64,000 nucleotides of DNA from Kappaphycus alvarezii (lineage: Eukaryota; Rhodophyta; Florideophyceae; Gigartinales; Solieriaceae): contig NADL03000675.1 in assembly GCA_002205965.3 (NCBI GenBank), positions 930,001 through 994,000 on the forward strand, read 5' to 3'. Made by a program: the position numbers and the translations under genes. This document shows positions 1 to 64,000 of the stretch, one piece after another (positions within the stretch are counted from its first letter, which is position 1; the number at the start of each line of letters is the position of its first letter). The notes under the pieces were generated by a model. It saw nothing but the letters and a program-made list of their open reading frames with translations, ran no database searches and was not told the DNA's origin.

Positions 1-2
1 TA

Positions 3-1261
3 GAGGACATTGGTCGTAATGACATTGTCTTTGTATCAAACGGTGTCGAACACTGCATCTCTACTATCAGCCGTAACTTCTTGAGCTTTATTCAACTTGA
101 CAGATTTATTCCTTCTACCATGGAGACAAACATCAAACAAGGGTCCACTCTATCTTGTATATCTGCTATATCGCTTACTGAATCCTCCTGGTCTGATGTG
201 AAACGAATGATTGACAAAATTCACAAGCACGTATGCGGCCACGCGTCCTTTTCTGATTTCAAACTGCTACTTGAGAGAAACTCTCTTTGGAATGACGCGG
301 TCTCTCACTACCTATCCGAATTGGTCAATGCATGCCCTGCTTGTCGGTCCACGGCTACGCCGCAGCCGTCACGCAAAGTCCCAATCAGTTCCCTGTCGAA
401 AGCACTGAATGAAGTTCTATGTATTGACCATCTCTTTCTGGAAGGGCTCTGTCTATTTCACTGCATGGACCTACACTCACGCTACTCTGCATGCCATGTT
501 GTCCGTACAACATCTCTTTCAGAAGCAGTTATTGGTTTTGAGGCCTGTTGGAATTCTCAGTTCTGGCTTCCGGACTCCCTTCTATGCGAAAAAGCCTTCG
601 CCGTCGGTGATTTTAAAGAGTATGCAGACTCAGTTAGCATCCCCATTAAGAATGCACCACCGCAGCGACATCACAAGAACCCGATCGAGTCTAAGCATAA
701 CATCATTAGATCCGTCTTCCTTCGCCTGAAAGCCGCTTCTGATGCTAATGTTGACCCTGTACTTGCTGCTTATCGTGCTGTCACTATTTCAAATGACTTG
801 TACGGCAACGAAATTATGTCTGCCTTTGAAATGGCTGAAGGTTTCACTAAACCCGTCAATGTCTGCCCTGCCGACACAGTAATCCTTGCCGATGTCCGCG
901 AGGCACAGGAACAGCTCCAAGCACTCCGCAAACTGGCCCTCATTCTTCGCTCGAAGGCTGTAACCGAAGTTCCTCTCTCGGTCGGTGACTCTGTGGAGAT
1001 ATACCAAAAAAAGGACACGGAAAAGCGTGGCAGGTGGTCAACGCCTAAACCAATCCCCTCCATCGATATCTCCGCTCGCTCAGTCACAGTCCCCGGCGCC
1101 AGTGGCCGCTCTATTACTGCTGCTTTTGAAGACGCTAGACCGTCCCTTCCTCAGCACAGCTTCGCGCAGATTGTTCAGCATGGCCTTGACTCCATTGATG
1201 AGTCGATTCAAGACATAGCCAGACTTGAATTGCAGCCTGAATCTACTATTAGTACTCAGGT
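3..1261 (+). pseudogene. copia integrase region of pol (element A)
   Basis: This is the integrase that joins element cDNA to host DNA. The frame is open from base 3, the window edge. Near 210-350 it shows the GAG-pre-integrase/HHCC zinc region (HKHVCGH, later CPAC). It then has a DDE-type core: CIDHLF with MDLHSRYSA after it, and near 680 KNPIESKHNIIRS, which supplies the expected Glu. The frame stays open to 1457, but copia similarity passes to the -1 frame near 1260. The last ~65 codons up to 1457 are therefore out-of-frame readthrough. The shift equals one missing base. It could be decay or a sequencing error. A programmed -1 shift between integrase and RT is not usual for copia. Confidence 0.82.
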
Positions 1262-3204
1262 TTCCACCCCGACAACCCAGATACCGATGTGTCCTCGGAA
1301 AGTCCCTCTGAAAACCCCAATACTGTTCCTGACAGTGACTTCTCGGCAGACCGCAACAATTCTCCTTCCGTTGGTGACCGTGTTGATGTGCCCTGGGATG
1401 AAGACAGTGTTGTGTACCCTAGCACTGTCCACTCCGAATATGATGACGGTCGCATGACTATTCATTATGATAACGGTGATATTGAAACCGTTGATATGAC
1501 AACAGTACAGTGGAATCACTCTACTCCGCTCTCTGGCAGCAGCGGAAAGGTAACTAATGATCTTCATGTAATCAGTTCTGAACATAAAGTCCTGTCTCCG
1601 ATGCTAGAACACTTTGGCAAAAAGCCCTTTCTAAAATACCGTGCACAAGGATTCGACCAATATCCCCTTGTCAACGCGTATACTGTAGAAGAAGAAACGT
1701 TACTCAAGACTTCACGGCCCGTATATCATCGCTATGTTCCCAAAGGTGCGAATGTGATAAGTAGTCACACAATTTATAAGGTGAAGAGGAACGATGATGG
1801 CACTCTGAAATTGAAAGCACACATTGACCCTCATGGCAACGAAGATGATCTCAAAGACATCCTGAACAAAGATTGTACCACCTGTCCCCAGACTGGTCTA
1901 CGTGTTCTCGAATCTATTGCGTCGCTACTTGGATGGCAGCTCTACAAAGCTGATGTAACTGCAGCCTTCCTTCAAACTGGTGCAGCTGATCGCGATGTTA
2001 ATGTTCGGCCGCCAACCGAAAGTCGTATGCGCTCATCTCATATGTGGCTTTTTCTTACCGCCGCGTATGGTCTGGTTAATTCAAACGCCAAGTGGCAACC
2101 TCAATCAGATGCCATTATGATTGAACTTGGACTACTGCAGTCGAAATACATTCCACAGCTCTTTTACAAGAAACGCAATGGTAAACTGGTGCTCCTAGTA
2201 GCGAAGATCGTTGACGACCTCAAGGTTGCAGGGCATGGCAATAACGCCAAAGTTTTTCTCGAATCTTTCGACCAGAAGTTTAAGTTTGGCACTGTCAGTC
2301 ATGGTCCTGGCAAAATGCGGTTTTTCGGTATCAATACCATTCAGCATGACGACTCTACAATCGATACTAATGCAGAGGATAAGATTGAAGCTGTCACAGA
2401 GTATCCTCTCTTACGCCAACGTCGGAAAGAAAGCGACTCTCCACTTAATGCAATAGAGAAATCTTCCTTTGCGTCAACGAACAGCTCCGTTGATTGGATT
2501 GGTACGGCAGCCTCCCCTCTGTGCTCTTTCTACTCAAGCTATCTACAGCAAAAGGCCCCGAACACGCAGGTGCACTACATTGTTGAGAAAAATGCTATTG
2601 TACGCCAGCTAAAGAAATTTGGTACAACAATATCTTATCCCAGGCCTGAAGACAGCATGGACTATGAGTTGAGTGTCCTGGTATTTGCTGATGCATCACG
2701 TGTTTATGACGTTGGGCAACTCGGGACTATCTGTGGACTACTTGTTGGACCTATGAGAAAGGACTATTTATCATGTCGTATTATGGATGTCTCACAAAGT
2801 CAGACGCCCCGTCAAGAGTATACCCTCTGCTGAGATCTTTACAGCCTCTGAAGGTATAGACGACGGCAAAATGATATGCAATGCATACAACGAGCTTCTC
2901 AATGTCGACGTCAAGCTTCGCCTCTGTGTAGACTCAAAGGATTTATTTACATCTCTCTCTACACATAAAAAATTCAATTGACAAATCTATCCGTGGTGAT
3001 GTAAGCTCTATCCGGTATGAGTTTCAAACTGGTGCCGTTGATAAGATTTCATGGATTCCAGGCACCACCAACTTGGTTGATCCTCTTACGAAGAAGGATA
3101 GCCCACTGGCTGAAGCCCTACAGCTGACATTGTTTACAGGAAGGCTATCGATCGACTTTGACTCTGTTGCTCAAATCAAGTCGTGCGGAAGAAACCTTGG
3201 CTAA
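1262..3204 (+). pseudogene. copia reverse transcriptase and RNase H (element A)
   Basis: This is the continuation of pol. A linker rich in Asp, Ser and Glu leads into the RVT_2 reverse transcriptase: ADVTAAFLQTG at ~1950-1980, then AAYGLVNSNAKW. The catalytic box reads IVDDLKVAG (~2205) where copia normally has YVDD. RNase H follows with VFADASR (~2680) and PSAEIFTASEG (~2820). The C-terminal WIPGTTNLVDPLTK (~3055) matches the copia ending that precedes the 3' LTR. Two more frame changes are present. One near 2765 and one in the A-run at 2967-2972 each equal one extra base. The frame ends at the TAA at 3202. Confidence 0.85.
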
Positions 3205-3779
3205 AAGAAGAGCGATATGAACGGACGTAATCTATTTGAACCAATTTACTGTGACGACGTCCTCTTACATTTTTGTATTCTGTAATCACTTACATGGCAA
3301 CCCTTAGTGTATCTGAGTTCTGTCTATAAGTAGCCAGACCTTAACATGTAAACTGACTCTGATATCGGCATCGATCGCCGACTGTGCACTTCTGACTGTG
3401 CACCTACCTGACTATCGGACTATCGCATCTATCCGCCACCCACGATACTTACACGCACTCTGCAAGCGCTCTAAGAACTTCAAGGTTAAGGGGGAGGGGG
3501 GTGTAGACCCTCTCCTCGTCGCCCCCTGCTGACTCTAGACTGCCCCCGCGCCTCGCCTCACCGAGGCCACCGTCCCGCATGCAGCACGGTGGGTCTCACG
3601 CGACCTCTTTGCAGGACCTGACCGTCCTCCCCCACGCGGATTTCACTTCCTCGTTAACACTTCAGTTGGCCCGGAAGCAGGTGTCATAGGGATCTCTGGA
3701 TTCACCAAGCTCGTCAACCGCATGGCTTCTTGCGATTTCCCAATTTGGTACTTCCTCTCATCGCTGCTGCCACCCTCGT
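3205..3779. other. copia 3' flank, no gene
   Basis: No coding sequence is visible. The stretch contains CTATAAG (about 3325) and a purine run of mixed A and G at 3485-3500 followed by TG. Either could belong to the 3' end of copia element A. Without a second LTR copy in the window the LTR limits cannot be fixed. From about 3640 the sequence starts to look like the N-terminal part of the next reverse transcriptase. Confidence 0.35.
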
Positions 3780-5000
3780 TCCCCTCCAACACGGACAACA
3801 TTCGGCCTTAGCCGTCGGCTTAGTGTTCATTCGCATCGTCCGAAAAGCTTCCGGACGACGCCATCGACGGTATGCGGGACTTCTTTGAGCCGTTGAAACT
3901 GGCGAACAGCGTCACGTCCGTCATGGATGCCATTGTCCATGATACGGGCTCCTTCTTCCAAACCATCTCTAAGGTTGCTGGCGTTCTGTTCGGTGCACAC
4001 AATGGATTCAACTGTGTGAGCCGCCAGTCCATGCTCAACCCCCTGCCCGCCGGGCGCCGACTCTGGAATGTTTCATCAACATGATTTACGGCCGTTCACA
4101 ATTACCCCTGTTAGTCCCCAATTGGCAACACACCTTGGTCCATGGTGCTCAGTGTTCCCAACAGGGGATCCAGACAGTATGTTGCTCTTGCCCCTTACGA
4201 GTCACTCCGTCTCGACCGGACCGCGTACACAACAAGAATACTCCTCAATCAGTGGTCTGCTGGTGACAGCACCATCACCGAGACACTTGATAATCTTCGA
4301 AGTGGGGTTCGGTTGATACAGGACTACGGCCCTTTCGTTGGCCAGCACATCAACCTGCGCAAAACCAGTGTTTACTGGCCTGCCATCTCCTCCCAAGCTC
4401 GCTCTTCCTTTCCTCGTGGAATACCCTCGACTATTGCACCGACCATGGCCTTCTACTTCTGGTAGCGCCGCTTGGTGATCAGGATTTCACCGTTACCTTT
4501 CCCCAATCCAAACTCGAGGCTAGTCGGGGCACCCTCGACTGATGCACGGTGTCCGGGACCCTCTTACACGCTTTCAAAAGCACTGGCTGCGCGCCTCCGT
4601 CTGCCGTATGACCCACACCTTTCGCCTCTCAGACCTGCAACTATCTCACCTCGCAGCCCGTCAATTCATCGACCTCCAAGAGACCTCTTAGAAGCCTCTT
4701 AATGGCGTTACCGTCACGGACCACGCCTGAATTCAAGCATACTACCCAGTCCGTCCGGGCAGTCAAGGGTTTTCCCCCGTTCACCCATCCCTCCATGTCA
4801 CTGTCCCCGCCAGTGGCATCGACGCGGCACCCTCCCATGCGCGAACTGCTCTACACTTCGCGCCTCGCATCTCAAGACTGCTTGGACGCCCATACGTTGC
4901 CGAACAAGTTTCTTTTCTCGTCCAATCTAAACCCCTCATTCGCTGCTTCCCCGACACCGTGCCTGGCAACGCTTCTTCTCCGGACCTCAGCCTCTACGCA
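3780..5000 (+). pseudogene. decayed non-LTR-type reverse transcriptase (RVT_1)
   Basis: Several frames together resemble an RVT_1 reverse transcriptase of the non-LTR type. Near 3785 the translation LQHGQHSALAVG matches the usual 'fGvg.pgGaE' area. Near 4005 FNCVSRQSML matches the 'DfkNAFN.vdR' motif. Near 4160 QQGDPDSMLLLPL matches GVQQGDPLGPLLF. Near 4250 W-SAGDSTITETL sits where WYLDDGTIxG is expected, so both catalytic Asp residues are altered. GPFVGQHINLRKTSVYWP matches the following 'GP..GLhLN..Kt..fwP' segment. Multiple frameshifts and stops mean it is not functional. Which retroelement family it came from cannot be settled by eye. Confidence 0.6.
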
Positions 5001-5482
5001 CCGCTTGGTATTTTAGCCTATAGTGCAGTCACCGTCTTAAACAGGGTCAGCAGAACGCCACGGCGTGGGACCATAGGAGGAATGACGATTGGGACAGGCC
5101 ATCGACACCCCCTCCCACTACAGGGACACAGACGTTTGCCTCCGCATCCGCAGTTTCGATTTTCAAAGAGGCCAGGGTGCATCTGGCCTTACTGCCCTTC
5201 CCACAGACGCCACTGCTACTCTCGCCCCTCAATGAACGATCATGCTGCAAAATGCACGTTGGCCTTCTGGTTTACCCGCCCCCCCGCTACTTGTCACCAC
5301 TGCCGTCAGCAGATAGATATAAGCAGAGACCGTGTGAACAATCACTGCCCCTCTGGTTTCAGGCAACCCCACTGGCATGATTCTGTCCACAACGCTGTTG
5401 CCTCGAACGTCTTTCGCGCTGCTGACCTTAACTATAGAAACAATACAGGTCAAACAATTCTCAAAACGGAAACCAGGGCAAC

Positions 5483-5779
5483 TTGTCTGGCCGCAAACGC
5501 GAGCGACCCGCAAATTACCGGTTTGACCGAGGTGTACAAAGGCCTTTTTGTTACGATTGCGGTGGATGTGGCCATTTCCGTGGTAATGATGCGTGCAGGT
5601 TTGCAAGTGTTTTCACGAAGAACACGAAGGCTCGTGCAGCTTCTACAAATTCAAACTCCGAGGCAAATGAGCCTAGACAAAGTGGTTCGGTTTTCGAACG
5701 ACTTTCGCGACGCAACATGGAACATGAGGTACATCGCCCAGGCCGGAACTTCTTCCAAAATTGTCTTAGGTCAACCTGA
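5483..5779 (+). CDS. short ORF with Cys/His knuckle-like motif
   Basis: A 98-residue ORF contains the string CYDCGGCGH followed by C six residues after the His. This resembles a retroviral CCHC zinc knuckle (CX2CX4HX4C) with a longer last gap. The rest is basic and rich in Arg, Asn and Ser. It follows the decayed reverse transcriptase and could be a gag-like remnant. It may equally be chance. No family is assigned. Confidence 0.25.
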   Translation: MSGRKRERPANYRFDRGVQRPFCYDCGGCGHFRGNDACRFASVFTKNTKARAASTNSNSEANEPRQSGSVFERLSRRNMEHEVHRPGRNFFQNCLRST

Positions 5780-7134
5780 CAAAAATCCTTTTATTAACCT
5801 ATGATTTCCTCGCTGCATTGGCGGATCCAATGCAGCTTCTGCTTTTTAAAATGCTTCGAGGATCGAGTTCATTCTCCGTGAATTCGACAGCAAGCCCTTT
5901 TTGCATGAATATGGCCTCGATTGCAGTGACGCTGAGCTGAAAATTGGAATTTTGGACTCTTCATTTGAATTGAATTACTATCACCCCCGGGGATGACATC
6001 CAGAACTTGTTTTGGGTAACCAAGTTTTACCCAAATCGTACTAGCTTGAACCCTAAATAGATCCTTGCTGAACCCTGATCCCTGTACCCATCAGTCCGCA
6101 TCCTCGCTCCGAAGTCCATTGGTAATCCCACATTCATTTCCTTCTCCGATACGAGTCAAGGGTCATCATCTCATGGCTAAACTGGCTATCTGCCATGTTT
6201 ATTCCTGCTAGAAGAGGTGGGGATACCTTCCACGTCCTCAACTGGAGCAGTAGCAAGAAAAAAGTATCAGATTTTCGTTGATCAGAGCACAGAATTTAGC
6301 TGCCGCTAACACCGTAGATAGTGCATTCTTGTTCGCAAATCGACTCGAGGCCGTCTATAAAAGTTCGGTGAAAATTCTTTTAGTCCTCATAATTGACTCG
6401 AACGAATTGCTTTAGAATATAAGAGCGCTTCATGAAGGTACTAAATACCGACTGCGTCCAGCCATCTCTCGCCTCCATACTTCCTTATGTAGTACAATGC
6501 GCTGTGCGCAGGTGTTATCTTCGAGCTTTGGGATTACTTCGCACAAAGAGAAAACCAACTCACACAGACAAAGACTTTCAGGCTATTCGCCCTCCCTCTT
6601 GCTCTTTACTGCGATGTAGTAGTAAAGCTCGCCGATGGCGAGGAGAATTTAGGTTAGTGGATCGGAGGTGATTTCTTGAAACGAGCTGTAACTGTCCCCC
6701 AGTTTGTAAAGCTGGACCGTGTGATGATGGAAAATTGAGAGGATTCATGTAAAAAGAACCGAGAAAACAAAGGGTGCAACAACGAGCAACAAGAAATTTA
6801 GAGGCGAGTCAGCAGCGCTGAGTATCTCCCTCGGAGATAAGGGTGTATTTTCAAAGGACAACCTTAAGTTTACTCTATTTGAATGTAGACGCGGGAATCC
6901 GGGGCACAGAGGCCGATTGAATATAACAGACTGAAAATAAGAGGGGTAAGGTAATATGGGATAGGGAGGGAAACAGAGGGTAGCCGGGCAGATGAATATG
7001 ACTATAGCTAAAGTTGCAGCTAGCAAGGAGTTGCAGAGCCTAAAATATTGGGTCAAGTTCAGGGCCAGAAAAGGGGTGGCTGTTCATTTGGGGGCCGTAG
7101 TGGCCAGGTAGGTGGAGTTAATAGTCAGCTAAGC
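5780..7134. other. intergenic, no gene seen
   Basis: Only short, unrelated ORFs occur. None shows a recognisable domain. The pogo-like element is inserted at the right edge. Confidence 0.5.
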
Positions 7135-7136
7135 TA

Positions 7137-7161
7137 CACCAAACACTGTATTTAGATTGGA
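7137..7161 (+). repeat. left terminal inverted repeat of pogo-like element
   Basis: This 25-bp repeat matches the reverse complement of 9219-9243 at 23 of 25 positions. It is preceded by TA. Confidence 0.88.
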
Positions 7162-7436
7162 TTCATATTTGCGTTGGGTTCATAATTACATTGGTCCAAT
7201 TTTATTTGCTGAATAGTGGTGGTGGACAGGCAATAGAGCTTGTCATACCTCGGTGCCATTACAGTAAAACAGTATGACTTATGCAATTTTTTTGGGAGGT
7301 ACAACACATAGTTTTGCGTACAGTGCTCGTGAGACTGGTGAGATCGCTGTCGTCTCGATACACAACGCCGAAGTTCACATCGATTTTCAAGAAACCACGA
7401 TCCTAACACACCACACAACACTCAAACATCGAAATC

Positions 7437-9071
7437 ATGACCACAGCCCCAATTGAACGTTCCATTGCTCGCGCTCTCGCCATCCAAGCCTCCAACACGC
7501 ATCTAAACACCGCAGCGGCTCCCTATGAGTCACAAAGGCCGTCTAAAACAACCGAAAAACCAAGCCAACAAGAGAGCACACCCGAAAACCGCCGATCCGT
7601 CCACGTTTCCACAATCGCCACAGGAATCAGGGTAGCAAAATGGATGATCTCCGAGGAGGAACTAAACGGGAAAAAGAACCTATTTGCGAGAACCATTCGC
7701 CAGTTTCCTAATATCTTTAAAGGAATTTACAAAGCCAATATCCAACGAGCAACCCTATGGTGGAATAATAAAGACCACATGCTGAGCCCCTCCACTGTTT
7801 GCAGCAGAAGTAACAGCATCGCAGGAGCAGTTGCAGGTACAAAATGACGCATCAACTTCAAAGCACTCAAAGGACAAGGACCGAAAACAGCTGCTTGGGT
7901 AACTGCTATTAACAAGGAACTATTGGAAGAATTTGATCGGTTGCGCTGCTTGGGCGTAAAGTTCTCGCTAGCCATTTGAAAAACTCTAGCTCACTACATC
8001 ATAATCAAGGCACATCAAGGCCCTCCCTACCACTCATCTGTGCATATTAACGGAAAATCTATTTCTACTCGAGTTACCATTCGCTGGACTCAGAGCTTTA
8101 TGAACAGGAATAGGATTGCCCTGAGAGCACAGACAGGAAAGCTCCTTACCAGTCCTGCTCATCAGAAATACATTGAACGAACGGTTGCGTTTCATCTCGG
8201 AAGGCTGCGACGGGGATTCATGTCAGCACTGCTCAATGAAGACAACATCGAGAACGCCGATGAAACCCAGTTTTGTTTCAATATGGATAATGGAAAGACG
8301 ATTGGTTTCAAAGGTGACGGCCACGTTAAGTACGACGATGTTGTATCTGGTGGAGATCCTATCATCATGATGGTCCGCATTACAGGAGGAAGGAGAGCCT
8401 GTATTGAGACCCCTTTTCTGGTTTTTAAGAATGCAAAGAGATCCTATCCTATTCAATGTGTTCCCGATGCAACTCCCGGTGTTTCTAATCGATCTATCAC
8501 GAAGGCATGGATGGATGGTGTCACGTTCAAAGAGTGGCTTTTTTAGCCGTGCGCTGTAAAGCCTCTCCCTCAAATGGCACAGCGAATTTTATACATTGAC
8601 AACTGCTCTGCGCATGTTTTAGACGAAGAAACGAGTGGTATTCTGCAGCGAATTCGTACGATTATATCAAAGCTGCCGGCCAATTCCACGAATTTAGTGC
8701 AACCCGCTTACTATTATATCATTCAGAAGGTTAAGGAGGCGTGGCGCAGGCGCTGGGAAACTTATAAGCTTGAGTGTATTAAAGGAGGGGCCTGGCCTGA
8801 ATCCACTGGAAAGCTTCCAAATAAGGGGAAGGTTTTCTTCTTGCAGCTGGCGGCTGCTATCGTTAGAGATTTCAATGCAATGGTTGACATTAAAAGCATG
8901 AATTATGCTCGTAAGACCATGATTCGGACAGGCATGTCATTGAATGTGAATGGGGTTTGGGAGAAGTCCCAACTGTCCGATGAACTGCAGTGCATTGTCG
9001 CAAAACATCGGGATTATTTCGAGGGCAAGGATGTTGATGATTGTTCAGATGCCGAAGATGTAAGTGAGTAA
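7437..9071 (+). pseudogene. pogo-like DDE transposase, inactivated
   Basis: One continuous frame runs for 545 codons from ATG 7437 to the TAA at 9069. It is interrupted by three in-frame stops (TGA 7845, TGA ~7975, TAG 8544) and has no frameshift. The N-terminal part should bind DNA. The C-terminal half is the DDE catalytic domain. The first Asp is in NADETQFCFN (~8255) and the second in YIDNCSAHV (~8590). The third should be in the 'QPaD' motif, but here the text is VQPAYYYIIQKVK (~8700). The catalytic Asp is apparently Tyr (GAC to TAC). Even without the stops this protein would lack a metal ligand. The transposase belongs to the surrounding TIR element. Pogo-like versus another Tc1/mariner branch is less certain. 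Confidence 0.8.
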
Positions 9072-9218
9072 AAAGTATTGATTTTCTAGCTTCTTGAAGA
9101 TTTTAGATTGGTACATTCTATTTATAAATTTTACCTTAAATAGGTTGGGTTCGGATTTAAACTGGACCAACTTAATTGATGAGTAATGCCTGAAATCTGA
9201 GGTTCGAAATTAGATTGG

Positions 9219-9243
9219 TCCAATCTAATTGCAGTGTTTGGTG
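9219..9243 (-). repeat. right terminal inverted repeat of pogo-like element
   Basis: This is the inverted partner of 7137-7161 and is followed by TA. It overlaps a palindrome centred on ATTGGTCCAAT. Confidence 0.88.
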
Positions 9244-9245
9244 TA

Positions 9246-12200
9246 GAGATATCTAAGAAGTCGTGGTAAGTAAAGTCTATACCATTCAAGTGATAAATAT
9301 ACAAGATAGAGATTAATTAAGACAAAAATTGGCTCAATGGGTGCTGTCAACTGAGAAAATGCCAGTTCTAAGCCGATGGTGACCCACCTGGGTGATTGCA
9401 CAGAACAGTGAGCAATAGTGGGCTTGTAGTCTAGAGAAATGCCCTCACTTTACACCAAAGTACAGTACATGCTGTTTGCGGTGGGCGGATATGTCCAAAA
9501 TTAGATTAAGAAATGACCGCAAAAATCAGTTCTGCTAGTGGCAGCAAATTACGACTGCCAACTGCACTACACTTTCGAATTTAGAGACACCACCACAACA
9601 AGCGGGTAAGTAGTCAATAGAACTTGACCTACGACCAACTGGAGCGGAATGTTGTGATGTTACGAAATCTCAACGAGGCAACTTCCTCGTGGGGACTGAG
9701 TTCAGAAGTAGCAAGCTCGCCAGGCATATCAAAGGAAAAGCAAAAACAATCAGATATTGCTATATTCTTCTTTTGGCATTTCTTATTCCCTGATTTTCCT
9801 ATTTCATTCTCTTACTCGCTCTCCGAATATCACTAGGTATTCTACTTTGAATTCTCCCTTTGATATTTTCTGTGGCTTCAATAATAGAAATTACTTCACC
9901 CTCTTCACATAAAACCAATTCCTAACGTAGGTGCTCAACAGAACCAATTACAGTCACCGAGCAAAGTTCTTTACACTATCGATTAACAGTCGCTGCCCAG
10001 CGTCAAGTATTAGGTTTTGATTACCCTTCTCGTCAAGTTTATCCTGTCCAAGTATCCCGACCATGTATTTACCTTCTAAGAAGTCGTCCAAGCTGCCCTC
10101 CAAGTTATCAAGCAGCTGTTTGTACTCATTCGTCAAGTACTACCGGGTTGTATATTTCTGTAACTACTGATCTGCATTCAAAAGACTTTTCACTGAGATA
10201 GGACACTTATGAAGAACGTAAATTAATTTAGCTTCTCTTGCAAGCGCTCGTATTGAAATCCCTGAAGCTGTATACATTGAATCGCGGCAGTCAATTACTC
10301 TTATTTCAGACTTATCGATTGATTAATCTCGATAAGGATCTCATGCGTTGAAACTTCGCTACTTATTGTGGTAACACTCGCTATTGGACTCTTATCTGCT
10401 TTCAAGTCAGCTTACTGTCCTTAAAGGGTGTAAAAGTCCGTAAAGGGGGATTTATTCCTTCCACGGTACTTCATGCATGAAGCGTAGTCTCTCCCGGTCA
10501 CCCATTGTTCTAAATTACCCGAACTGAATATAAAACTATCTACTTAGTACGCTATACCATCTTCCAAGCTACTGTCTGAATTATTTTGCTAGGGGAGGTC
10601 CAACTGGATAAGGTAATCTACTTCAAACAGCTTCTGTTCTAGTTTTTTTCAGCCATTAAACGAATAAATCTATTTAATAACGAAATTACTCATGGCAAAA
10701 GTACGTCTTCTCAGTCAGTATTTGTAACCCATTGACGCGATCATCAACTAGCATTTTTTAACTTTCAAGCACGCGAAAGCCAACAAAAGAACTCACTAAC
10801 CCTCCTTGCAAAAAAAAATTATTTCGCACCTATGAGCTACTCCGTAGTTGCGCCGGCATCGGAATTCTGTTGGTTTCAGGAGGCGCAGCTGGCACGAGCT
10901 TGGAGATTGCAAATATGGAGCAGAAAAGTTTTGCAGTGTCATTGTCTGTACAGATGGTAGTGGTAGAGAGTTGGAAGTGACCTTGAAGATAGAGAGAAAA
11001 TCAGAGAAGTCGAGTGCAGAGGAAGTGTTTGCCATGCGAAATGGTAATTCGAAGAGGAAAAATAATGGTTACAATAATTCAATGTACGAAGAGTAAGGAT
11101 TAACTATATGGAAGGGACGAAGTGGTTTCGATAAGCGGTTTCTGAGCGCATTGATAACTCCTCGATGGACGACTCACTCTGTGCTCTCGTGAAATTTCGC
11201 ACTTGGTTGACTTTTTGAAGGAAGAAGGGAGAAGAGCTGTCCGTGACACAAATATTTTTTTGGAATCCGAGTGCACCACTTTAGGTTGACCGACCCTCAC
11301 TTAATAGAAAATAATAATGCCAATTTAGGGTGTGCAGTGTGATTTAATTTAGAGTTGCATCCATCTTCAGCGAGCAACCGTTAAAATATGTAAAGATTGT
11401 AACTTGCATGGTGGCGCGGAGATCCTCTTATTTCTCCAGCCACAGGATACCGGTAAAGATACAGGAAGCATCTATGACTTACGTGGGTACACGTTCGCTA
11501 CCCGTTACTTTTTTACCTGCAATCCTCTCCGAGACTCCCTCTTGCGACTCATACCGGCTTCATACGCTTCACTTTTTTTGTGGTTTTCGTAACTCTCTCT
11601 ACCGCTCGCACACCATAATCGGCTACTATTCGTCTCTCAGTTTTTCCTCTTGAGCCTGCTTCCCGCGATAATAGCTACTTTTACGTCTTTACGGACCTGT
11701 AAAACTGTTTTAGACGTCTTATTCTCTCTGCAGTGCTTGCTTCCGCCGTTGCAGACATTTCAGAAATCATCTTTTGATATAAGTTCCGGAAATGTCTTCA
11801 ACTGCTATAAATTTCAAGACAATTTTGGACGAAATCACAGGACGAGGATGAGTTAGAGTCCTGTTTTGGTACAAATTAGGGAATTTGACGGCAACGCAGA
11901 TTTAACATTTGACGTTTCTATAAAAGTTACAAACTGAGGCCAATCCAGGCCTACTGTAGGAGGAAATATATTTTCTGTGATTGAATCCCCACAATGCCTT
12001 GTTTACCATATCTCGATGAGTGTGCGTTTATTTTGAAATGTATTCTATTATATTCATTTTTCCTAGACTCGGATAGCACGAAATAGAAGTTAAGAAATGT
12101 TAAATAACCTCAGCCCGCTTCAGTGCTAGAGCTTCTGCCATAGCCTTTTCCAATGAACAGAGACTTACCAACTATAGTGCTCTTGATTACTTCATCGATA

Positions 12201-15200
12201 GATATCGCGAAGAACATAAGCCGCAAAGGGATTGTTTAACGAAAACTCGGTTTCGAGGCTTCTATTTTGGTCGTTCCTAATCTAAAATATATTTACCTTT
12301 CAAATTGTTCTTTTTTTTGATCCCTTTACTAGTAAACCATTGCATAGCTTGCTTTAATCTTTGCTGTTCATGCTACTGATATCGATGCAAATTTAAAAAC
12401 CAAAACTGGCGATATTCTAAAGAATATCAAGAACTTAGCGTTTGAAATTGAGTAATTCGCCACATTCATGCTGGACTTTGACTCTACTTTGTTATCCTTT
12501 CTCCGTGTTTCAGGTAAAATTGGAAGGAATGAACGGTAAAGTATTTGGGAACTGAAAAATGGTGAAGAGGTCGTCGTTTTTTTGGTGTTATGCTCCTTCA
12601 GGCTCATATATTCTTTATCAAAAGATTCTACATTTTATCCATTTCTCCATATGCAGTCTTGAAAAGAATTGCAGATTCCTCATCGTCCGACAAGAACGCT
12701 GAAACTTTTACACAAGGGCTACATCTCAATAGAGCAGAACTTAGTGGAGAAAATGCCGCTTTTCTGTGGGACCCGCTACATAATGGGTGCAGAACAGAGC
12801 CTCCTCTTTCATATATACGCAATTATAAGGAAATTAGCGATAAACTCAAAACTCACAGTACAGGAAATAATTATAGAAATATGATCCGGAACAATTTAGG
12901 TAGCGTTGAAACCTCCCCGAGGTTGATTAATCACAGTTCTGCCAATTATATACAGCAAGAAATTCGCCCCACATACAGCCAGTATCGGCGTTCAGTGCAG
13001 AGCTACACCAATAAAAATAGTTGCTCTAATATCTCAATATATAACTCAATTCAACAGTTTCGCTTGTTTTACGCTGATCCCCTTGGTGATTCCGGTAAAG
13101 CGTATAAATTTCATAAAATGTTCAAGTAAATGCTCTTCCCCGGATACAAGTCACAGGATGTGAACTATTTTCCGAAGAAATTACATCTAGCAGCTTGTTA
13201 ATACAGTCTATAATAGTCTTAGAAGGCCAAAAATTTCATTTAGTTTTTCGATTGCGCGACCCAGAAGTTTTTCTTGGACAACTACCACGATTTTAATATC
13301 GGGAGGTAAAACCGTGCCCGTTATGTTATTTGAATGTGACAGGTACGGCCGTAAATTTCACGCGAATGGCCCTCCGAAAGTCTTCTACTCGAAAATTTCA
13401 CGAGCGAAAACGATAATTCTGGACATTTATGTTTGGATAAGTAAAATAGTTAAACTAATGAACAAGATTGTCCCGCAATTATGTCCCAATTTCCGTTCTG
13501 GTTTTCAAAAGTTTGATAAAAACCGTAAAAATGTTACTGATTTCCAAATTAAGTACCTTTCAAAAATTTAGAGCATCAACTAGCTAGGATATTTGCCAAA
13601 GAACTTGTAAGAAACATACTTGAGGCAACATAAAACCTTCCGCATACTGAAGTCTTTACCAAAAATGATCTTCATGGCCAATATGCATAAATTTTCGCTG
13701 TATATGAATGGAAGGCACGCGAGACGAGCATGGCGCGCTACGGACGGAGTATTTGCCGAAAATTTAGTCCGCGCTAGAACCATCACCGAAAAATTAAAAG
13801 AATTCCGTACTAAGAGTTATATACCCTATTCAACTTTGCTGTGAAATGAATAGGGGAGAGTTGGAACATAACTGCTCTTAATTTACCTCCAAAACATCAG
13901 TGGGACCATGGGGTTTTCGCAGCTTTCGCATGCAGTTGCTTACAAAGGGAGGTTTCTGAAGTCAACATAGTTGTCGATTTCATCAAAATAGAAAAAGATG
14001 GTGCGCATAATGATACAGTAGATGATACTTAAAACACCGTACAGCTCACCGCGTTGTAAAATGAGCTGTAGACGTTCGATTTAATCCTTTCCGCCATAAA
14101 AAATTCCCATGACGCTTCAATGAAAAAAACCTGCCCGCTTATCTCCCTTTTTTAACCAATAGAGCCGATCTAAGCTATAAAACTCAATATTTTCATCCAC
14201 CACATGACCACCGTTACGAAATTTTAGACTAGTGAGTCAGCTTTTCTCCGATTATGTTCTCTCCGAATGGAAGTATACAGATGATTAAAGTATTTGAAAA
14301 CCATTGAAAAGTAGAAAGGCGTCACTATTACTTGAGAATATGCTTCTAATGGTAAAGGTGAGATTTTTACTAATGAATAAATTCTACGGCCTACCAAAGA
14401 GTCGAAAGAAGATTCAAATTGATACGTAGATTAGACCCGAAATATTGTTTCTTGAAAAAACACTTTGCTTTTCGCAGTATCGTCTCTACAATCCTTTAGT
14501 ATTTCCCTATCTTGGTCTATAAAATTTTCGGAACTCCTTTCGTATTTGTGGAAATTTGATATTGTTGATGCGACATACCATATCTTTTTCGTATTATAGT
14601 CATGGGAAAGGGAGTCTATTTCCCAGTGAATTGCTCTAAACAGCATTATCCGTCGCATTTATCGTAAGTTTGAAGATGGATGCCAGTTGCTTATTCAATA
14701 GTGGTTAGTGAGGATGGCGCGCTCTCAAAAAAACAATTGAAATGCACTTATTCAGTTTACCATGCATGGACAATTCAAAAATACTCAACTTAACAGCATT
14801 TATCGGTAGTGTTTTATTCCATTCAAACAATCTAGATAATCTTTTTATGGTCAAAGAAATTAGCCCAGATGAGCTTATTAAGTTGAAAGCCACGACAAAA
14901 GAAGATAAATCTCATCGCTTTGATTCACACAGGAGGATTTAAGGTGAATCGAACTGTTTCTGAGTATCTTTCGGCGTCGATAACTCCCGATTAAAAAAGA
15001 GTGCACTTCTAGATATCATTCTAATTGTCAAAGATCCTGTTGTAAAACTCTTTGGTGATGATAAAAGTTTGGAGCGGCCGTTTTATAACCAAAGTATTTT
15101 CCGTTTTTTCCCGTGAGAAACTTAACGAAAGCGACGTTTATCGCATGTGTATCGAACTAAATTACATTATCGTTCTTAGGGGACTGGTGCAAAGATCCGC

Positions 15201-15400
15201 TATGCTATTCTCTTCGCAAGATCGAAACCGAAAAGCTGAGGCTAGGCAAACATTTTACTTTAGCATATGCCATACAAGCACTTATCGGAATGGATTGGAA
15301 CATTTTAGTTCTACAGATTCAACTCTAAAAAAAATTTGTTTCTTTCTGAGACTTGGCGATTGTTTTTCCGAAGCCATTAAAACATTTGTTCCAACTATGC
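9246..15400. other. AT-rich gene-poor region, no recognisable gene
   Basis: The longest ORFs (12590-13129, 179 codons; 13314-13571; 15052-15405) show no domain I recognise. They look like chance openings or very old element debris. The region is visibly richer in A and T than the gene cluster at the right end of the window. Short coherent stretches on the + strand, for example around 13570-13760, suggest decayed coding sequence but cannot be assigned. Confidence 0.45.
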
Positions 15401-15409
15401 TGTGAGATA

Positions 15410-15760
15410 CTACAAGGAGCTTTTTAAGCTCAATTATTCGAATGAAGATATTTTTATTCCCATATCGGTCCTTGGACGATCCAATACTCTTTCTACTGGA
15501 AGGGAGATAATTGAACCGAAGAAAGGCGAAATGATTTAACTAATCTACTGGGACATATACAAGGTAATACCTCTAAATGATACATAAAGCGACGCGAATA
15601 TCTTCCCTAGGCGCTTTGTTCTCGCTCTTAAATCCACCCCGATAAAAAGTTAATCAAAAAGAGGTCTTCTTCATCTATGGACATCTTGAAAAGATGAAGT
15701 CCCTTCTTTTCTGGTCTTGCAACACCAAAAGACTGTGTTTACCTCTTTTTAGGTACACAA
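15410..15760 (+). pseudogene. faint copia reverse transcriptase trace
   Basis: Across frames the + strand gives EIIEPKKGEMI, then FPRRFVLALKS (~15605), then YGHLEKMKSLLFW (~15675). These fall in the same order as the start of RVT_2 in one copia lineage: acidic helix, 'RFVLxiK', then 'vvQGHxDkmK..lvhD'. The stretch is riddled with stops. If correct, much of the surrounding AT-rich DNA is a very old copia insertion. Confidence 0.3.
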
Positions 15761-18700
15761 TATATATTGGGTTGCCTTCGTGAGCATTAAAGCAGGGTGA
15801 GACCCTTTCTACTGCAGGATTCCGTCTGCAAAAGTCAGTCAAGAAGCAAAATAAAAGCTTTCATACTGAGCAAAAAGTTTTCAATGTGAGCACATAAATA
15901 GATAAGTAACCACAAAATTTTCCATGATAAAGCCATTCCGAAAGAAAGCTTTTACTTGTATCGCGGAGAAAATAGCCTTTGATTTGATTTTGGAGTAGAA
16001 GATTGCGAACAAGAATGGGAGAGAATAGCTTTTTTTGTCCAAGCGATTTATATTTTTCTTACACCAGCTGTTTGATCTATTATTACATTTAATACTATTA
16101 CCGAGACCAATTTATTCATCAATCCTTCGATCACCAAGAAATATCGCAAAAATCCTATAAGTTCGTTCAATACTTTAGGCTTTTGTTACACTTTAGCTTG
16201 TACCACTCGTGGACAAAGCGCTGTCACTTAAGACCGCAGTTAGTGTCTTCTTCGCACTGGAAAGGGAAGAAATACGCTCATCACTCAAATAAGTCATTTG
16301 TTGGGACTTCGAAAGAGAAGAAACAAATTAAGAAATAGGAAGGACAAATTAAACGGCCATTATCTCCCTACTATTTTTTACATGGCGCGATTAAGTTCGC
16401 GAAAGAGTAACAAGTTTGCAACTTCGTAAGTGTAATACCTCATGCCATGTATTTCCGCCAAGTCATAAAATGCGTTTACCAAGATCATTGTTAGGTGATA
16501 TAAGGCATATTCTGCTTGAGATTTTTTCAAGGGCGGGAAATTCTCTCCATTCTGAGGGGTAGTAACCAGTCAGTTGTAAATTGCGAATTTCAGTGCGCAA
16601 CATAATCTCAATTAAACGAACCCTATATTACTTATCGGCATTTATGGCCTCCATTTCAAGTAATGGTCTCTTGGCTACATGAGGCGTCCGAAATCCATCG
16701 ACGGAGTGAGATGGTTCATCTGGATTATTTTATTGGATGAAGTATTGAAGTTCTGTCTATCGCTAGACCTGCTGATCCCTAATGAGCTGATTGCTAAACC
16801 GGAGAATTTAAGCCTTTCGGACTCATGCCAAATACTTCAACAAACATCATGCTACCATAGAAGCGTTATCACGCCGAGATAAGCATCGCAAGTAGTACAT
16901 TTGAACCTTTTACACTGCTTTTGAGAAGAACTGTCACACCCCGGGCATTATTTTAGGATTTATAGTAGTTTTTTCAGCTGTCTAAGGTAAGGAATAAGCT
17001 TATTTTAAAAGAAACTTATCGGAGTTGACGAACAGAATCCGAGTGTTTCGCCGATGCAAAGCCGATGTATGCAAAAGGGAATCTTGCTCAGATTATGCAT
17101 CGCTGTTTGATTCAATCTCCTCGCTTGAGTAAATAATAGGTTCAGCAAACAAAGCAAATGAATTGGCAAAAAAGAGTAATACAAAACTTTGGTCGAATAA
17201 ATTATTTGTTGGAGACAAAACGGAATTCAAAAAGTCACAATAATGGTCTACAATTTCAAATTATTATTTGATCTCCTACATCTGCCGTTCTTGGTACATG
17301 AAAAGGTTATGAAAGCGTTATATGAAAGAGTTTTCAGCGTTTTTGGAACAATATTCTGCTTCGAAAGATGTAGAAAAACGATATTTAAATAGAGCATGCC
17401 TGTGTGGATCTGTCCACTAGGCTTTTATTTTTAGAGTGAATGGTCAGCACTTGTGCTTAAACAGCTTAAACGGTCGAAAATGACTGTTGGATTTGATTGG
17501 TGTTCGATGACCTTTCCGAACGGGAATTTTCTTTCAATGATAGCCCGTATCTCGAGATACATTTACAAAATTATGTACATAAGAATCACCATGGTGAGCC
17601 CATAACAGAGCCCCATGTATGAAATTTCGTAAAGCAGCTTCGCAGGTTCTAATATCATAACTGTTGCATCTAGAAAACACAATGTATACTATACCGATCT
17701 CTGCAGCTGACAAATGTAAAATTAGTTCAAAAATAATATAAGTAACTGGTGCATTACTTGTCCCATGTGTTCATCTGGAACATTGGCCCGAAATAACGCA
17801 CCACCAATACCGAAGGCTTCAACATCCACTTTTCCCCTAAAAATGATATATCAAAACTTGAATAGGACACAGTTGCGTTTTTTTAAACTTAAAAAATTGC
17901 TTTCTCCGTACCTTTTGCACCATTCGAAAACTTCAACGCATCAAGATTACTGATTGAAACTGCGCCCAGAGAAAAAACCCTGGAAAAAAGGCGAAAAAAT
18001 TAGACTCAGACATAGCGAGTAGTTAGTATATTCAGTCAGCTTTCAAGAATTGTTTATTGTATAAGGCTCAGAGAACAGTACGTTCATTTGATCTTCCCCG
18101 CTCTTCATATTTTTTTGAGTCTAGACGAACTCAAACTACTTTCGCAATAACTGATTGAGATGTACCGCCGGATTTATTTCATTCTTACTTTCATAAGATT
18201 CTAGCAAACTACACCGAGCAGAGATTTTATAAAGTAGAAGGTTCCCAGTCGGTGTTGAAGCTACACAATGTTATCAAAGTATAAAGCAATCAGTGCCCCG
18301 TTATCCAATTATTAACTTTGGAAAAGATTACTCTAAATGATTCAATGACATCCTTCTTATTTTCAGGATCCGATAGAGCTGGAACTATCTTGTCGTCATC
18401 AGAACGCTTCTTTCAAAGCAGGTGTATCACATGGTTGGCCTTATGTACCGCAATAAACGTCTAAATTTCACGCCTTGTGCTGGGTGGAAGAGTGTGAATT
18501 AGATCAATGAAGTTTCAGTATTCTAGTAAAATAACTCACGTGAGAGTAATACAGTTAACTGTTCCCTGTTATCTTTTTACGGCAAGGCCCCGTCACCTTG
18601 AACCGTCTTGCGTTAATAGCGGGAATTAACCCCGTCCAAGGCGGTAAATAGATGAAAAATGCTCTTCGGCGGTCATATGAAGTGGGAATAAACTGTTCGG

Positions 18701-21700
18701 ACCTGTTTAAGGTATACCACTTGGTTGGTAATTATATTCGATACCTGAATCCTCCAAATCATTATCTTCGCCCTATGAAGATGGTGTGATCATACTTTCC
18801 CACAATAAATTCCCACCAGTTGGTCCTACTCAACTATGCATTCATCGTCGTATTCATTTTGCATGCAGTTAAAGTATGAATGGCCTACAAAGGGGGAGAA
18901 CCACAGCGTATTATTTGGTAGCATCACGTTTGTCCTAATCACAAGAAATTTTCCTTGTGTTGATTTCGACTCCATTTTATGGGAAATCTTTTTCTCAACT
19001 TGAGCATAAGAGGCTTGCACTGGAAACATAAATTGAAGTAGAGCAGTTTTTATTAGAGAAAGCACTAGTTTGCGTCTGCCACGAACTTTTATCAAAGTTT
19101 TACGGCGGGAGCATAAACTCCATACTTATCAATAATCCATTCTCAGGTTTTTTAGTATCTTACCATTCAAATAATATTTCCAGACCAATTTCTTGCTGTA
19201 ACTGCTGATAAACGGGGTTAAAATGTGTTGAAGGGGACTAAAAAGCAAGTAACAGTATTCGGATGACACCGGAACCAAACGTAATCTCTTGACACCAAAA
19301 AAAAGAATTCGAGAAGAAAGTATCTTGCTCATATCCAATCCAAAGCAAAATAAGTTGATCACACTTCAAGAAGAGCGGAAAGAGCTATTTATATGTATTG
19401 AACGATTGTTATGGAAATTTGAGAGGAAATAGAAATGAAGGCCCAGCGAAATATTCCAAAATGCCCCATCACAAAATTTTGAAGTGGAAAGATGACATGA
19501 TGGAAAAGGTGCGACTGTGGCACAAGATAGCGTCGTCGTAAAATAAAGATTTTGAAAGAGCCTGCCGCTTCTTTAGATCTTAATTCAGCGCCTTTTATGT
19601 ATCCTCTTTCCGCAGCCCCTATTTGTCTTACTAGCTCAGTGTAATCATGCGTTAGCTGCTGTCGTTTGCAAACTAATCCTGTACAAATAGAAAGTTCGCT
19701 TTATGACCTTTTATGTTCAGTATCTGAATGTGATAATTTATCTATTAAAAGAAGGAATTCGGCTCATGGAACTACATGAAGATGCCTCTGGAGGCCGGAA
19801 CTACTACATTTTTGCCAGATCACACTCATCTTATTGAGAGCTTAGAGATTCTCTATCTGATCAATTAATAGTTTTCTGTGGGATCGTTTGGAACTAATTT
19901 GCATCATATTGATTATTCACAATTGTTTTAATGCCAATATTACTCAAAAACTAAGTAACAAAAATGCAGTGGTTGTTAGATCGATCATCGAAGGAAATCT
20001 AATCTTTTTTATTAGTTAATATATGATGCGGAAGGATGTTTTGCTCAAAATTGGTGTTAAAGTCCCATTTAATGTTTTCCAGACTCTAAGAAATTGTTCA
20101 AATCTATGGTATAGAGAAAATTAAGTACTGAGGAACGAGTGATTTATATTTTGGCCGCTCTTCAAGTGTAGAAAAGGAATAAAGTACAAAGGAGAGGTTC
20201 GTTGAGCTCAAAAAATGTTTTTAGTGGAATTTTTGTCAACTTTAAAGGTAAACGGTGCAAAATAGGTACAGGAATGGTATTTCGTAAAGATCTCAAAAAA
20301 TTAGGAGCATTATATTCATGGCTAGATCGCATGTTATTTGTATTTTAAGAACGGTAAATTTTTAGTTCTTGTTTAGGTTGACTTCTGTTACTTGGAAAGA
20401 CATTAAATGTCGCTTTGAACCTGGAGAGTCTTAAGAACTCTTTCGGGTTTTAATTCATTTTAAACTTTTTATCAGGCCTTTATAAAGGCAGAGCTGGAGG
20501 ACTTACTAGAGGTAAGGGTTGGGTAAAGGCCACAAATTTCAATTTCGTTACAGAAATAGCAACTGAGCTCCTAGTAGACTATTGGGTTGTTCCTGTACGA
20601 AAAATTATATATTCGGTACTGAATTCAAAGCGTCGATCCCAGTATCCAAATTTGCAGGTGTGTTGCTAGTTGCTCACAGGACAGTAGTAAATAAAAAACA
20701 GAAAAGACCGAGACAAGATCATTTCAAGGTCCTTGTGCTCACTCATTCGCCCTACTGGCTTTTCTTTTAGACTTCTACGGGCACGCGAAAGGAGATAAAG
20801 AGCGTGGGTTTGTATATTCTCACAAGATGTCTTATCTTTCCCTAAAAGCTCAACGCGATAGCAACTATCTTCGAGAGCTACGTCGGAAAGTTATAAAAAG
20901 AAACTTAATAAGGGAGCAATTAAAGGTCTAAAAAATGGCTTGAGGAGATACAGAAAAGGAAATTTTAAGGGAAGTGATTTAGTTATTTTGAAGACCAGTA
21001 TGCTTCAACTGTACTCTTTTAGATAGCTTCGCGTTTAATTTTAGCTCTATTTATACAATTGACGTGGCGGAGAGCTCCAAGATGTACAATGTGAGGGTTT
21101 ACAAATTCATTAATGAAACGAATTTTGAAATCTGTGCATTTTCAAACGGCCTTCTCCAAGGAATTAATGGAAATTCTGAGTGTTAAGGATTGCAGAGGTT
21201 TCGTCACAAGATTTTAACAAACCTTCAAGTCAAAGTACTGACTCAAACCGCTTATACAGACAGGCTTAACAACAAAAAATCACTTTGGGAGGTTACATAT
21301 TGGGTGCAAGCTTTTTTCGGAAGTGGGGCTTTCTTCACAAAGATTCCCTCAGAATTTAGTGTTTTGGACAACACACGCTCTTGACAAATCTAGGAATACA
21401 AAAATCCACATTTTACATGAAAAGAATGTGAGCGAGTTGCAGAATTCATAGGAATTGGATATTCTTGCGAATATTTCAGGATCAGGTTGAGGACCTGACG
21501 GGCTTTCTCGGCTATTTCAGCTGGCACAAAGAATTTATACAGAGCATGGACTTGTTTATGTCATTATAGCCAAGTTCGAATCTATCCGCGTATTGTAGTT
21601 GGTTATGAGTTTCCTTAAACTCCTTTATTAGACATATTGTACAAAAGAGTTGTTATTATTCTCCGGTATCCTCGTTGAGGGCTCTGTTAACCGTTCCAGT

Positions 21701-22218
21701 AGGGAGTTCAGTGGACAAAAGGTAATCGATTCTTGAACTGTTAAGTAAGGCTCCCGTTGATTAGACTGAAGTTTCAGACCGGGGGTTATCCGCAAAAGAA
21801 CCCACCGACAACAGAGGTATGTTGGAGGCAAGAAGTACTTAATCAAAAGATATTATTGAAAAGCCGCTAAAGAAACCATGCTAAAAGGTGATGAAGGCCC
21901 CTACAGCTACATCAATGAAACTGAGACCATTAAAATCATGAAAAATTCCATTAGTCCAATTGGCAAGGAGGCGTCAAGTAATTTTTGTTCGGTCAGGTTC
22001 GAGAAGTTTCGAGAACCACGCGAGATCTCCGTGATGGCTTCATTTCATTGCCTGGGTATAAATTGGTATGGTATTGTGTTTTACACTGATGTCTGGATAC
22101 AGTAAACAAGCTACAATGGTGTCTGAGTACATTGTTAAATCCGCTATAACGGTTAATTAATAGATACTGTTGGGGTATATTAAGAGATTTGTGGGCAGAT
22201 TTGTTGCATCAGTCTCCT
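15761..22218. other. AT-rich decayed DNA, no gene seen
   Basis: Only short ORFs under 90 codons are present and none has a recognisable motif. The composition is like 9.3-15.4 kb. Remnants of retroelements are likely but cannot be named from the sequence. Confidence 0.45.
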
Positions 22219-23640
22219 CTAAGAAGAAAAATAGCCCTTATTCTTGTACTCGTATAGCAGATCTTCACAATTTTCAAGTTCATTTTGTAATTGCCATGAG
22301 CTCTGGTGCTCTGCGTATCTTTTCCATTTGATGAGATAATTCTCCCTTATTGTTTCTGGTGGCAGATGTTCCGTGTAGATGGGATAAAATTTTGAGATGA
22401 AAGTTCGTTATTCGTTCCAACCACCTTAGCTTTCTCTGGCTAAATTATCTTGGGTCTTGAGGCATCTCAATAGGTAATGGTCGGAATGAACTGTGAATTT
22501 TCTTCCAAGTTGGTACAATCTTCACCATTTAAAGCAAAATATAATGGCCCAGAGCTCTCTGTCCTGAGCAGCATAATGTATCTTTGCACCATTCTAAGAT
22601 TTTGACGAGAAGGAAACTAGTCTTCAGTATTTTGGGTCCCTCTCTTCTAATAAAGATCAAATTGAGTACTCAGTGGCATTCTATTGGACATATATTGGAA
22701 GGCTAGAGTCATACGTTCGGAGGACTAGGGCACAGCGTAACGGTTTTTTGAGGGTATGGAATGATCCACCCTGAGTTTCTGCCCACAGAAATTAAACCTT
22801 CTTCGTCAGATCAGTAAATGGCTTAGAAATCAATATGAATCTTTTGATGAACTTTCTATAATCGTTCAAAAGCCCCATGAATGACTGAAGCCGTTCCTTG
22901 TTCATTGGTGAAAGCCATTCCATAGTTCCCTTTATCTTGTTCGAATAACATAATTACTTCTTGACAGACTACATGTCCAAAGTATTCGACTTTCTTAGCA
23001 CTGGAGACATTTTTTGACAATTTTTCGAACACATCATCCTTCATAAGAATCTATAGTAGTGCAACCATGTGTTGTAATTGTTCTTCCCACGTCTTACTGA
23101 AGATAGTGCTTTCATATAAGTAAAAGACGACAAATACATCCATTACATCCTTGAATATGTCTGAAATGAGATTCATAAAATTTGGTAGGGCGTAGGGCAA
23201 TCCAAAAAGTATTACGAGAAGAAATAAAATATCCGTATCTGGTTTGAAACTCTGTGAGCAGAACTAAAGGTTTCGACATTCTGATCTGATGGCATCCCAT
23301 CCTCAAGTATATTTTAGATAAGTGCTTGTTTTCCTTGAGTTTATCAAAGATATTGTCGCTGCGTGGTAGGGGTGCCTTTATAGTAAGCCAATTCGGTCCT
23401 CTGTAACATACAAAAATCATCCAACCGCAGTCCTTTTTGTCAAAAAGAGAACTAGCACGCCCTATAGCCTTTTTTTGGTCCAATAAAGTCTCTCTTCAAA
23501 GGTCTCTCAACTTTTCACGAAGTTCCAGCTTTTTTCCCGGAAAGTCTGTAGAGACCCTTTTATATGGGGTTGCATCTTCCTCCAATTCGATGTTGAAATC
23601 ATACTTCCGCTTCCGAGAAAGTTCGTTCGGACACTTACTG
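22219..23640 (-). pseudogene. Ty3/gypsy chromovirus pol remnant (RT, RNase H, chromodomain; no integrase)
   Basis: Read on the minus strand, similarity starts near 23640 (RKRKYDFNIELEEDATPYK). It continues through the gypsy RT fingers (LFDKKDCGWMIFVCYRGPN, then LPRSDNIFDKL and LSKIYLRMGCHQIRM), as expected before the catalytic box. At ~22990 VEYFGHVVCQE matches the 'v.yLGHvvs..G' RT thumb. At ~22480 FTVHSDHYLLRCLKTQ matches the RNase H end ('f.v.TDH.aLr.L'). Then, with no integrase between, a chromodomain appears: ENYLIKWKRY, SSWQLQNELENCEDLLYEY, stop at 22219-22221. Integrase would need more than 1 kb, so it has been deleted. Multiple frameshifts and stops are present. A C-terminal chromodomain places the parent element among chromoviruses. 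Confidence 0.75.
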
Positions 23641-24478
23641 CCTTTATTGAAGCTCAGGAATTCTGTCAGTCACTACTGCAATCAAGACATTATCTGAGAA
23701 GAATGTGACCTGCGAAACTGTGACTACACGCCTTGAAGAGGAATATGTGTCCTTAAGATCAAATTATCGCAGCGAAGATCGCACCAACAAGGGATTTGTC
23801 ACTAAGAAATCCTGTCAGATATAACACAAGAAAAAACCATAGCATTATTAAGTTCTTTATGAATCCAATGAATTATTTACATAAAACTAAACCTTAAAAA
23901 AATGATAGAAGGGAGGAGGACGCTGACTGCGCAGACGATCCATAAAAGAAGAAAATATTTAAACGAGATGAAGGACAAAATAGAAAGCATGATGGGCCGA
24001 AAAAGAGATTTGCTACTGAAAGGGTAATCTACTGCAAGAGTAATCTCCTGCCAGGCTAATGATGCTCATGAAGACTCGTAAGTGATGCTTGACTCCGGGA
24101 CCTTTTTCCACATGACCCTACACCGTGAGGATATTGAAAATGAAGATTTTTGTAATGTACGGATACTATTTGTTGATGACTGAGCGATAACTGCTAAAGA
24201 CAAAGGAATTAGTAGTGTGTCGTGGGCGTCCGCACATGGAGTCACAGAGGGCTCCCTCAGCAATACTTTTGCTGCTCCATATCTGTTTATGGGCCTTTTT
24301 CAATACAATCCCTCACAGTAAAAGGCATATTAGTTCTCCTTGCGCCTAAGATAGCCTTAAAATTGACGCTGAGGGAAATTTCAAAGTCATCAATGCAGCT
24401 AAACGTCCCTCACATAAGCTGTATTACATCTGCACTAACGAGTATGATACAGAATATGAGTGTTATGAGCATAAAGAC

Positions 24479-24931
24479 ATGAAAAGTAGCAGAGCAATGA
24501 AGGCTATCATACAAAACTCAATCAGCGATGAACTTGAACCATTGACCAGCAAATATGGTAGTGACATTGATACATCAAGCAAATGTAACACAAAATCATG
24601 TAAAAATGGTGAGAGTAGCATCCCAGATGAATTTTGCGGTATTGTAAGCAGTACATCAATTAAAATCAGCAGTATCGATGAAAATAGCCTCAATTTGGAA
24701 TCAGAAACTAGTGGAGGATACACCTGTTCAGAGAGTTATGCCAATTATCAAGAAATTCAAGAATATCACAGAGTAACAAACGAGTATGGGAAAACATGGC
24801 ATAAAGGATGTGGAAATGCTAGGAATCTCTCAGCTATACGTAGAATGACTAAGGAATGCGCTCTTCCTCCACTACCATGTACTCAATTTAAGTGCGAAGA
24901 GTGCACGAAAGGGAAATTCTGCGGATCTTAA
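24479..24931 (+). pseudogene. copia protease-integrase linker with zinc region (element C)
   Basis: This 150-codon ORF is the longest open piece of element C. Its first two thirds are Ser/Glu/Asp-rich linker. Its end carries the GAG-pre-integrase motif (WHKGCGNARNLSAIRRMTKE, then CEECTKGKFCG), which binds zinc at the integrase N-terminus. It stops at 24929 in front of the integrase core, which continues in other frames. Confidence 0.65.
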
Positions 24932-26062
24932 GGAGTTAGTCTCAATACTGCTCGAAAGCACGGGCATATTAATGAAGACGTTAACAGAAAAATAGACCCA
25001 ATCATCACAATGGTTAGCGTTACTTTACTGTAATCGTGGAAGAAAAGTAAAGGTATCTCACTTTTGACCCCTTTAAAACAAACGCTGAAGCATTTTGGAT
25101 AGTCTTTAGCAGTATCATAAGAATTCAAACAATCCGGTTTCGCAGTTCGGTCATTCCACACGGAAAATGGAATTGAATTCAAAGTCTCCAAATCGAAACT
25201 CAAAGAAGAAGGTGCAAACAAAACGGACACTACCAGTCATACTCCCTCATCAAATGTACTTGCAGAGCGCACAATTGGCAACATTTAGTCCGTGCCTCGC
25301 TCTTTTTTAGTTTAATCAAAGCTACTTCTGGCACACTAGCAGTAAGTTATATTGTTATGGATAAGAATATGGTACGTCATTTAGTAACAAAGGAGGTTCT
25401 ATGTGGACCTCTTTTTGGGGAACTTCTCCACATCTACAGCACATTTGCGCTTTTGGCTGCCGTTTCTTGTAAAAACCTAACAAGAAGAGACTTGGATCAT
25501 TTTAACCTAGGTTCAGTGAAGGAATTATGCTCGGGAATTAGGACGGGGGTATATACAGACTCCTGACGGAGACAAACAGAAACATTTTAACGAATTATGT
25601 ACTAATTTTTGGGTTCGAGTTCCGTGGAGAAAATTAGTAAAAAAACAGAGGTGATTCAAGTACACACAACCAAATGGATGAGCGCGAAGACAGTCACTCA
25701 GAAGATTGCATAGATTTTAATATGTCTGGTATTTCTGACACTGAAAATCCATCACTTAACGATGAAGATGGCGAAAAGTCCATTGTGGATTTTCTAACCT
25801 ACGTTCCCGGTCAAGGTACTACCGATCGCAACCAAACTAGTACGCCTGATCCAGGTGATGGTTCGCGGAGTTGAACACGTGGTGCCTCATATGTCTATTC
25901 AATTCGGCAATTGCTACCCGTGGATTACTCATGCACAGCCCTACCCGAATTTATCACTACATCAGATGAACCAAGTGTTAAGGAGGCACTAGAATCTCCA
26001 GAGAGATACAAATGGCTAGATGAAATGAATGAAGAATTCTAAACAATGCGCAAGGCATACAC

Positions 26063-26130
26063 GCGGGAAGACTGTGCAAGTCAGACATGCGGGAAGACTG
26101 TGCAAGTAAGACATTCGGGAAGATTGTGAC
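26063..26130 (+). repeat. 26-bp tandem repeat, about 2.6 copies
   Basis: Units begin GCGGGAAGACTGTGCAAGT at 26063 and 26089, with a third partial unit at 26115. The first two differ at one position. The repeat lies where the reverse transcriptase of copia element C should be. Confidence 0.8.
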
Positions 26131-27799
26131 CAAATATAGGCGGATGCAGAAGTGATTCTAATGCTTAAAAGAAGCGGTCTTGGTAATCTAGCACGTTTTT
26201 AAGGGCGCCTGTTAGCACGTGATAGCCCCCTGATTAGCAGGAATGTTGCTGTATGGGATCAATATGCACCTGATACCCGTATAGAGATCATGATCCTCCT
26301 TTTCTATTTATCTCTCTAATTGTGCTGGACACGAAGGCAGCTGGAAGTAAAGGGACATTTTTTGTGCACCTTTCCCATCCAATTTTCAAGATCTGGCTTA
26401 AGCCGCGAAGGTTACCTGGAGTTTATGGCTCTGACAGCTCCATCGCACGCCTGATATAGTCCTTTTATTGCCTCATAAAGGCGCCCAAACTGCGGTACAG
26501 AGTACTAAGTGACTATCTCAATCTTATTGGATTGAAACGGTTGCATCCAGTCGAATACCTTTTCTTTAGGATACGCAAGGGAATAACCACTTAAATTTTG
26601 GCTTATTTATATGATTTTTTATTGTTTAACAAGCAGGATTTAATTGAGGAACTTTTCACTGAACTGAAGCAGAAATATTATGTATCTTATTTGGGTACAT
26701 GCATCTTCTTCCTTGGTTACAAGGTCACGGAAACATCAAAAGGATTTCTTCCATAGCAGTCTTCATTTTTCGGGCATACAATATCTAGTACTGAAATGGG
26801 AATGGCAAAACCGCTAATGTCAACTCTACCTCTTGGACATGTATTGTATGAAAAATTATCCCCTTGTCACCAGAAGAGGAGGAGACAATGAAAAAGGTTC
26901 CTTATCGGAGCGCTTTGAGTATTCTAATCTACTTATGAACTCGCAGCAAACCAGACGTCTCTACCCCATTGTCTTTTTCAGGCACATTCATGTATAGTCC
27001 ATCCCCCGTCACCAGAAAGCTGTGAAAAGCGTTACACACTATCTGAAAGGTACTACTGATCGTTTTTTAATGTAGAAAAAGGAAACAGCAGATACCATGG
27101 CTCAATGCGACGCCAACTGGGCACAGGACAAATCGAAACGACGCTCACGCTCTGGATTCGTTACCATGGTAAATGACACCTCTATTGTGGGCAAGTCCGA
27201 ACTTCAGAATTTCTACTGCGCTATCAACTCCCCAATCTGAATGAAAGTCACTTTCAGTATCCATCAAGGAATTGGATTGGATTAGATCATTTCTACATGA
27301 ACTCGACTACTTGCAAGAAAACCCAACTACTTCATTCCAAGATAACCTTGGATCAATATCATGGGCGAACCGCAATTCACGGCTTACGCAAAGTGAAAAA
27401 TGTTGGCATTAGGCTTTATCATGTCAGTAACCTATCAAAAACAAGGACATACAAGCAAGACAAGGACGACTCACCTACAAATACCTTTGGTGGTAACACG
27501 TTTACACAGCACCACGAATGGTTTAATGTTTTTACAATTCCTGAGCAGACTCGATCGAAGGGAGGTGCCCGGGTAATCTCATATCGACTAATTTTCTTCC
27601 GAGCTAAACCATCAGTTAATACATTCCTATCCTCCTCATCTGTCAGAAATGGCTGCATTCACTTTAGTACATTTGTAAGTGCAAAGAGCACGACCAAATT
27701 ATCTACTGTAGTGGAGAGTACAGGCGTAAGTTACCATTATAGTTTCAATCTTCCGGCACGTAAATACGAGCACTGTGTCCTACCAATGACAAGATAAGA

Positions 27800-28480
27800 G
27801 TATTTCACGATAAGATCCGTTGAGATCCACGAGGTCGCTGTTGCGAAGGCCTTATTTCCCCATTCGGCGAAAATTTTAGGCGAATCAAGACAGCCGCTGA
27901 GAAGGCTAACGTAAACGCGAACCTAGATGCGCAAGGGCCGTGCAAAAGTCTCCAGGAAAGGTTTAAGAAGCTAATTTGACGCCTCCGAGAAGAAATATTC
28001 AAGGGAAAAGATGATGTCTGGAATTGGATCGGAAGTAGGTGGGCTAGAAGAGCTTTTAGACGCGATGTTGAAGACCGAAAAGGATCACCAGGGCAGCAAG
28101 GATGATGAAAATGTCATGCTGGCTGCTGTGGAGAGCCGAAATGAGTAGGTCTAACAGGCCCATGTACCGAAAGCGTTATCGCATCAACTGGGGGAAGAGA
28201 GCAGCGAGGTGGAAGTGACTGAGCGTGGACTGGGAAAGCGCCAAAAGGTATCAGTAGAGGAAAAAACCGGATATAGAAGCTTTTGTTGGCGCTAAAGGAA
28301 ACCTACATGGCACGCATTGCAGTCGAGCTCTAGCGCTTGGCGCTAGACCGAGAGCACATGGAACACGTGGCGCGCAAACGCGCCGAGGAGCGGAGTACGT
28401 GTCGCGAAGAACTTGAAGCGTGCGACAAGGCTTAAGAAGTTCAAGCTTACGATAGATACCTCCGCTTCCGCTTATAATTA
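27800..28480 (+). pseudogene. Myb/SANT-like second protein of PIF/Harbinger element
   Basis: Across frames the + strand reads like the Myb-like companion protein of PIF/Harbinger transposons, which helps the transposase bind DNA. Visible parts are GPCKSLQERFKKLI and RLREEIFKGKDDV (~27940-28015), the post-SANT helix region. An acidic stretch follows, with GGLEELLDAMLKTEKDHQGS (~28045-28105). A helical, charged C-terminal section comes last (LALKETYMARIAVEL, MEHVARKRAEERS, ~28290-28400). Several frameshifts and stops are present. Its neighbour on the opposite strand is the Harbinger transposase, the usual two-gene layout. Confidence 0.5.
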
Positions 28481-28639
28481 GGTTCCCATTACACTCAGTA
28501 GAAATGCCATCTAGGACAAAGTCTGCCTGAAAGTTCACAAGCTCGCATTCGGCGGTCTTTTTTCTCACTCATCGGTCCTCGTCTGGTAGCTACTGAACCG
28601 ACGAGGCCAAAGGAGTGGTTCATTTTAGTTAAAACGCCA

Positions 28640-29850
28640 GGTTGTCTTCGAAGGAAGGCGGCTTGTACTTGAATAACTGGGATACAGTTTACAGGAACAC
28701 ATAGTTCCGAATGATAGTCAGTAGCATCACTGGTAGATACAACGATCCAACAGGAGACTAACCTATGCTCATCTTTCATTTCTAGTAAACACTGGTCCAA
28801 AATAGCTTGATTAACTATCCAACAGTTATATAAATACAAAAAATCTCCTTGTTGAAAGCACGGCACGCCTCTTTCAAGTTTTAGCCTTGAAACTGGACCT
28901 CCATTCATGCCCTTTCGTTGTACCCGGAGTCTCTACACATCAAGTACTGCTTCCCATTCTGACAAAGAACCTGGGGCATCGCTTCTGGTAATCCACTTTG
29001 CATGTAGAGCATCCAGTCAAGACGGCTACTCTCCTCGGGACCGTACGCGTGTATTCTAATAATAATATAGACATTCCAATTCTGCGACTGCTTGATATTT
29101 GAGCGCATGCTTTGTCTTGCGACCGTTAAATGGCTCGTTCTGTGCTTCATGGTCACCCGGCCTAGCCATGCCGATGATAGTACCATCTATAATACTGACA
29201 CAGTTTTCCAATGCACCGCTTTCTTCATGCACAGCTTCAGCGTAGTTAACGGCTTTTTTCTGCATGAAAAAGGGCAAATCTCTGAGATGCGACGTCCCGT
29301 TGTTGAGCTGCTACGCGTTCCTATCGAACTTCATTTCTATGGCATTCCAGCGGGCTGGGCTGCACAGGCGAAGTAGTATAGTGCATCTCACGGCAAGTAG
29401 ATCAGAGCTGTACCTGTTGCGACTTGTACAAACCCACGCTGCCGGACAATTGAACACGTTTACTATACGATTGACGTCGAACTTTGCGGAATCGGAACAG
29501 ACAGAGCGAAGGCGCATCGGCAAAACAGTTAAAGTTGAATGCGAACTGCGTCGTAGATATAGCATCCGTAAGAATCGTGTAGCTATTATGTTCGAACACG
29601 GGTTCGCCTTGAAGCTTCTTGCGGTTTTCAGTATCACTGCAGGGTACAGAGGGCTGGTTAGTGGCCTCGTTCAGCGGCTGTGTAACAGAATGGCCATCGC
29701 GTTCGCCCATTTTCTTCTGCGAGCAAGGGCATTTGCTTTGAAGTGGTCCCTCTGTCTACCAAGAGACATCTTTTGCTTGGTACGGGGGTCAGGGAGTAGA
29801 AGGAGCACTAACACTCCTTTCTGGCTCTCTTACTGTAGAGCCCTTTAATT
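28640..29850 (-). pseudogene. PIF/Harbinger transposase (DDE_Tnp_4), decayed
   Basis: On the minus strand, LGRQRDHFKANALARRRK (~29760) starts the homology shared with the second copy at 48.3 kb. The catalytic core begins with CVSIIDGTIIGMARPG (~29200, first Asp), then PFNGRKTKHALKYQAV. MCRDSGYNERA (~28930) holds the second Asp region. The C-terminal 'FNkemS..RisVEW.FG' motif reads AFNKEIFCIYITVG-stop (~28840). The catalytic Glu is therefore Gly and the Trp is a stop. Downstream SPVGSLYLPVMLLTIIRN and PPSFEDNLAF still match the family. Frameshifts and stops show it is dead. The family makes 3-bp duplications and has short TIRs, but I could not place them. Confidence 0.72.
29391..29850 (-). repeat. 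Harbinger 5' segment, copy 1 (partner 47930-48405)
   Basis: About 460 bp are clearly homologous to 47930-48405 in the same orientation, at roughly four of five bases by eye. Both encode the N-terminal part of the same transposase, for example the shared peptide LGRQRDH-KANALAR. Confidence 0.85.
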
Positions 29851-30060
29851 ATATTAGTTATGTTTCATTTATGAAATTCTGCGTGAGCGCACGCAAGTAT
29901 TTTTCAATTTACACTTCACAAATCCATCTCAGAACTGCTCTAGGCCGCTATTCGTCATTTTTTTTGAAATGTCGGTGCGTAACCCAAAAAAAATATAGGT
30001 CACGCGAGAACCGATTGGCATTCGAAAGACCAATATAGCAAAGAGATATACGTATTTTCT

Positions 30061-30139
30061 AATGGCGTCGGTCCTCTTGCAAGGCGCAATGAGTAGCAAG
30101 CTACACATTGCAGAGTTGGCTGCAACCTGTGTGTGCTCT
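30061..30139 (+). repeat. dispersed repeat fragment (partner 35817-35895)
   Basis: About 79 bp starting AATGGCGT resemble 35817-35895, sharing CCTCTTGCAAGGCGCAAT. It lies just upstream of the Harbinger transposase and may be the element's outer part. Confidence 0.65.
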
Positions 30140-30334
30140 GCACTGAATAAATTGCACAGCCGCGGAGACGAGCTGGTCTCGTCCGGCTTCGGCAAGTCTC
30201 ATGTGCACGTTTACATTCCGTTTTGTGCCTCTACCACCACTGCTCGTTACTTGGTAGCATCTCCTGGGCCTTTCGCCCTTTGACAGCCCTCTCATTTTTG
30301 TCTGGATCTTGCAGCTTGCGCATGCCAATGCGAC

Positions 30335-31440
30335 GTCGTGGCTAATCTTTCTAGATGGTGTTCAATGACGAGCTCGCTGTTCCAAAAACTCAGTTGCGGC
30401 TCTGAGAACTCTACTGACGTTCAGTATGGGCTCTTGCCTTTTTATTTTCGGGTTGCTGGATAGTTACTTACTTGGTAACAAGCCCATTCAGGTTCATAAA
30501 TTACCAAGCCTACGCGCTACGTTTGAACAAAATCCTGTGTGGTCAATTTTTTCGCAATATCTGGTGTTGTTCAACTATTTAGCTTTAACTTTACTGTCAA
30601 TAACAATGTTTTATTAAAATATGCAGCATAGCACACGAAAAGAGTCTTGCGCACTGAACAAGTGAAAATTGATGATGGTTCTTGCTTAGCAGCTTATGTA
30701 ATTTATCTCCCATAGGACCCTAATTTGAAAGCATCTATGAAGTTTGGCCTCGAATAATACGGTTCACCGCTGGCTAACTTTGCGCAATATGTACGCGCGT
30801 TGAGATCGAGTTGCGAGTGGTGCTTCGCTCGAAACTTCATTACAGACTGTTGGGGTCCTCCTCACTTTGGGAGATTGGCGGGTTAAAAACCACTGCGAAA
30901 ATTCTATTCTTTGTCTTTTTAACCGAGGATTTGGTCGGTTTTTTGAACACCACCGTCTATCTAGCTGGTTCGAGAATATTCTAGCGAATTTAGATCGCCG
31001 TGGTGCGGGCTTAGCTGCTTTATTGCGCAGACCCGTACTTCATCGATCGCCTAGCTCCCAGGGTTGGGCTAGGGTCACTTTTAAGTTTACAACTTGAAGA
31101 AGAAAAAGAAGAAGTTTTGGTATATTGGTTCGCAGATTCCTCTCCTGCTGGAGAAGTTTGATTAAATATTTTTCTCCGCTGCACTATGTACGAATCACAA
31201 GAGGGACTACAGAGCACGCTTACAAAGCTCGAAGTTCGAACCGACTATATCCTATGGCGCTGCCGTCTGTAGGCACATATTTCACCGCAAAGACCCTTTC
31301 CTCAACGGGTTGAGTCCTCACTCCGGAGGATTTAATCCAAATAATCGATCTCACAGGTCCTGGTTCGAGTCATCCGTTAGGGCCAAGAGCACAATTTCTT
31401 TTATGTCTCGGAGACTCCGCGCTCGCTCTCGTTCGCACTT
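30335..31440. other. intergenic or copia 5' flank, no gene
   Basis: No convincing coding sequence is present. The stretch lies upstream of the gag of copia element D and may contain its 5' LTR. I could not match it to sequence after the end of that element, so no LTR is claimed. Confidence 0.4.
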
Positions 31441-31559
31441 TTGTTGACGATGAGGAAAATACTTCTAACTAACTGTAGGATGAACTTCAGCGCGTGTACA
31501 GTACGTCGAACACACAAGCTGTGCAAAACATCTGACATCGCCTGGACACACTAATGTTT

Positions 31560-32075
31560 TAAGACGGTGGAGACTGGAACAAACATGTCACTTCATTCTT
31601 GGAGATTTTCGGTGAATTATCAACCTTTGACGAAGAAATTTCGGGGAAGGAGAAAGTATCCAAGCTGATTCGAGGCCTTCCCAATAGTTTCGCTCCTTTG
31701 GCTCTGATGTCAAACTTAACGGATGCCGTTTTTGATCAAATTTTTAACGCCGTTGAAGCTGAAGTGGTACGTCGTATTAATCTCAATAATACACAGCAAC
31801 AGCCCTCCCCATCTCCTTCCTCACAAACCAAAGGCAACCATGGCTAACAAGACTGAACGAAAAAGACGTAATCGCCGGAAAAGTTGACGTCTAATCGAGA
31901 TCGCGACGAAGCCAATTGCTACTACTGCGGTAGCCGCGGTCATCACGATCGCGACTGCTACAAACGAAAAAGGGATGATTCGGAAAAGCCGCAGAGCATC
32001 TCCCGAAATAATCCCGGACGGAACCTCCAAAATCGTTCTCGTAATAACAACCCTTCTCAAAATTTGTCAGCAACA
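31560..32075 (+). pseudogene. copia gag with CCHC zinc knuckle (element D)
   Basis: The capsid-like part belongs to the UBN2/gag family: WNKHVTSFLEIFGELSTFD, then LIRGLPNSFAPLALM. A second open piece (31884-32078) carries a perfect retroviral zinc knuckle, CYYCGSRGHHDRDC (CX2CX4HX4C). A tail rich in Arg, Asn and Ser follows. The two pieces are in different frames (shift near 31850-31880). Gag packages the element RNA. Confidence 0.78.
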
Positions 32076-32219
32076 TAACCGAGGAGGGCAACGGCGATAG
32101 AACTGGAATTCTCGCTTTGAACCTGAGGGGAATGGAAATGGTAACCACGAATCCAACCCCTCGTCGCTTTTAGTGCAAAGGCGAGATGATCCACCCCTGT
32201 CACCTGAATTTAATTGCAA

Positions 32220-33363
32220 CATGGCCACACATTTCAAAAGAAATATTGCTCTTCTGTCGCAGTATAAAGTGGATTATGCTTATATCGATTCGGGTGCAAC
32301 TCATCATTTTTTCGGCTCGCGGAAGTCATTAATCCACTAAGAGCGAATCGAGATTGAAACGGTTCAAGCAGCATCGGGTACGGCTCGACTTGTTGGGAAG
32401 TTTCATGTATGGATCCCTCTCAACAACAGAACAATTGTGAAAGCATACCACACCCCTGCTTTCCAATCCAATATTCTCCCAGTTGGTATTTCGAGAGTCC
32501 ATTTTGTGGTGGTCTTCACGTCAACCATTCGCCCTTAGAATGGCTGCTTTATTATGGACCCCAAGGATAACTTACATGTCATATGGGAAACAGAGATCCG
32601 GAATTCTATGTTCATTATGGACCTCTCTGGCAACAAAAGTGACAAGGTGGCCTTAGTCCTGGGCGCTTGAAACACGCGACAAGAACTCGCGCTTGAATTG
32701 AATGGCAAAACTTGTCACCTACTCGCAGATCAGTATCAAGCTCTTGCGAAAACGAACAACTCGTTTTACTTCTAGCGCAACATTCTTAACTCTCTGACGT
32801 GTATCCCTTGTCTCACTGGGAAAATGAAACGCAACCATTTGAATAAATGGTCACGTTCGGTTTCGCCGTCTTGTCCTCTAGACCTTATACATATGGAGGT
32901 CTCCGGAAAAACCACGCCTTCTCTCTCCGTTTTCACATACGCGCTGGTCATGCTAGAAGACTTCACTTCCAAATCCACATTCTTCTTCCCTAAACAGAAG
33001 AGTGATGTGACCATGAACTTAGAATGGTACAAGTTAATTTCGGAACTCGAGCTTGACAACGTTTACCGCCTGAAAAATTTTCGCCTTGACCGGACAAGGA
33101 AACATAAGAGTATGGAACTGAAGACGTTCTGCTTTGCCAGCGGTGTTCACTTGGAACACTCTCTGGCATACGCATCAGAAAGTAACGGTGCAGCTGGGAG
33201 ACTTACCCAGGAACACTGGACACGGACCAGTGTGCTTCTGTTCGCAAGTAAACCTTCTATGTCCTTCTGGGTGGAAGCTTTGAACCATGAGAACTGGCTA
33301 CGCAACAGAGCTCCGTTTTCAAAGATTCAGGGACAGATCCCATTTTTGAGTAGAAGCCATTAA
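32220..33363 (+). pseudogene. copia protease and integrase (element D)
   Basis: The aspartic protease signature YIDSGATHHFFG lies at ~32285. The integrase zinc region is partly visible as NSLTCIPCLTGKMKRN (~32790-32835). The catalytic core region is in the ORF 32824-33363: LDLIHMEVSG where 'D..gP' is expected, then YALVMLEDFTSKSTFFF with the Asp of 'vDDfS', and GVHLEHSLAYASESNGAAGR for 'gi....s..ysPqqNGvaER'. The final catalytic Glu position (NGxxER) reads NGAAGR, so the Glu is lost. Frame breaks separate protease and integrase. Confidence 0.7.
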
Positions 33364-33779
33364 CTATGATTGACTTATCACACATTACTTCGCTTGGACA
33401 ACCAGGCTACGCTTTCGTGTACTGATCCAAAATCGTTGCCAACAAGACGTTCTTACCTCGATCCGTGTCTGCACGCTTTTTCGGCATGCAAAGTGACTCA
33501 ACGCTCATGCTATTATATGTTCCTGAGAAGCACTCAGTCATAAACTTCCGAAATCAGGACTTCAAGCCTATCAATTCCTGTCCACTTCCGAGTATCTCAA
33601 CACTAGTTGAAGGCATAAGTAGAAAACAACAAGCAGAGAAAGCTTCAGTAACACAAGTAAGAGCAGGGGAAGATCACAACTTTGAGGACCACCTTGTAAA
33701 AGCCTTCACTACCATCACAAATAACTTTCCAATAGTCTGGGTCTCGAATGAAACTGTTTACGATCCTTCTGTTCCCAGC

Positions 33780-35270
33780 AGCTTCAAGATGCATGCACCG
33801 ATCCTGGCTGCTGCGAAGCAATTGACCGGGGAATGAAAGCGCTGAATAAGCGCAAAACTTGGGAATATGTTCCTCGCGAACTGAGAATGAAGCCTATAAC
33901 CTACACTTGGGTATTTAGGTAAAATACATTCGACGGAATAGGTAAGTTATTGAAGAAAGCACTCTGTTGTCTACTGGGAGACAAACAGAAGCCCTTCATC
34001 GACGCTGAACCTCTCAACACTTATGCACCTGTGGCATGCCATGAAGCCCTACACATCTTCTCTCATTCGCTGCTGCGTACGATCTGTTCTTGGAAGGAGC
34101 AGACACTTCAAACGCATTTCTTTATAGAAAACTGGACCTTCCCATCATCATGTAACAACCAACAAAATCTCCTGGCGTTCCTGCAAAGCCTGGTCACATT
34201 TGCAAACTCCTTTACTCACTGTATGGAGTAGTGCAGGCTGGAATTATCTGGGGCTCCCTTTTCTCTGATACGCTGTTATCATGGAATTTTGTCAATTCTC
34301 CCATCGACTCACGGGTATTCATGTATCGATCTAAGGAGAGCTCCATTCTCATCGCAGCTATCGTGGACGACTGTGCATTTGCATCAAACAATTTATAACT
34401 ACTCAACTCTTTCAAAGAGTGATTGGCTGGACCGTTCTAAATTAAGCTCTACGGAGAACTGAAGTCCTTTATAGGATGGATTCTACAAAGATAACTTGCA
34501 GGAACCAAGCTCTTTCAATACAGATACGCCGTGCAAATTGTGAAGAAGTTCTCAATACATGGATCCAATACTGTCGGGTCACCGCTTCCTGCCTCAGCTG
34601 ACTTAACTCTCACGAAAGACTCGGAAACTCCACTTTCTCCCTGCGATCGTGCTAAGTACAGGTCTGGAATCGGATTATTGCTGTACATAACTATCCTAAC
34701 AAGACCGTACTTCTCTTACCCGATCTCCGCGCTGTCGAAGCACCTCCATAAACTTAACGATCGGCACCCTTCTCTTCTTAAGCTGAAATTCAGATACTTG
34801 GCTGGTACGCTGCAACTCGGTTAACATTTCATTCAGGCCGTTCCATCTCCCCACTCTCTCTTCGTGTGTACGCTGACGCCGATTGGGGATTTGTAGACAC
34901 GCGAAAGTCTTTGACTTGGTACTTTATCGTCGTCAACGAAAAACCAACCCACTGGAAGTCAAAGAGACAACCAGTCACAGTACTTTCGTCTGCAGAGGCT
35001 GAGTATATTTCGCTCTCGACTTGTGCCAAATAGTTGATTTGGATTCTCAAATTGTTTTGAGAATGCGCACACCAGCGGCTTTGGAGCGAGAAGCTCTGGT
35101 TTCAGCCCACAACCATCATCATGGATAGCTCGGCTGCTCTTTCATTGACCACGAACCCTGAGATATCTGGTCGGAACAAGGACATTGACTTGAAAATGCA
35201 TCAAGAGCAAGACCTGTATGGGGAAAGGATTGTGAACATCTAATACATCCCTCGGATTTTACAGGATGTT
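33780..35270 (+). pseudogene. copia reverse transcriptase and RNase H (element D)
   Basis: The RT start is seen as ALNKRKTWEYVP and PITYTWVFR (~33838-33920). LYGVVQAGIIWGSLF (~34215) follows, and the catalytic box is AIVDDCAFASNN (~34360). RNase H gives VYADADWGFVDTRKSLTW (~34865) and LSSAEAEYISLSTCAK (~34985). A decayed 'YIP..LQ..DilTK' end is seen near 35245-35290. Frame changes and a stop after CAK make the protein non-functional. Confidence 0.72.
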
Positions 35271-35299
35271 CACATATTGACAAAGTGTGCGTCTTTGAC

Positions 35300-36357
35300 C
35301 GATGTGAAAAAAATGATCAGCCGAAAAAATTTGGGTTCATTCTAGAGCCATTGATTTGTTGGCAACCAAATACACTAACTTTATTATACAGCTTTGTTTT
35401 TGTTTTTCTTCGTTGATGATATTGAATGTTCATGTCTTTTTTTCTTTGTTTGAAGTAATGATTTTTATACTGCGCAACACAATCTTTCTCTGTTTTCCCA
35501 AGGGGCTTCGCTTGTTTTTTCCCACAGGTTTTTTTGAAGCCTATGTTTGGGTTTCGGATTTTACCGGTGTGCTTGTTTTCTGTGTTAAGTTTGTCTCTCA
35601 ATTATGACTGTTTATTTGTCTCGTATCTCGACCAAGTGATATGAGTTCTAAGTTTGATGCCACCACGCCTCATCTTAGCTGTAAGAATCTAAGTTGAGAT
35701 GCGGTATGTTTATAGGGAACACATATAAAATTGTTGCTATCTAAGTGGTGTTAGGGGATGAAGTCTACATAGTTACAAAGTTGCCACATCCGCCATTACG
35801 CCTTGAGGGACGGTGTGAATGGCGTGGGACCTCTTGCAAGGCGCAATAAGGAGCAGGCTACATGATGCAGTGTTGTCTGTAACTTTTGTGTCTGTGACGG
35901 CGTCAATCACCCGATCGGCTACGAAATCGATTCAACCTCTCTTTGGGTAGGGGGAAGGTTTGGCTGTTTTACTCTTGGACGATGTATCCTATCTATCCCA
36001 TGGTTTTCCAGACAACCACAATCGACTTAAAAAGGTAGTTGAAGTATTTCCCGTAATTTTCTTTTACTGGTCTATAGGTGCTATAGGATTTAAGTCGACT
36101 TCGCCGACCAATTTGTCGTAAAAATTTCCTATCCAGTCATTTTGCGCGGAAGTGAAGCTTCATTTACAGTAATTGTAATGTTGTTTAAGCCAGCAGAGTA
36201 ACCGCAGAGTGACTACCAAGTCTCCTGGTCGCTCACTCTTACGACTTGAGGCACTATACAATTGAAAATAAAAACATGGAGGTGATTATCAAAGGCAGAA
36301 GGGGAATTCCGGAGTGTTTTACTTCTGGAAGATATATTCTATAAACGTATAAGATAA
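35300..36357. other. intergenic, one dispersed repeat, no gene
   Basis: The left part (35300-35620) is T-rich and may be the 3' flank of copia element D. At 35817-35895 lies a fragment similar to 30061-30139. No coding sequence is recognised. Confidence 0.4.
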
Positions 36358-36660
36358 CTATCCAGTGTTTATTTGCAGTCTTAGAGGTTCGGCAGTCATG
36401 AGAAAACTATGGAGGTGCCTCCTGCGACATCGAAAATTTTGCCCAATCCGTAACCAACCCATCATTGGTTGTCCTGCCGTGAAACCAGCTTCTCCTTCTC
36501 GTAAAATGACAATAAGATGTAATACTGGTAGACCCGTCCAAAGAAATATCCTTTCTTCCTTAAGGACCACACGCTTCCACTGTCGCCGAACCTGTATCGC
36601 ATGGTATTCATCAACACAAAATATGTTTTGTTGGTGATGCAAAGTAAGGGCTAGTGAAAG
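36358..36660 (-). pseudogene. Tc1-like transposase fragment (DDE_3)
   Basis: The minus-strand ORF reads QVRRQWKRVVLKEERIF, then WTGLPVLHLIVILREGEAGF. This matches the Tc1 core 'W..VvfsDEk.F.ldgpdg..yywhd.R'. The catalytic Asp position in 'sDE' is Glu here (KEE). Only this central piece of the transposase is visible. The flanks were not recognised. Confidence 0.5.
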
Positions 36661-37009
36661 CTTCATTTGCTTACACTGACACAAACACTTCTTACGGTAA
36701 GTATCTTCCTAACAGGTTATGGGCAGCAACGCGCTAACAACTTCATCCGTGTGAGATCAATACTCTGTTAACCATTTACTATTTCTGTGTGGCATGTCTA
36801 TGGCGGACTTTTATTCTATTTCTGTGGTAGGACAGTCTGTCTTAGTTGCTTAGTTGATTGCAAAAGTGGTTTGCGTTTTCTTGAGTTGTTCTTGGTTGCT
36901 TCGTCAGTCTTGGGTGAAAACGGTGGATCATTTTTGCCGATATTGTTCTATGATGGCCGTTTCTTGTGACTCTTGAGAGCGGGAGGGTTGGTGGGGGGCG
37001 TTTTTGCTG
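36661..37009. other. no gene seen
   Basis: This stretch lies between the Tc1-like fragment and the stop of the copia RNase H on the minus strand. It may hold the 3' LTR of copia element E, but no partner copy is available. Confidence 0.35.
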
Positions 37010-38130
37010 TTAGGCTTGCTTAAGTTGAGCTGCAGTTGAGGTGGGGGGTTCGACGCGCATGCTGGCAAGGTGTCGCTTGGTCCTGAGTTTGCTGAGTGCT
37101 TTGGTGAGTGCATCGGCTGTGTTGAGGTGCGTTGGGACATAGTGGACTTTGATTTTGCCTTTGTTGACGTTTTCTTTCAGGTGGTGGTGTGCTATGTCCA
37201 TGAGTTTCCTGCGTTTGGTGCTGGCCGTATTATTCGCGACTTGGATTGTGGCGGCATTGTCAATGAGTAGTTTTGATGTTAGTGATGGATATATGCCGCA
37301 TTCTGCTAGAAGCCGCTGTATCCATAGTGATTTTTGTGTGGTTTGGGGGCCAGCTAAGTACTCGACCTCGCACGTTGATTTTTCCACTGTGCGTTGCTTG
37401 GAGATGGTCCATGCTACCGGTGCACCGTACACTATGGGCATTATATCCGTTCGTGATCGTCGGTCACGATTGTTCGCGAAGTGTGCGTCACAGGCCGATG
37501 CGAGTGTGTGGGCACGGGGGTGTCTGGTGGACTGTTTGCCATAGCTAATGCCGAAGTCTGCTGTCTTTTTGAGATATTGGAGTAGCCATTGGAGAAGTTG
37601 CTGATGTCGTCGTGTGGGCTGGTGCATTTGTTCGGACAGTTTGTTCACCGCAAACATGATATCGGGCCTTGTGCTGTCAGTGAGGTAGAGTAAGTCTCCG
37701 AGTATAGTTTTATATTGCCCGACTTGTTGTGAGCTCAGTTTGGCGACTGTCAGTGCTTCGGTCCAGTTTGTGTTTTCCGGGACTGGTGTGTGACGGGATT
37801 TAGCCTGGATGAGACGGGTTTTGTGGAGGTAGGTGCGCACTACATGCGGTTGGGAGATGTGGATTGTGCCGTTGGGTCTGGAGTTGAGATGCCATTTGAG
37901 GTATGTGGTGGGACGTCCGAGTTTTTGAATGTTTTATTTGCGCTGCAGTGTGGCAAATAGGTCGTTGCTGAGTTGCTTGTTCGGGGCACCGGGAGGAAGT
38001 CTGCCATGCTCATGGCTATTAAAATGGGGTTCCTCATGACGGCGGCTAGGTAGTGGATATAAATATCCCGGTAGAGAGCATCTACCGGCTCCATAAAGTT
38101 GGTAAAGTTGGAGCAATTGTCCTGCGAGGA
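37010..38130 (-). pseudogene. copia RT thumb and RNase H, 5'-truncated (element E)
   Basis: The minus-strand ORF 37840-37010 (276 codons, uninterrupted) is a well-preserved copia C-terminus. It starts in the RT thumb (TPVPENTNWTEA, then YKTILGDLLYLTDSTRPDIM). It continues through RNase H: CDAHFANNRDRRSRTD, EKSTCEVEYLAG, LLIDNAATIQVANN, IAHHHLKENVNKGKIKVHYV and LNTADALTKAL. Upstream, in other frames, are KLGRPTTYLKWHLN (~37900) and the catalytic box region ILIAMSMADFLPV (~38030). There the YVDD motif appears as SMAD. Nothing of integrase or gag from copia precedes it. It meets Ty3-type gag sequence near 38130. Confidence 0.8.
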
Positions 38131-38149
38131 GTAGAAAGGGTCCTCGTGA

Positions 38150-39865
38150 ACAGAAAGGATCGAATCTAAAGTGTCGAGCTCAGTTTGCTCATGAGTGAGC
38201 AAGGTGTTATTTGATTGATTTTCCACTGCATCAGGCTGACATAATTCTTCTTCCCCTTTGATTAAATCGGCGAGTACGTGGACTAAAGACTCCCCCTTTG
38301 CAACCTGCTGCGTGCAAATTCTGCAACTGCACCAGGGTCACACTTATGTTTCGGAGACCAATCGGGAGCACCGCACTTCCACATTCACCTTTCGATTTGC
38401 CAACCGGCTTTTATTGGGTAGTACGTCCGTGAATATGTGTATTACGGAGCCGATTCTTGGGCTGACGAGAGAGTTGGGGGGAATTGCGCCCATAACACGT
38501 AATGTTCGTCTCGTGCTCAGCGCAATGATTCACATGTCCAGTCAAAGAACTTGCGTCTTGATTTTAATTTCCCGTGATAAGTTCGATTTGGCGGAGGTTC
38601 TGTATAGATTCGTGGAGGGTTCTTACGAAGTTGTTGAACGAATATCCCTGGGAATTGATGCTTTGGATCGGTATACGGGACCAGCTTTGGAACTCAGTAA
38701 CAGCCTTTCAAAGATAATCAATCTTATGAGCGTCGGAACCGAAATCAGGAGGGCATTGCGGAAGAAGCTCGTTAATATGATCAACCATTTTGGTCAGCAT
38801 AACCGAAATATCAGAGATATCGTTGTCGCTCATGAAACTTCGCAGTGGTAGAATTTCGAGGGATCCTTCACTTTAAGTTGACGTGCGTCGTTGACATACT
38901 CAGCTAGCATGACGCGTACCGTTTCACCGTAAGACATGGATTCATGGCAGTTGCCAAAGAAAAACTTGCGAGCCGGGCCATCGAAAGTGTGAATGAAAAA
39001 ATCGGCCTTCTGGGACGGGGACAGTCCGTACTGAAAAGCTGCAACATTGCACATCTTCAAATTTTCGTTGATATCCTGGGGCAAATCTCCCGAGAAGCGC
39101 ATATCCGTAAACATTTGTTGAATTTAATTTGCCTTGCGGGAGTCATCAAGATGGCCAGCGTCTCGGGAGCGAGGAGAATTAAGATCCATGGTAGGTTGAG
39201 AGGGGCAAGCGACATCAACCTTGTAGCTAGGCAACGGCACAACTGGGACCTGCTTTAAACGGAGTGGGACATTGGGAGGACAAAACACTTGCGGCACAGT
39301 TTGGTTGGATTCGAAGTAACCAACTCTAGAGGCTTTGATCCACTGTCGAAGCTGTTTGGACTCACATTACCGGAACGAATACCACCGGTGCGGTGAATCG
39401 GGGCATCTTTCATTTCCTTATACTGAACTATGCAGTGCAGCCTATGAAGAAGCAGAGCCAAGAGAGTAACGACACTATCTTGTCATTCCTCTCAGAACTC
39501 GTGAGGAGCAATGCCTGCATAAAGGGCTCAGGGATCATTTAGAACTAGAACAAGTCGGCGACTTGGATCAGAACGGTAAACAAAAAGATCGCTGAACTGT
39601 AAAGGCTTTCGCTGAAGAAGACATGGGCTGGAGGTAGCATGTCACGGATGTACTCGGCTACCTCCTCACCATCAGGCGGATCCCAAACACTTGACGGTCC
39701 GGGCTCCCCATCTTCTTCGGCGTCAGGATGGAAGAATTCCAAAGTCGACTTGGCTGCCAGCATCAGTGCGGAAGAGTACTCATCCTTGAATGTAGCAGTC
39801 TTAATTTTCTTCATTATCTTGCGAGCTTTAGCTTTAAACGCGCTGATAGTGGTCGGCGGCATCAT
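38150..39865 (-). pseudogene. Ty3/gypsy-type gag remnant
   Basis: The minus-strand start is the ORF 39865-39545, with a helical N-terminus and Pro/Asp-rich linker. A capsid-like segment follows in ORF 39114-38830: MRFSGDLPQDINENLKMC, KADFFIHTFDGPARKFFF, YGETVRVMLAEYVNDARQL. This matches the Retrotrans_gag pattern 'F.G......F...........F...l.g.A..w'. After a frameshift the translation continues to a knuckle-like motif, KCGAPDWSPKHKCDPGAV (~38350), then VLADLIKGEEE. The protease and pol expected next are missing. Copia sequence starts instead. Confidence 0.6.
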
Positions 39866-40139
39866 GAGCGACGATTAAGGCGAACTTATCGGCTGTAAAT
39901 CGGTACAATAATTGGAAGGTAAAGCGTTGGCGAAAGGGAACGCGAAAGGGAACTTATGGTTTGGGGCCTGAAAAGACGAGCCTTAAATCCAGATTGTCGT
40001 GAGACCCTTTTTTTCGCGGCGCGTGATCCTCGCAACGGCGATCGGCGCGATATTGTAGAACATATTAATATAAAGGTTGTTCATTGAGAAGGGCCAGGGC
40101 GGACGCCTCGGCGATGCAACGGACTGGATAGTGTTCAAC

Positions 40140-40207
40140 GTTGCCATTCTTCTCTCATGGTGCCGTCCCAGTCGTTGCCATACTTCTCTCATGGTGCCGT
40201 CCCACTC
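40140..40207 (+). repeat. 34-bp direct tandem duplication
   Basis: Two 34-bp units starting GTTGCCAT at 40140 and 40174 differ at two positions. Confidence 0.9.
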
Positions 40208-40306
40208 AGGGGCAAGAGGGTGACACAATCGACAATATGTACAGTAGGCCACCCGCGCACCCAGCGAGCCATACCGTGACGGGGTATTGCGGGGTGCCAA
40301 TTTCAT

Positions 40307-40400
40307 TACAGTGTACGGTACAGTAGTAACCAATTACAGTGTCAAAAACAGTACAGTACAGTAGTAAGTACCGTAATCGACGTACAGTAGCGGCGGTGTG
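40307..40400. repeat. ACAGTA/TACTGT short-motif cluster
   Basis: Repeated TACAGT or CAGTAC motifs occur, including GTACAGTACAGTAGTAAGTA around 40351-40370. Confidence 0.6.
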
Positions 40401-40598
40401 AACCTTCGATTTTGGGCGATGTGGGGGTTTTCGTAGGAATTGGAAAGAATGAAATAATTTGAAGGGATCGCGAGCGCGTCAGCAGCGCTCAGGACCCCTC
40501 CTGTTTTGGCTCATTTTTCAGGGTTTGCAAAGCACATCTTTCGGATGCCAGCATCTGACAATGAAAATTGGGGTTGCCTTTCAAACGGTTGCAGTCTC

Positions 40599-40612
40599 AG
40601 TGAATGCTCACT
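40599..40612. repeat. isolated 14-bp palindrome of the recombinase-array type
   Basis: The sequence is AGTGAATGCTCACT, matching the array consensus AGTGAAyrTTCACT at 13 of 14 positions. It is about 1 kb outside the left array. Confidence 0.6.
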
Positions 40613-40836
40613 AGATTACGCCGGCAGATACAATTACTTACAATTACTGAAGCGCCTGTTTAATTGTTCAATTTCAAAGCTCCCAAAAGCAAAACAACTC
40701 TTTTTACTGAAAACATTAATCAGTGCATTGTGTACCCTGCGAAGGATACCTTAAGATCCTAGAATATTGAACTCAGGAAACGATTTCAAACAACGGTTCT
40801 CAGTTTTTCAAAGTCCAAAGCATCGCTTTGAATTAA

Positions 40837-41229
40837 ATGTATCCTGCTGAAGTAAGTCAAAGGCCTCTGCAGGTAGGAGGATCAGGGGAAGGCAACTTAC
40901 CGAAGAAATCGTATGCAATTTTAAAGAGGAAAGAAACGAGCAGACTAATTTCCAGTATTCTGAAGAATCGAGGACATTTCCTCACAAAGAAGCTCGCCAG
41001 TATCTGTCAAGAAGCAGTCCAAGAATTTGCGCTCCCATACATCCCTTGGATAGAAAGCAAAACAACTACAGAAAACGATCGGAAGAGAAACATTGACATT
41101 ACGTCTTTTGAAAGCAATGGAAGAGAAGAAACAGAAAACACAGAAGTCATAAACCAACAAAAGCCCTTTCCCGAAACTAATTTACCCCCTTCGCACGAAG
41201 TAGTTCCGCGGATCAGAAATATGAGATAA
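40837..41229 (+). CDS. hypothetical 130-aa charged protein next to recombinase element
   Basis: I do not recognise this ORF. It is rich in Lys, Glu, Arg and Thr with a helical middle (RLISSILKNRGHFLTKKLAS). It is followed by an Asn/Glu-rich tail. It points toward the tyrosine recombinase, which is on the other strand, and one copy of the element-type palindrome (40599-40612) lies 225 bp upstream. It may be a second gene of that element or a chance ORF. Confidence 0.3.
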   Translation: MYPAEVSQRPLQVGGSGEGNLPKKSYAILKRKETSRLISSILKNRGHFLTKKLASICQEAVQEFALPYIPWIESKTTTENDRKRNIDITSFESNGREETENTEVINQQKPFPETNLPPSHEVVPRIRNMR

Positions 41230-41599
41230 GTTATTGATATAGTCTAGATGTGGAGATACGGTTCCGAAAGCCGCCAAATATCACTATTGAAGTTACTGAT
41301 GACTTCATAATCACGACGCAGCATCTGACCCGGTTAAAATGACCTTTGGTGGAAGAATAGCGGAAATAAGTCTCCTTTTTCTAGAATCAGGAGACTCATC
41401 TCTCTGTTTCTAATTGACGGGTTGTCAGAATCAGACGAGGGAACGAAAGGATCTTGGAATATAGGAATTGAGAAATTTAAGAACAGATGGGAGAACACTA
41501 CCCTTTCTAAAGTACTCAAAGCTAGCCAAATGGAGGCATCAAAGAAGCCAGAGTAAACTCTCGAAAGGATTCTTCTCCAAACTGATACTAAATATGCTG

Positions 41600-41857
41600 A
41601 GTTACCATTTATTGAGTCTATTACTAAGTGACTATTCAGGAAAGCAACCGTAAGGGGAACATTCACTAAGATAAATATTAAGTGAACAATCACTACGATA
41701 TATGCAAAGTGAACATTCCCTATTGTATGGGCCTATTGAGCACTAGTTACATTAATGCATTAGCACAATTTCACAGCTTGTATTAAGTATGTTGTAAAAT
41801 CAATACGGTATTGCATAGTGGATGCTTACTGCCCTAGTCTAGTATTGAACAGTCACT
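41600..41857. promoter_or_regulatory. array of ~10 palindromic 14-mers, 27-bp period, left of tyrosine recombinase
   Basis: Units start at 41600, 41627, 41654, 41681, 41708, 41735, 41762, 41789, 41817 and 41844, so steps are 27 bp with one of 28. The clearest units are AGTGAACAATCACT (41681), AGTGAACATTCCCT (41708) and AGTGGATGCTTACT (41817). Units 41600, 41735, 41762 and 41789 are degenerate and are recognised mainly by phase. Linkers are 13 bp and partly conserved (ACATTAA or ATTAAGT). The array ends 9 bp before the stop codon of the recombinase, which lies on the minus strand. It is a likely multi-site protein-binding platform, for the recombinase or a regulator. Confidence 0.75.
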
Positions 41858-41866
41858 ACAGATTCT

Positions 41867-42883
41867 TTAGATCTCTTCAAAATCAGCAAGCCATTCTTGG
41901 ACCTCATTAAACTCCTCTGAGTCTAGCAGTTTGTCCAATTCAGATCTAGCATAGGCATGAGCAGTTGCGTCGCTGGAAGTGGCAAAGTCTGGTGCCCGTT
42001 TTTCAAAAAGGTCATTGAAGCCCTCTGTGTACCTTATGTATGCATTTTGCCCTCGCATACCAATCTAATTCAGAATAAGCAAGTCCTTGCACCCTAAAAA
42101 CCGCAAAAGTTGAACACATATCCTTTTCCCATTGTGTGCAGACCAAGTCCATGAGAATGAATTTGGAAAAACGTTCTCCAGGCCATCTTCGGAGTATGTC
42201 GTGACGGCAGGAATTGTAATTCTTACACTTTTCACTAATACCAAACTCAACGCCGTATTTCGACACTTTGACATCTTCCATTCGAATCTTTGATACTTCA
42301 TCGTATCGCATACCACAATTCATTGATGTCAACATAAATGCGTGGAGACAAATATTTTTCCTTTTCACAGCCTCCTTACCAAGTAAGTATTCTTTTCCGT
42401 GTTCAATAATATGTTCAGCAGTCAATTGGGGGGATGTGCGTACAACATTCCCAAGGGAAGAAAGCTTCTTAGAGTGCATCTTTCGGAATTCTTTGACGGA
42501 TATATTACCCTCCAATGGGTTCCCACCTGCGATTAAGGACCCATTTCTACCTCCTGAAAGCTTCCACAGCGAGAGAAACCCTTCATCTCGAAAAACATTT
42601 CTTAGGGCGGTGATGATACCTGTCACGGCGTCCCTTCCCTTCAATTCATCGCTCTGAATATTTCCATTCTGAAAATCCTCAAGTCCTGAATACTTGAAGA
42701 GTAGATTGATGACAAGCTTTGACGACTCCGGCCCCACCGTCTCTGGATCCCCTAAACCGTGCTCCTGAGCATATTCCTTCAGTAACTTCCGTGTCTGGGT
42801 TTTTTCTTCACAGCGGAGACGTTGAGTACATGAGTGACAATTTCAGTCTCTGGAAGCAGTTTACGGGCTGTTCTTGTTGCCAT
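41867..42883 (-). CDS. tyrosine recombinase, possibly Crypton-like (two frame breaks)
   Basis: The reading starts at ATG 42883 (MATRTARKLL). It moves after one missing base in an A-run (~42800) into the 241-codon ORF ending at 42012. A helical core-binding half is followed by the catalytic domain: FMLTSMNCGMRYDEVSKIRM holds the conserved Arg I of tyrosine recombinases. The C-terminus continues in another frame (ORF 42058-41867), where IGMRGQNAYIRYTEGF resembles the region around the nucleophilic Tyr (AYIRY). The His-x-x-Arg box is not clear (region CSTFAVFRVQG). The family cuts and rejoins DNA through a 3'-phosphotyrosine. No RT or RNase H is adjacent, so a Crypton-type DNA element fits better than DIRS. 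Palindrome arrays lie on both sides. Stop is TAA at 41867. Confidence 0.6.
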
Positions 42884-43076
42884 ATTCTTGATCAACCAGC
42901 AAAGAATAGTAATTTAAAGAATGGGATCTGCAGTGTTCGCCGTCCGAAAAAATCCTTTAATTTATCAAAGAAATGAAACTGAAAAGTAATTTGACAGCTC
43001 AGTAGTGGAAGTTGCCGCTCGTTTTACAGTCATTTCTGCGCCACAGGGGGCCTAGTGGGATCTCATCAGTCCATTT

Positions 43077-43090
43077 AGTGATTATTCACT
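43077..43090. repeat. single 14-bp palindrome upstream of recombinase
   Basis: The sequence AGTGATTATTCACT lies about 190 bp upstream of the recombinase ATG and about 185 bp from the right array. It is well placed to act on the recombinase promoter. Confidence 0.7.
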
Positions 43091-43274
43091 AAAAGTGATA
43101 GTGCATGTTCTCGTTTTTGAGCTGAATGGCGGAGAGGTGTATAGTAACAATATGAAGAAATTATTGTGGTTATACCACCATTCGAATCTATTAAAGTCTA
43201 TTGTAAAACACATGCCACATATCACGGTGCATGACGAAAGAACGGATGGTTGTCTGGTTTTCCGTAGTCTATTT

Positions 43275-43513
43275 AGTGAACGATCACTGCATTAAGTACT
43301 TAGTGTGAATTCACTACATTAAGTACCTAGTGAATGTTCACTATACTAGGTGCCTTGTTTAAATTCACATGTCAAGACTAATTTGGTGAATATTCACTTC
43401 AACTACAAAAGATTGGTCATGAGCCACTACAACAATTCATTGAAGTTTTTCACTCACAAGTTTTGATATAGGAAAGAGTAGCATGCTTTGTGTAATGAAG
43501 AAAAACATTCACT
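43275..43513. promoter_or_regulatory. array of palindromic 14-mers, 27-30-bp period, right of tyrosine recombinase
   Basis: Units start at 43275 (AGTGAACGATCACT), 43302 (AGTGTGAATTCACT), 43329 (AGTGAATGTTCACT), 43356 (degenerate), 43385 (GGTGAATATTCACT), 43415 and 43441 (half-conserved) and 43500 (right half only). The first four are spaced exactly 27 bp. The 13-bp linkers after the first two are nearly identical (CATTAAGTAC core). Motif, period and linker are shared with the left array at 41600-41857, so both arrays have one origin. Confidence 0.75.
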
Positions 43514-43726
43514 GTACCCCTTCTCGATAAAGAAAGAATTGAGGATGACATTTTCATGCACACTGGACTTTCCAGAAACTGAACCGGTTTTACCGGTCCA
43601 CTAGTCTTCTTTCTGCTGCAATAGCTCTGTCAAAATTGATACATGGCCAATTTTGTACTTGCGCATTAGTTTGACCAAGAATTCAGAGTCATTGGTGTGC
43701 ATTGTATCCTAAATAGAAAAAAAGTG

Positions 43727-43999
43727 TTATTGTAGAGCGATATTTCGGACTTGCTTAATCTTCTGGGTTCTTGACTTTTTGGAACGAATTCTTTTGACGT
43801 CATTCTCAAATTCATACCCGTAATTGTTAAGAACTTGGTTCTTTATTTTTGCGGAAGCGCAACACATGTGAGTCACAACAGAAAGAGCAGATAACCCATT
43901 GCTACCTGCATCCATCATATTCCCCGTACTACATAATTCCATCGAACTTTTTGCAAGTCCAAAGGAATCTATGCATATATCTTTATCTTCGAAAATCAT
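43727..43999 (-). CDS. hypothetical ORF, 90 aa, beside right array
   Basis: The family is unknown. The N-terminus is MIFEDKDICIDSFGLAKSSM and the C-terminus is strongly basic (RIRSKKSRTQKIKQ). Just after it on the minus strand is a pyrimidine-rich TTTTTTTCTATTTAG. An open stretch follows (HTNDSEFLVKLMRKYKIGHV), which could be a 3' splice site and a further exon. The ORF may belong to the recombinase element or to a neighbouring decayed gene. Confidence 0.3.
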   Translation of the reverse strand: MIFEDKDICIDSFGLAKSSMELCSTGNMMDAGSNGLSALSVVTHMCCASAKIKNQVLNNYGYEFENDVKRIRSKKSRTQKIKQVRNIALQ

Positions 44000-44090
44000 C
44001 GCCTCTTGTCACCGTTTTCATAGACGTCGCACTACTCCCAGCCACTATCCTGCCCGCTATCCATTGTCCAACTATGGGACAAAGCGTTCT

Positions 44091-44321
44091 TCAAATCCTT
44101 ATCGATTGCGTAAAAACAGGAACAATACCATTCATGGACCGCGCAAGTTTCTCGAGCAAGTCAAATATTTTGACAATGTCTTCGCAGTTCACATTGTGAA
44201 GAGTATCCGAGTTAAACCTATCCGCAGAAATATCAAACCGATCAATGAAGCTTTTCCTAGCATCCACATAAACTTTCTCTAACCACTTCCTTACCTTTGT
44301 GATCAAATCATCAACTTTCAA
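44091..44321 (-). CDS. hypothetical helical ORF, 76 aa
   Basis: This is a charged, helix-rich minus-strand ORF (MKVDDLITKVRKWLEKVYVD, later IVKIFDLLEKLARSM). It lies upstream of and on the same strand as 43727-43999. The two could be exons of one gene, since the frame is lost between them. No family is recognised. Confidence 0.28.
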   Translation of the reverse strand: MKVDDLITKVRKWLEKVYVDARKSFIDRFDISADRFNSDTLHNVNCEDIVKIFDLLEKLARSMNGIVPVFTQSIRI

Positions 44322-44595
44322 AATTCTTTCTTTCTCCGATCCATGGCGGATTTAGATCTTTCTGAGCCCGTGCTGAATGATACGGAGCCGTCACACCATG
44401 AGACCGTGACTTGAAAAACCAAGCACAGCAAAAACAAAAGTAGTATAGGAGGTAAAGCACGGACCCAAATAGGCATGAAAACAGATATATCTCGAGCTCT
44501 GTTCATTTCCAGAACACTCTGCTTCAGCCGGTAAGCAGCAATTTTTTCGTCTTATGATAGACTGCCTTCAGATTTCCCCATGCCTGCGCCCCAAA

Positions 44596-44880
44596 TCATT
44601 TCAACCACCCTATTCGAAGCCCGCAAGTACTGTTGCCCCCTGTTGTTTGCGTTTTGGAAACGTTCTTTGTATTTTTGAAGTCATCGACGCCAAGGGACAG
44701 TCGGCATTTACTGTGAAGTACCATTGCGAGTTCCTTTTCCCAAGGCGTCTCAGCTCGCGGTGTCACATACACGGTAACATCATTCCATAACGGGGATCGT
44801 GACGGTGACGATATAATTTCCCAGAGAGCATCATTCGCTACGTCGTTGCATTTGTACGACACTTCCCTGTTATGAGGCAT
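44596..44880 (-). CDS. hypothetical ORF, 94 aa
   Basis: The peptide looks coherent (DALWEIISSPSRSPLWNDVT, then PWEKELAMVLHSKCRLSLGV) but matches no domain I know. A short ORF with a hydrophobic N-terminal segment (44506-44318) follows on the same strand. Both may be parts of a decayed gene. Confidence 0.22.
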   Translation of the reverse strand: MPHNREVSYKCNDVANDALWEIISSPSRSPLWNDVTVYVTPRAETPWEKELAMVLHSKCRLSLGVDDFKNTKNVSKTQTTGGNSTCGLRIGWLK

Positions 44881-45140
44881 TGTAGTTTTGATCTTTGGCG
44901 CTGTCTCCGATGTGGCCTCGGATATGATATGGCGTCAATGTTGCAGGATGGTTTGTAGTTCCAACTAAGAAGGAAGTCCGGAGGCGCTGATGAAAAGCGA
45001 GATCTTGAGCGATAATTCTGGCGGGAGATCTCTCGCGCTTGAGTGAGGAGATGTGTGTGGAAAAGGAAGGGTACTTGTCCATCCTTTATTGGCTGGTGGG
45101 CGTTGTGGGAACAGCAATGATGGCTTTCATGGGCATACAT

Positions 45141-45474
45141 GCAGCATATAATGTGGCTTTGACTACGGTATGGGGTCTATTAAATCTCAAACGCAAAGAC
45201 TCGCTCTCTGAGCAATAATGAATGCAAGTTCTGTTTATGGCCCACAGTAGTATTGCACTCAATGCATTAAAATTTGATTGAAAACTGATAATTATACTTT
45301 AAAAAATGTATTTCTATCGCCAATTACCGCCAAGGACATACAGTTGAGCAAATACGCAGTCAATACGCATTTGCGCAATTTCAAATTACTACTTTTTGCT
45401 CTCCGCCCCATAGCTCCTCCCCCAGTCTTGCTACCTACATTATATAAAGGTAGGTGTTACGGCAAGAAGGTGCT
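45141..45474. other. no gene seen
   Basis: AT-rich left half and CT-rich right half, between the hypothetical ORFs and the minisatellite. Confidence 0.4.
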
Positions 45475-46170
45475 GAGGAACTGCACTGCGATACACCGAG
45501 CATTGGGAGGGAGGATAGGGGGGTCTGCCGTATGGCGTCGAGTTGCGGCCGGGGGCTGGTTGGGGTGGCGATTGTGCATAGCTACAGGGGGTCTTGTGGG
45601 GGAGAGGTGGCGGCTGCACATGGCTGCTGGGGGGATTGCGGAGGAGAGGTGGGGACTGTGCATAGCTACAGGGGGGCTGGGGGGGAGAGGTGGGGATTGT
45701 ATATGGGGAGTGGTGGCTTGTGGGGGGTGAGGTGGGGAATGTGCATGGGCAGGGAGGGTGAAGTGGGGGGTGAGGTGGGGACTGCACATGGGTAGGGGGG
45801 GTGAAGTGGGGACTGTGCATGGGTATGGCTCCGGGGGCCTTATGGGAGGAGAGGTAGCGGCTGCGATGGCTGCCGGGGGGACTGCGGGGGGAGAGGTGGG
45901 GACTGCGCATGGGTAGGTGAGATGTTTGCTGCAATAATGCGATGTGCTGAGGCTTAGAGGGGAGGGGGTGAGGAATGTGGATACGAGAGGGTACAGGTGC
46001 CGAAGTTGTGTGAGGTGCTGTGGCGGGGGGTATGGCTGGGGGTTGTGGCTGGGAGGGTGGGTGGATGCAGATTGTGCTCTGGTAGGGGACGGGTGCTGGA
46101 GTGGTATAAAGTGTTGCGGCTTTGGAGGGGAAGGAGAGCAGGGCTTGTGCAGCTGTAGCACGGGTTTGTG
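45475..46170. repeat. G-rich, strand-asymmetric degenerate minisatellite
   Basis: About 700 bp are almost free of C on the + strand except in short GCATGG, GCATAG or GCACATGG steps. Units are like GAGGTGGGGACTGTGCATAG with irregular spacing (about 25-60 bp). All three minus frames stay open and give Pro/Ser-rich peptides such as SPHLSP and CSYAQSPP. I treat this as a property of the repeat, not as a gene. It lies directly behind the 3' end of the Harbinger-like transposase. Confidence 0.75.
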
Positions 46171-46245
46171 CTGATGTTTGGTGAAGTGATGTGGCCAAAA
46201 GGTATGGCTGGAAGGCGGGGAGGGTTAGGGGAACGCAAGGAGTAT

Positions 46246-47568
46246 TTACTGGGTAGAAGGCTGAGTTTTGCGGAACTCTGAGGCTCTAAATCGCATTGCG
46301 GTCAATCTACGTCGCTTGTTTCGGTAACGCGTTTTTGTTTGCTTGCAATTTTCGTTGAGTTCGTTTCCGATTTTGTGGAGGCGATTTTTCACACTGCGGT
46401 GATGGGCGGCATCTTCTGTGCGCAGCGGATGCATCTGAACGTGCACATTGGTAAGTGCAGCGCATAATCTGAACACTGAGTCGTAGTGGTCCTCCTTCCA
46501 TCTCCCCTTCCCTCTCATTACGCCCCATAACATCTTCAACCTCCCGAACCAGTTCTCAACAACAATGCGGTCAGATGAAATTTTCTTATTTTTTGCCTCC
46601 TCTTCCATGGTTAACCTTCAATTCTTGGGCTTCTTCTTTGGGATGATAGCACGAACTATCTCCGCCGCTCCTTGATATCCCTTGTCCATGAGCACCACCC
46701 AGTGATTCGGGTACTTTCCGGACAACATTCCAATATCAGCAGTTGCTCCAACCTCACCATCTTTCTTTATTAGGGCCTTCTTGTGAAACAGAGCATTTCG
46801 TTGAAAAATTTCGAGGTCTGGAACAATTCCAGGGTCGTGCGCAGTGACATCCACAGCGACCCCATTCCTCAGTACACTAACTTCTACTTTATACCCATAC
46901 AACTTGTGTTTTCCAGAAAAGTACGGCTTTTCTTCTTGCGTATTACCAGTTGGACGGTTGCACTGCTGAAGAGTAACGTCCGTGGCATATCTGGCAAAGG
47001 GATAGTTCTGAAACCGCACACCGTCCTCAAGCAGCTCCCCAAACTTAAAGTTCATCTCATTGTCTTTGACAAGGGGATCGTAAGCAGCATCAGATAGATT
47101 ATCAATAAACTTAACAATCATCTTTTCAAAAGTTGGGCCCTTGATGTTGAATATTTTGGCTACAACATCCCAATGAGTCCCAAACTTGAGGACCACCAAA
47201 CACATAAACAAAACATCCTTACCAAAGTACGGGCACTTTCTGCCGGGACCGTTGTTGTAAAATTCCCTTACGGTATCCGCAAACATATTTTAGATAGTAC
47301 TGAATTCAACAGCGTCAAAATTGATCATTTCGCGAACGTCAGTGGCTCCCCCAGTATTGTAAAATGCATCAAAAACAGGGCTGTCAGAATCATTCTCTTC
47401 GTCGCTCTCAATTGCGTTGTTGGGGGCTGCAAATCGAGCGAGTTCCTCTGCCCTATCTGCAGCCGCCTCGGCCAGGATTTCCAACGCATTTTGTGCTTCT
47501 GTAGGAGAGGGAACAGGAACATTACATTCCATGGTGACGTTATTGGCTGTGCTGGGGCGAGGAGGCAA
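46246..47568 (-). pseudogene. Harbinger-like DDE_4 transposase, near-intact, two nonsense codons
   Basis: The minus strand has one continuous 441-codon frame from ATG 47568 to the stop at 46246. It is broken only by TAA at 47290-47292 and TGA at 46618-46620, with no frameshift. The N-terminal ~90 residues are acidic and Ala-rich. The middle carries an IS4/Harbinger-type DDE core: ARYATDVTLQQCNRP (first Asp), KHKLYGYKVEVSVL, WVVLMDKGYQG (second Asp). After the TGA comes VVENWFGRLKMLWGVMR with the catalytic Glu. All three catalytic residues are present, unlike the other transposases here. It resembles the DDE_4 proteins common in oomycetes. TIRs were not found. Confidence 0.8.
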
Positions 47569-47929
47569 TTTGGGTCTGGCAAGGGAACAGAATTGCGCGG
47601 TTTTCTCTGAAAAAGTGTAACCGTTCGATGTACTGTAGCGTTTTTCGTATTATACTAAGTCAAATCGTAAAAGCCGCTATCTTCGATTGGAAACGATTGC
47701 AGCTTCGTATTTACCGCCAATTATACTTGGTGGCGGGTTTTTTTCTCATTTTGAAAAGCTTATGTCATTTGCGCGCGAATTTGCATAATCTGGATTAACT
47801 GATAAATAAAAGAATATATTCGGAATGCATACTAGCGCAATCGAATTTCATTGGCTCCCATATCAGTGGCTGTATACTTGATTGAGAGTACTCTTGTAGA
47901 GATACTACTACAGATCGAATTTAACACAT

Positions 47930-48405
47930 TTCACGGCAAGTAGGTCAAAGCTGTACCTTTTGCGACTTTCACAGACCCACGCTGCCGGTCTATTGACTGC
48001 GTCTACCATACGCAGGACGTTTACCTAACGGAAGCGGAACAGACTGGGCAACTGCGCATCCATCGGTAAGACAGCTGAAGTTGAATGCGAACTGGGCCGT
48101 AGATATAGCACCCGTGCGCATCGTGTAGCGATTATGCTCGGACGCGTTCGCCTTGAAGCGTCTTGCGGTTTCGAGTAGCACCGCAGGGTTCAGAGGGCTG
48201 GCTAGTGGCCTCTTACAGAGGCTGCGCAACAGAATGGCCATCGCGTTCCCGCATTTTCTGCTGCGGGCAAGTGCATTTGCTTTGCAGTGGTCCCTCTGGC
48301 GACCAAGAGACGTCGCATGGTTGCTACGGGGGTAAAGGAATGGGAGGAGCACTTGCACTCCTTTCTGGCCCTCCAACTGCAGAGCCCTTTTTAATTCGAC
48401 GTCAT
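47930..48405 (-). repeat. Harbinger 5' segment, copy 2 (partner 29391-29850)
   Basis: This is homologous to 29391-29850 over its whole length and in the same orientation. Its minus-strand ORF (48409-47990) starts with LQLEGQKGVQVLLPF and contains LGRQRDHCKANALARSRK. The rest of that transposase is absent, so it is a 5' fragment unrelated to the neighbouring 46.2-47.6 kb transposase. Confidence 0.8.
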
Positions 48406-48410
48406 GCATA

Positions 48411-49674
48411 GTTGGAAACGCAGGCAGGGGTCTTCCTCACCGCACACCCCGCTGTAGTCAACCGAAGGTCCAACGAGATGCGGACAGTGATGCTACGCCG
48501 TCACCTAGGAGTTTGCGTGTTTGACGACACCGCACCGCTGCAGCGCGCTGAGTGCCATAGGCCCATGGATCTCTTAGGGGACCATGCAGCAGACCTTTGT
48601 AACAAAGGTCTCGGGTGGCGGTGAATGCGTCCAAACTCTGAGACTGTCGTGAGCGGCATCGTGACTAGGGACACAGACCGACGATTAATGCACATTGATG
48701 ATGTGGACCAGAGCATTGAGCAAGAGCGAACGCACGCTAATATAAGCGAAATGGGCACAGACTCGGAATACTGGAATGCACAGGCGGTATAGGCGATGCG
48801 CTGCAACGCTCAGCATGGAATGGGGCATTGTGAGATGTTTGACTAAAGGCTACTCTAGCTAGTAGCGGCCAACTGAAGAAGACCGGCGGAAGCAGCACGG
48901 TGGCATATGCCGTATCCGATTACTATGTATACTGTACAGTACTGTACAGTACTGTACTGTAGAATCGCCCCTCAGGCTGAGCAGTTTTCGATGCATTGTA
49001 CGGTTTGACAATTGGCTTGACCAATATATAGTACGGTATCTACGCTCCGGTACAAATTTACTGGGTACCAACCCACATACAGTATCTACCACAGTAAATT
49101 AACCTCCCATTTCGGGCTGAGCAGCCAAATCCCAGTACTGTACGCGAGGTTACAGCAAGGCACATCTGTGTGTCCAAAGCACGTTGGTTAGACTACTGCT
49201 CAGAGGTGCATTCCCGTTTTAGGTTCACTGTAGCATACGGCATCATTATACAAAAGTGAACGGTCGCAGCAATACCGAAACATCACCATCACTGCTGAGG
49301 TGAATAGCTGCATAAGACAAGAGCATCAAGGATAATCTCTTGTCCAACCAAGCAAATCATCATCATTGCTGTTAGAATACAGTGGTCCAACTGTCATTTC
49401 CGTTTCTCTCCCCTCCAAATGATTGTTATCAATACGACCGCCGGATCAGTTGCATTTATCCAACAGCCCACCTTTCTAGCCAACCTTGACTCCCGTACTC
49501 GGCGTACTCGGGCTCCACTTCACCATTCAATCTCGACAAGTGCAGCTCTTCACCACTGCTTTCCATCTTCACTGCCTAAGCCTACCATAGCTGCAGCTAT
49601 CAGGTTGCTAGGGCTCCTCAAAAGTGTCTTTTCTGTTATCACTTGATATCTGAAATTTTTGACCCCTCAAGCAC
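48411..49674. other. intergenic upstream of membrane-protein gene
   Basis: No gene is recognised. The stretch contains the ACTGTACAGT cluster at 48930-48961 and should include the promoter of the gene starting at 49675. No core promoter motif stands out. Confidence 0.45.
48930..48961. repeat. TACTGTACAG short tandem palindromic repeat
   Basis: Overlapping TACTGTACAG units form a 32-bp self-complementary stretch. Similar clusters occur at 40307-40400, 60575-60591 and 60831-60881. Confidence 0.85.
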
Positions 49675-51749
49675 ATGCCTTCTTATCTCACCCCCAAACC
49701 CCTGGCCCGACTCCCGACAACCTATATTGCCCTTCTCCTTTCAATATGCCTACTTAGCCTCACTCATGCGCAGGATTGTTCCCACAGTCTTCCGATTGTC
49801 CCTCTGGGCCCCAACTGTTTCCCAACTTCACCTTTTCCCTCATCGGAGAATTGGTCAGAAGCGTCCAACGGATTGGCCCGGGTGTTATGCAATTCGACAT
49901 CCAGGACTTTTCAAACGTCATAAGGTATCAGGTCGTACAATGTGGTTGCGATCCTGGCGATCTCGAGGACAACAGCGACATCATTCGTATCTTTACCCAG
50001 CCAAATGGTGTTTATGCAGACTCGGGTCCCATACTAGGTCTTTACCTAGCACTCTTTCCCGAAGCCGACCGACTTGCTCAGGTTAATCGCAAAACTAACG
50101 TATTCAGTGGAAATGTCCGTAATCGAATAGACGCCGGTGACATCACCGAAACAAACACTCCAAGAGGCAGCATACCAGACAGGGCCAATTTCGATCCAAA
50201 TGCCAGCACCGCTCTTATCCCGTTAGAAGCCGCTCGAGAATATGTTAACATCCGCTCTGGCAATAGAAACGTCACGGCTGCTCTCGCTATCCCGATCGAA
50301 AGAATTACCGAACCCCTGCAACTTGCCGAGTGCATAAAGCTTATCGCCTTGCTGTTCGATCGCCTTGACGAGGCTACCCAAATGTTCTCCGATCTGCAGT
50401 CAGAATACAACCGCATAAAGGACCTGGCCACGAATCTCGCCATTCGTCGACCTTCCGTTTTCTTTAACTACCCATCCTTGGATCCAGAGGAACTCCCTTC
50501 AGCGGGATCCTCCTCGCAAGAACTGGACCCTGAGGAAGCCTTTACGTGGGAGCAGCCAAGACCTAATTCCTACCTTACCAACCTTGTAGCTGACGCCTCT
50601 GCCGAGTTCAATCAAGATCAAGATGTCGGAATTTTCTCATACAATCAAATACGTGCACGCTTCATGTCAACCAGGTTCTTGCTCAACTCGGGAAGAAACG
50701 ATGTATTTAGCAACACCAGAGATATTCGGGATTTCGTCGATGAACCTGTTGACGAAAGGCTTGTTACACGTGACGGTTCAATTCTCGATGAAACATTTAA
50801 CGAGGTTGCATTGGATTTAACTGCCGTTGTCTGTGGTAACGTGTGGAGTAACCAAAATCGATTCCGCGATTTGGCCACCGACTTTGATGAGGCTGGCGCC
50901 TTTCAGCCGGATCGTATCCTCATCGACTTTATCAGGATCCTGCATCCATACATCCGAGCGTTCGATTCAACAGACATACGATTCCAGTACAGATACGAAG
51001 AGTCGGATTCCGGCGGTATCGGACCGCAATGCCCGTTCGTTACCTTGGACGGTAATCCACCGAGAGGAAGGACGTTTGTGACGCTGCAATATAGAATATT
51101 TGACCTGAACCGCTTCGAGATAGAAGATAGCGCCGCGGAGGTAATTGAGAAAATTCGGGCAGACCTAGGGTTGGACATCGGTCGGGGAGACATAGAGTTG
51201 TTTTTCCCTGCGAGGCTCAGAGACACTACAAGCACAGGGATCAGGGTAAAAGCTGCCGTTCCCAACGACAGTGTCGACCTCTTTAGCAGCGAACAAGTTC
51301 TCAAATCTCTGCGGGCCAGTTTCCGCCCCAATCAGGTACAACCGGAGACTATTCCATCTGTAACCCCATCTCCCACGCCGACCATTTCTCCGTCTCCTCC
51401 GCCATCTACATCAAACCAAGCGCAAGCAGGGAGCGGGGGCGGCCTTGGCGGTGGCGCAGTTTTCGGAATTGTGGTTGCCGTACTTGTGGTGGTCGGTTTG
51501 GTCATTTTTTGTTTGATACGTCAGAGGAGACGATCGCATCAGCCTATGGCACGAGCTGCAGCTGGTCAAAGTGATCCGGGTTGGGTGGGCGCTGCAGAAA
51601 GTGGGGTACCACCTGGACAGGCTGGCGCAAGTGGCGGTCGTCAGGATCGGAACAGATTCCGACCCAGAATGAACTTTGGAAGGTCGGCGCCTGTTCCTCC
51701 GCATCCAGATGGGACGAGTGGTGCGGCCAATGATGACCCGTTTATTTGA
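49675..51749 (+). CDS. type I membrane protein of unknown function, ~691 aa (one frame break)
   Basis: The product is predicted to enter the secretory pathway and stay in a membrane. The start at 49675 gives a classic signal peptide: basic n-region, IALLLSICLLSL core, then THAQ before DCSH. A 1-base gap in the run GGGCCCC (49805-49813) moves the frame into the 657-codon ORF that ends at TGA 51747. Adding one base gives 692 codons. The ~530-residue ectodomain has Cys residues and N-glycosylation sequons (such as NVT) but no domain I recognise. A Thr/Ser/Pro stalk (SPTPTISPSPPP) and a Gly-rich hinge precede one transmembrane helix (AVFGIVVAVLVVVGLVIF, about residues 594-615). A basic RQRRR stop-transfer and a 76-residue Gly/Pro-rich cytoplasmic tail follow. 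It has no introns. Confidence 0.75.
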
Positions 51750-53490
51750 TAGTTTCATACTCGACTGCGCAGATGACAGGTAAGTTGGATGGTCAGGTGG
51801 TATGCCAAAATGTCGTTTTTCCGGAGGACATCTGACCATAGCAATAAACAGGACCTTTTTCTGTCGTTCACACCATTCACCACCACTAGGACCGCAGCAC
51901 ATGCCTCTAGGGGATCGCTAGCGATTCTGTAATCCTTCTAGGCAGCGGATCACAAAATGGTGGGCCCGGTCCATAGCAACATGGTTCGGCCACACGCCCG
52001 GCTTTGATACCGAGAAGTAGAGGGTATTCACCCTTGCGATGGGCCTTTGTGAGCAAAATATTTGCGCTCCCTGTTGAGATCGCGCTTGGTAATGTCGGGA
52101 TGTGGTACACATGGTAGCTGGCGCAACATGTCATCGAGGGCGTCTTTAGTGAATACTGTAGGCTGAACTGTTCAGCAGCTCATTACTGTATTCTTCGGCA
52201 AAGAAATCCGTTCCTTCCGCACGGATGGGGTGTTGAAGTTGCCTCTACGACATAACATTCCATGACCAGCTAGGGAATAGAGGTATGCAGCATTGTTGGC
52301 GTTGCATCAGCGCAGTTTTTGGCGGCCAGAGAGTTTGTGTTGGGGTGGCCAGTAGCGACCTTGCCTAGATTCAGCTCAGGAAGTATTGTACCTCTGCGGG
52401 GTGAAGGCATGGTCCCGCGAGGCTGACAGGCATTTCCACCTCGATTTTGAGATAACAAACTATGACCTGACTGCGTTCGAGGAGCTTTCATTTCATTGAG
52501 TGGGGGTGATTGCATCACAGAACCATACAAGGCATTACGAGCTGCTCATGTTAGAGAAAGACCTTTCCCGTGAGACGGCATGAGAGCGAGGAGGGCAGCG
52601 GCGACACTGGACCAACTAGCGGACTCTATCCGTTGCCGCGGTTGGGTCTTAACAACAGAGTACCGACAAGCAGATCGGTGCGGTGTCCGTTTCGTATGGT
52701 CTGCCAGGACACGTCGAGAAACCGTAGAGAGCGAGCCAAGGTGTCAAATGCGAGCGGGGCAAAGTCCATTGGACGTAGCAGCCGAAACCCCTGTAAGTCT
52801 GGGGGCTTCGGCCAGCAAGCGGAACCAGCAGCCTTTTCAGCGGCCTGTCTGACTGTGGCAGAGGCAAGCGTCGAGCATCCGTTAAGTCGTAAACCTTGGG
52901 CTTGTCGGGAATCTTATTATGAGAACGAATGCCCATTTCAAAAAGACATGGTTGATTAATGGCAGGCAAATCGGATCAGAGCTGATATGCAGCCCCACGT
53001 GTTCAGAAAGACTCACAAGAGGAGTTCACAGGTCTTTCGACAAACCTGCCGCGACGACTGACTGTTCCCGAACCTCCGAAGACCGAACCTTAACACAGAC
53101 ATTCTCTCTCTAAAGAAGCAGGGTGACGTTGTGCAAAAATAGAAAACCGGAAACAAGTGAAAGTCCGCAACTTTCCTTGTATTCGTTAATTCCTCGTCTA
53201 GCCCGGGGAACGTCATTGGATTTGAGTGCAATTGCGCCTTACTCCACTAACTGGTGCAATGGACAGTCAAGTACGCATCGGGTCCTTTAATGCTATGTTA
53301 CCCTACAAGTTAGAAAAAACTTAGGACTTTGTTCAGAGAATTGTCAACAATAATCCGCTTTAACTTCTTGGCAAATCCAGGCAATCCACCCTCATCAGAG
53401 ATCCGCCGAGAAGTCATTTGAATAGCCTCTCCCTTCCACATTTCGAACCCGGGGAAGGTGTGATAGGCGCAAGGGGTGAAAATGCAACGA
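51750..53490. other. intergenic, no gene seen
   Basis: Short ORFs on both strands (for example 52570-52959 + and 52649-52969 -) overlap one another and have no recognisable motif. The stretch contains the 3' ends of the membrane-protein gene (+) and the carrier gene (-), which converge. Confidence 0.5.
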
Positions 53491-54742
53491 CTATGTCCGG
53501 ACGCGGCTCGCCGATTGCTTGAAGAAGCGATCTGCCGTCGCCTCCACAGATGTAAACGATTCTCGAACCTGTTCGTACGCAACAAATGACACAGCTGACG
53601 CTGGAAGTGCCTTGAACAAGTTCGGCAGGATACCTCTGAAGTATCCCCTCACACCCATTTCGCGTCCAATTTCTCTCCACATTCCTCTGAATGTTGTCGA
53701 GCTTGCACTGGTTTGAGAATCGAAACCAGCCACTTGCATCCGGCGACGACATGTATCCAGTGGGAACGCTGCGAACTGACCTGTCGCTGCTGCTATCGCC
53801 CCACAAGCAATCGAGCTTCCGGTCGTCGGTTGTCCTGAACCATCGTTTTTTCGAGGCAAGATAGGCCGCAGCGTTTCGTACATGGCAAAGCTAATACCAA
53901 CATACGGGAACACTCCCAAAAGGGTAGGCACAAGTCCCCTGTACACGCTTCCCACTCCCTCCCTCCGAATGGCCTCTGATATTCCGTGAAACGCCCCTCG
54001 GTATACCTCGAATCCATTTCTTTGCAGTGTCAGCCGACCACGAATAAAGTCAAGAGGATACGTCGCTGTCGCTCCAACCATCCCGCGATTCCTCCAATTA
54101 GCACAGCTTCCACTGCACGAGCTTGGGTACCACCTGACACTAACCGCACGTTAGTTTCAGAACCTTGCGAGCCAGCACCAGTAGAGTAGGACGCCCTCTT
54201 CGACTCGCTCATTAACCTTCGCATTACCTCGTTTTCACTCAAGCGCTTGACCACCAACAACTGAATAGCTGCGTTCGGGACAATGCGAAGCACATTAGCC
54301 CCATTACCTCGAAACATTGCTTTCACGAACCTTCGTCTTGACGGAACATTTGTCGCGTAGCTGAAATCCATCCATTTGAAAAACTTTTCGTGCCACCAGT
54401 TTGCATTAGAATCTTTAGGCGGTCCAATGGAGCAACTGCTGTTCTTGTTAATGCTCCTGCGACTCCAACAGATAGAAACCGACTCCAATCAATCGCAGGG
54501 ATCCACTTCGGAACGTTAGAGCTTTCTAGGGAACCTGCATACATGTGCACGTTTGGAGCAAACTGGGAACTGCCCCTAGATGAATACGCCATAAACTGAG
54601 ACCCAATGACAGACAATTCGCCGTCAGGTTCCACAAAGGAAAGGTCATCATTTCGACCCCTTGCAACATCGGCATGATCCAAGTCTATGTTAAGCATATG
54701 CTCGGTTAATTTGGAAACGTCCTGACGAAACAGTGGCGGCAA
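53491..54742 (-). other. mitochondrial carrier (SLC25) domain of the fusion gene
   Basis: Three Mito_carr repeats are present. Repeat 1 has GVAGALTRTAVAPLDRLKIL and FRGNGANVLRIVPNAAIQ (frames change at ~54332). Repeat 2 has GATATYPLDFIRGRLTL and YRGLVPTLLGVFPYVGISF. Repeat 3 has GQFAAFPLDTCRRRMQVAG and FRGILPNLFKALPASAVSF. Six membrane helices and import into the inner mitochondrial membrane are known for this family. The charge pattern and the YRGLVP segment are closest to the adenylate/CoA/ATP-Mg carrier clade. The carrier follows the EF-hand region with no gap, as in calcium-regulated carriers (SCaMC, aralar). Confidence 0.85.
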
Positions 54743-57061
54743 TATATCGTTTGACAGCTCTTGAATTCCTTTCCTGAAAGCAGTCGTGATCCATCCTTCC
54801 CGAAAACCTTCTTCAACTTTCCTGACTCTGTCGTCAACATCTTCTTTGCAGTCTCGTCGACTCCTGCGTAAAGTTGCAATAGAGACTGCATATCATCTAA
54901 AGATATGAAACCAGAATTGCACTGGTCAGCGAGCCGAAACGCAAAGTTCATTTCTGCTGCTGGCTGGTTCAGAACAATGTCAAATCGCACGAATTCCCAA
55001 AAGTCCATGAGAACCCCTTCATCATCTTCATTGGAAGAGCCTGGTGAATCAGCAATTACACTGTCACGGCTGATTTCGATATCGCTCTCGGAGCCACCTT
55101 GTTCAGACTTTTCCAATCTGGAAATGGGGTCTCGTTCACGGTTACTCGTAACTAAAGAAACAAGCAACGCGGCTAGTCGTTCCCTTTCTTCCTCGGGGAA
55201 GGCATGAATGGCTGCAAACTTCAAAAGATCATCTCTGGTCATATATGACTCATCCCACGTTTGACACTTGCGTTCTGATTGAAAATAGCTCGAAGGTACT
55301 GCGTTCCACCACCAAGACTCAGTCGATGAAATGATTCCGCAGAGATTGCCCAGCATTCCACATCTGTCGCGCCCGGACCGTGGCAGCCCTCGGCGCATTG
55401 TACATGAGACTAAGCTCACCAAAACTTTGACCTTCCTTCAGAGTCTTTGACAAGGAAAAGCTTTCCTCCTCCCCTCTGTCTTTTCCATTCTTTTGGTCCC
55501 CATTCTTGACCAATTTAGGGTGACGAATGTACCTCTCAAGCTCGCCGCTCTTGACTATGTAGAAGTTGTCTCCCGTGTCGCCTTGTTGAAACACAGTCTC
55601 TCCAGCTCGAAATTTCACAATGAAAAATGGACTCATCTCATTAGGTCCAAGCCTGTCTAATCGGCTAAAGAGAAAATGTTCCTGTAAGATCCGTCGCAAC
55701 GCACGCGAATCGGCGTTGGAAACAATAGAGCTGATATCACCGCTGGCGTCCTTGAAAAGTTCAAAAGTTGGCCTATCTAATTCCCACAATAGGGTCCTCT
55801 CCTTGGCTCGAATCGTTGACACGCGTGGGCAATTGAATGTGAAGGCAGTCAGTCCAAAGGCAGTCCTGGGACCCATAGTGCTCGTCAAAATTGGGTCTTC
55901 TCCGCTCTTCGACATAAAGCGCTCCAGCTCTCCGTAGCCTATCACATACATTTTGTCGCCATAGGCCCCTTGTTCGAAGACTATATCGCCGGGCTCAATG
56001 ATTCTAGCTCGGAACGACTTGACCAAATGTGACCTCTTGTACTCATCTGGGATCATACTGTATATTGGGGTTCTCTTTATGGCATCCTTAATTAGTCTCC
56101 GGAACGCTCGAGAAGGCGTTTCATTCTCGAGGACGCCACGGAAACTAGGCATGTTGCTCATGTCTTCCAAATCTGTTGAAGAATTAGCCTTTCTTCGGAG
56201 ATAAATCTCCTTACTCAGTCTTGCGCCTCTGAGCAAATGGACACCAGGAGGATTCTGTTGCTCGGAAGACATATCCTTTGGTGCGTAATAAAATGCCGGA
56301 GGATAAGATTCTAAGAGGCCTACTCGTTGATACGACGCCGCGACAAGCTCAGAGCAGAACACGCGAGACAAATCACTGGACTCACGAATGGACGCTCCTT
56401 GTTCCCTGGGTTCGATGGAGGAATTGACCTCCAATTCCTTCTGCAAGCGAACATTAATCTTCTCACAGTCTTGTTCAACCCTCGCCCGCTCACTATGCAG
56501 TAATCGCTTTTGAAAGTTGGTAAGTGCGGCAGTCTTTAGTTCGAGATCAATCTCCTCAATTTGTGCCTTTTTGTCAATTAGCAAGGCTGCAAGTCTCTCG
56601 CGCTCTTTCTTTGCCAGTGGATCTGTAACTCTGACCATAACTGGTCCAGCGCCAAGATCGTATGGGCGCCCCTGCATTTCTTCGGCAAACTCGAAGAATT
56701 TCTCGCGCATGGAGGTGCTGCGAACGACGGACAACTTTCGAACGGCAATCTCATTTGACTTGGATCGTCGGACGCGCTCTTCGAGACTTCGAAGTTTGAC
56801 ACCACCGAAATCGGCCTCCAGAAACAAAAGCTCGCCTGTCTTTGTGTCTCTTATGACGACGCCGACGTGATCCCATTGAGAGTTGGAGAAAATTTTGGCG
56901 ACTGCGCAGAGGATGGCGCCGGCAGGGGCCATGGATGTGCATCGGCGATTGAAAAGAACGATATCGCCTGAGTCGAGTCCTGGCGGGAGTTCAATGGACT
57001 TGCCCTTGTTCGGGGGTTTGTTGAGGGTTGTGGTTTGGTCATCGGTGGGTGCAGACGGCAT
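53491..57061 (-). CDS. NlpC/P60-like, two cNMP-binding domains, EF-hand and mitochondrial carrier fusion (~1191 aa)
   Basis: Start ATG 57061, stop TGA 53491. Five single-base gaps (about 55370, 55243, 54768, 54332, 54082) break the frame. Adding five bases gives exactly 1192 codons. Residues 30-250 are a permuted papain-like (YiiX/NlpC-P60) domain with SGDIVLF, His in WDHVGVVI (H65) and Cys in FCSELVA (C236), split by a coiled-coil insert. cNMP domain 1 (~335-440) has FGLTAF without the ligand-binding Glu. Domain 2 (~460-580) has FGELSLMYNAPRAATVRA with E549 and R558, like a PKA regulatory subunit. Next come aralar-like EF-hands (FRLADQCNSGFISLDD). The carrier has three repeats with PLDRLK, PLDFIRGR and PLDTCRRR, nearest to adenine-nucleotide/CoA carriers. 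Where the whole protein sits, and its substrate, are unknown. Confidence 0.78.
55319..57061 (-). other. uninterrupted 580-codon N-terminal part of the fusion gene
   Basis: This part is open without any gap and alone encodes the papain-like domain and nearly both cNMP-binding domains. The last 16 codons after VRAR are out of frame. The true continuation (TDVECWAISAESFHRLS) is in the next frame and matches the end of a cNMP-binding domain. This shows that the stop at 55319 is an artefact or mutation and not the natural end. Confidence 0.8.
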
Positions 57062-60000
57062 GATGAAGGGTTAGGGGTGTGATTTGTGATGGTGAATGGT
57101 TTGGTGGAATCAGGCTGTGCGCCATCTGCCGTTGCGGGGATGACTGGCCATTTGAGTTTGGGAGAGAAGGATACGGTGGGGTTGACGAGCGATTTAGCGG
57201 TAGGGTTAAATTAGGGGTGCCGTAGAGTGCCGAACAAATGTGGCATTGCCAAATGCGGCCACGCCAGCGGGGCCACCATGGCATCCCTCTGAGACGCAAT
57301 TATACATTCTTATTCTAATTAATTAATATAATTGTCCCTAAATCACCTTGATGTGTTCGTCGACATTTGTAAATTCTTTTTCGAATTTGGGGCAGAATAG
57401 AATAATTGACAAGAATTATTTGAATTAAGGTGCAACATCGCCAACCTCTAACATCTGGTCACCAATAGTGCACTATTCTCTGCACCACAGCCAATAAGGC
57501 ACTCGCATTAGTACTGTCGTAGCCATTGTCCTGTCAACACCTACATTACATGCGGCCCGAATGGCGAATGGAGCCGACAACGACGCCGACATATCCTTCA
57601 CTACACCTGCGGCAGTCGCAAGTTGCAGCGAAAGCATCCTTGGTGCACATGTGCATGTCCATGTGCTGCATATTTGATTCTCTTCTACGGTACACTCCCA
57701 CACACAAGGAAAGGGGTAATCAACAAATTACACCGAATCACTTGCCTAAACCAGATGACGTACAACTTGACACCACACGACGCCAATACGGACTCGTGCC
57801 CTTGCGCCTATTGCAAACACAACATTATGGCCGTGTCGTGTCGTGTCCTATGGAGACACAGACTGTCGTGCCCAAGGGAAATATTTCTAGTCAACCACGA
57901 GAAAACTTACGCTGCCCTCCCCATCCCAAAAGATTCGGCAGATAGTTTGCTATCTTCTACACTACAGCAACACTTGAATTGAATCGTGCAATGCAGTTCC
58001 TCGTCCTCAATTACTACGACGTCTTTCGAAAAAGCGAATCGATCTTCCTCCAAACTTTGAAAAACGGCATTCCATTCGCTCCTCTTAAGTCCCGCACTCA
58101 CAGATTGCGTGCACCTGCACAAAACTGGCCTATTCGGAAAGTGGACGAGAAAACAAATGCTTCTCATACTGATCAATGGCTCTACCGAGTGCTCCGTCCT
58201 CGGCTCACTCGTGTCACTGCTCTCTTTATACTATGTGAACCTCCATGGTGTGTAAACACATTGAAAAGACAGCGGAATCATCTGCTGTCACAATAGTACA
58301 CGCGATGAAATTGTCTGCAATACACAGTAAATAGAAAAACAGCAGTTTCCACCGAGCGTTGCCCGCAAATGCTCCCCGTGCTGCGTCTGTTCGCTTCTGA
58401 ACCCAAAAATGTGTCAAAGAGTTCTCAACAGGATCTGCCGTTAGATGTGCTCGACGTTGGCATCCTATATTAAGCGTTTGGACATGCATTGGAAACGCTG
58501 CGCGTTGAATGCCGCAGGACAAAGCCTGAGTCAAAAGGCTCGTAAATCACTCCTTTGCATCGTCATTCCATCCACCTCGAATCTGTTGAAGCGTAGCTGT
58601 GGTGCAAGTCTATATCTAATATACAAGCACAATTACGGGTTATGGCCATAACTAACAACCTGAGCAACCTTGATTCCTCCCAAGAGTCGTTAGATGTGTG
58701 ACGTCACGTAACAGGATGCCGCGTCACGAAAGAAACAAAAGCTGTTTTCATCATCAGCAATACTGTGCTACTGCTGCGCTCAACTGACAATTCGCACTAC
58801 AATTCCTTGTGCAGTGTTTAAGAGTAGAGCAGGCTCTCACTCTGTACTTGCCTCACGACATCAAGACTCGATTATAGCGTTAACAGGAAGGCAGGCCGTG
58901 TTAGGGAGAGTTACGGTACGGTTGTGATATTAGCAGGTCCGCAGATCCCAGTCTTGAGTGAGATCACTAGCTTGAACAGGCTTTGTTTACAGGCCTATCT
59001 TTACGGGTTACATTAGTTGCGTGAGCTTCTGCACTGTACAGTATTTGGTCTTTTCCCGCAAAACACGGACAATTATCACGATAGCTTTGCTTCATCAAGT
59101 ATGATTCGTTTGCATCCGTTGGTCAAATAAAGGGTAAACGAGGTCCAACTGGTATCTTTAGCCGGAGACCGTTATTGAGACGAGCAACACGTCATGTCTA
59201 ATGTTTCTAGTCCAGGTCATAACAGCGTGGGAGGAGCGTTCATATTGTTCCTGCAAACGCATTAAGAACCATGGCAGTGACAGGAAATTCATGCGAAAGA
59301 AGCACGAACCAGGCTGTAAACAGAGCGAGGGGGGAAAGTTGTGATGCTTTCTGAAGCGAGATCCAATAGCAGTCCCTAGGGCATGGTTTCTCCTGCGAAT
59401 CGCGATTTTCTGCCAGAGCTGGTTACAGACGTAGAGTAAAGGTTGAGTCTATCTCTGGAACAGTTGTGCAGCTCTACCTCCGGCTCGGACACCAACCAAA
59501 ATGAGGTACTTGGGATATACGTATGTGAGATTTGATGTGTACACATTGCAGGTCGTTATTGTATGGTGCATTTGACCAACAAATAGAATTACAGGGTGAC
59601 GGTTGGACAGAGGGCCACGATTTCATTAGCATCAAAGGGCGATTGTTGGATACGCGCAGAGTCGGGAACGCACCTGAGCGGGAGATGTCCGTGTTTGTCG
59701 AGTCCACAACGAAGCCGGGTCACGTCGCAGTATCAGGGAACGGGAATGGGAGCTAAAAGATGGACCTGGTTGATTGTTTGGAGCGCTGGACAAAAGGAAC
59801 AGGATTTATGTGAAATAGGGAGAAGCATGGCAGGATGGCGGAATGGATGGAGGGCCACGGTGGCAGTGCAGGAAGCGGCAAGGCTTGCAGTAGTTTCAAG
59901 AGCAGGTGTGTCGACAGTTGCGAGAGTATAGATTTGCAGATTGGGGTTTGTGATTCCCTGGGTCATTGGTGGAAGTGAAGATTGCAAAGGAATGGGACTG

Positions 60001-60830
60001 ATCCGGGGAGGAGACGGGTGTGTATGTGAAAAGGTGAGGATGTGGGCTGGAGTGGGACAGAAAAGGTTGCGTCAGTATGGGGTCAGGGAGGTGAATTGGT
60101 GACATGTGAGGAACGGTGCAGGTGGGACAGGAGGAACCGGAGAGCGGGTTGGAGGTGGCTTGCGAGGAGTTTGTGCGAATGAGAGTGTTTCTGTTTGTTA
60201 TAATGGGGAGTACGGGGATGTGTGAAGAGTTTCATCCCAACAGGACAAGAACAGATAGCAATAGTTGAACCTCCACGGTGGAGGATTAGAAATCGGTTAG
60301 AGGAAATAGGTGGAAGGAGGGTGGGCAGTGGTCAGTTGGAGGGACGTAGTGGTTGCTTGGGTGCAAATGTTTGTTGAATTCCAAATTGGGAATGTTGAAT
60401 GGTGATCGGATGTAAGCTGTAGCTACAGTATAGTACATTTTGTGGCAGAAGGGCGCCTGAGAGGTGGTGCTGTGTCATAAAACGGATTTGAAGAAATGGA
60501 ATACAAAGTGGAGAAGAATATGAGGTTTTTCGGATATCACGATTGTTTTTGCATCGAGATTATCCATCTGGCCTTGTACTGTACTGTACTTGTGCGATAA
60601 GAGGGCAATGACGAGTCGGTACAGTATTGAGCGTGTTAAGTTGCTGTAATGCAATTGAAAGGACAGCGGAGCAATTGTGGGCAATGCCAACATGGCAACC
60701 TGACATGCTTGCACGACTTTGTTGTTGCCGGCAACCAGCAACCGGCAACAACAACAACAACGACAAGCAGTGGACTATCGGAGGAATTTACGCCAAATCC
60801 CACACATGACACAGAGCAGAGCGGATACCC

Positions 60831-60881
60831 TACTGTACATGTACTGTACATACTGTACATACTGTACTGTACTGTACTGTG
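60831..60881. repeat. TACTGTACA tandem short repeat
   Basis: About 50 bp of alternating TACTGTACA and TACTG units lie roughly 1.2 kb upstream of the 14-3-3 gene. Confidence 0.85.
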
Positions 60882-61334
60882 CAACACATATGTCAAATTG
60901 AAAGTTTCTATTGCTCCGTCGAGAGGTCGAGACATGCTCGATTTTCAAACATTTGATTTTGGTAGCCAAATGATGAAGGTCGCCAGTTATGATCCACAGA
61001 CACAACACCCCTTCAAGAATTCAAACCCGACCAAAAGGAATCTCCAAGAAATTAATAGAAATCAGCAAAGCCAAGATTTGACGGCCTACCGCTCTAGGCA
61101 AACGCCAAGTGTTAAAATTTACATATGTGTCATATTCATTGGCAGAGGGTGCCGATGGAAGTGTCGCCGCAGATTACCGAGTGGAGCGCAACATGCAGAA
61201 AAAAACAAGACAAAATAAAAACAAGACACTGATGGATGGCCCGATCGGGCCATTATCGGTCGTTGTCGGGTTACCTGCTGGAATGCACGGCGTTAAGTGC
61301 GCAGGCAGCGTTAGAATTGCAAAAAAAATTTAAA

Positions 61335-61350
61335 ATATATATATATATAT
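61335..61350. repeat. (AT)8 microsatellite
   Basis: An uninterrupted AT dinucleotide run preceded by an A-rich stretch. Confidence 0.9.
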
Positions 61351-61439
61351 CAAACAAAACAAACAGATATCACACTGGCAACCGCCGCCTAACGGATCTG
61401 TCATTGCCAACCCATTTTCCTGTGTATTGAGCCATAACA

Positions 61440-61772
61440 AGTCAAAAGCCCCAACGCTGCCCGATATTGCCCCACATTAGCGCCCCTGCCCTCTCTCCAA
61501 CCCCTATCCCGCCTCGCACCCCCATTTGACTGTCACCTCCCTCTATCCGCCAACTCTCTTTCTTCGTTTCGGCCTCCATCAAACACTGACTCTCAAAACC
61601 CCTTGTCCCTTTCTCTTGATTACCCCCCCCCCCCCCGTCCGCTCCTATCCCCTCATTTTCTCGACCCCTTCGCTCCCTCCGCACAAACTTCCTTCCATCT
61701 CGTCGTTGCGACTAGATCGCAAATCACCTCCCCTCCCCTTTCCTACTCCTCAACCTTTAGTTGTCAATCCAA
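61440..61772 (+). promoter_or_regulatory. pyrimidine-rich 5' region of the 14-3-3 gene with C14 tract
   Basis: About 330 bp consist very largely of C and T on the coding strand, including 14 consecutive C at 61623-61636. It contains no ATG near its end and finishes at CCAA/GTAAGT (GT at 61773), a good 5' splice site. This suggests a non-coding first exon whose intron would end near TAG at about 62036-62039. That leader intron is inferred. Confidence 0.4.
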
Positions 61773-62048
61773 GTAAGTCACCCAGTTTCCTATATCAGCC
61801 CCTGCCGAGAAGAAAATCGAGAAGAAAATCTCTTGCGACACTTTGCTCCAATAGATCGCCCTCACATTGTCCGACATACCCCGACCCAAATACCGATTCA
61901 CCTTTCCACGTCGTACACACAGACTTACTACCATTTTTTTGCTGTATATTTTTGTCTCCTGTCGCGTTTGAACATCCCTCTCCTATTTTTTGGTGATCGC
62001 AACCCGCACTTCTCTGTATTCACCCATTACTAGCTAGCTGCATATCAC

Positions 62049-62951
62049 ATGGATCTACCGGCAAGGAGAAGGCCGTCTACTTGGCCAAGTTGGCCGAACA
62101 GGCCGAGCGATATGACGGTACGTGTCCTGCCCATTCGAAACTTGCCTCTTGTGCAAGATCTCTATCACTGCATACCAATCACTTGCGCATATCTTGAGTT
62201 TCTAATACTATCGCCTCTTGTCATTCTCTTGTGCCTTTTGCCGCGTCTAATTCTGTAGAAATGGTCCAGGAGATGCGTAAGGTTGCGGGCGTTACCGATG
62301 CGTCTACGGGCGAATTGTCCGTAGAGGAGAGGAACTTGCTATCCGTCGCCTACAAGAATGTCATCGGTGCACGTCGTGCAAGCTGGCGTATAATTTCATC
62401 CATTGAGCAGAAAGAGGAGAATAAGGGCAATGCTACTCATGTTGACATTACCAAGGAGTATCGTGTTAAGATTGAGGAGGAATTGAACAATATCTGCAGG
62501 GACATTCTTGAAATTCTCGACAACAATTTGATCATTTCTGCCAAGGGTGGTGAGTCCAAAGTGTTTTACTACAAGATGAAGGGCGACTATTATCGCTACT
62601 TGGCCGAATTTTCCAATGAGGCTGAGCGAAAGGATGCCGCCAGTTGTCCCTTGAAGCTTACAAGCAGGCCACAGAGATTGCTAATGAAGGCTTGACTCCG
62701 ACTCACCCGATCCGTCTTGGTTTGGCCCTTAACTTTTCCGTCTTCTACTATGAAATATTCAACAGTCCGGAAAGTGCTGCGACTTGGCAAAGAAGGCATT
62801 TGATGATGCTATCGCCGAGCTCGATACGCTTAATGAAGAATCGTATAAGGATTCCACCCTTATTATGCAGCTCCTCCGTGACAATCTCACTTTGTGGAAG
62901 TCGGATCAAGACGGTGACGACGGTGACGAGAATGCAGATGAGAAGCAATGA
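62049..62951 (+). CDS. 14-3-3 protein (~254 aa; three 1-base gaps)
   Basis: 14-3-3 proteins are cytosolic dimers that bind phospho-Ser/Thr motifs in many signalling partners. ATG 62049 (MDLP) leads, after one missing base at ~62059, into [19 protein letters not shown], the classic N-terminal helices. An intron runs 62118-62258 (GTACGT..TAG) and splits the Glu codon of [12 protein letters not shown]. Then follow [56 protein letters not shown] and [16 protein letters not shown], all family hallmarks including phosphopeptide-groove residues. The C-terminus is acidic ([13 protein letters not shown]). Two further single-base gaps lie at ~62646 and ~62771 (A-run). Adding three bases and removing the intron gives 255 codons, the normal family length. 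Stop is TGA 62949. Confidence 0.93.
62118..62258 (+). other. coding intron of the 14-3-3 gene (141 bp)
   Basis: It has a GTACGT donor and a TTCTGTAG acceptor after a T/C-rich stretch. Removing it rejoins the conserved peptide ERYDEMVQEM exactly. It interrupts the codon for Glu after its first base. Confidence 0.9.
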
Positions 62952-64000
62952 GACCCATGACAGTTGTGCGGAAGGATGCCGCGCGCCTCGTAAAATTGGT
63001 TTGGCCAATGGCTGCATTTGGCTTGGGAGGTTGTGGTGACTGTTACGGGCGTGTAGGGGATCGGGACGCGTGTTGCGTAATCGGGCAGGGCGGAAAGGCT
63101 GGAGAAACATTTAGTAGTGGTTGAAGAAAGACTGCCCGTGTACGCGGAGCGACTTTGATTCCTTTCTGAGGAGAATGTGCACGTAGAGAGCATTATCCCA
63201 ACTCATTTGCGGCATCTGCGCGAGTGACGTCTGGCTCTTTTTTGTGGGGGACTGTCGTAATGAACCGTGATGTCTTGACACAGGCTTGTTGGTCTAACAT
63301 TGTAGCAAATTTGTTTGTTCACATCACCTTTTCGTGCTTGTGCATTGATTGCAATTGTTTTGCAGGGCTTCCTAAAGACAAACCTGTGGTGTCAACGTTG
63401 GTGCGACCCGCCTCTCCGCTCTGCTCTTGTCGAGTAGATTTGGCCAGACCTGATTGCCAGTCTCGGCGTATTTTTCCACGTAGTGTTTAGCAGCGGAGCG
63501 TCCCCGCAGAGGTGCTACAGGTCGTTCCTCTGTCCGAAAAAGTCGTCAGTGTAGTTGTCCGAATAAGTGCCGTCATCGATGGTGGACCCCTTGCCCGAAA
63601 CCAATTCAGCAAACAAATGTTCGTTCTAGCACTCCAGGCGTCGGTGTAGACAACGTGGAACTCCCTCCAGCCTGTTCTCAAAAATCTCAGTGAGTAATTC
63701 AGCCTCCGGATTCACTACGTAGCTTAAGCGTTTACTCAGACGCGGGATCCGACACGTAAGAGCGATGGGTCCCCGGCCGCGTTTGCGCCGCGTGAGGGAA
63801 TAGCAAAAGAAATGCACTCACGGTTAAAGTTTTACACGACTGAGTAGGGGGCTATTGTCACGTAGGGAGGCAGGATAAGTCAAATATTTTTTCACGTTGG
63901 GAATGGCTAAGTGGTTTAGAGAGGTGCATTCGATATACAGGTCCGACGGGGGCAGAGTATGTCAAGTTTTGTCACGATGACAAAAATGCAGGAGAGGTGG
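62952..64000. other. 3' flank of 14-3-3, no firm gene
   Basis: On the minus strand 63817-63520 a coherent-looking peptide occurs (SYVVNPEAELLTEIFENRLE, later NEHLFAELVSGKGSTIDDGT), with one in-frame TAG between its halves. I do not recognise the family. It could be the end of a decayed element. Nothing else is seen. Confidence 0.3.

Follow-up and report, generated by a model that had tools for sequence, protein, structure and literature searches.

The locus at 53491..57061 on the minus strand of the Kappaphycus alvarezii window (64,000 nucleotides; bases 930001-994000 of contig C671) raises the question of whether one gene joins a papain-like domain, two cyclic-nucleotide-binding (cNMP) domains, an EF-hand region and an SLC25 carrier, and of what such a protein would do. 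The reading path ran from an ATG at 57059-57061 to a TAG at 53491-53493 through six frame pieces, with one-base restorations needed near 55365, 55253, 54763, 54329 and 54081. The 3571 bases plus the five restored ones gave 1192 codons including the stop, or 1191 residues, which reproduced the count in the earlier note. Within the codons compared with a second copy, the restored frame of the window copy had no internal stops, vs. 48 and 59 with frame shifts of 1 and 2, respectively.

Pfam was run on the read-through translation with an X placed at each of the five breaks. On the minus strand, the modules were a C92 (YiiX/YaeF) permuted papain-like domain, two cNMP domains, an EF-hand region and a three-repeat SLC25 carrier, and the unmended pieces gave the same domains one by one; both agreed with the claim of five modules following one another with no intergenic gap. 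Mito_carr, cNMP_binding and Peptidase_C92 were over their cut-offs in this corrected translation, but the EF-hand models were not. The first 580 residues were also modelled without an alignment, but the resulting structure was uninformative (mean pLDDT 35.6). A scan of the sequence for bacterial-type promoters and terminators gave nothing in excess of shuffles.

Peptidase_C92 (PF05708) matched the read-through translation at 3.6e-10 (40.6 bits vs. a cut-off of 27). The core, at 56651..56899 (40.6-43.1 bits), carried the His of WDHVGVV (residue 65), and the Cys motif RVFCSELVAASY lay at 56330..56365 (residues 233-244; Cys 236), where it matched weakly when taken alone (11.9 bits, E = 0.24). The translation showed a charged insert (56381..56626), helical by eye, that separates the His half from the Cys half. 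Dropping this insert raised the match from 40.6 to 51.2 bits and extended it across the Cys part, which aligned well only with the insert removed; the Cys was in RVFCSELV. Both residues were in place, as previously claimed. An alignment with YiiX (2if6) spanned the WDHVGVV His and was weak (E = 0.09), and the domain was far below the NCBIfam cut-offs of YiiX and YebB. As in the YiiX/YaeF C92 enzymes, the profile was over cut-off and the His and Cys were present; unlike them, the seaweed gene had the helical insert and the fusion to sensors and carrier. No second C92 match was reported elsewhere in the assembly by a genome search that can miss such domains, as the known broken copy on contig C754 also went unreported.

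The cNMP_binding model (PF00027) matched two stretches of the read-through translation over cut-off (5.6e-34), and the closest PDB match of this part was the RI-alpha regulatory subunit of PKA (5.8e-30). In the phosphate cassette of cNMP domains, Glu and Arg hold the ribose and the phosphate, and Ala favours cAMP. Domain 1 (55760..55999; AFGLTAFTFNCPRVSTIRA) read FGLT...PRVSTI, with the Arg kept and the Glu replaced. Domain 2 (55260..55618; SFGELSLMYNAPRAATVRA) read FGEL...PRAATV, with the Glu, Arg and Ala of the cAMP-type cassette, and aligned to site A of RI-alpha across FGELxLxYxxPRAATV. Domain 2 spanned the break near 55365, and the RI-alpha alignment continued through it. The two cNMP domains claimed earlier were therefore both present, but only domain 2 had an intact PKA-type cassette, and cAMP sensing by domain 2 only is plausible from the sequence. 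The tandem cNMP domains and the site A cassette resembled PKA regulatory subunits; the carrier fusion and the missing Glu of domain 1 differed from them, as did the lack of any Pfam hit to a docking/dimerisation domain (E up to 1) in the read-through translation.

The EF-hand region, with its acidic and serine-containing linker, occupied 54720..55257. EF-hand_7 (PF13499; 23.5 bits), EF-hand_1 (PF00036; 21 bits) and EF-hand_6 (PF13405; 19.9 bits) were each under cut-off in the read-through translation; in the unmended piece, EF-hand_1 and EF-hand_6 were just over cut-off and EF-hand_7 was under it. The best PDB matches were the EF-hand protein 9k6m (8.6e-5), a plant-type calcium-dependent kinase (0.0068) and Aralar2 (0.012). 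By eye, no loop was fully canonical: the loop DQCNSGFISLDD had Cys at position 3 and Asp at position 12, and the first loop had one extra residue. The description of this region as aralar-like was partly upheld by the resemblance to Aralar2 and weakened by the imperfect loops and the scores under cut-off. Sensing of Ca2+ by this region is plausible but weakly predicted.

The SLC25 carrier (53551..54516) was complete, as previously claimed, with Mito_carr (PF00153) matching three stretches over cut-off (3.2e-58). The motif Px[DE]xx[KR] was present in three of three repeats (PLDRLK, PLDFIR and PLDTCR), and [YF][DE]xx[KR] in two of three (YETLR and YEQVR), the cytoplasmic gate motif of repeat 1 being VVKRLS by eye; repeat 2 was without the matrix Gln brace by eye. 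The best PDB matches were ADP/ATP carriers (AAC). Against bovine AAC (1okc), at seven residues which we take to contact the substrate, Arg79, Gly182 and Tyr186 were identical (3/7), three were conservatively replaced (Ile183 to Val, Arg279 to Lys and Lys22 to Arg) and one was changed (Ser227 to Ala). The three identical and three conservative residues argue for an adenine-nucleotide or CoA-type substrate, and a carrier predicted to be of nucleotide or CoA type fits the transport proposed in the earlier note. Roles of AAC substrate residues are described for a fungal AAC in the consulted sections of PMC7611774.

The assembly, searched over 336,021,096 bases in 884 contigs, gave 153 carrier matches. 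By comparison of paralogues within this one genome, the nearest to the fused carrier was 33% identical (L007) among the frames of 19 carrier loci picked mostly for length. No added sensor was seen by eye in the printed frames of those 19 loci.

Searching the assembly with the first 580 residues gave five matches, one at the window and four overlapping at a single place on contig C754, where the same modules occurred in the same order. The two contigs were collinear from 48.6 to 64 kb of the window (15 kb; identity 92.7-95.6%), with an additional 102-base piece at the far end of the collinear stretch; past it, nothing matched at 1e-20 over the initial 5.2 kb of an 8-kb stretch (L034). The two copies are either haplotypes or homeologues, or one is a segmental duplicate of the other. 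A chimeric assembly was rejected, since the C754 copy was collinear with the window. In the C754 copy, an additional 29 bases lay three bases upstream of the start codon (window 57064). Within the window, a 663-codon open frame at 49758-51746 (+) matched no Pfam model (E up to 0.001), and the DNA around it matched the C754 copy at about 93%. Two transposon-type features were also observed in the window, an RVT_2 reverse transcriptase at 1253-2830 (+) and a DDE_Tnp_4 at 46621-47289 (-). Elsewhere, contig C669 (L016 1216-1881) had a 221-residue phycobilisome-domain ORF with an N-terminal extension, with a similar match on C74 (L015), in keeping with an alga of the red lineage. A search for viral contigs gave a pattern match in one stretch of the assembly and none confirmed.

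The copies differed at 39 of 3548 aligned coding bases and at 9 of 415 bases of the short flanks. The comparison covered 1164 codons, with 21 more left out because of gaps; 30 changes were synonymous and 7 non-synonymous, falling on codon positions 1, 2 and 3 in numbers of 6, 3 and 28. The restored frame had a pN/pS of 0.071 between the window and C754 copies (Fisher p = 1.5e-13), vs. 2.3 and 5.1 in the shifted frames. By module, synonymous and non-synonymous changes were 6 and 0 for C92, 4 and 0 for cNMP domain 1, 6 and 0 for cNMP domain 2, 5 and 5 for the EF-hand region, and 9 and 2 for the carrier. By piece, synonymous changes outnumbered non-synonymous ones in five of six, the exception being piece 3 (EF-hand; 3 to 5). 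Five of the seven non-synonymous changes were in the EF-hand linker (55080-55053); some of these may be sequence errors, since the C754 copy was also gapped there. That copy had coding gaps of its own (15 of a single base, one of two bases and two of three bases), and the window copy had one further single-base gap at 54843 that left the frame unbroken. The second copy and the purifying selection gave good support to a single gene in the order previously given, with the EF-hand module as the exception.

The breaks bear on two readings opposed to a single intact gene. At three breaks (near 55253, 54763 and 54081), the C754 copy had the base that the window copy lacks, and the other two, near 55365 and 54329, were common to both copies. 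Breaks private to one copy have the appearance of assembly errors; for the two shared ones, a systematic error, recoding or a genuine old change is required. An explanation of the breaks by introns or a spacer was not favoured, as alignments to solved chains continued over those near 55365, 54329 and 54081 and the C754 copy supplied the base near 55253, 54763 and 54081. Nor was programmed frameshifting, the five sites having no common sequence by eye. A decaying pseudogene, with the breaks as real mutations, would account for five breaks in the window copy, more in C754 and two in both, but is very unlikely given the 30 synonymous vs. 7 non-synonymous changes. Pieces 5 and 6, which follow the second shared break, had 8 synonymous changes and none non-synonymous, which argues that protein is made past the shared breaks. 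The 15 single-base gaps of C754 that were not in the window copy resembled scattered assembly errors, and match scores were equal for another carrier that was similarly split (an open frame of 359 aa on C455 vs. 215 + 242 aa on C592). The earlier proposal of missing bases rather than decay was supported by the three breaks absent from C754 and by the changes below the second shared break. Two adjacent genes, one for C92 and both cNMP domains and one for the EF-hand region and carrier, would be suggested by the first 580-residue ORF, which stops just past the cassette of cNMP domain 2, and by the EF-hand and carrier unit, which alone would be an ordinary carrier similar to the ATP-Mg/Pi (APC) or aralar and citrin (AGC) type. 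However, the end of that ORF cuts domain 2, whose RI-alpha alignment goes on in the next frame, the restored frame passes from domain 2 into the EF-hand region with no stop or spacer, and the order is the same in both copies, which leaves a two-gene arrangement barely credible. The second copy, its pN/pS and the breaks absent from it make it unlikely that the locus is a set of separate genes, a pseudogene in decay or a chimera.

A single multi-domain SLC25 carrier gene with a cAMP-controlled transport mechanism is the preferred explanation as a whole, with a probability of about 0.6. The product would most likely be a cAMP-gated adenine-nucleotide or CoA-type carrier, a variant of the regulated SLC25 carriers. 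Those described in the consulted sections of PMC7611774 respond to Ca2+ through EF-hands, and the APC (SLC25A23-25) have an N-terminal EF-hand regulatory region before an adenine-nucleotide-type carrier, according to parts of PMC7611774 and PMC6283063. The seaweed protein shares with the APC an EF-hand regulatory N-terminus ahead of such a carrier, but by Pfam is without their four-EF-hand calmodulin-like domain and adds the tandem cNMP domains and C92. With the AGC (aralar, citrin; SLC25A12/13) it shares an EF-hand region of about 90 residues resembling Aralar2, although weakly (E = 0.012); it differs in having, by Pfam, a single EF-hand stretch vs. four EF-hands in APC and eight in AGC, and in contact points of AAC rather than amino-acid type. 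The EF-hands of APC are accompanied by an amphipathic helix, and those of AGC by a C-terminal one.

By analogy with APC and AGC, the long N-terminal part would be in the intermembrane space, where cytosolic cAMP would reach it. Binding of cAMP to cNMP domain 2 could move the sensor and the EF-hand arm away from or towards the carrier mouth, which would raise or lower adenine-nucleotide or CoA-type exchange. The EF-hand region would serve as the coupling arm, responding weakly or not at all to Ca2+, while C92 would probably be a membrane-bound enzyme that cleaves amides or thioesters. Direct control by both cyclic nucleotide and Ca2+, as proposed earlier, is thus plausible for cAMP through domain 2 only and doubtful for Ca2+, given the imperfect EF-hand loops.

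It is rather improbable, though not negligibly so, that the fusion is real with the cNMP, EF-hand and C92 modules being structural or binding otherwise, and the carrier uncontrolled by cAMP or Ca2+. The missing Glu of domain 1 and the imperfect EF-hand loops would agree with this, but the intact cassette of domain 2, with six synonymous and no non-synonymous changes between copies, would not. A carrier in the plastid, peroxisome or another membrane instead of mitochondria is unlikely and would be compatible with the other readings. A plastid-localised SLC25-family transporter is named in the part of PMC2246286 consulted, and no N-terminal signal was evident by eye; against this, SLC25 proteins in general are mitochondrial inner-membrane carriers, according to sections of PMC7611774.

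Same-frame cNMP pairs occurred, among 18 cNMP matches in the assembly, in the window gene and on contig C546, which had dense bacterial-type frames and looked bacterial; the pair of the C754 copy was in two frames. Other clearly alga-like cNMP genes were a K+-channel-like one (C513, with a similar piece on C26) and a one-domain one (C598/C752), and further single matches were on C541, C573 and C574. No stand-alone PKA-R-like gene was seen among the 18 matches, from which introns or low scores could hide one. Contigs C533, C562 and C569 were coding-dense (GC 0.58-0.59), had Crp-type cNMP proteins and looked bacterial. The one-domain gene was a 499-residue ORF (C598 ~942524-944020 (+), L048 2025-3521; copy L049 on C752) with one cNMP domain (36.7 bits), the C-terminal 265-285 residues of which may be a very divergent SLC25 carrier. 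Neither a Pfam carrier model (E up to 10) nor a PDB chain matched this C-terminus. In hhalign against 11 carriers of the same genome, the ORF had P = 0.0038 over 53 columns, and a K+ channel control 0.12. The C-terminus alone scored 28.7, vs. at most 20.8 in 100 shuffles, but over another set of 27 columns; with hmmsearch it was not above shuffles.

No description of this fusion architecture was found in the portions of the literature retrieved; a literature search for a PKA regulatory subunit in red algae gave nothing, and literature on cAMP in red algae, judged by the titles listed, gave nothing useful. Tentatively, the window gene may have the only PKA-R-like tandem sensor on a carrier, with kinase-free cAMP gating of nucleotide or CoA exchange at the membrane of the mitochondrion or another organelle, and an amidase or thioesterase in the same compartment, and C598/C752 as a possible second case. 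A PKA-type cAMP pocket in the chain of a carrier would link cAMP to organelle metabolism with no kinase in between. The gene bears on the targets of cAMP in red algae, the sole other same-frame tandem cNMP pair found in this assembly being on a bacterial-looking contig. If the ORF on C598/C752 is also a distant carrier, cNMP-gated carriers would be a small class.
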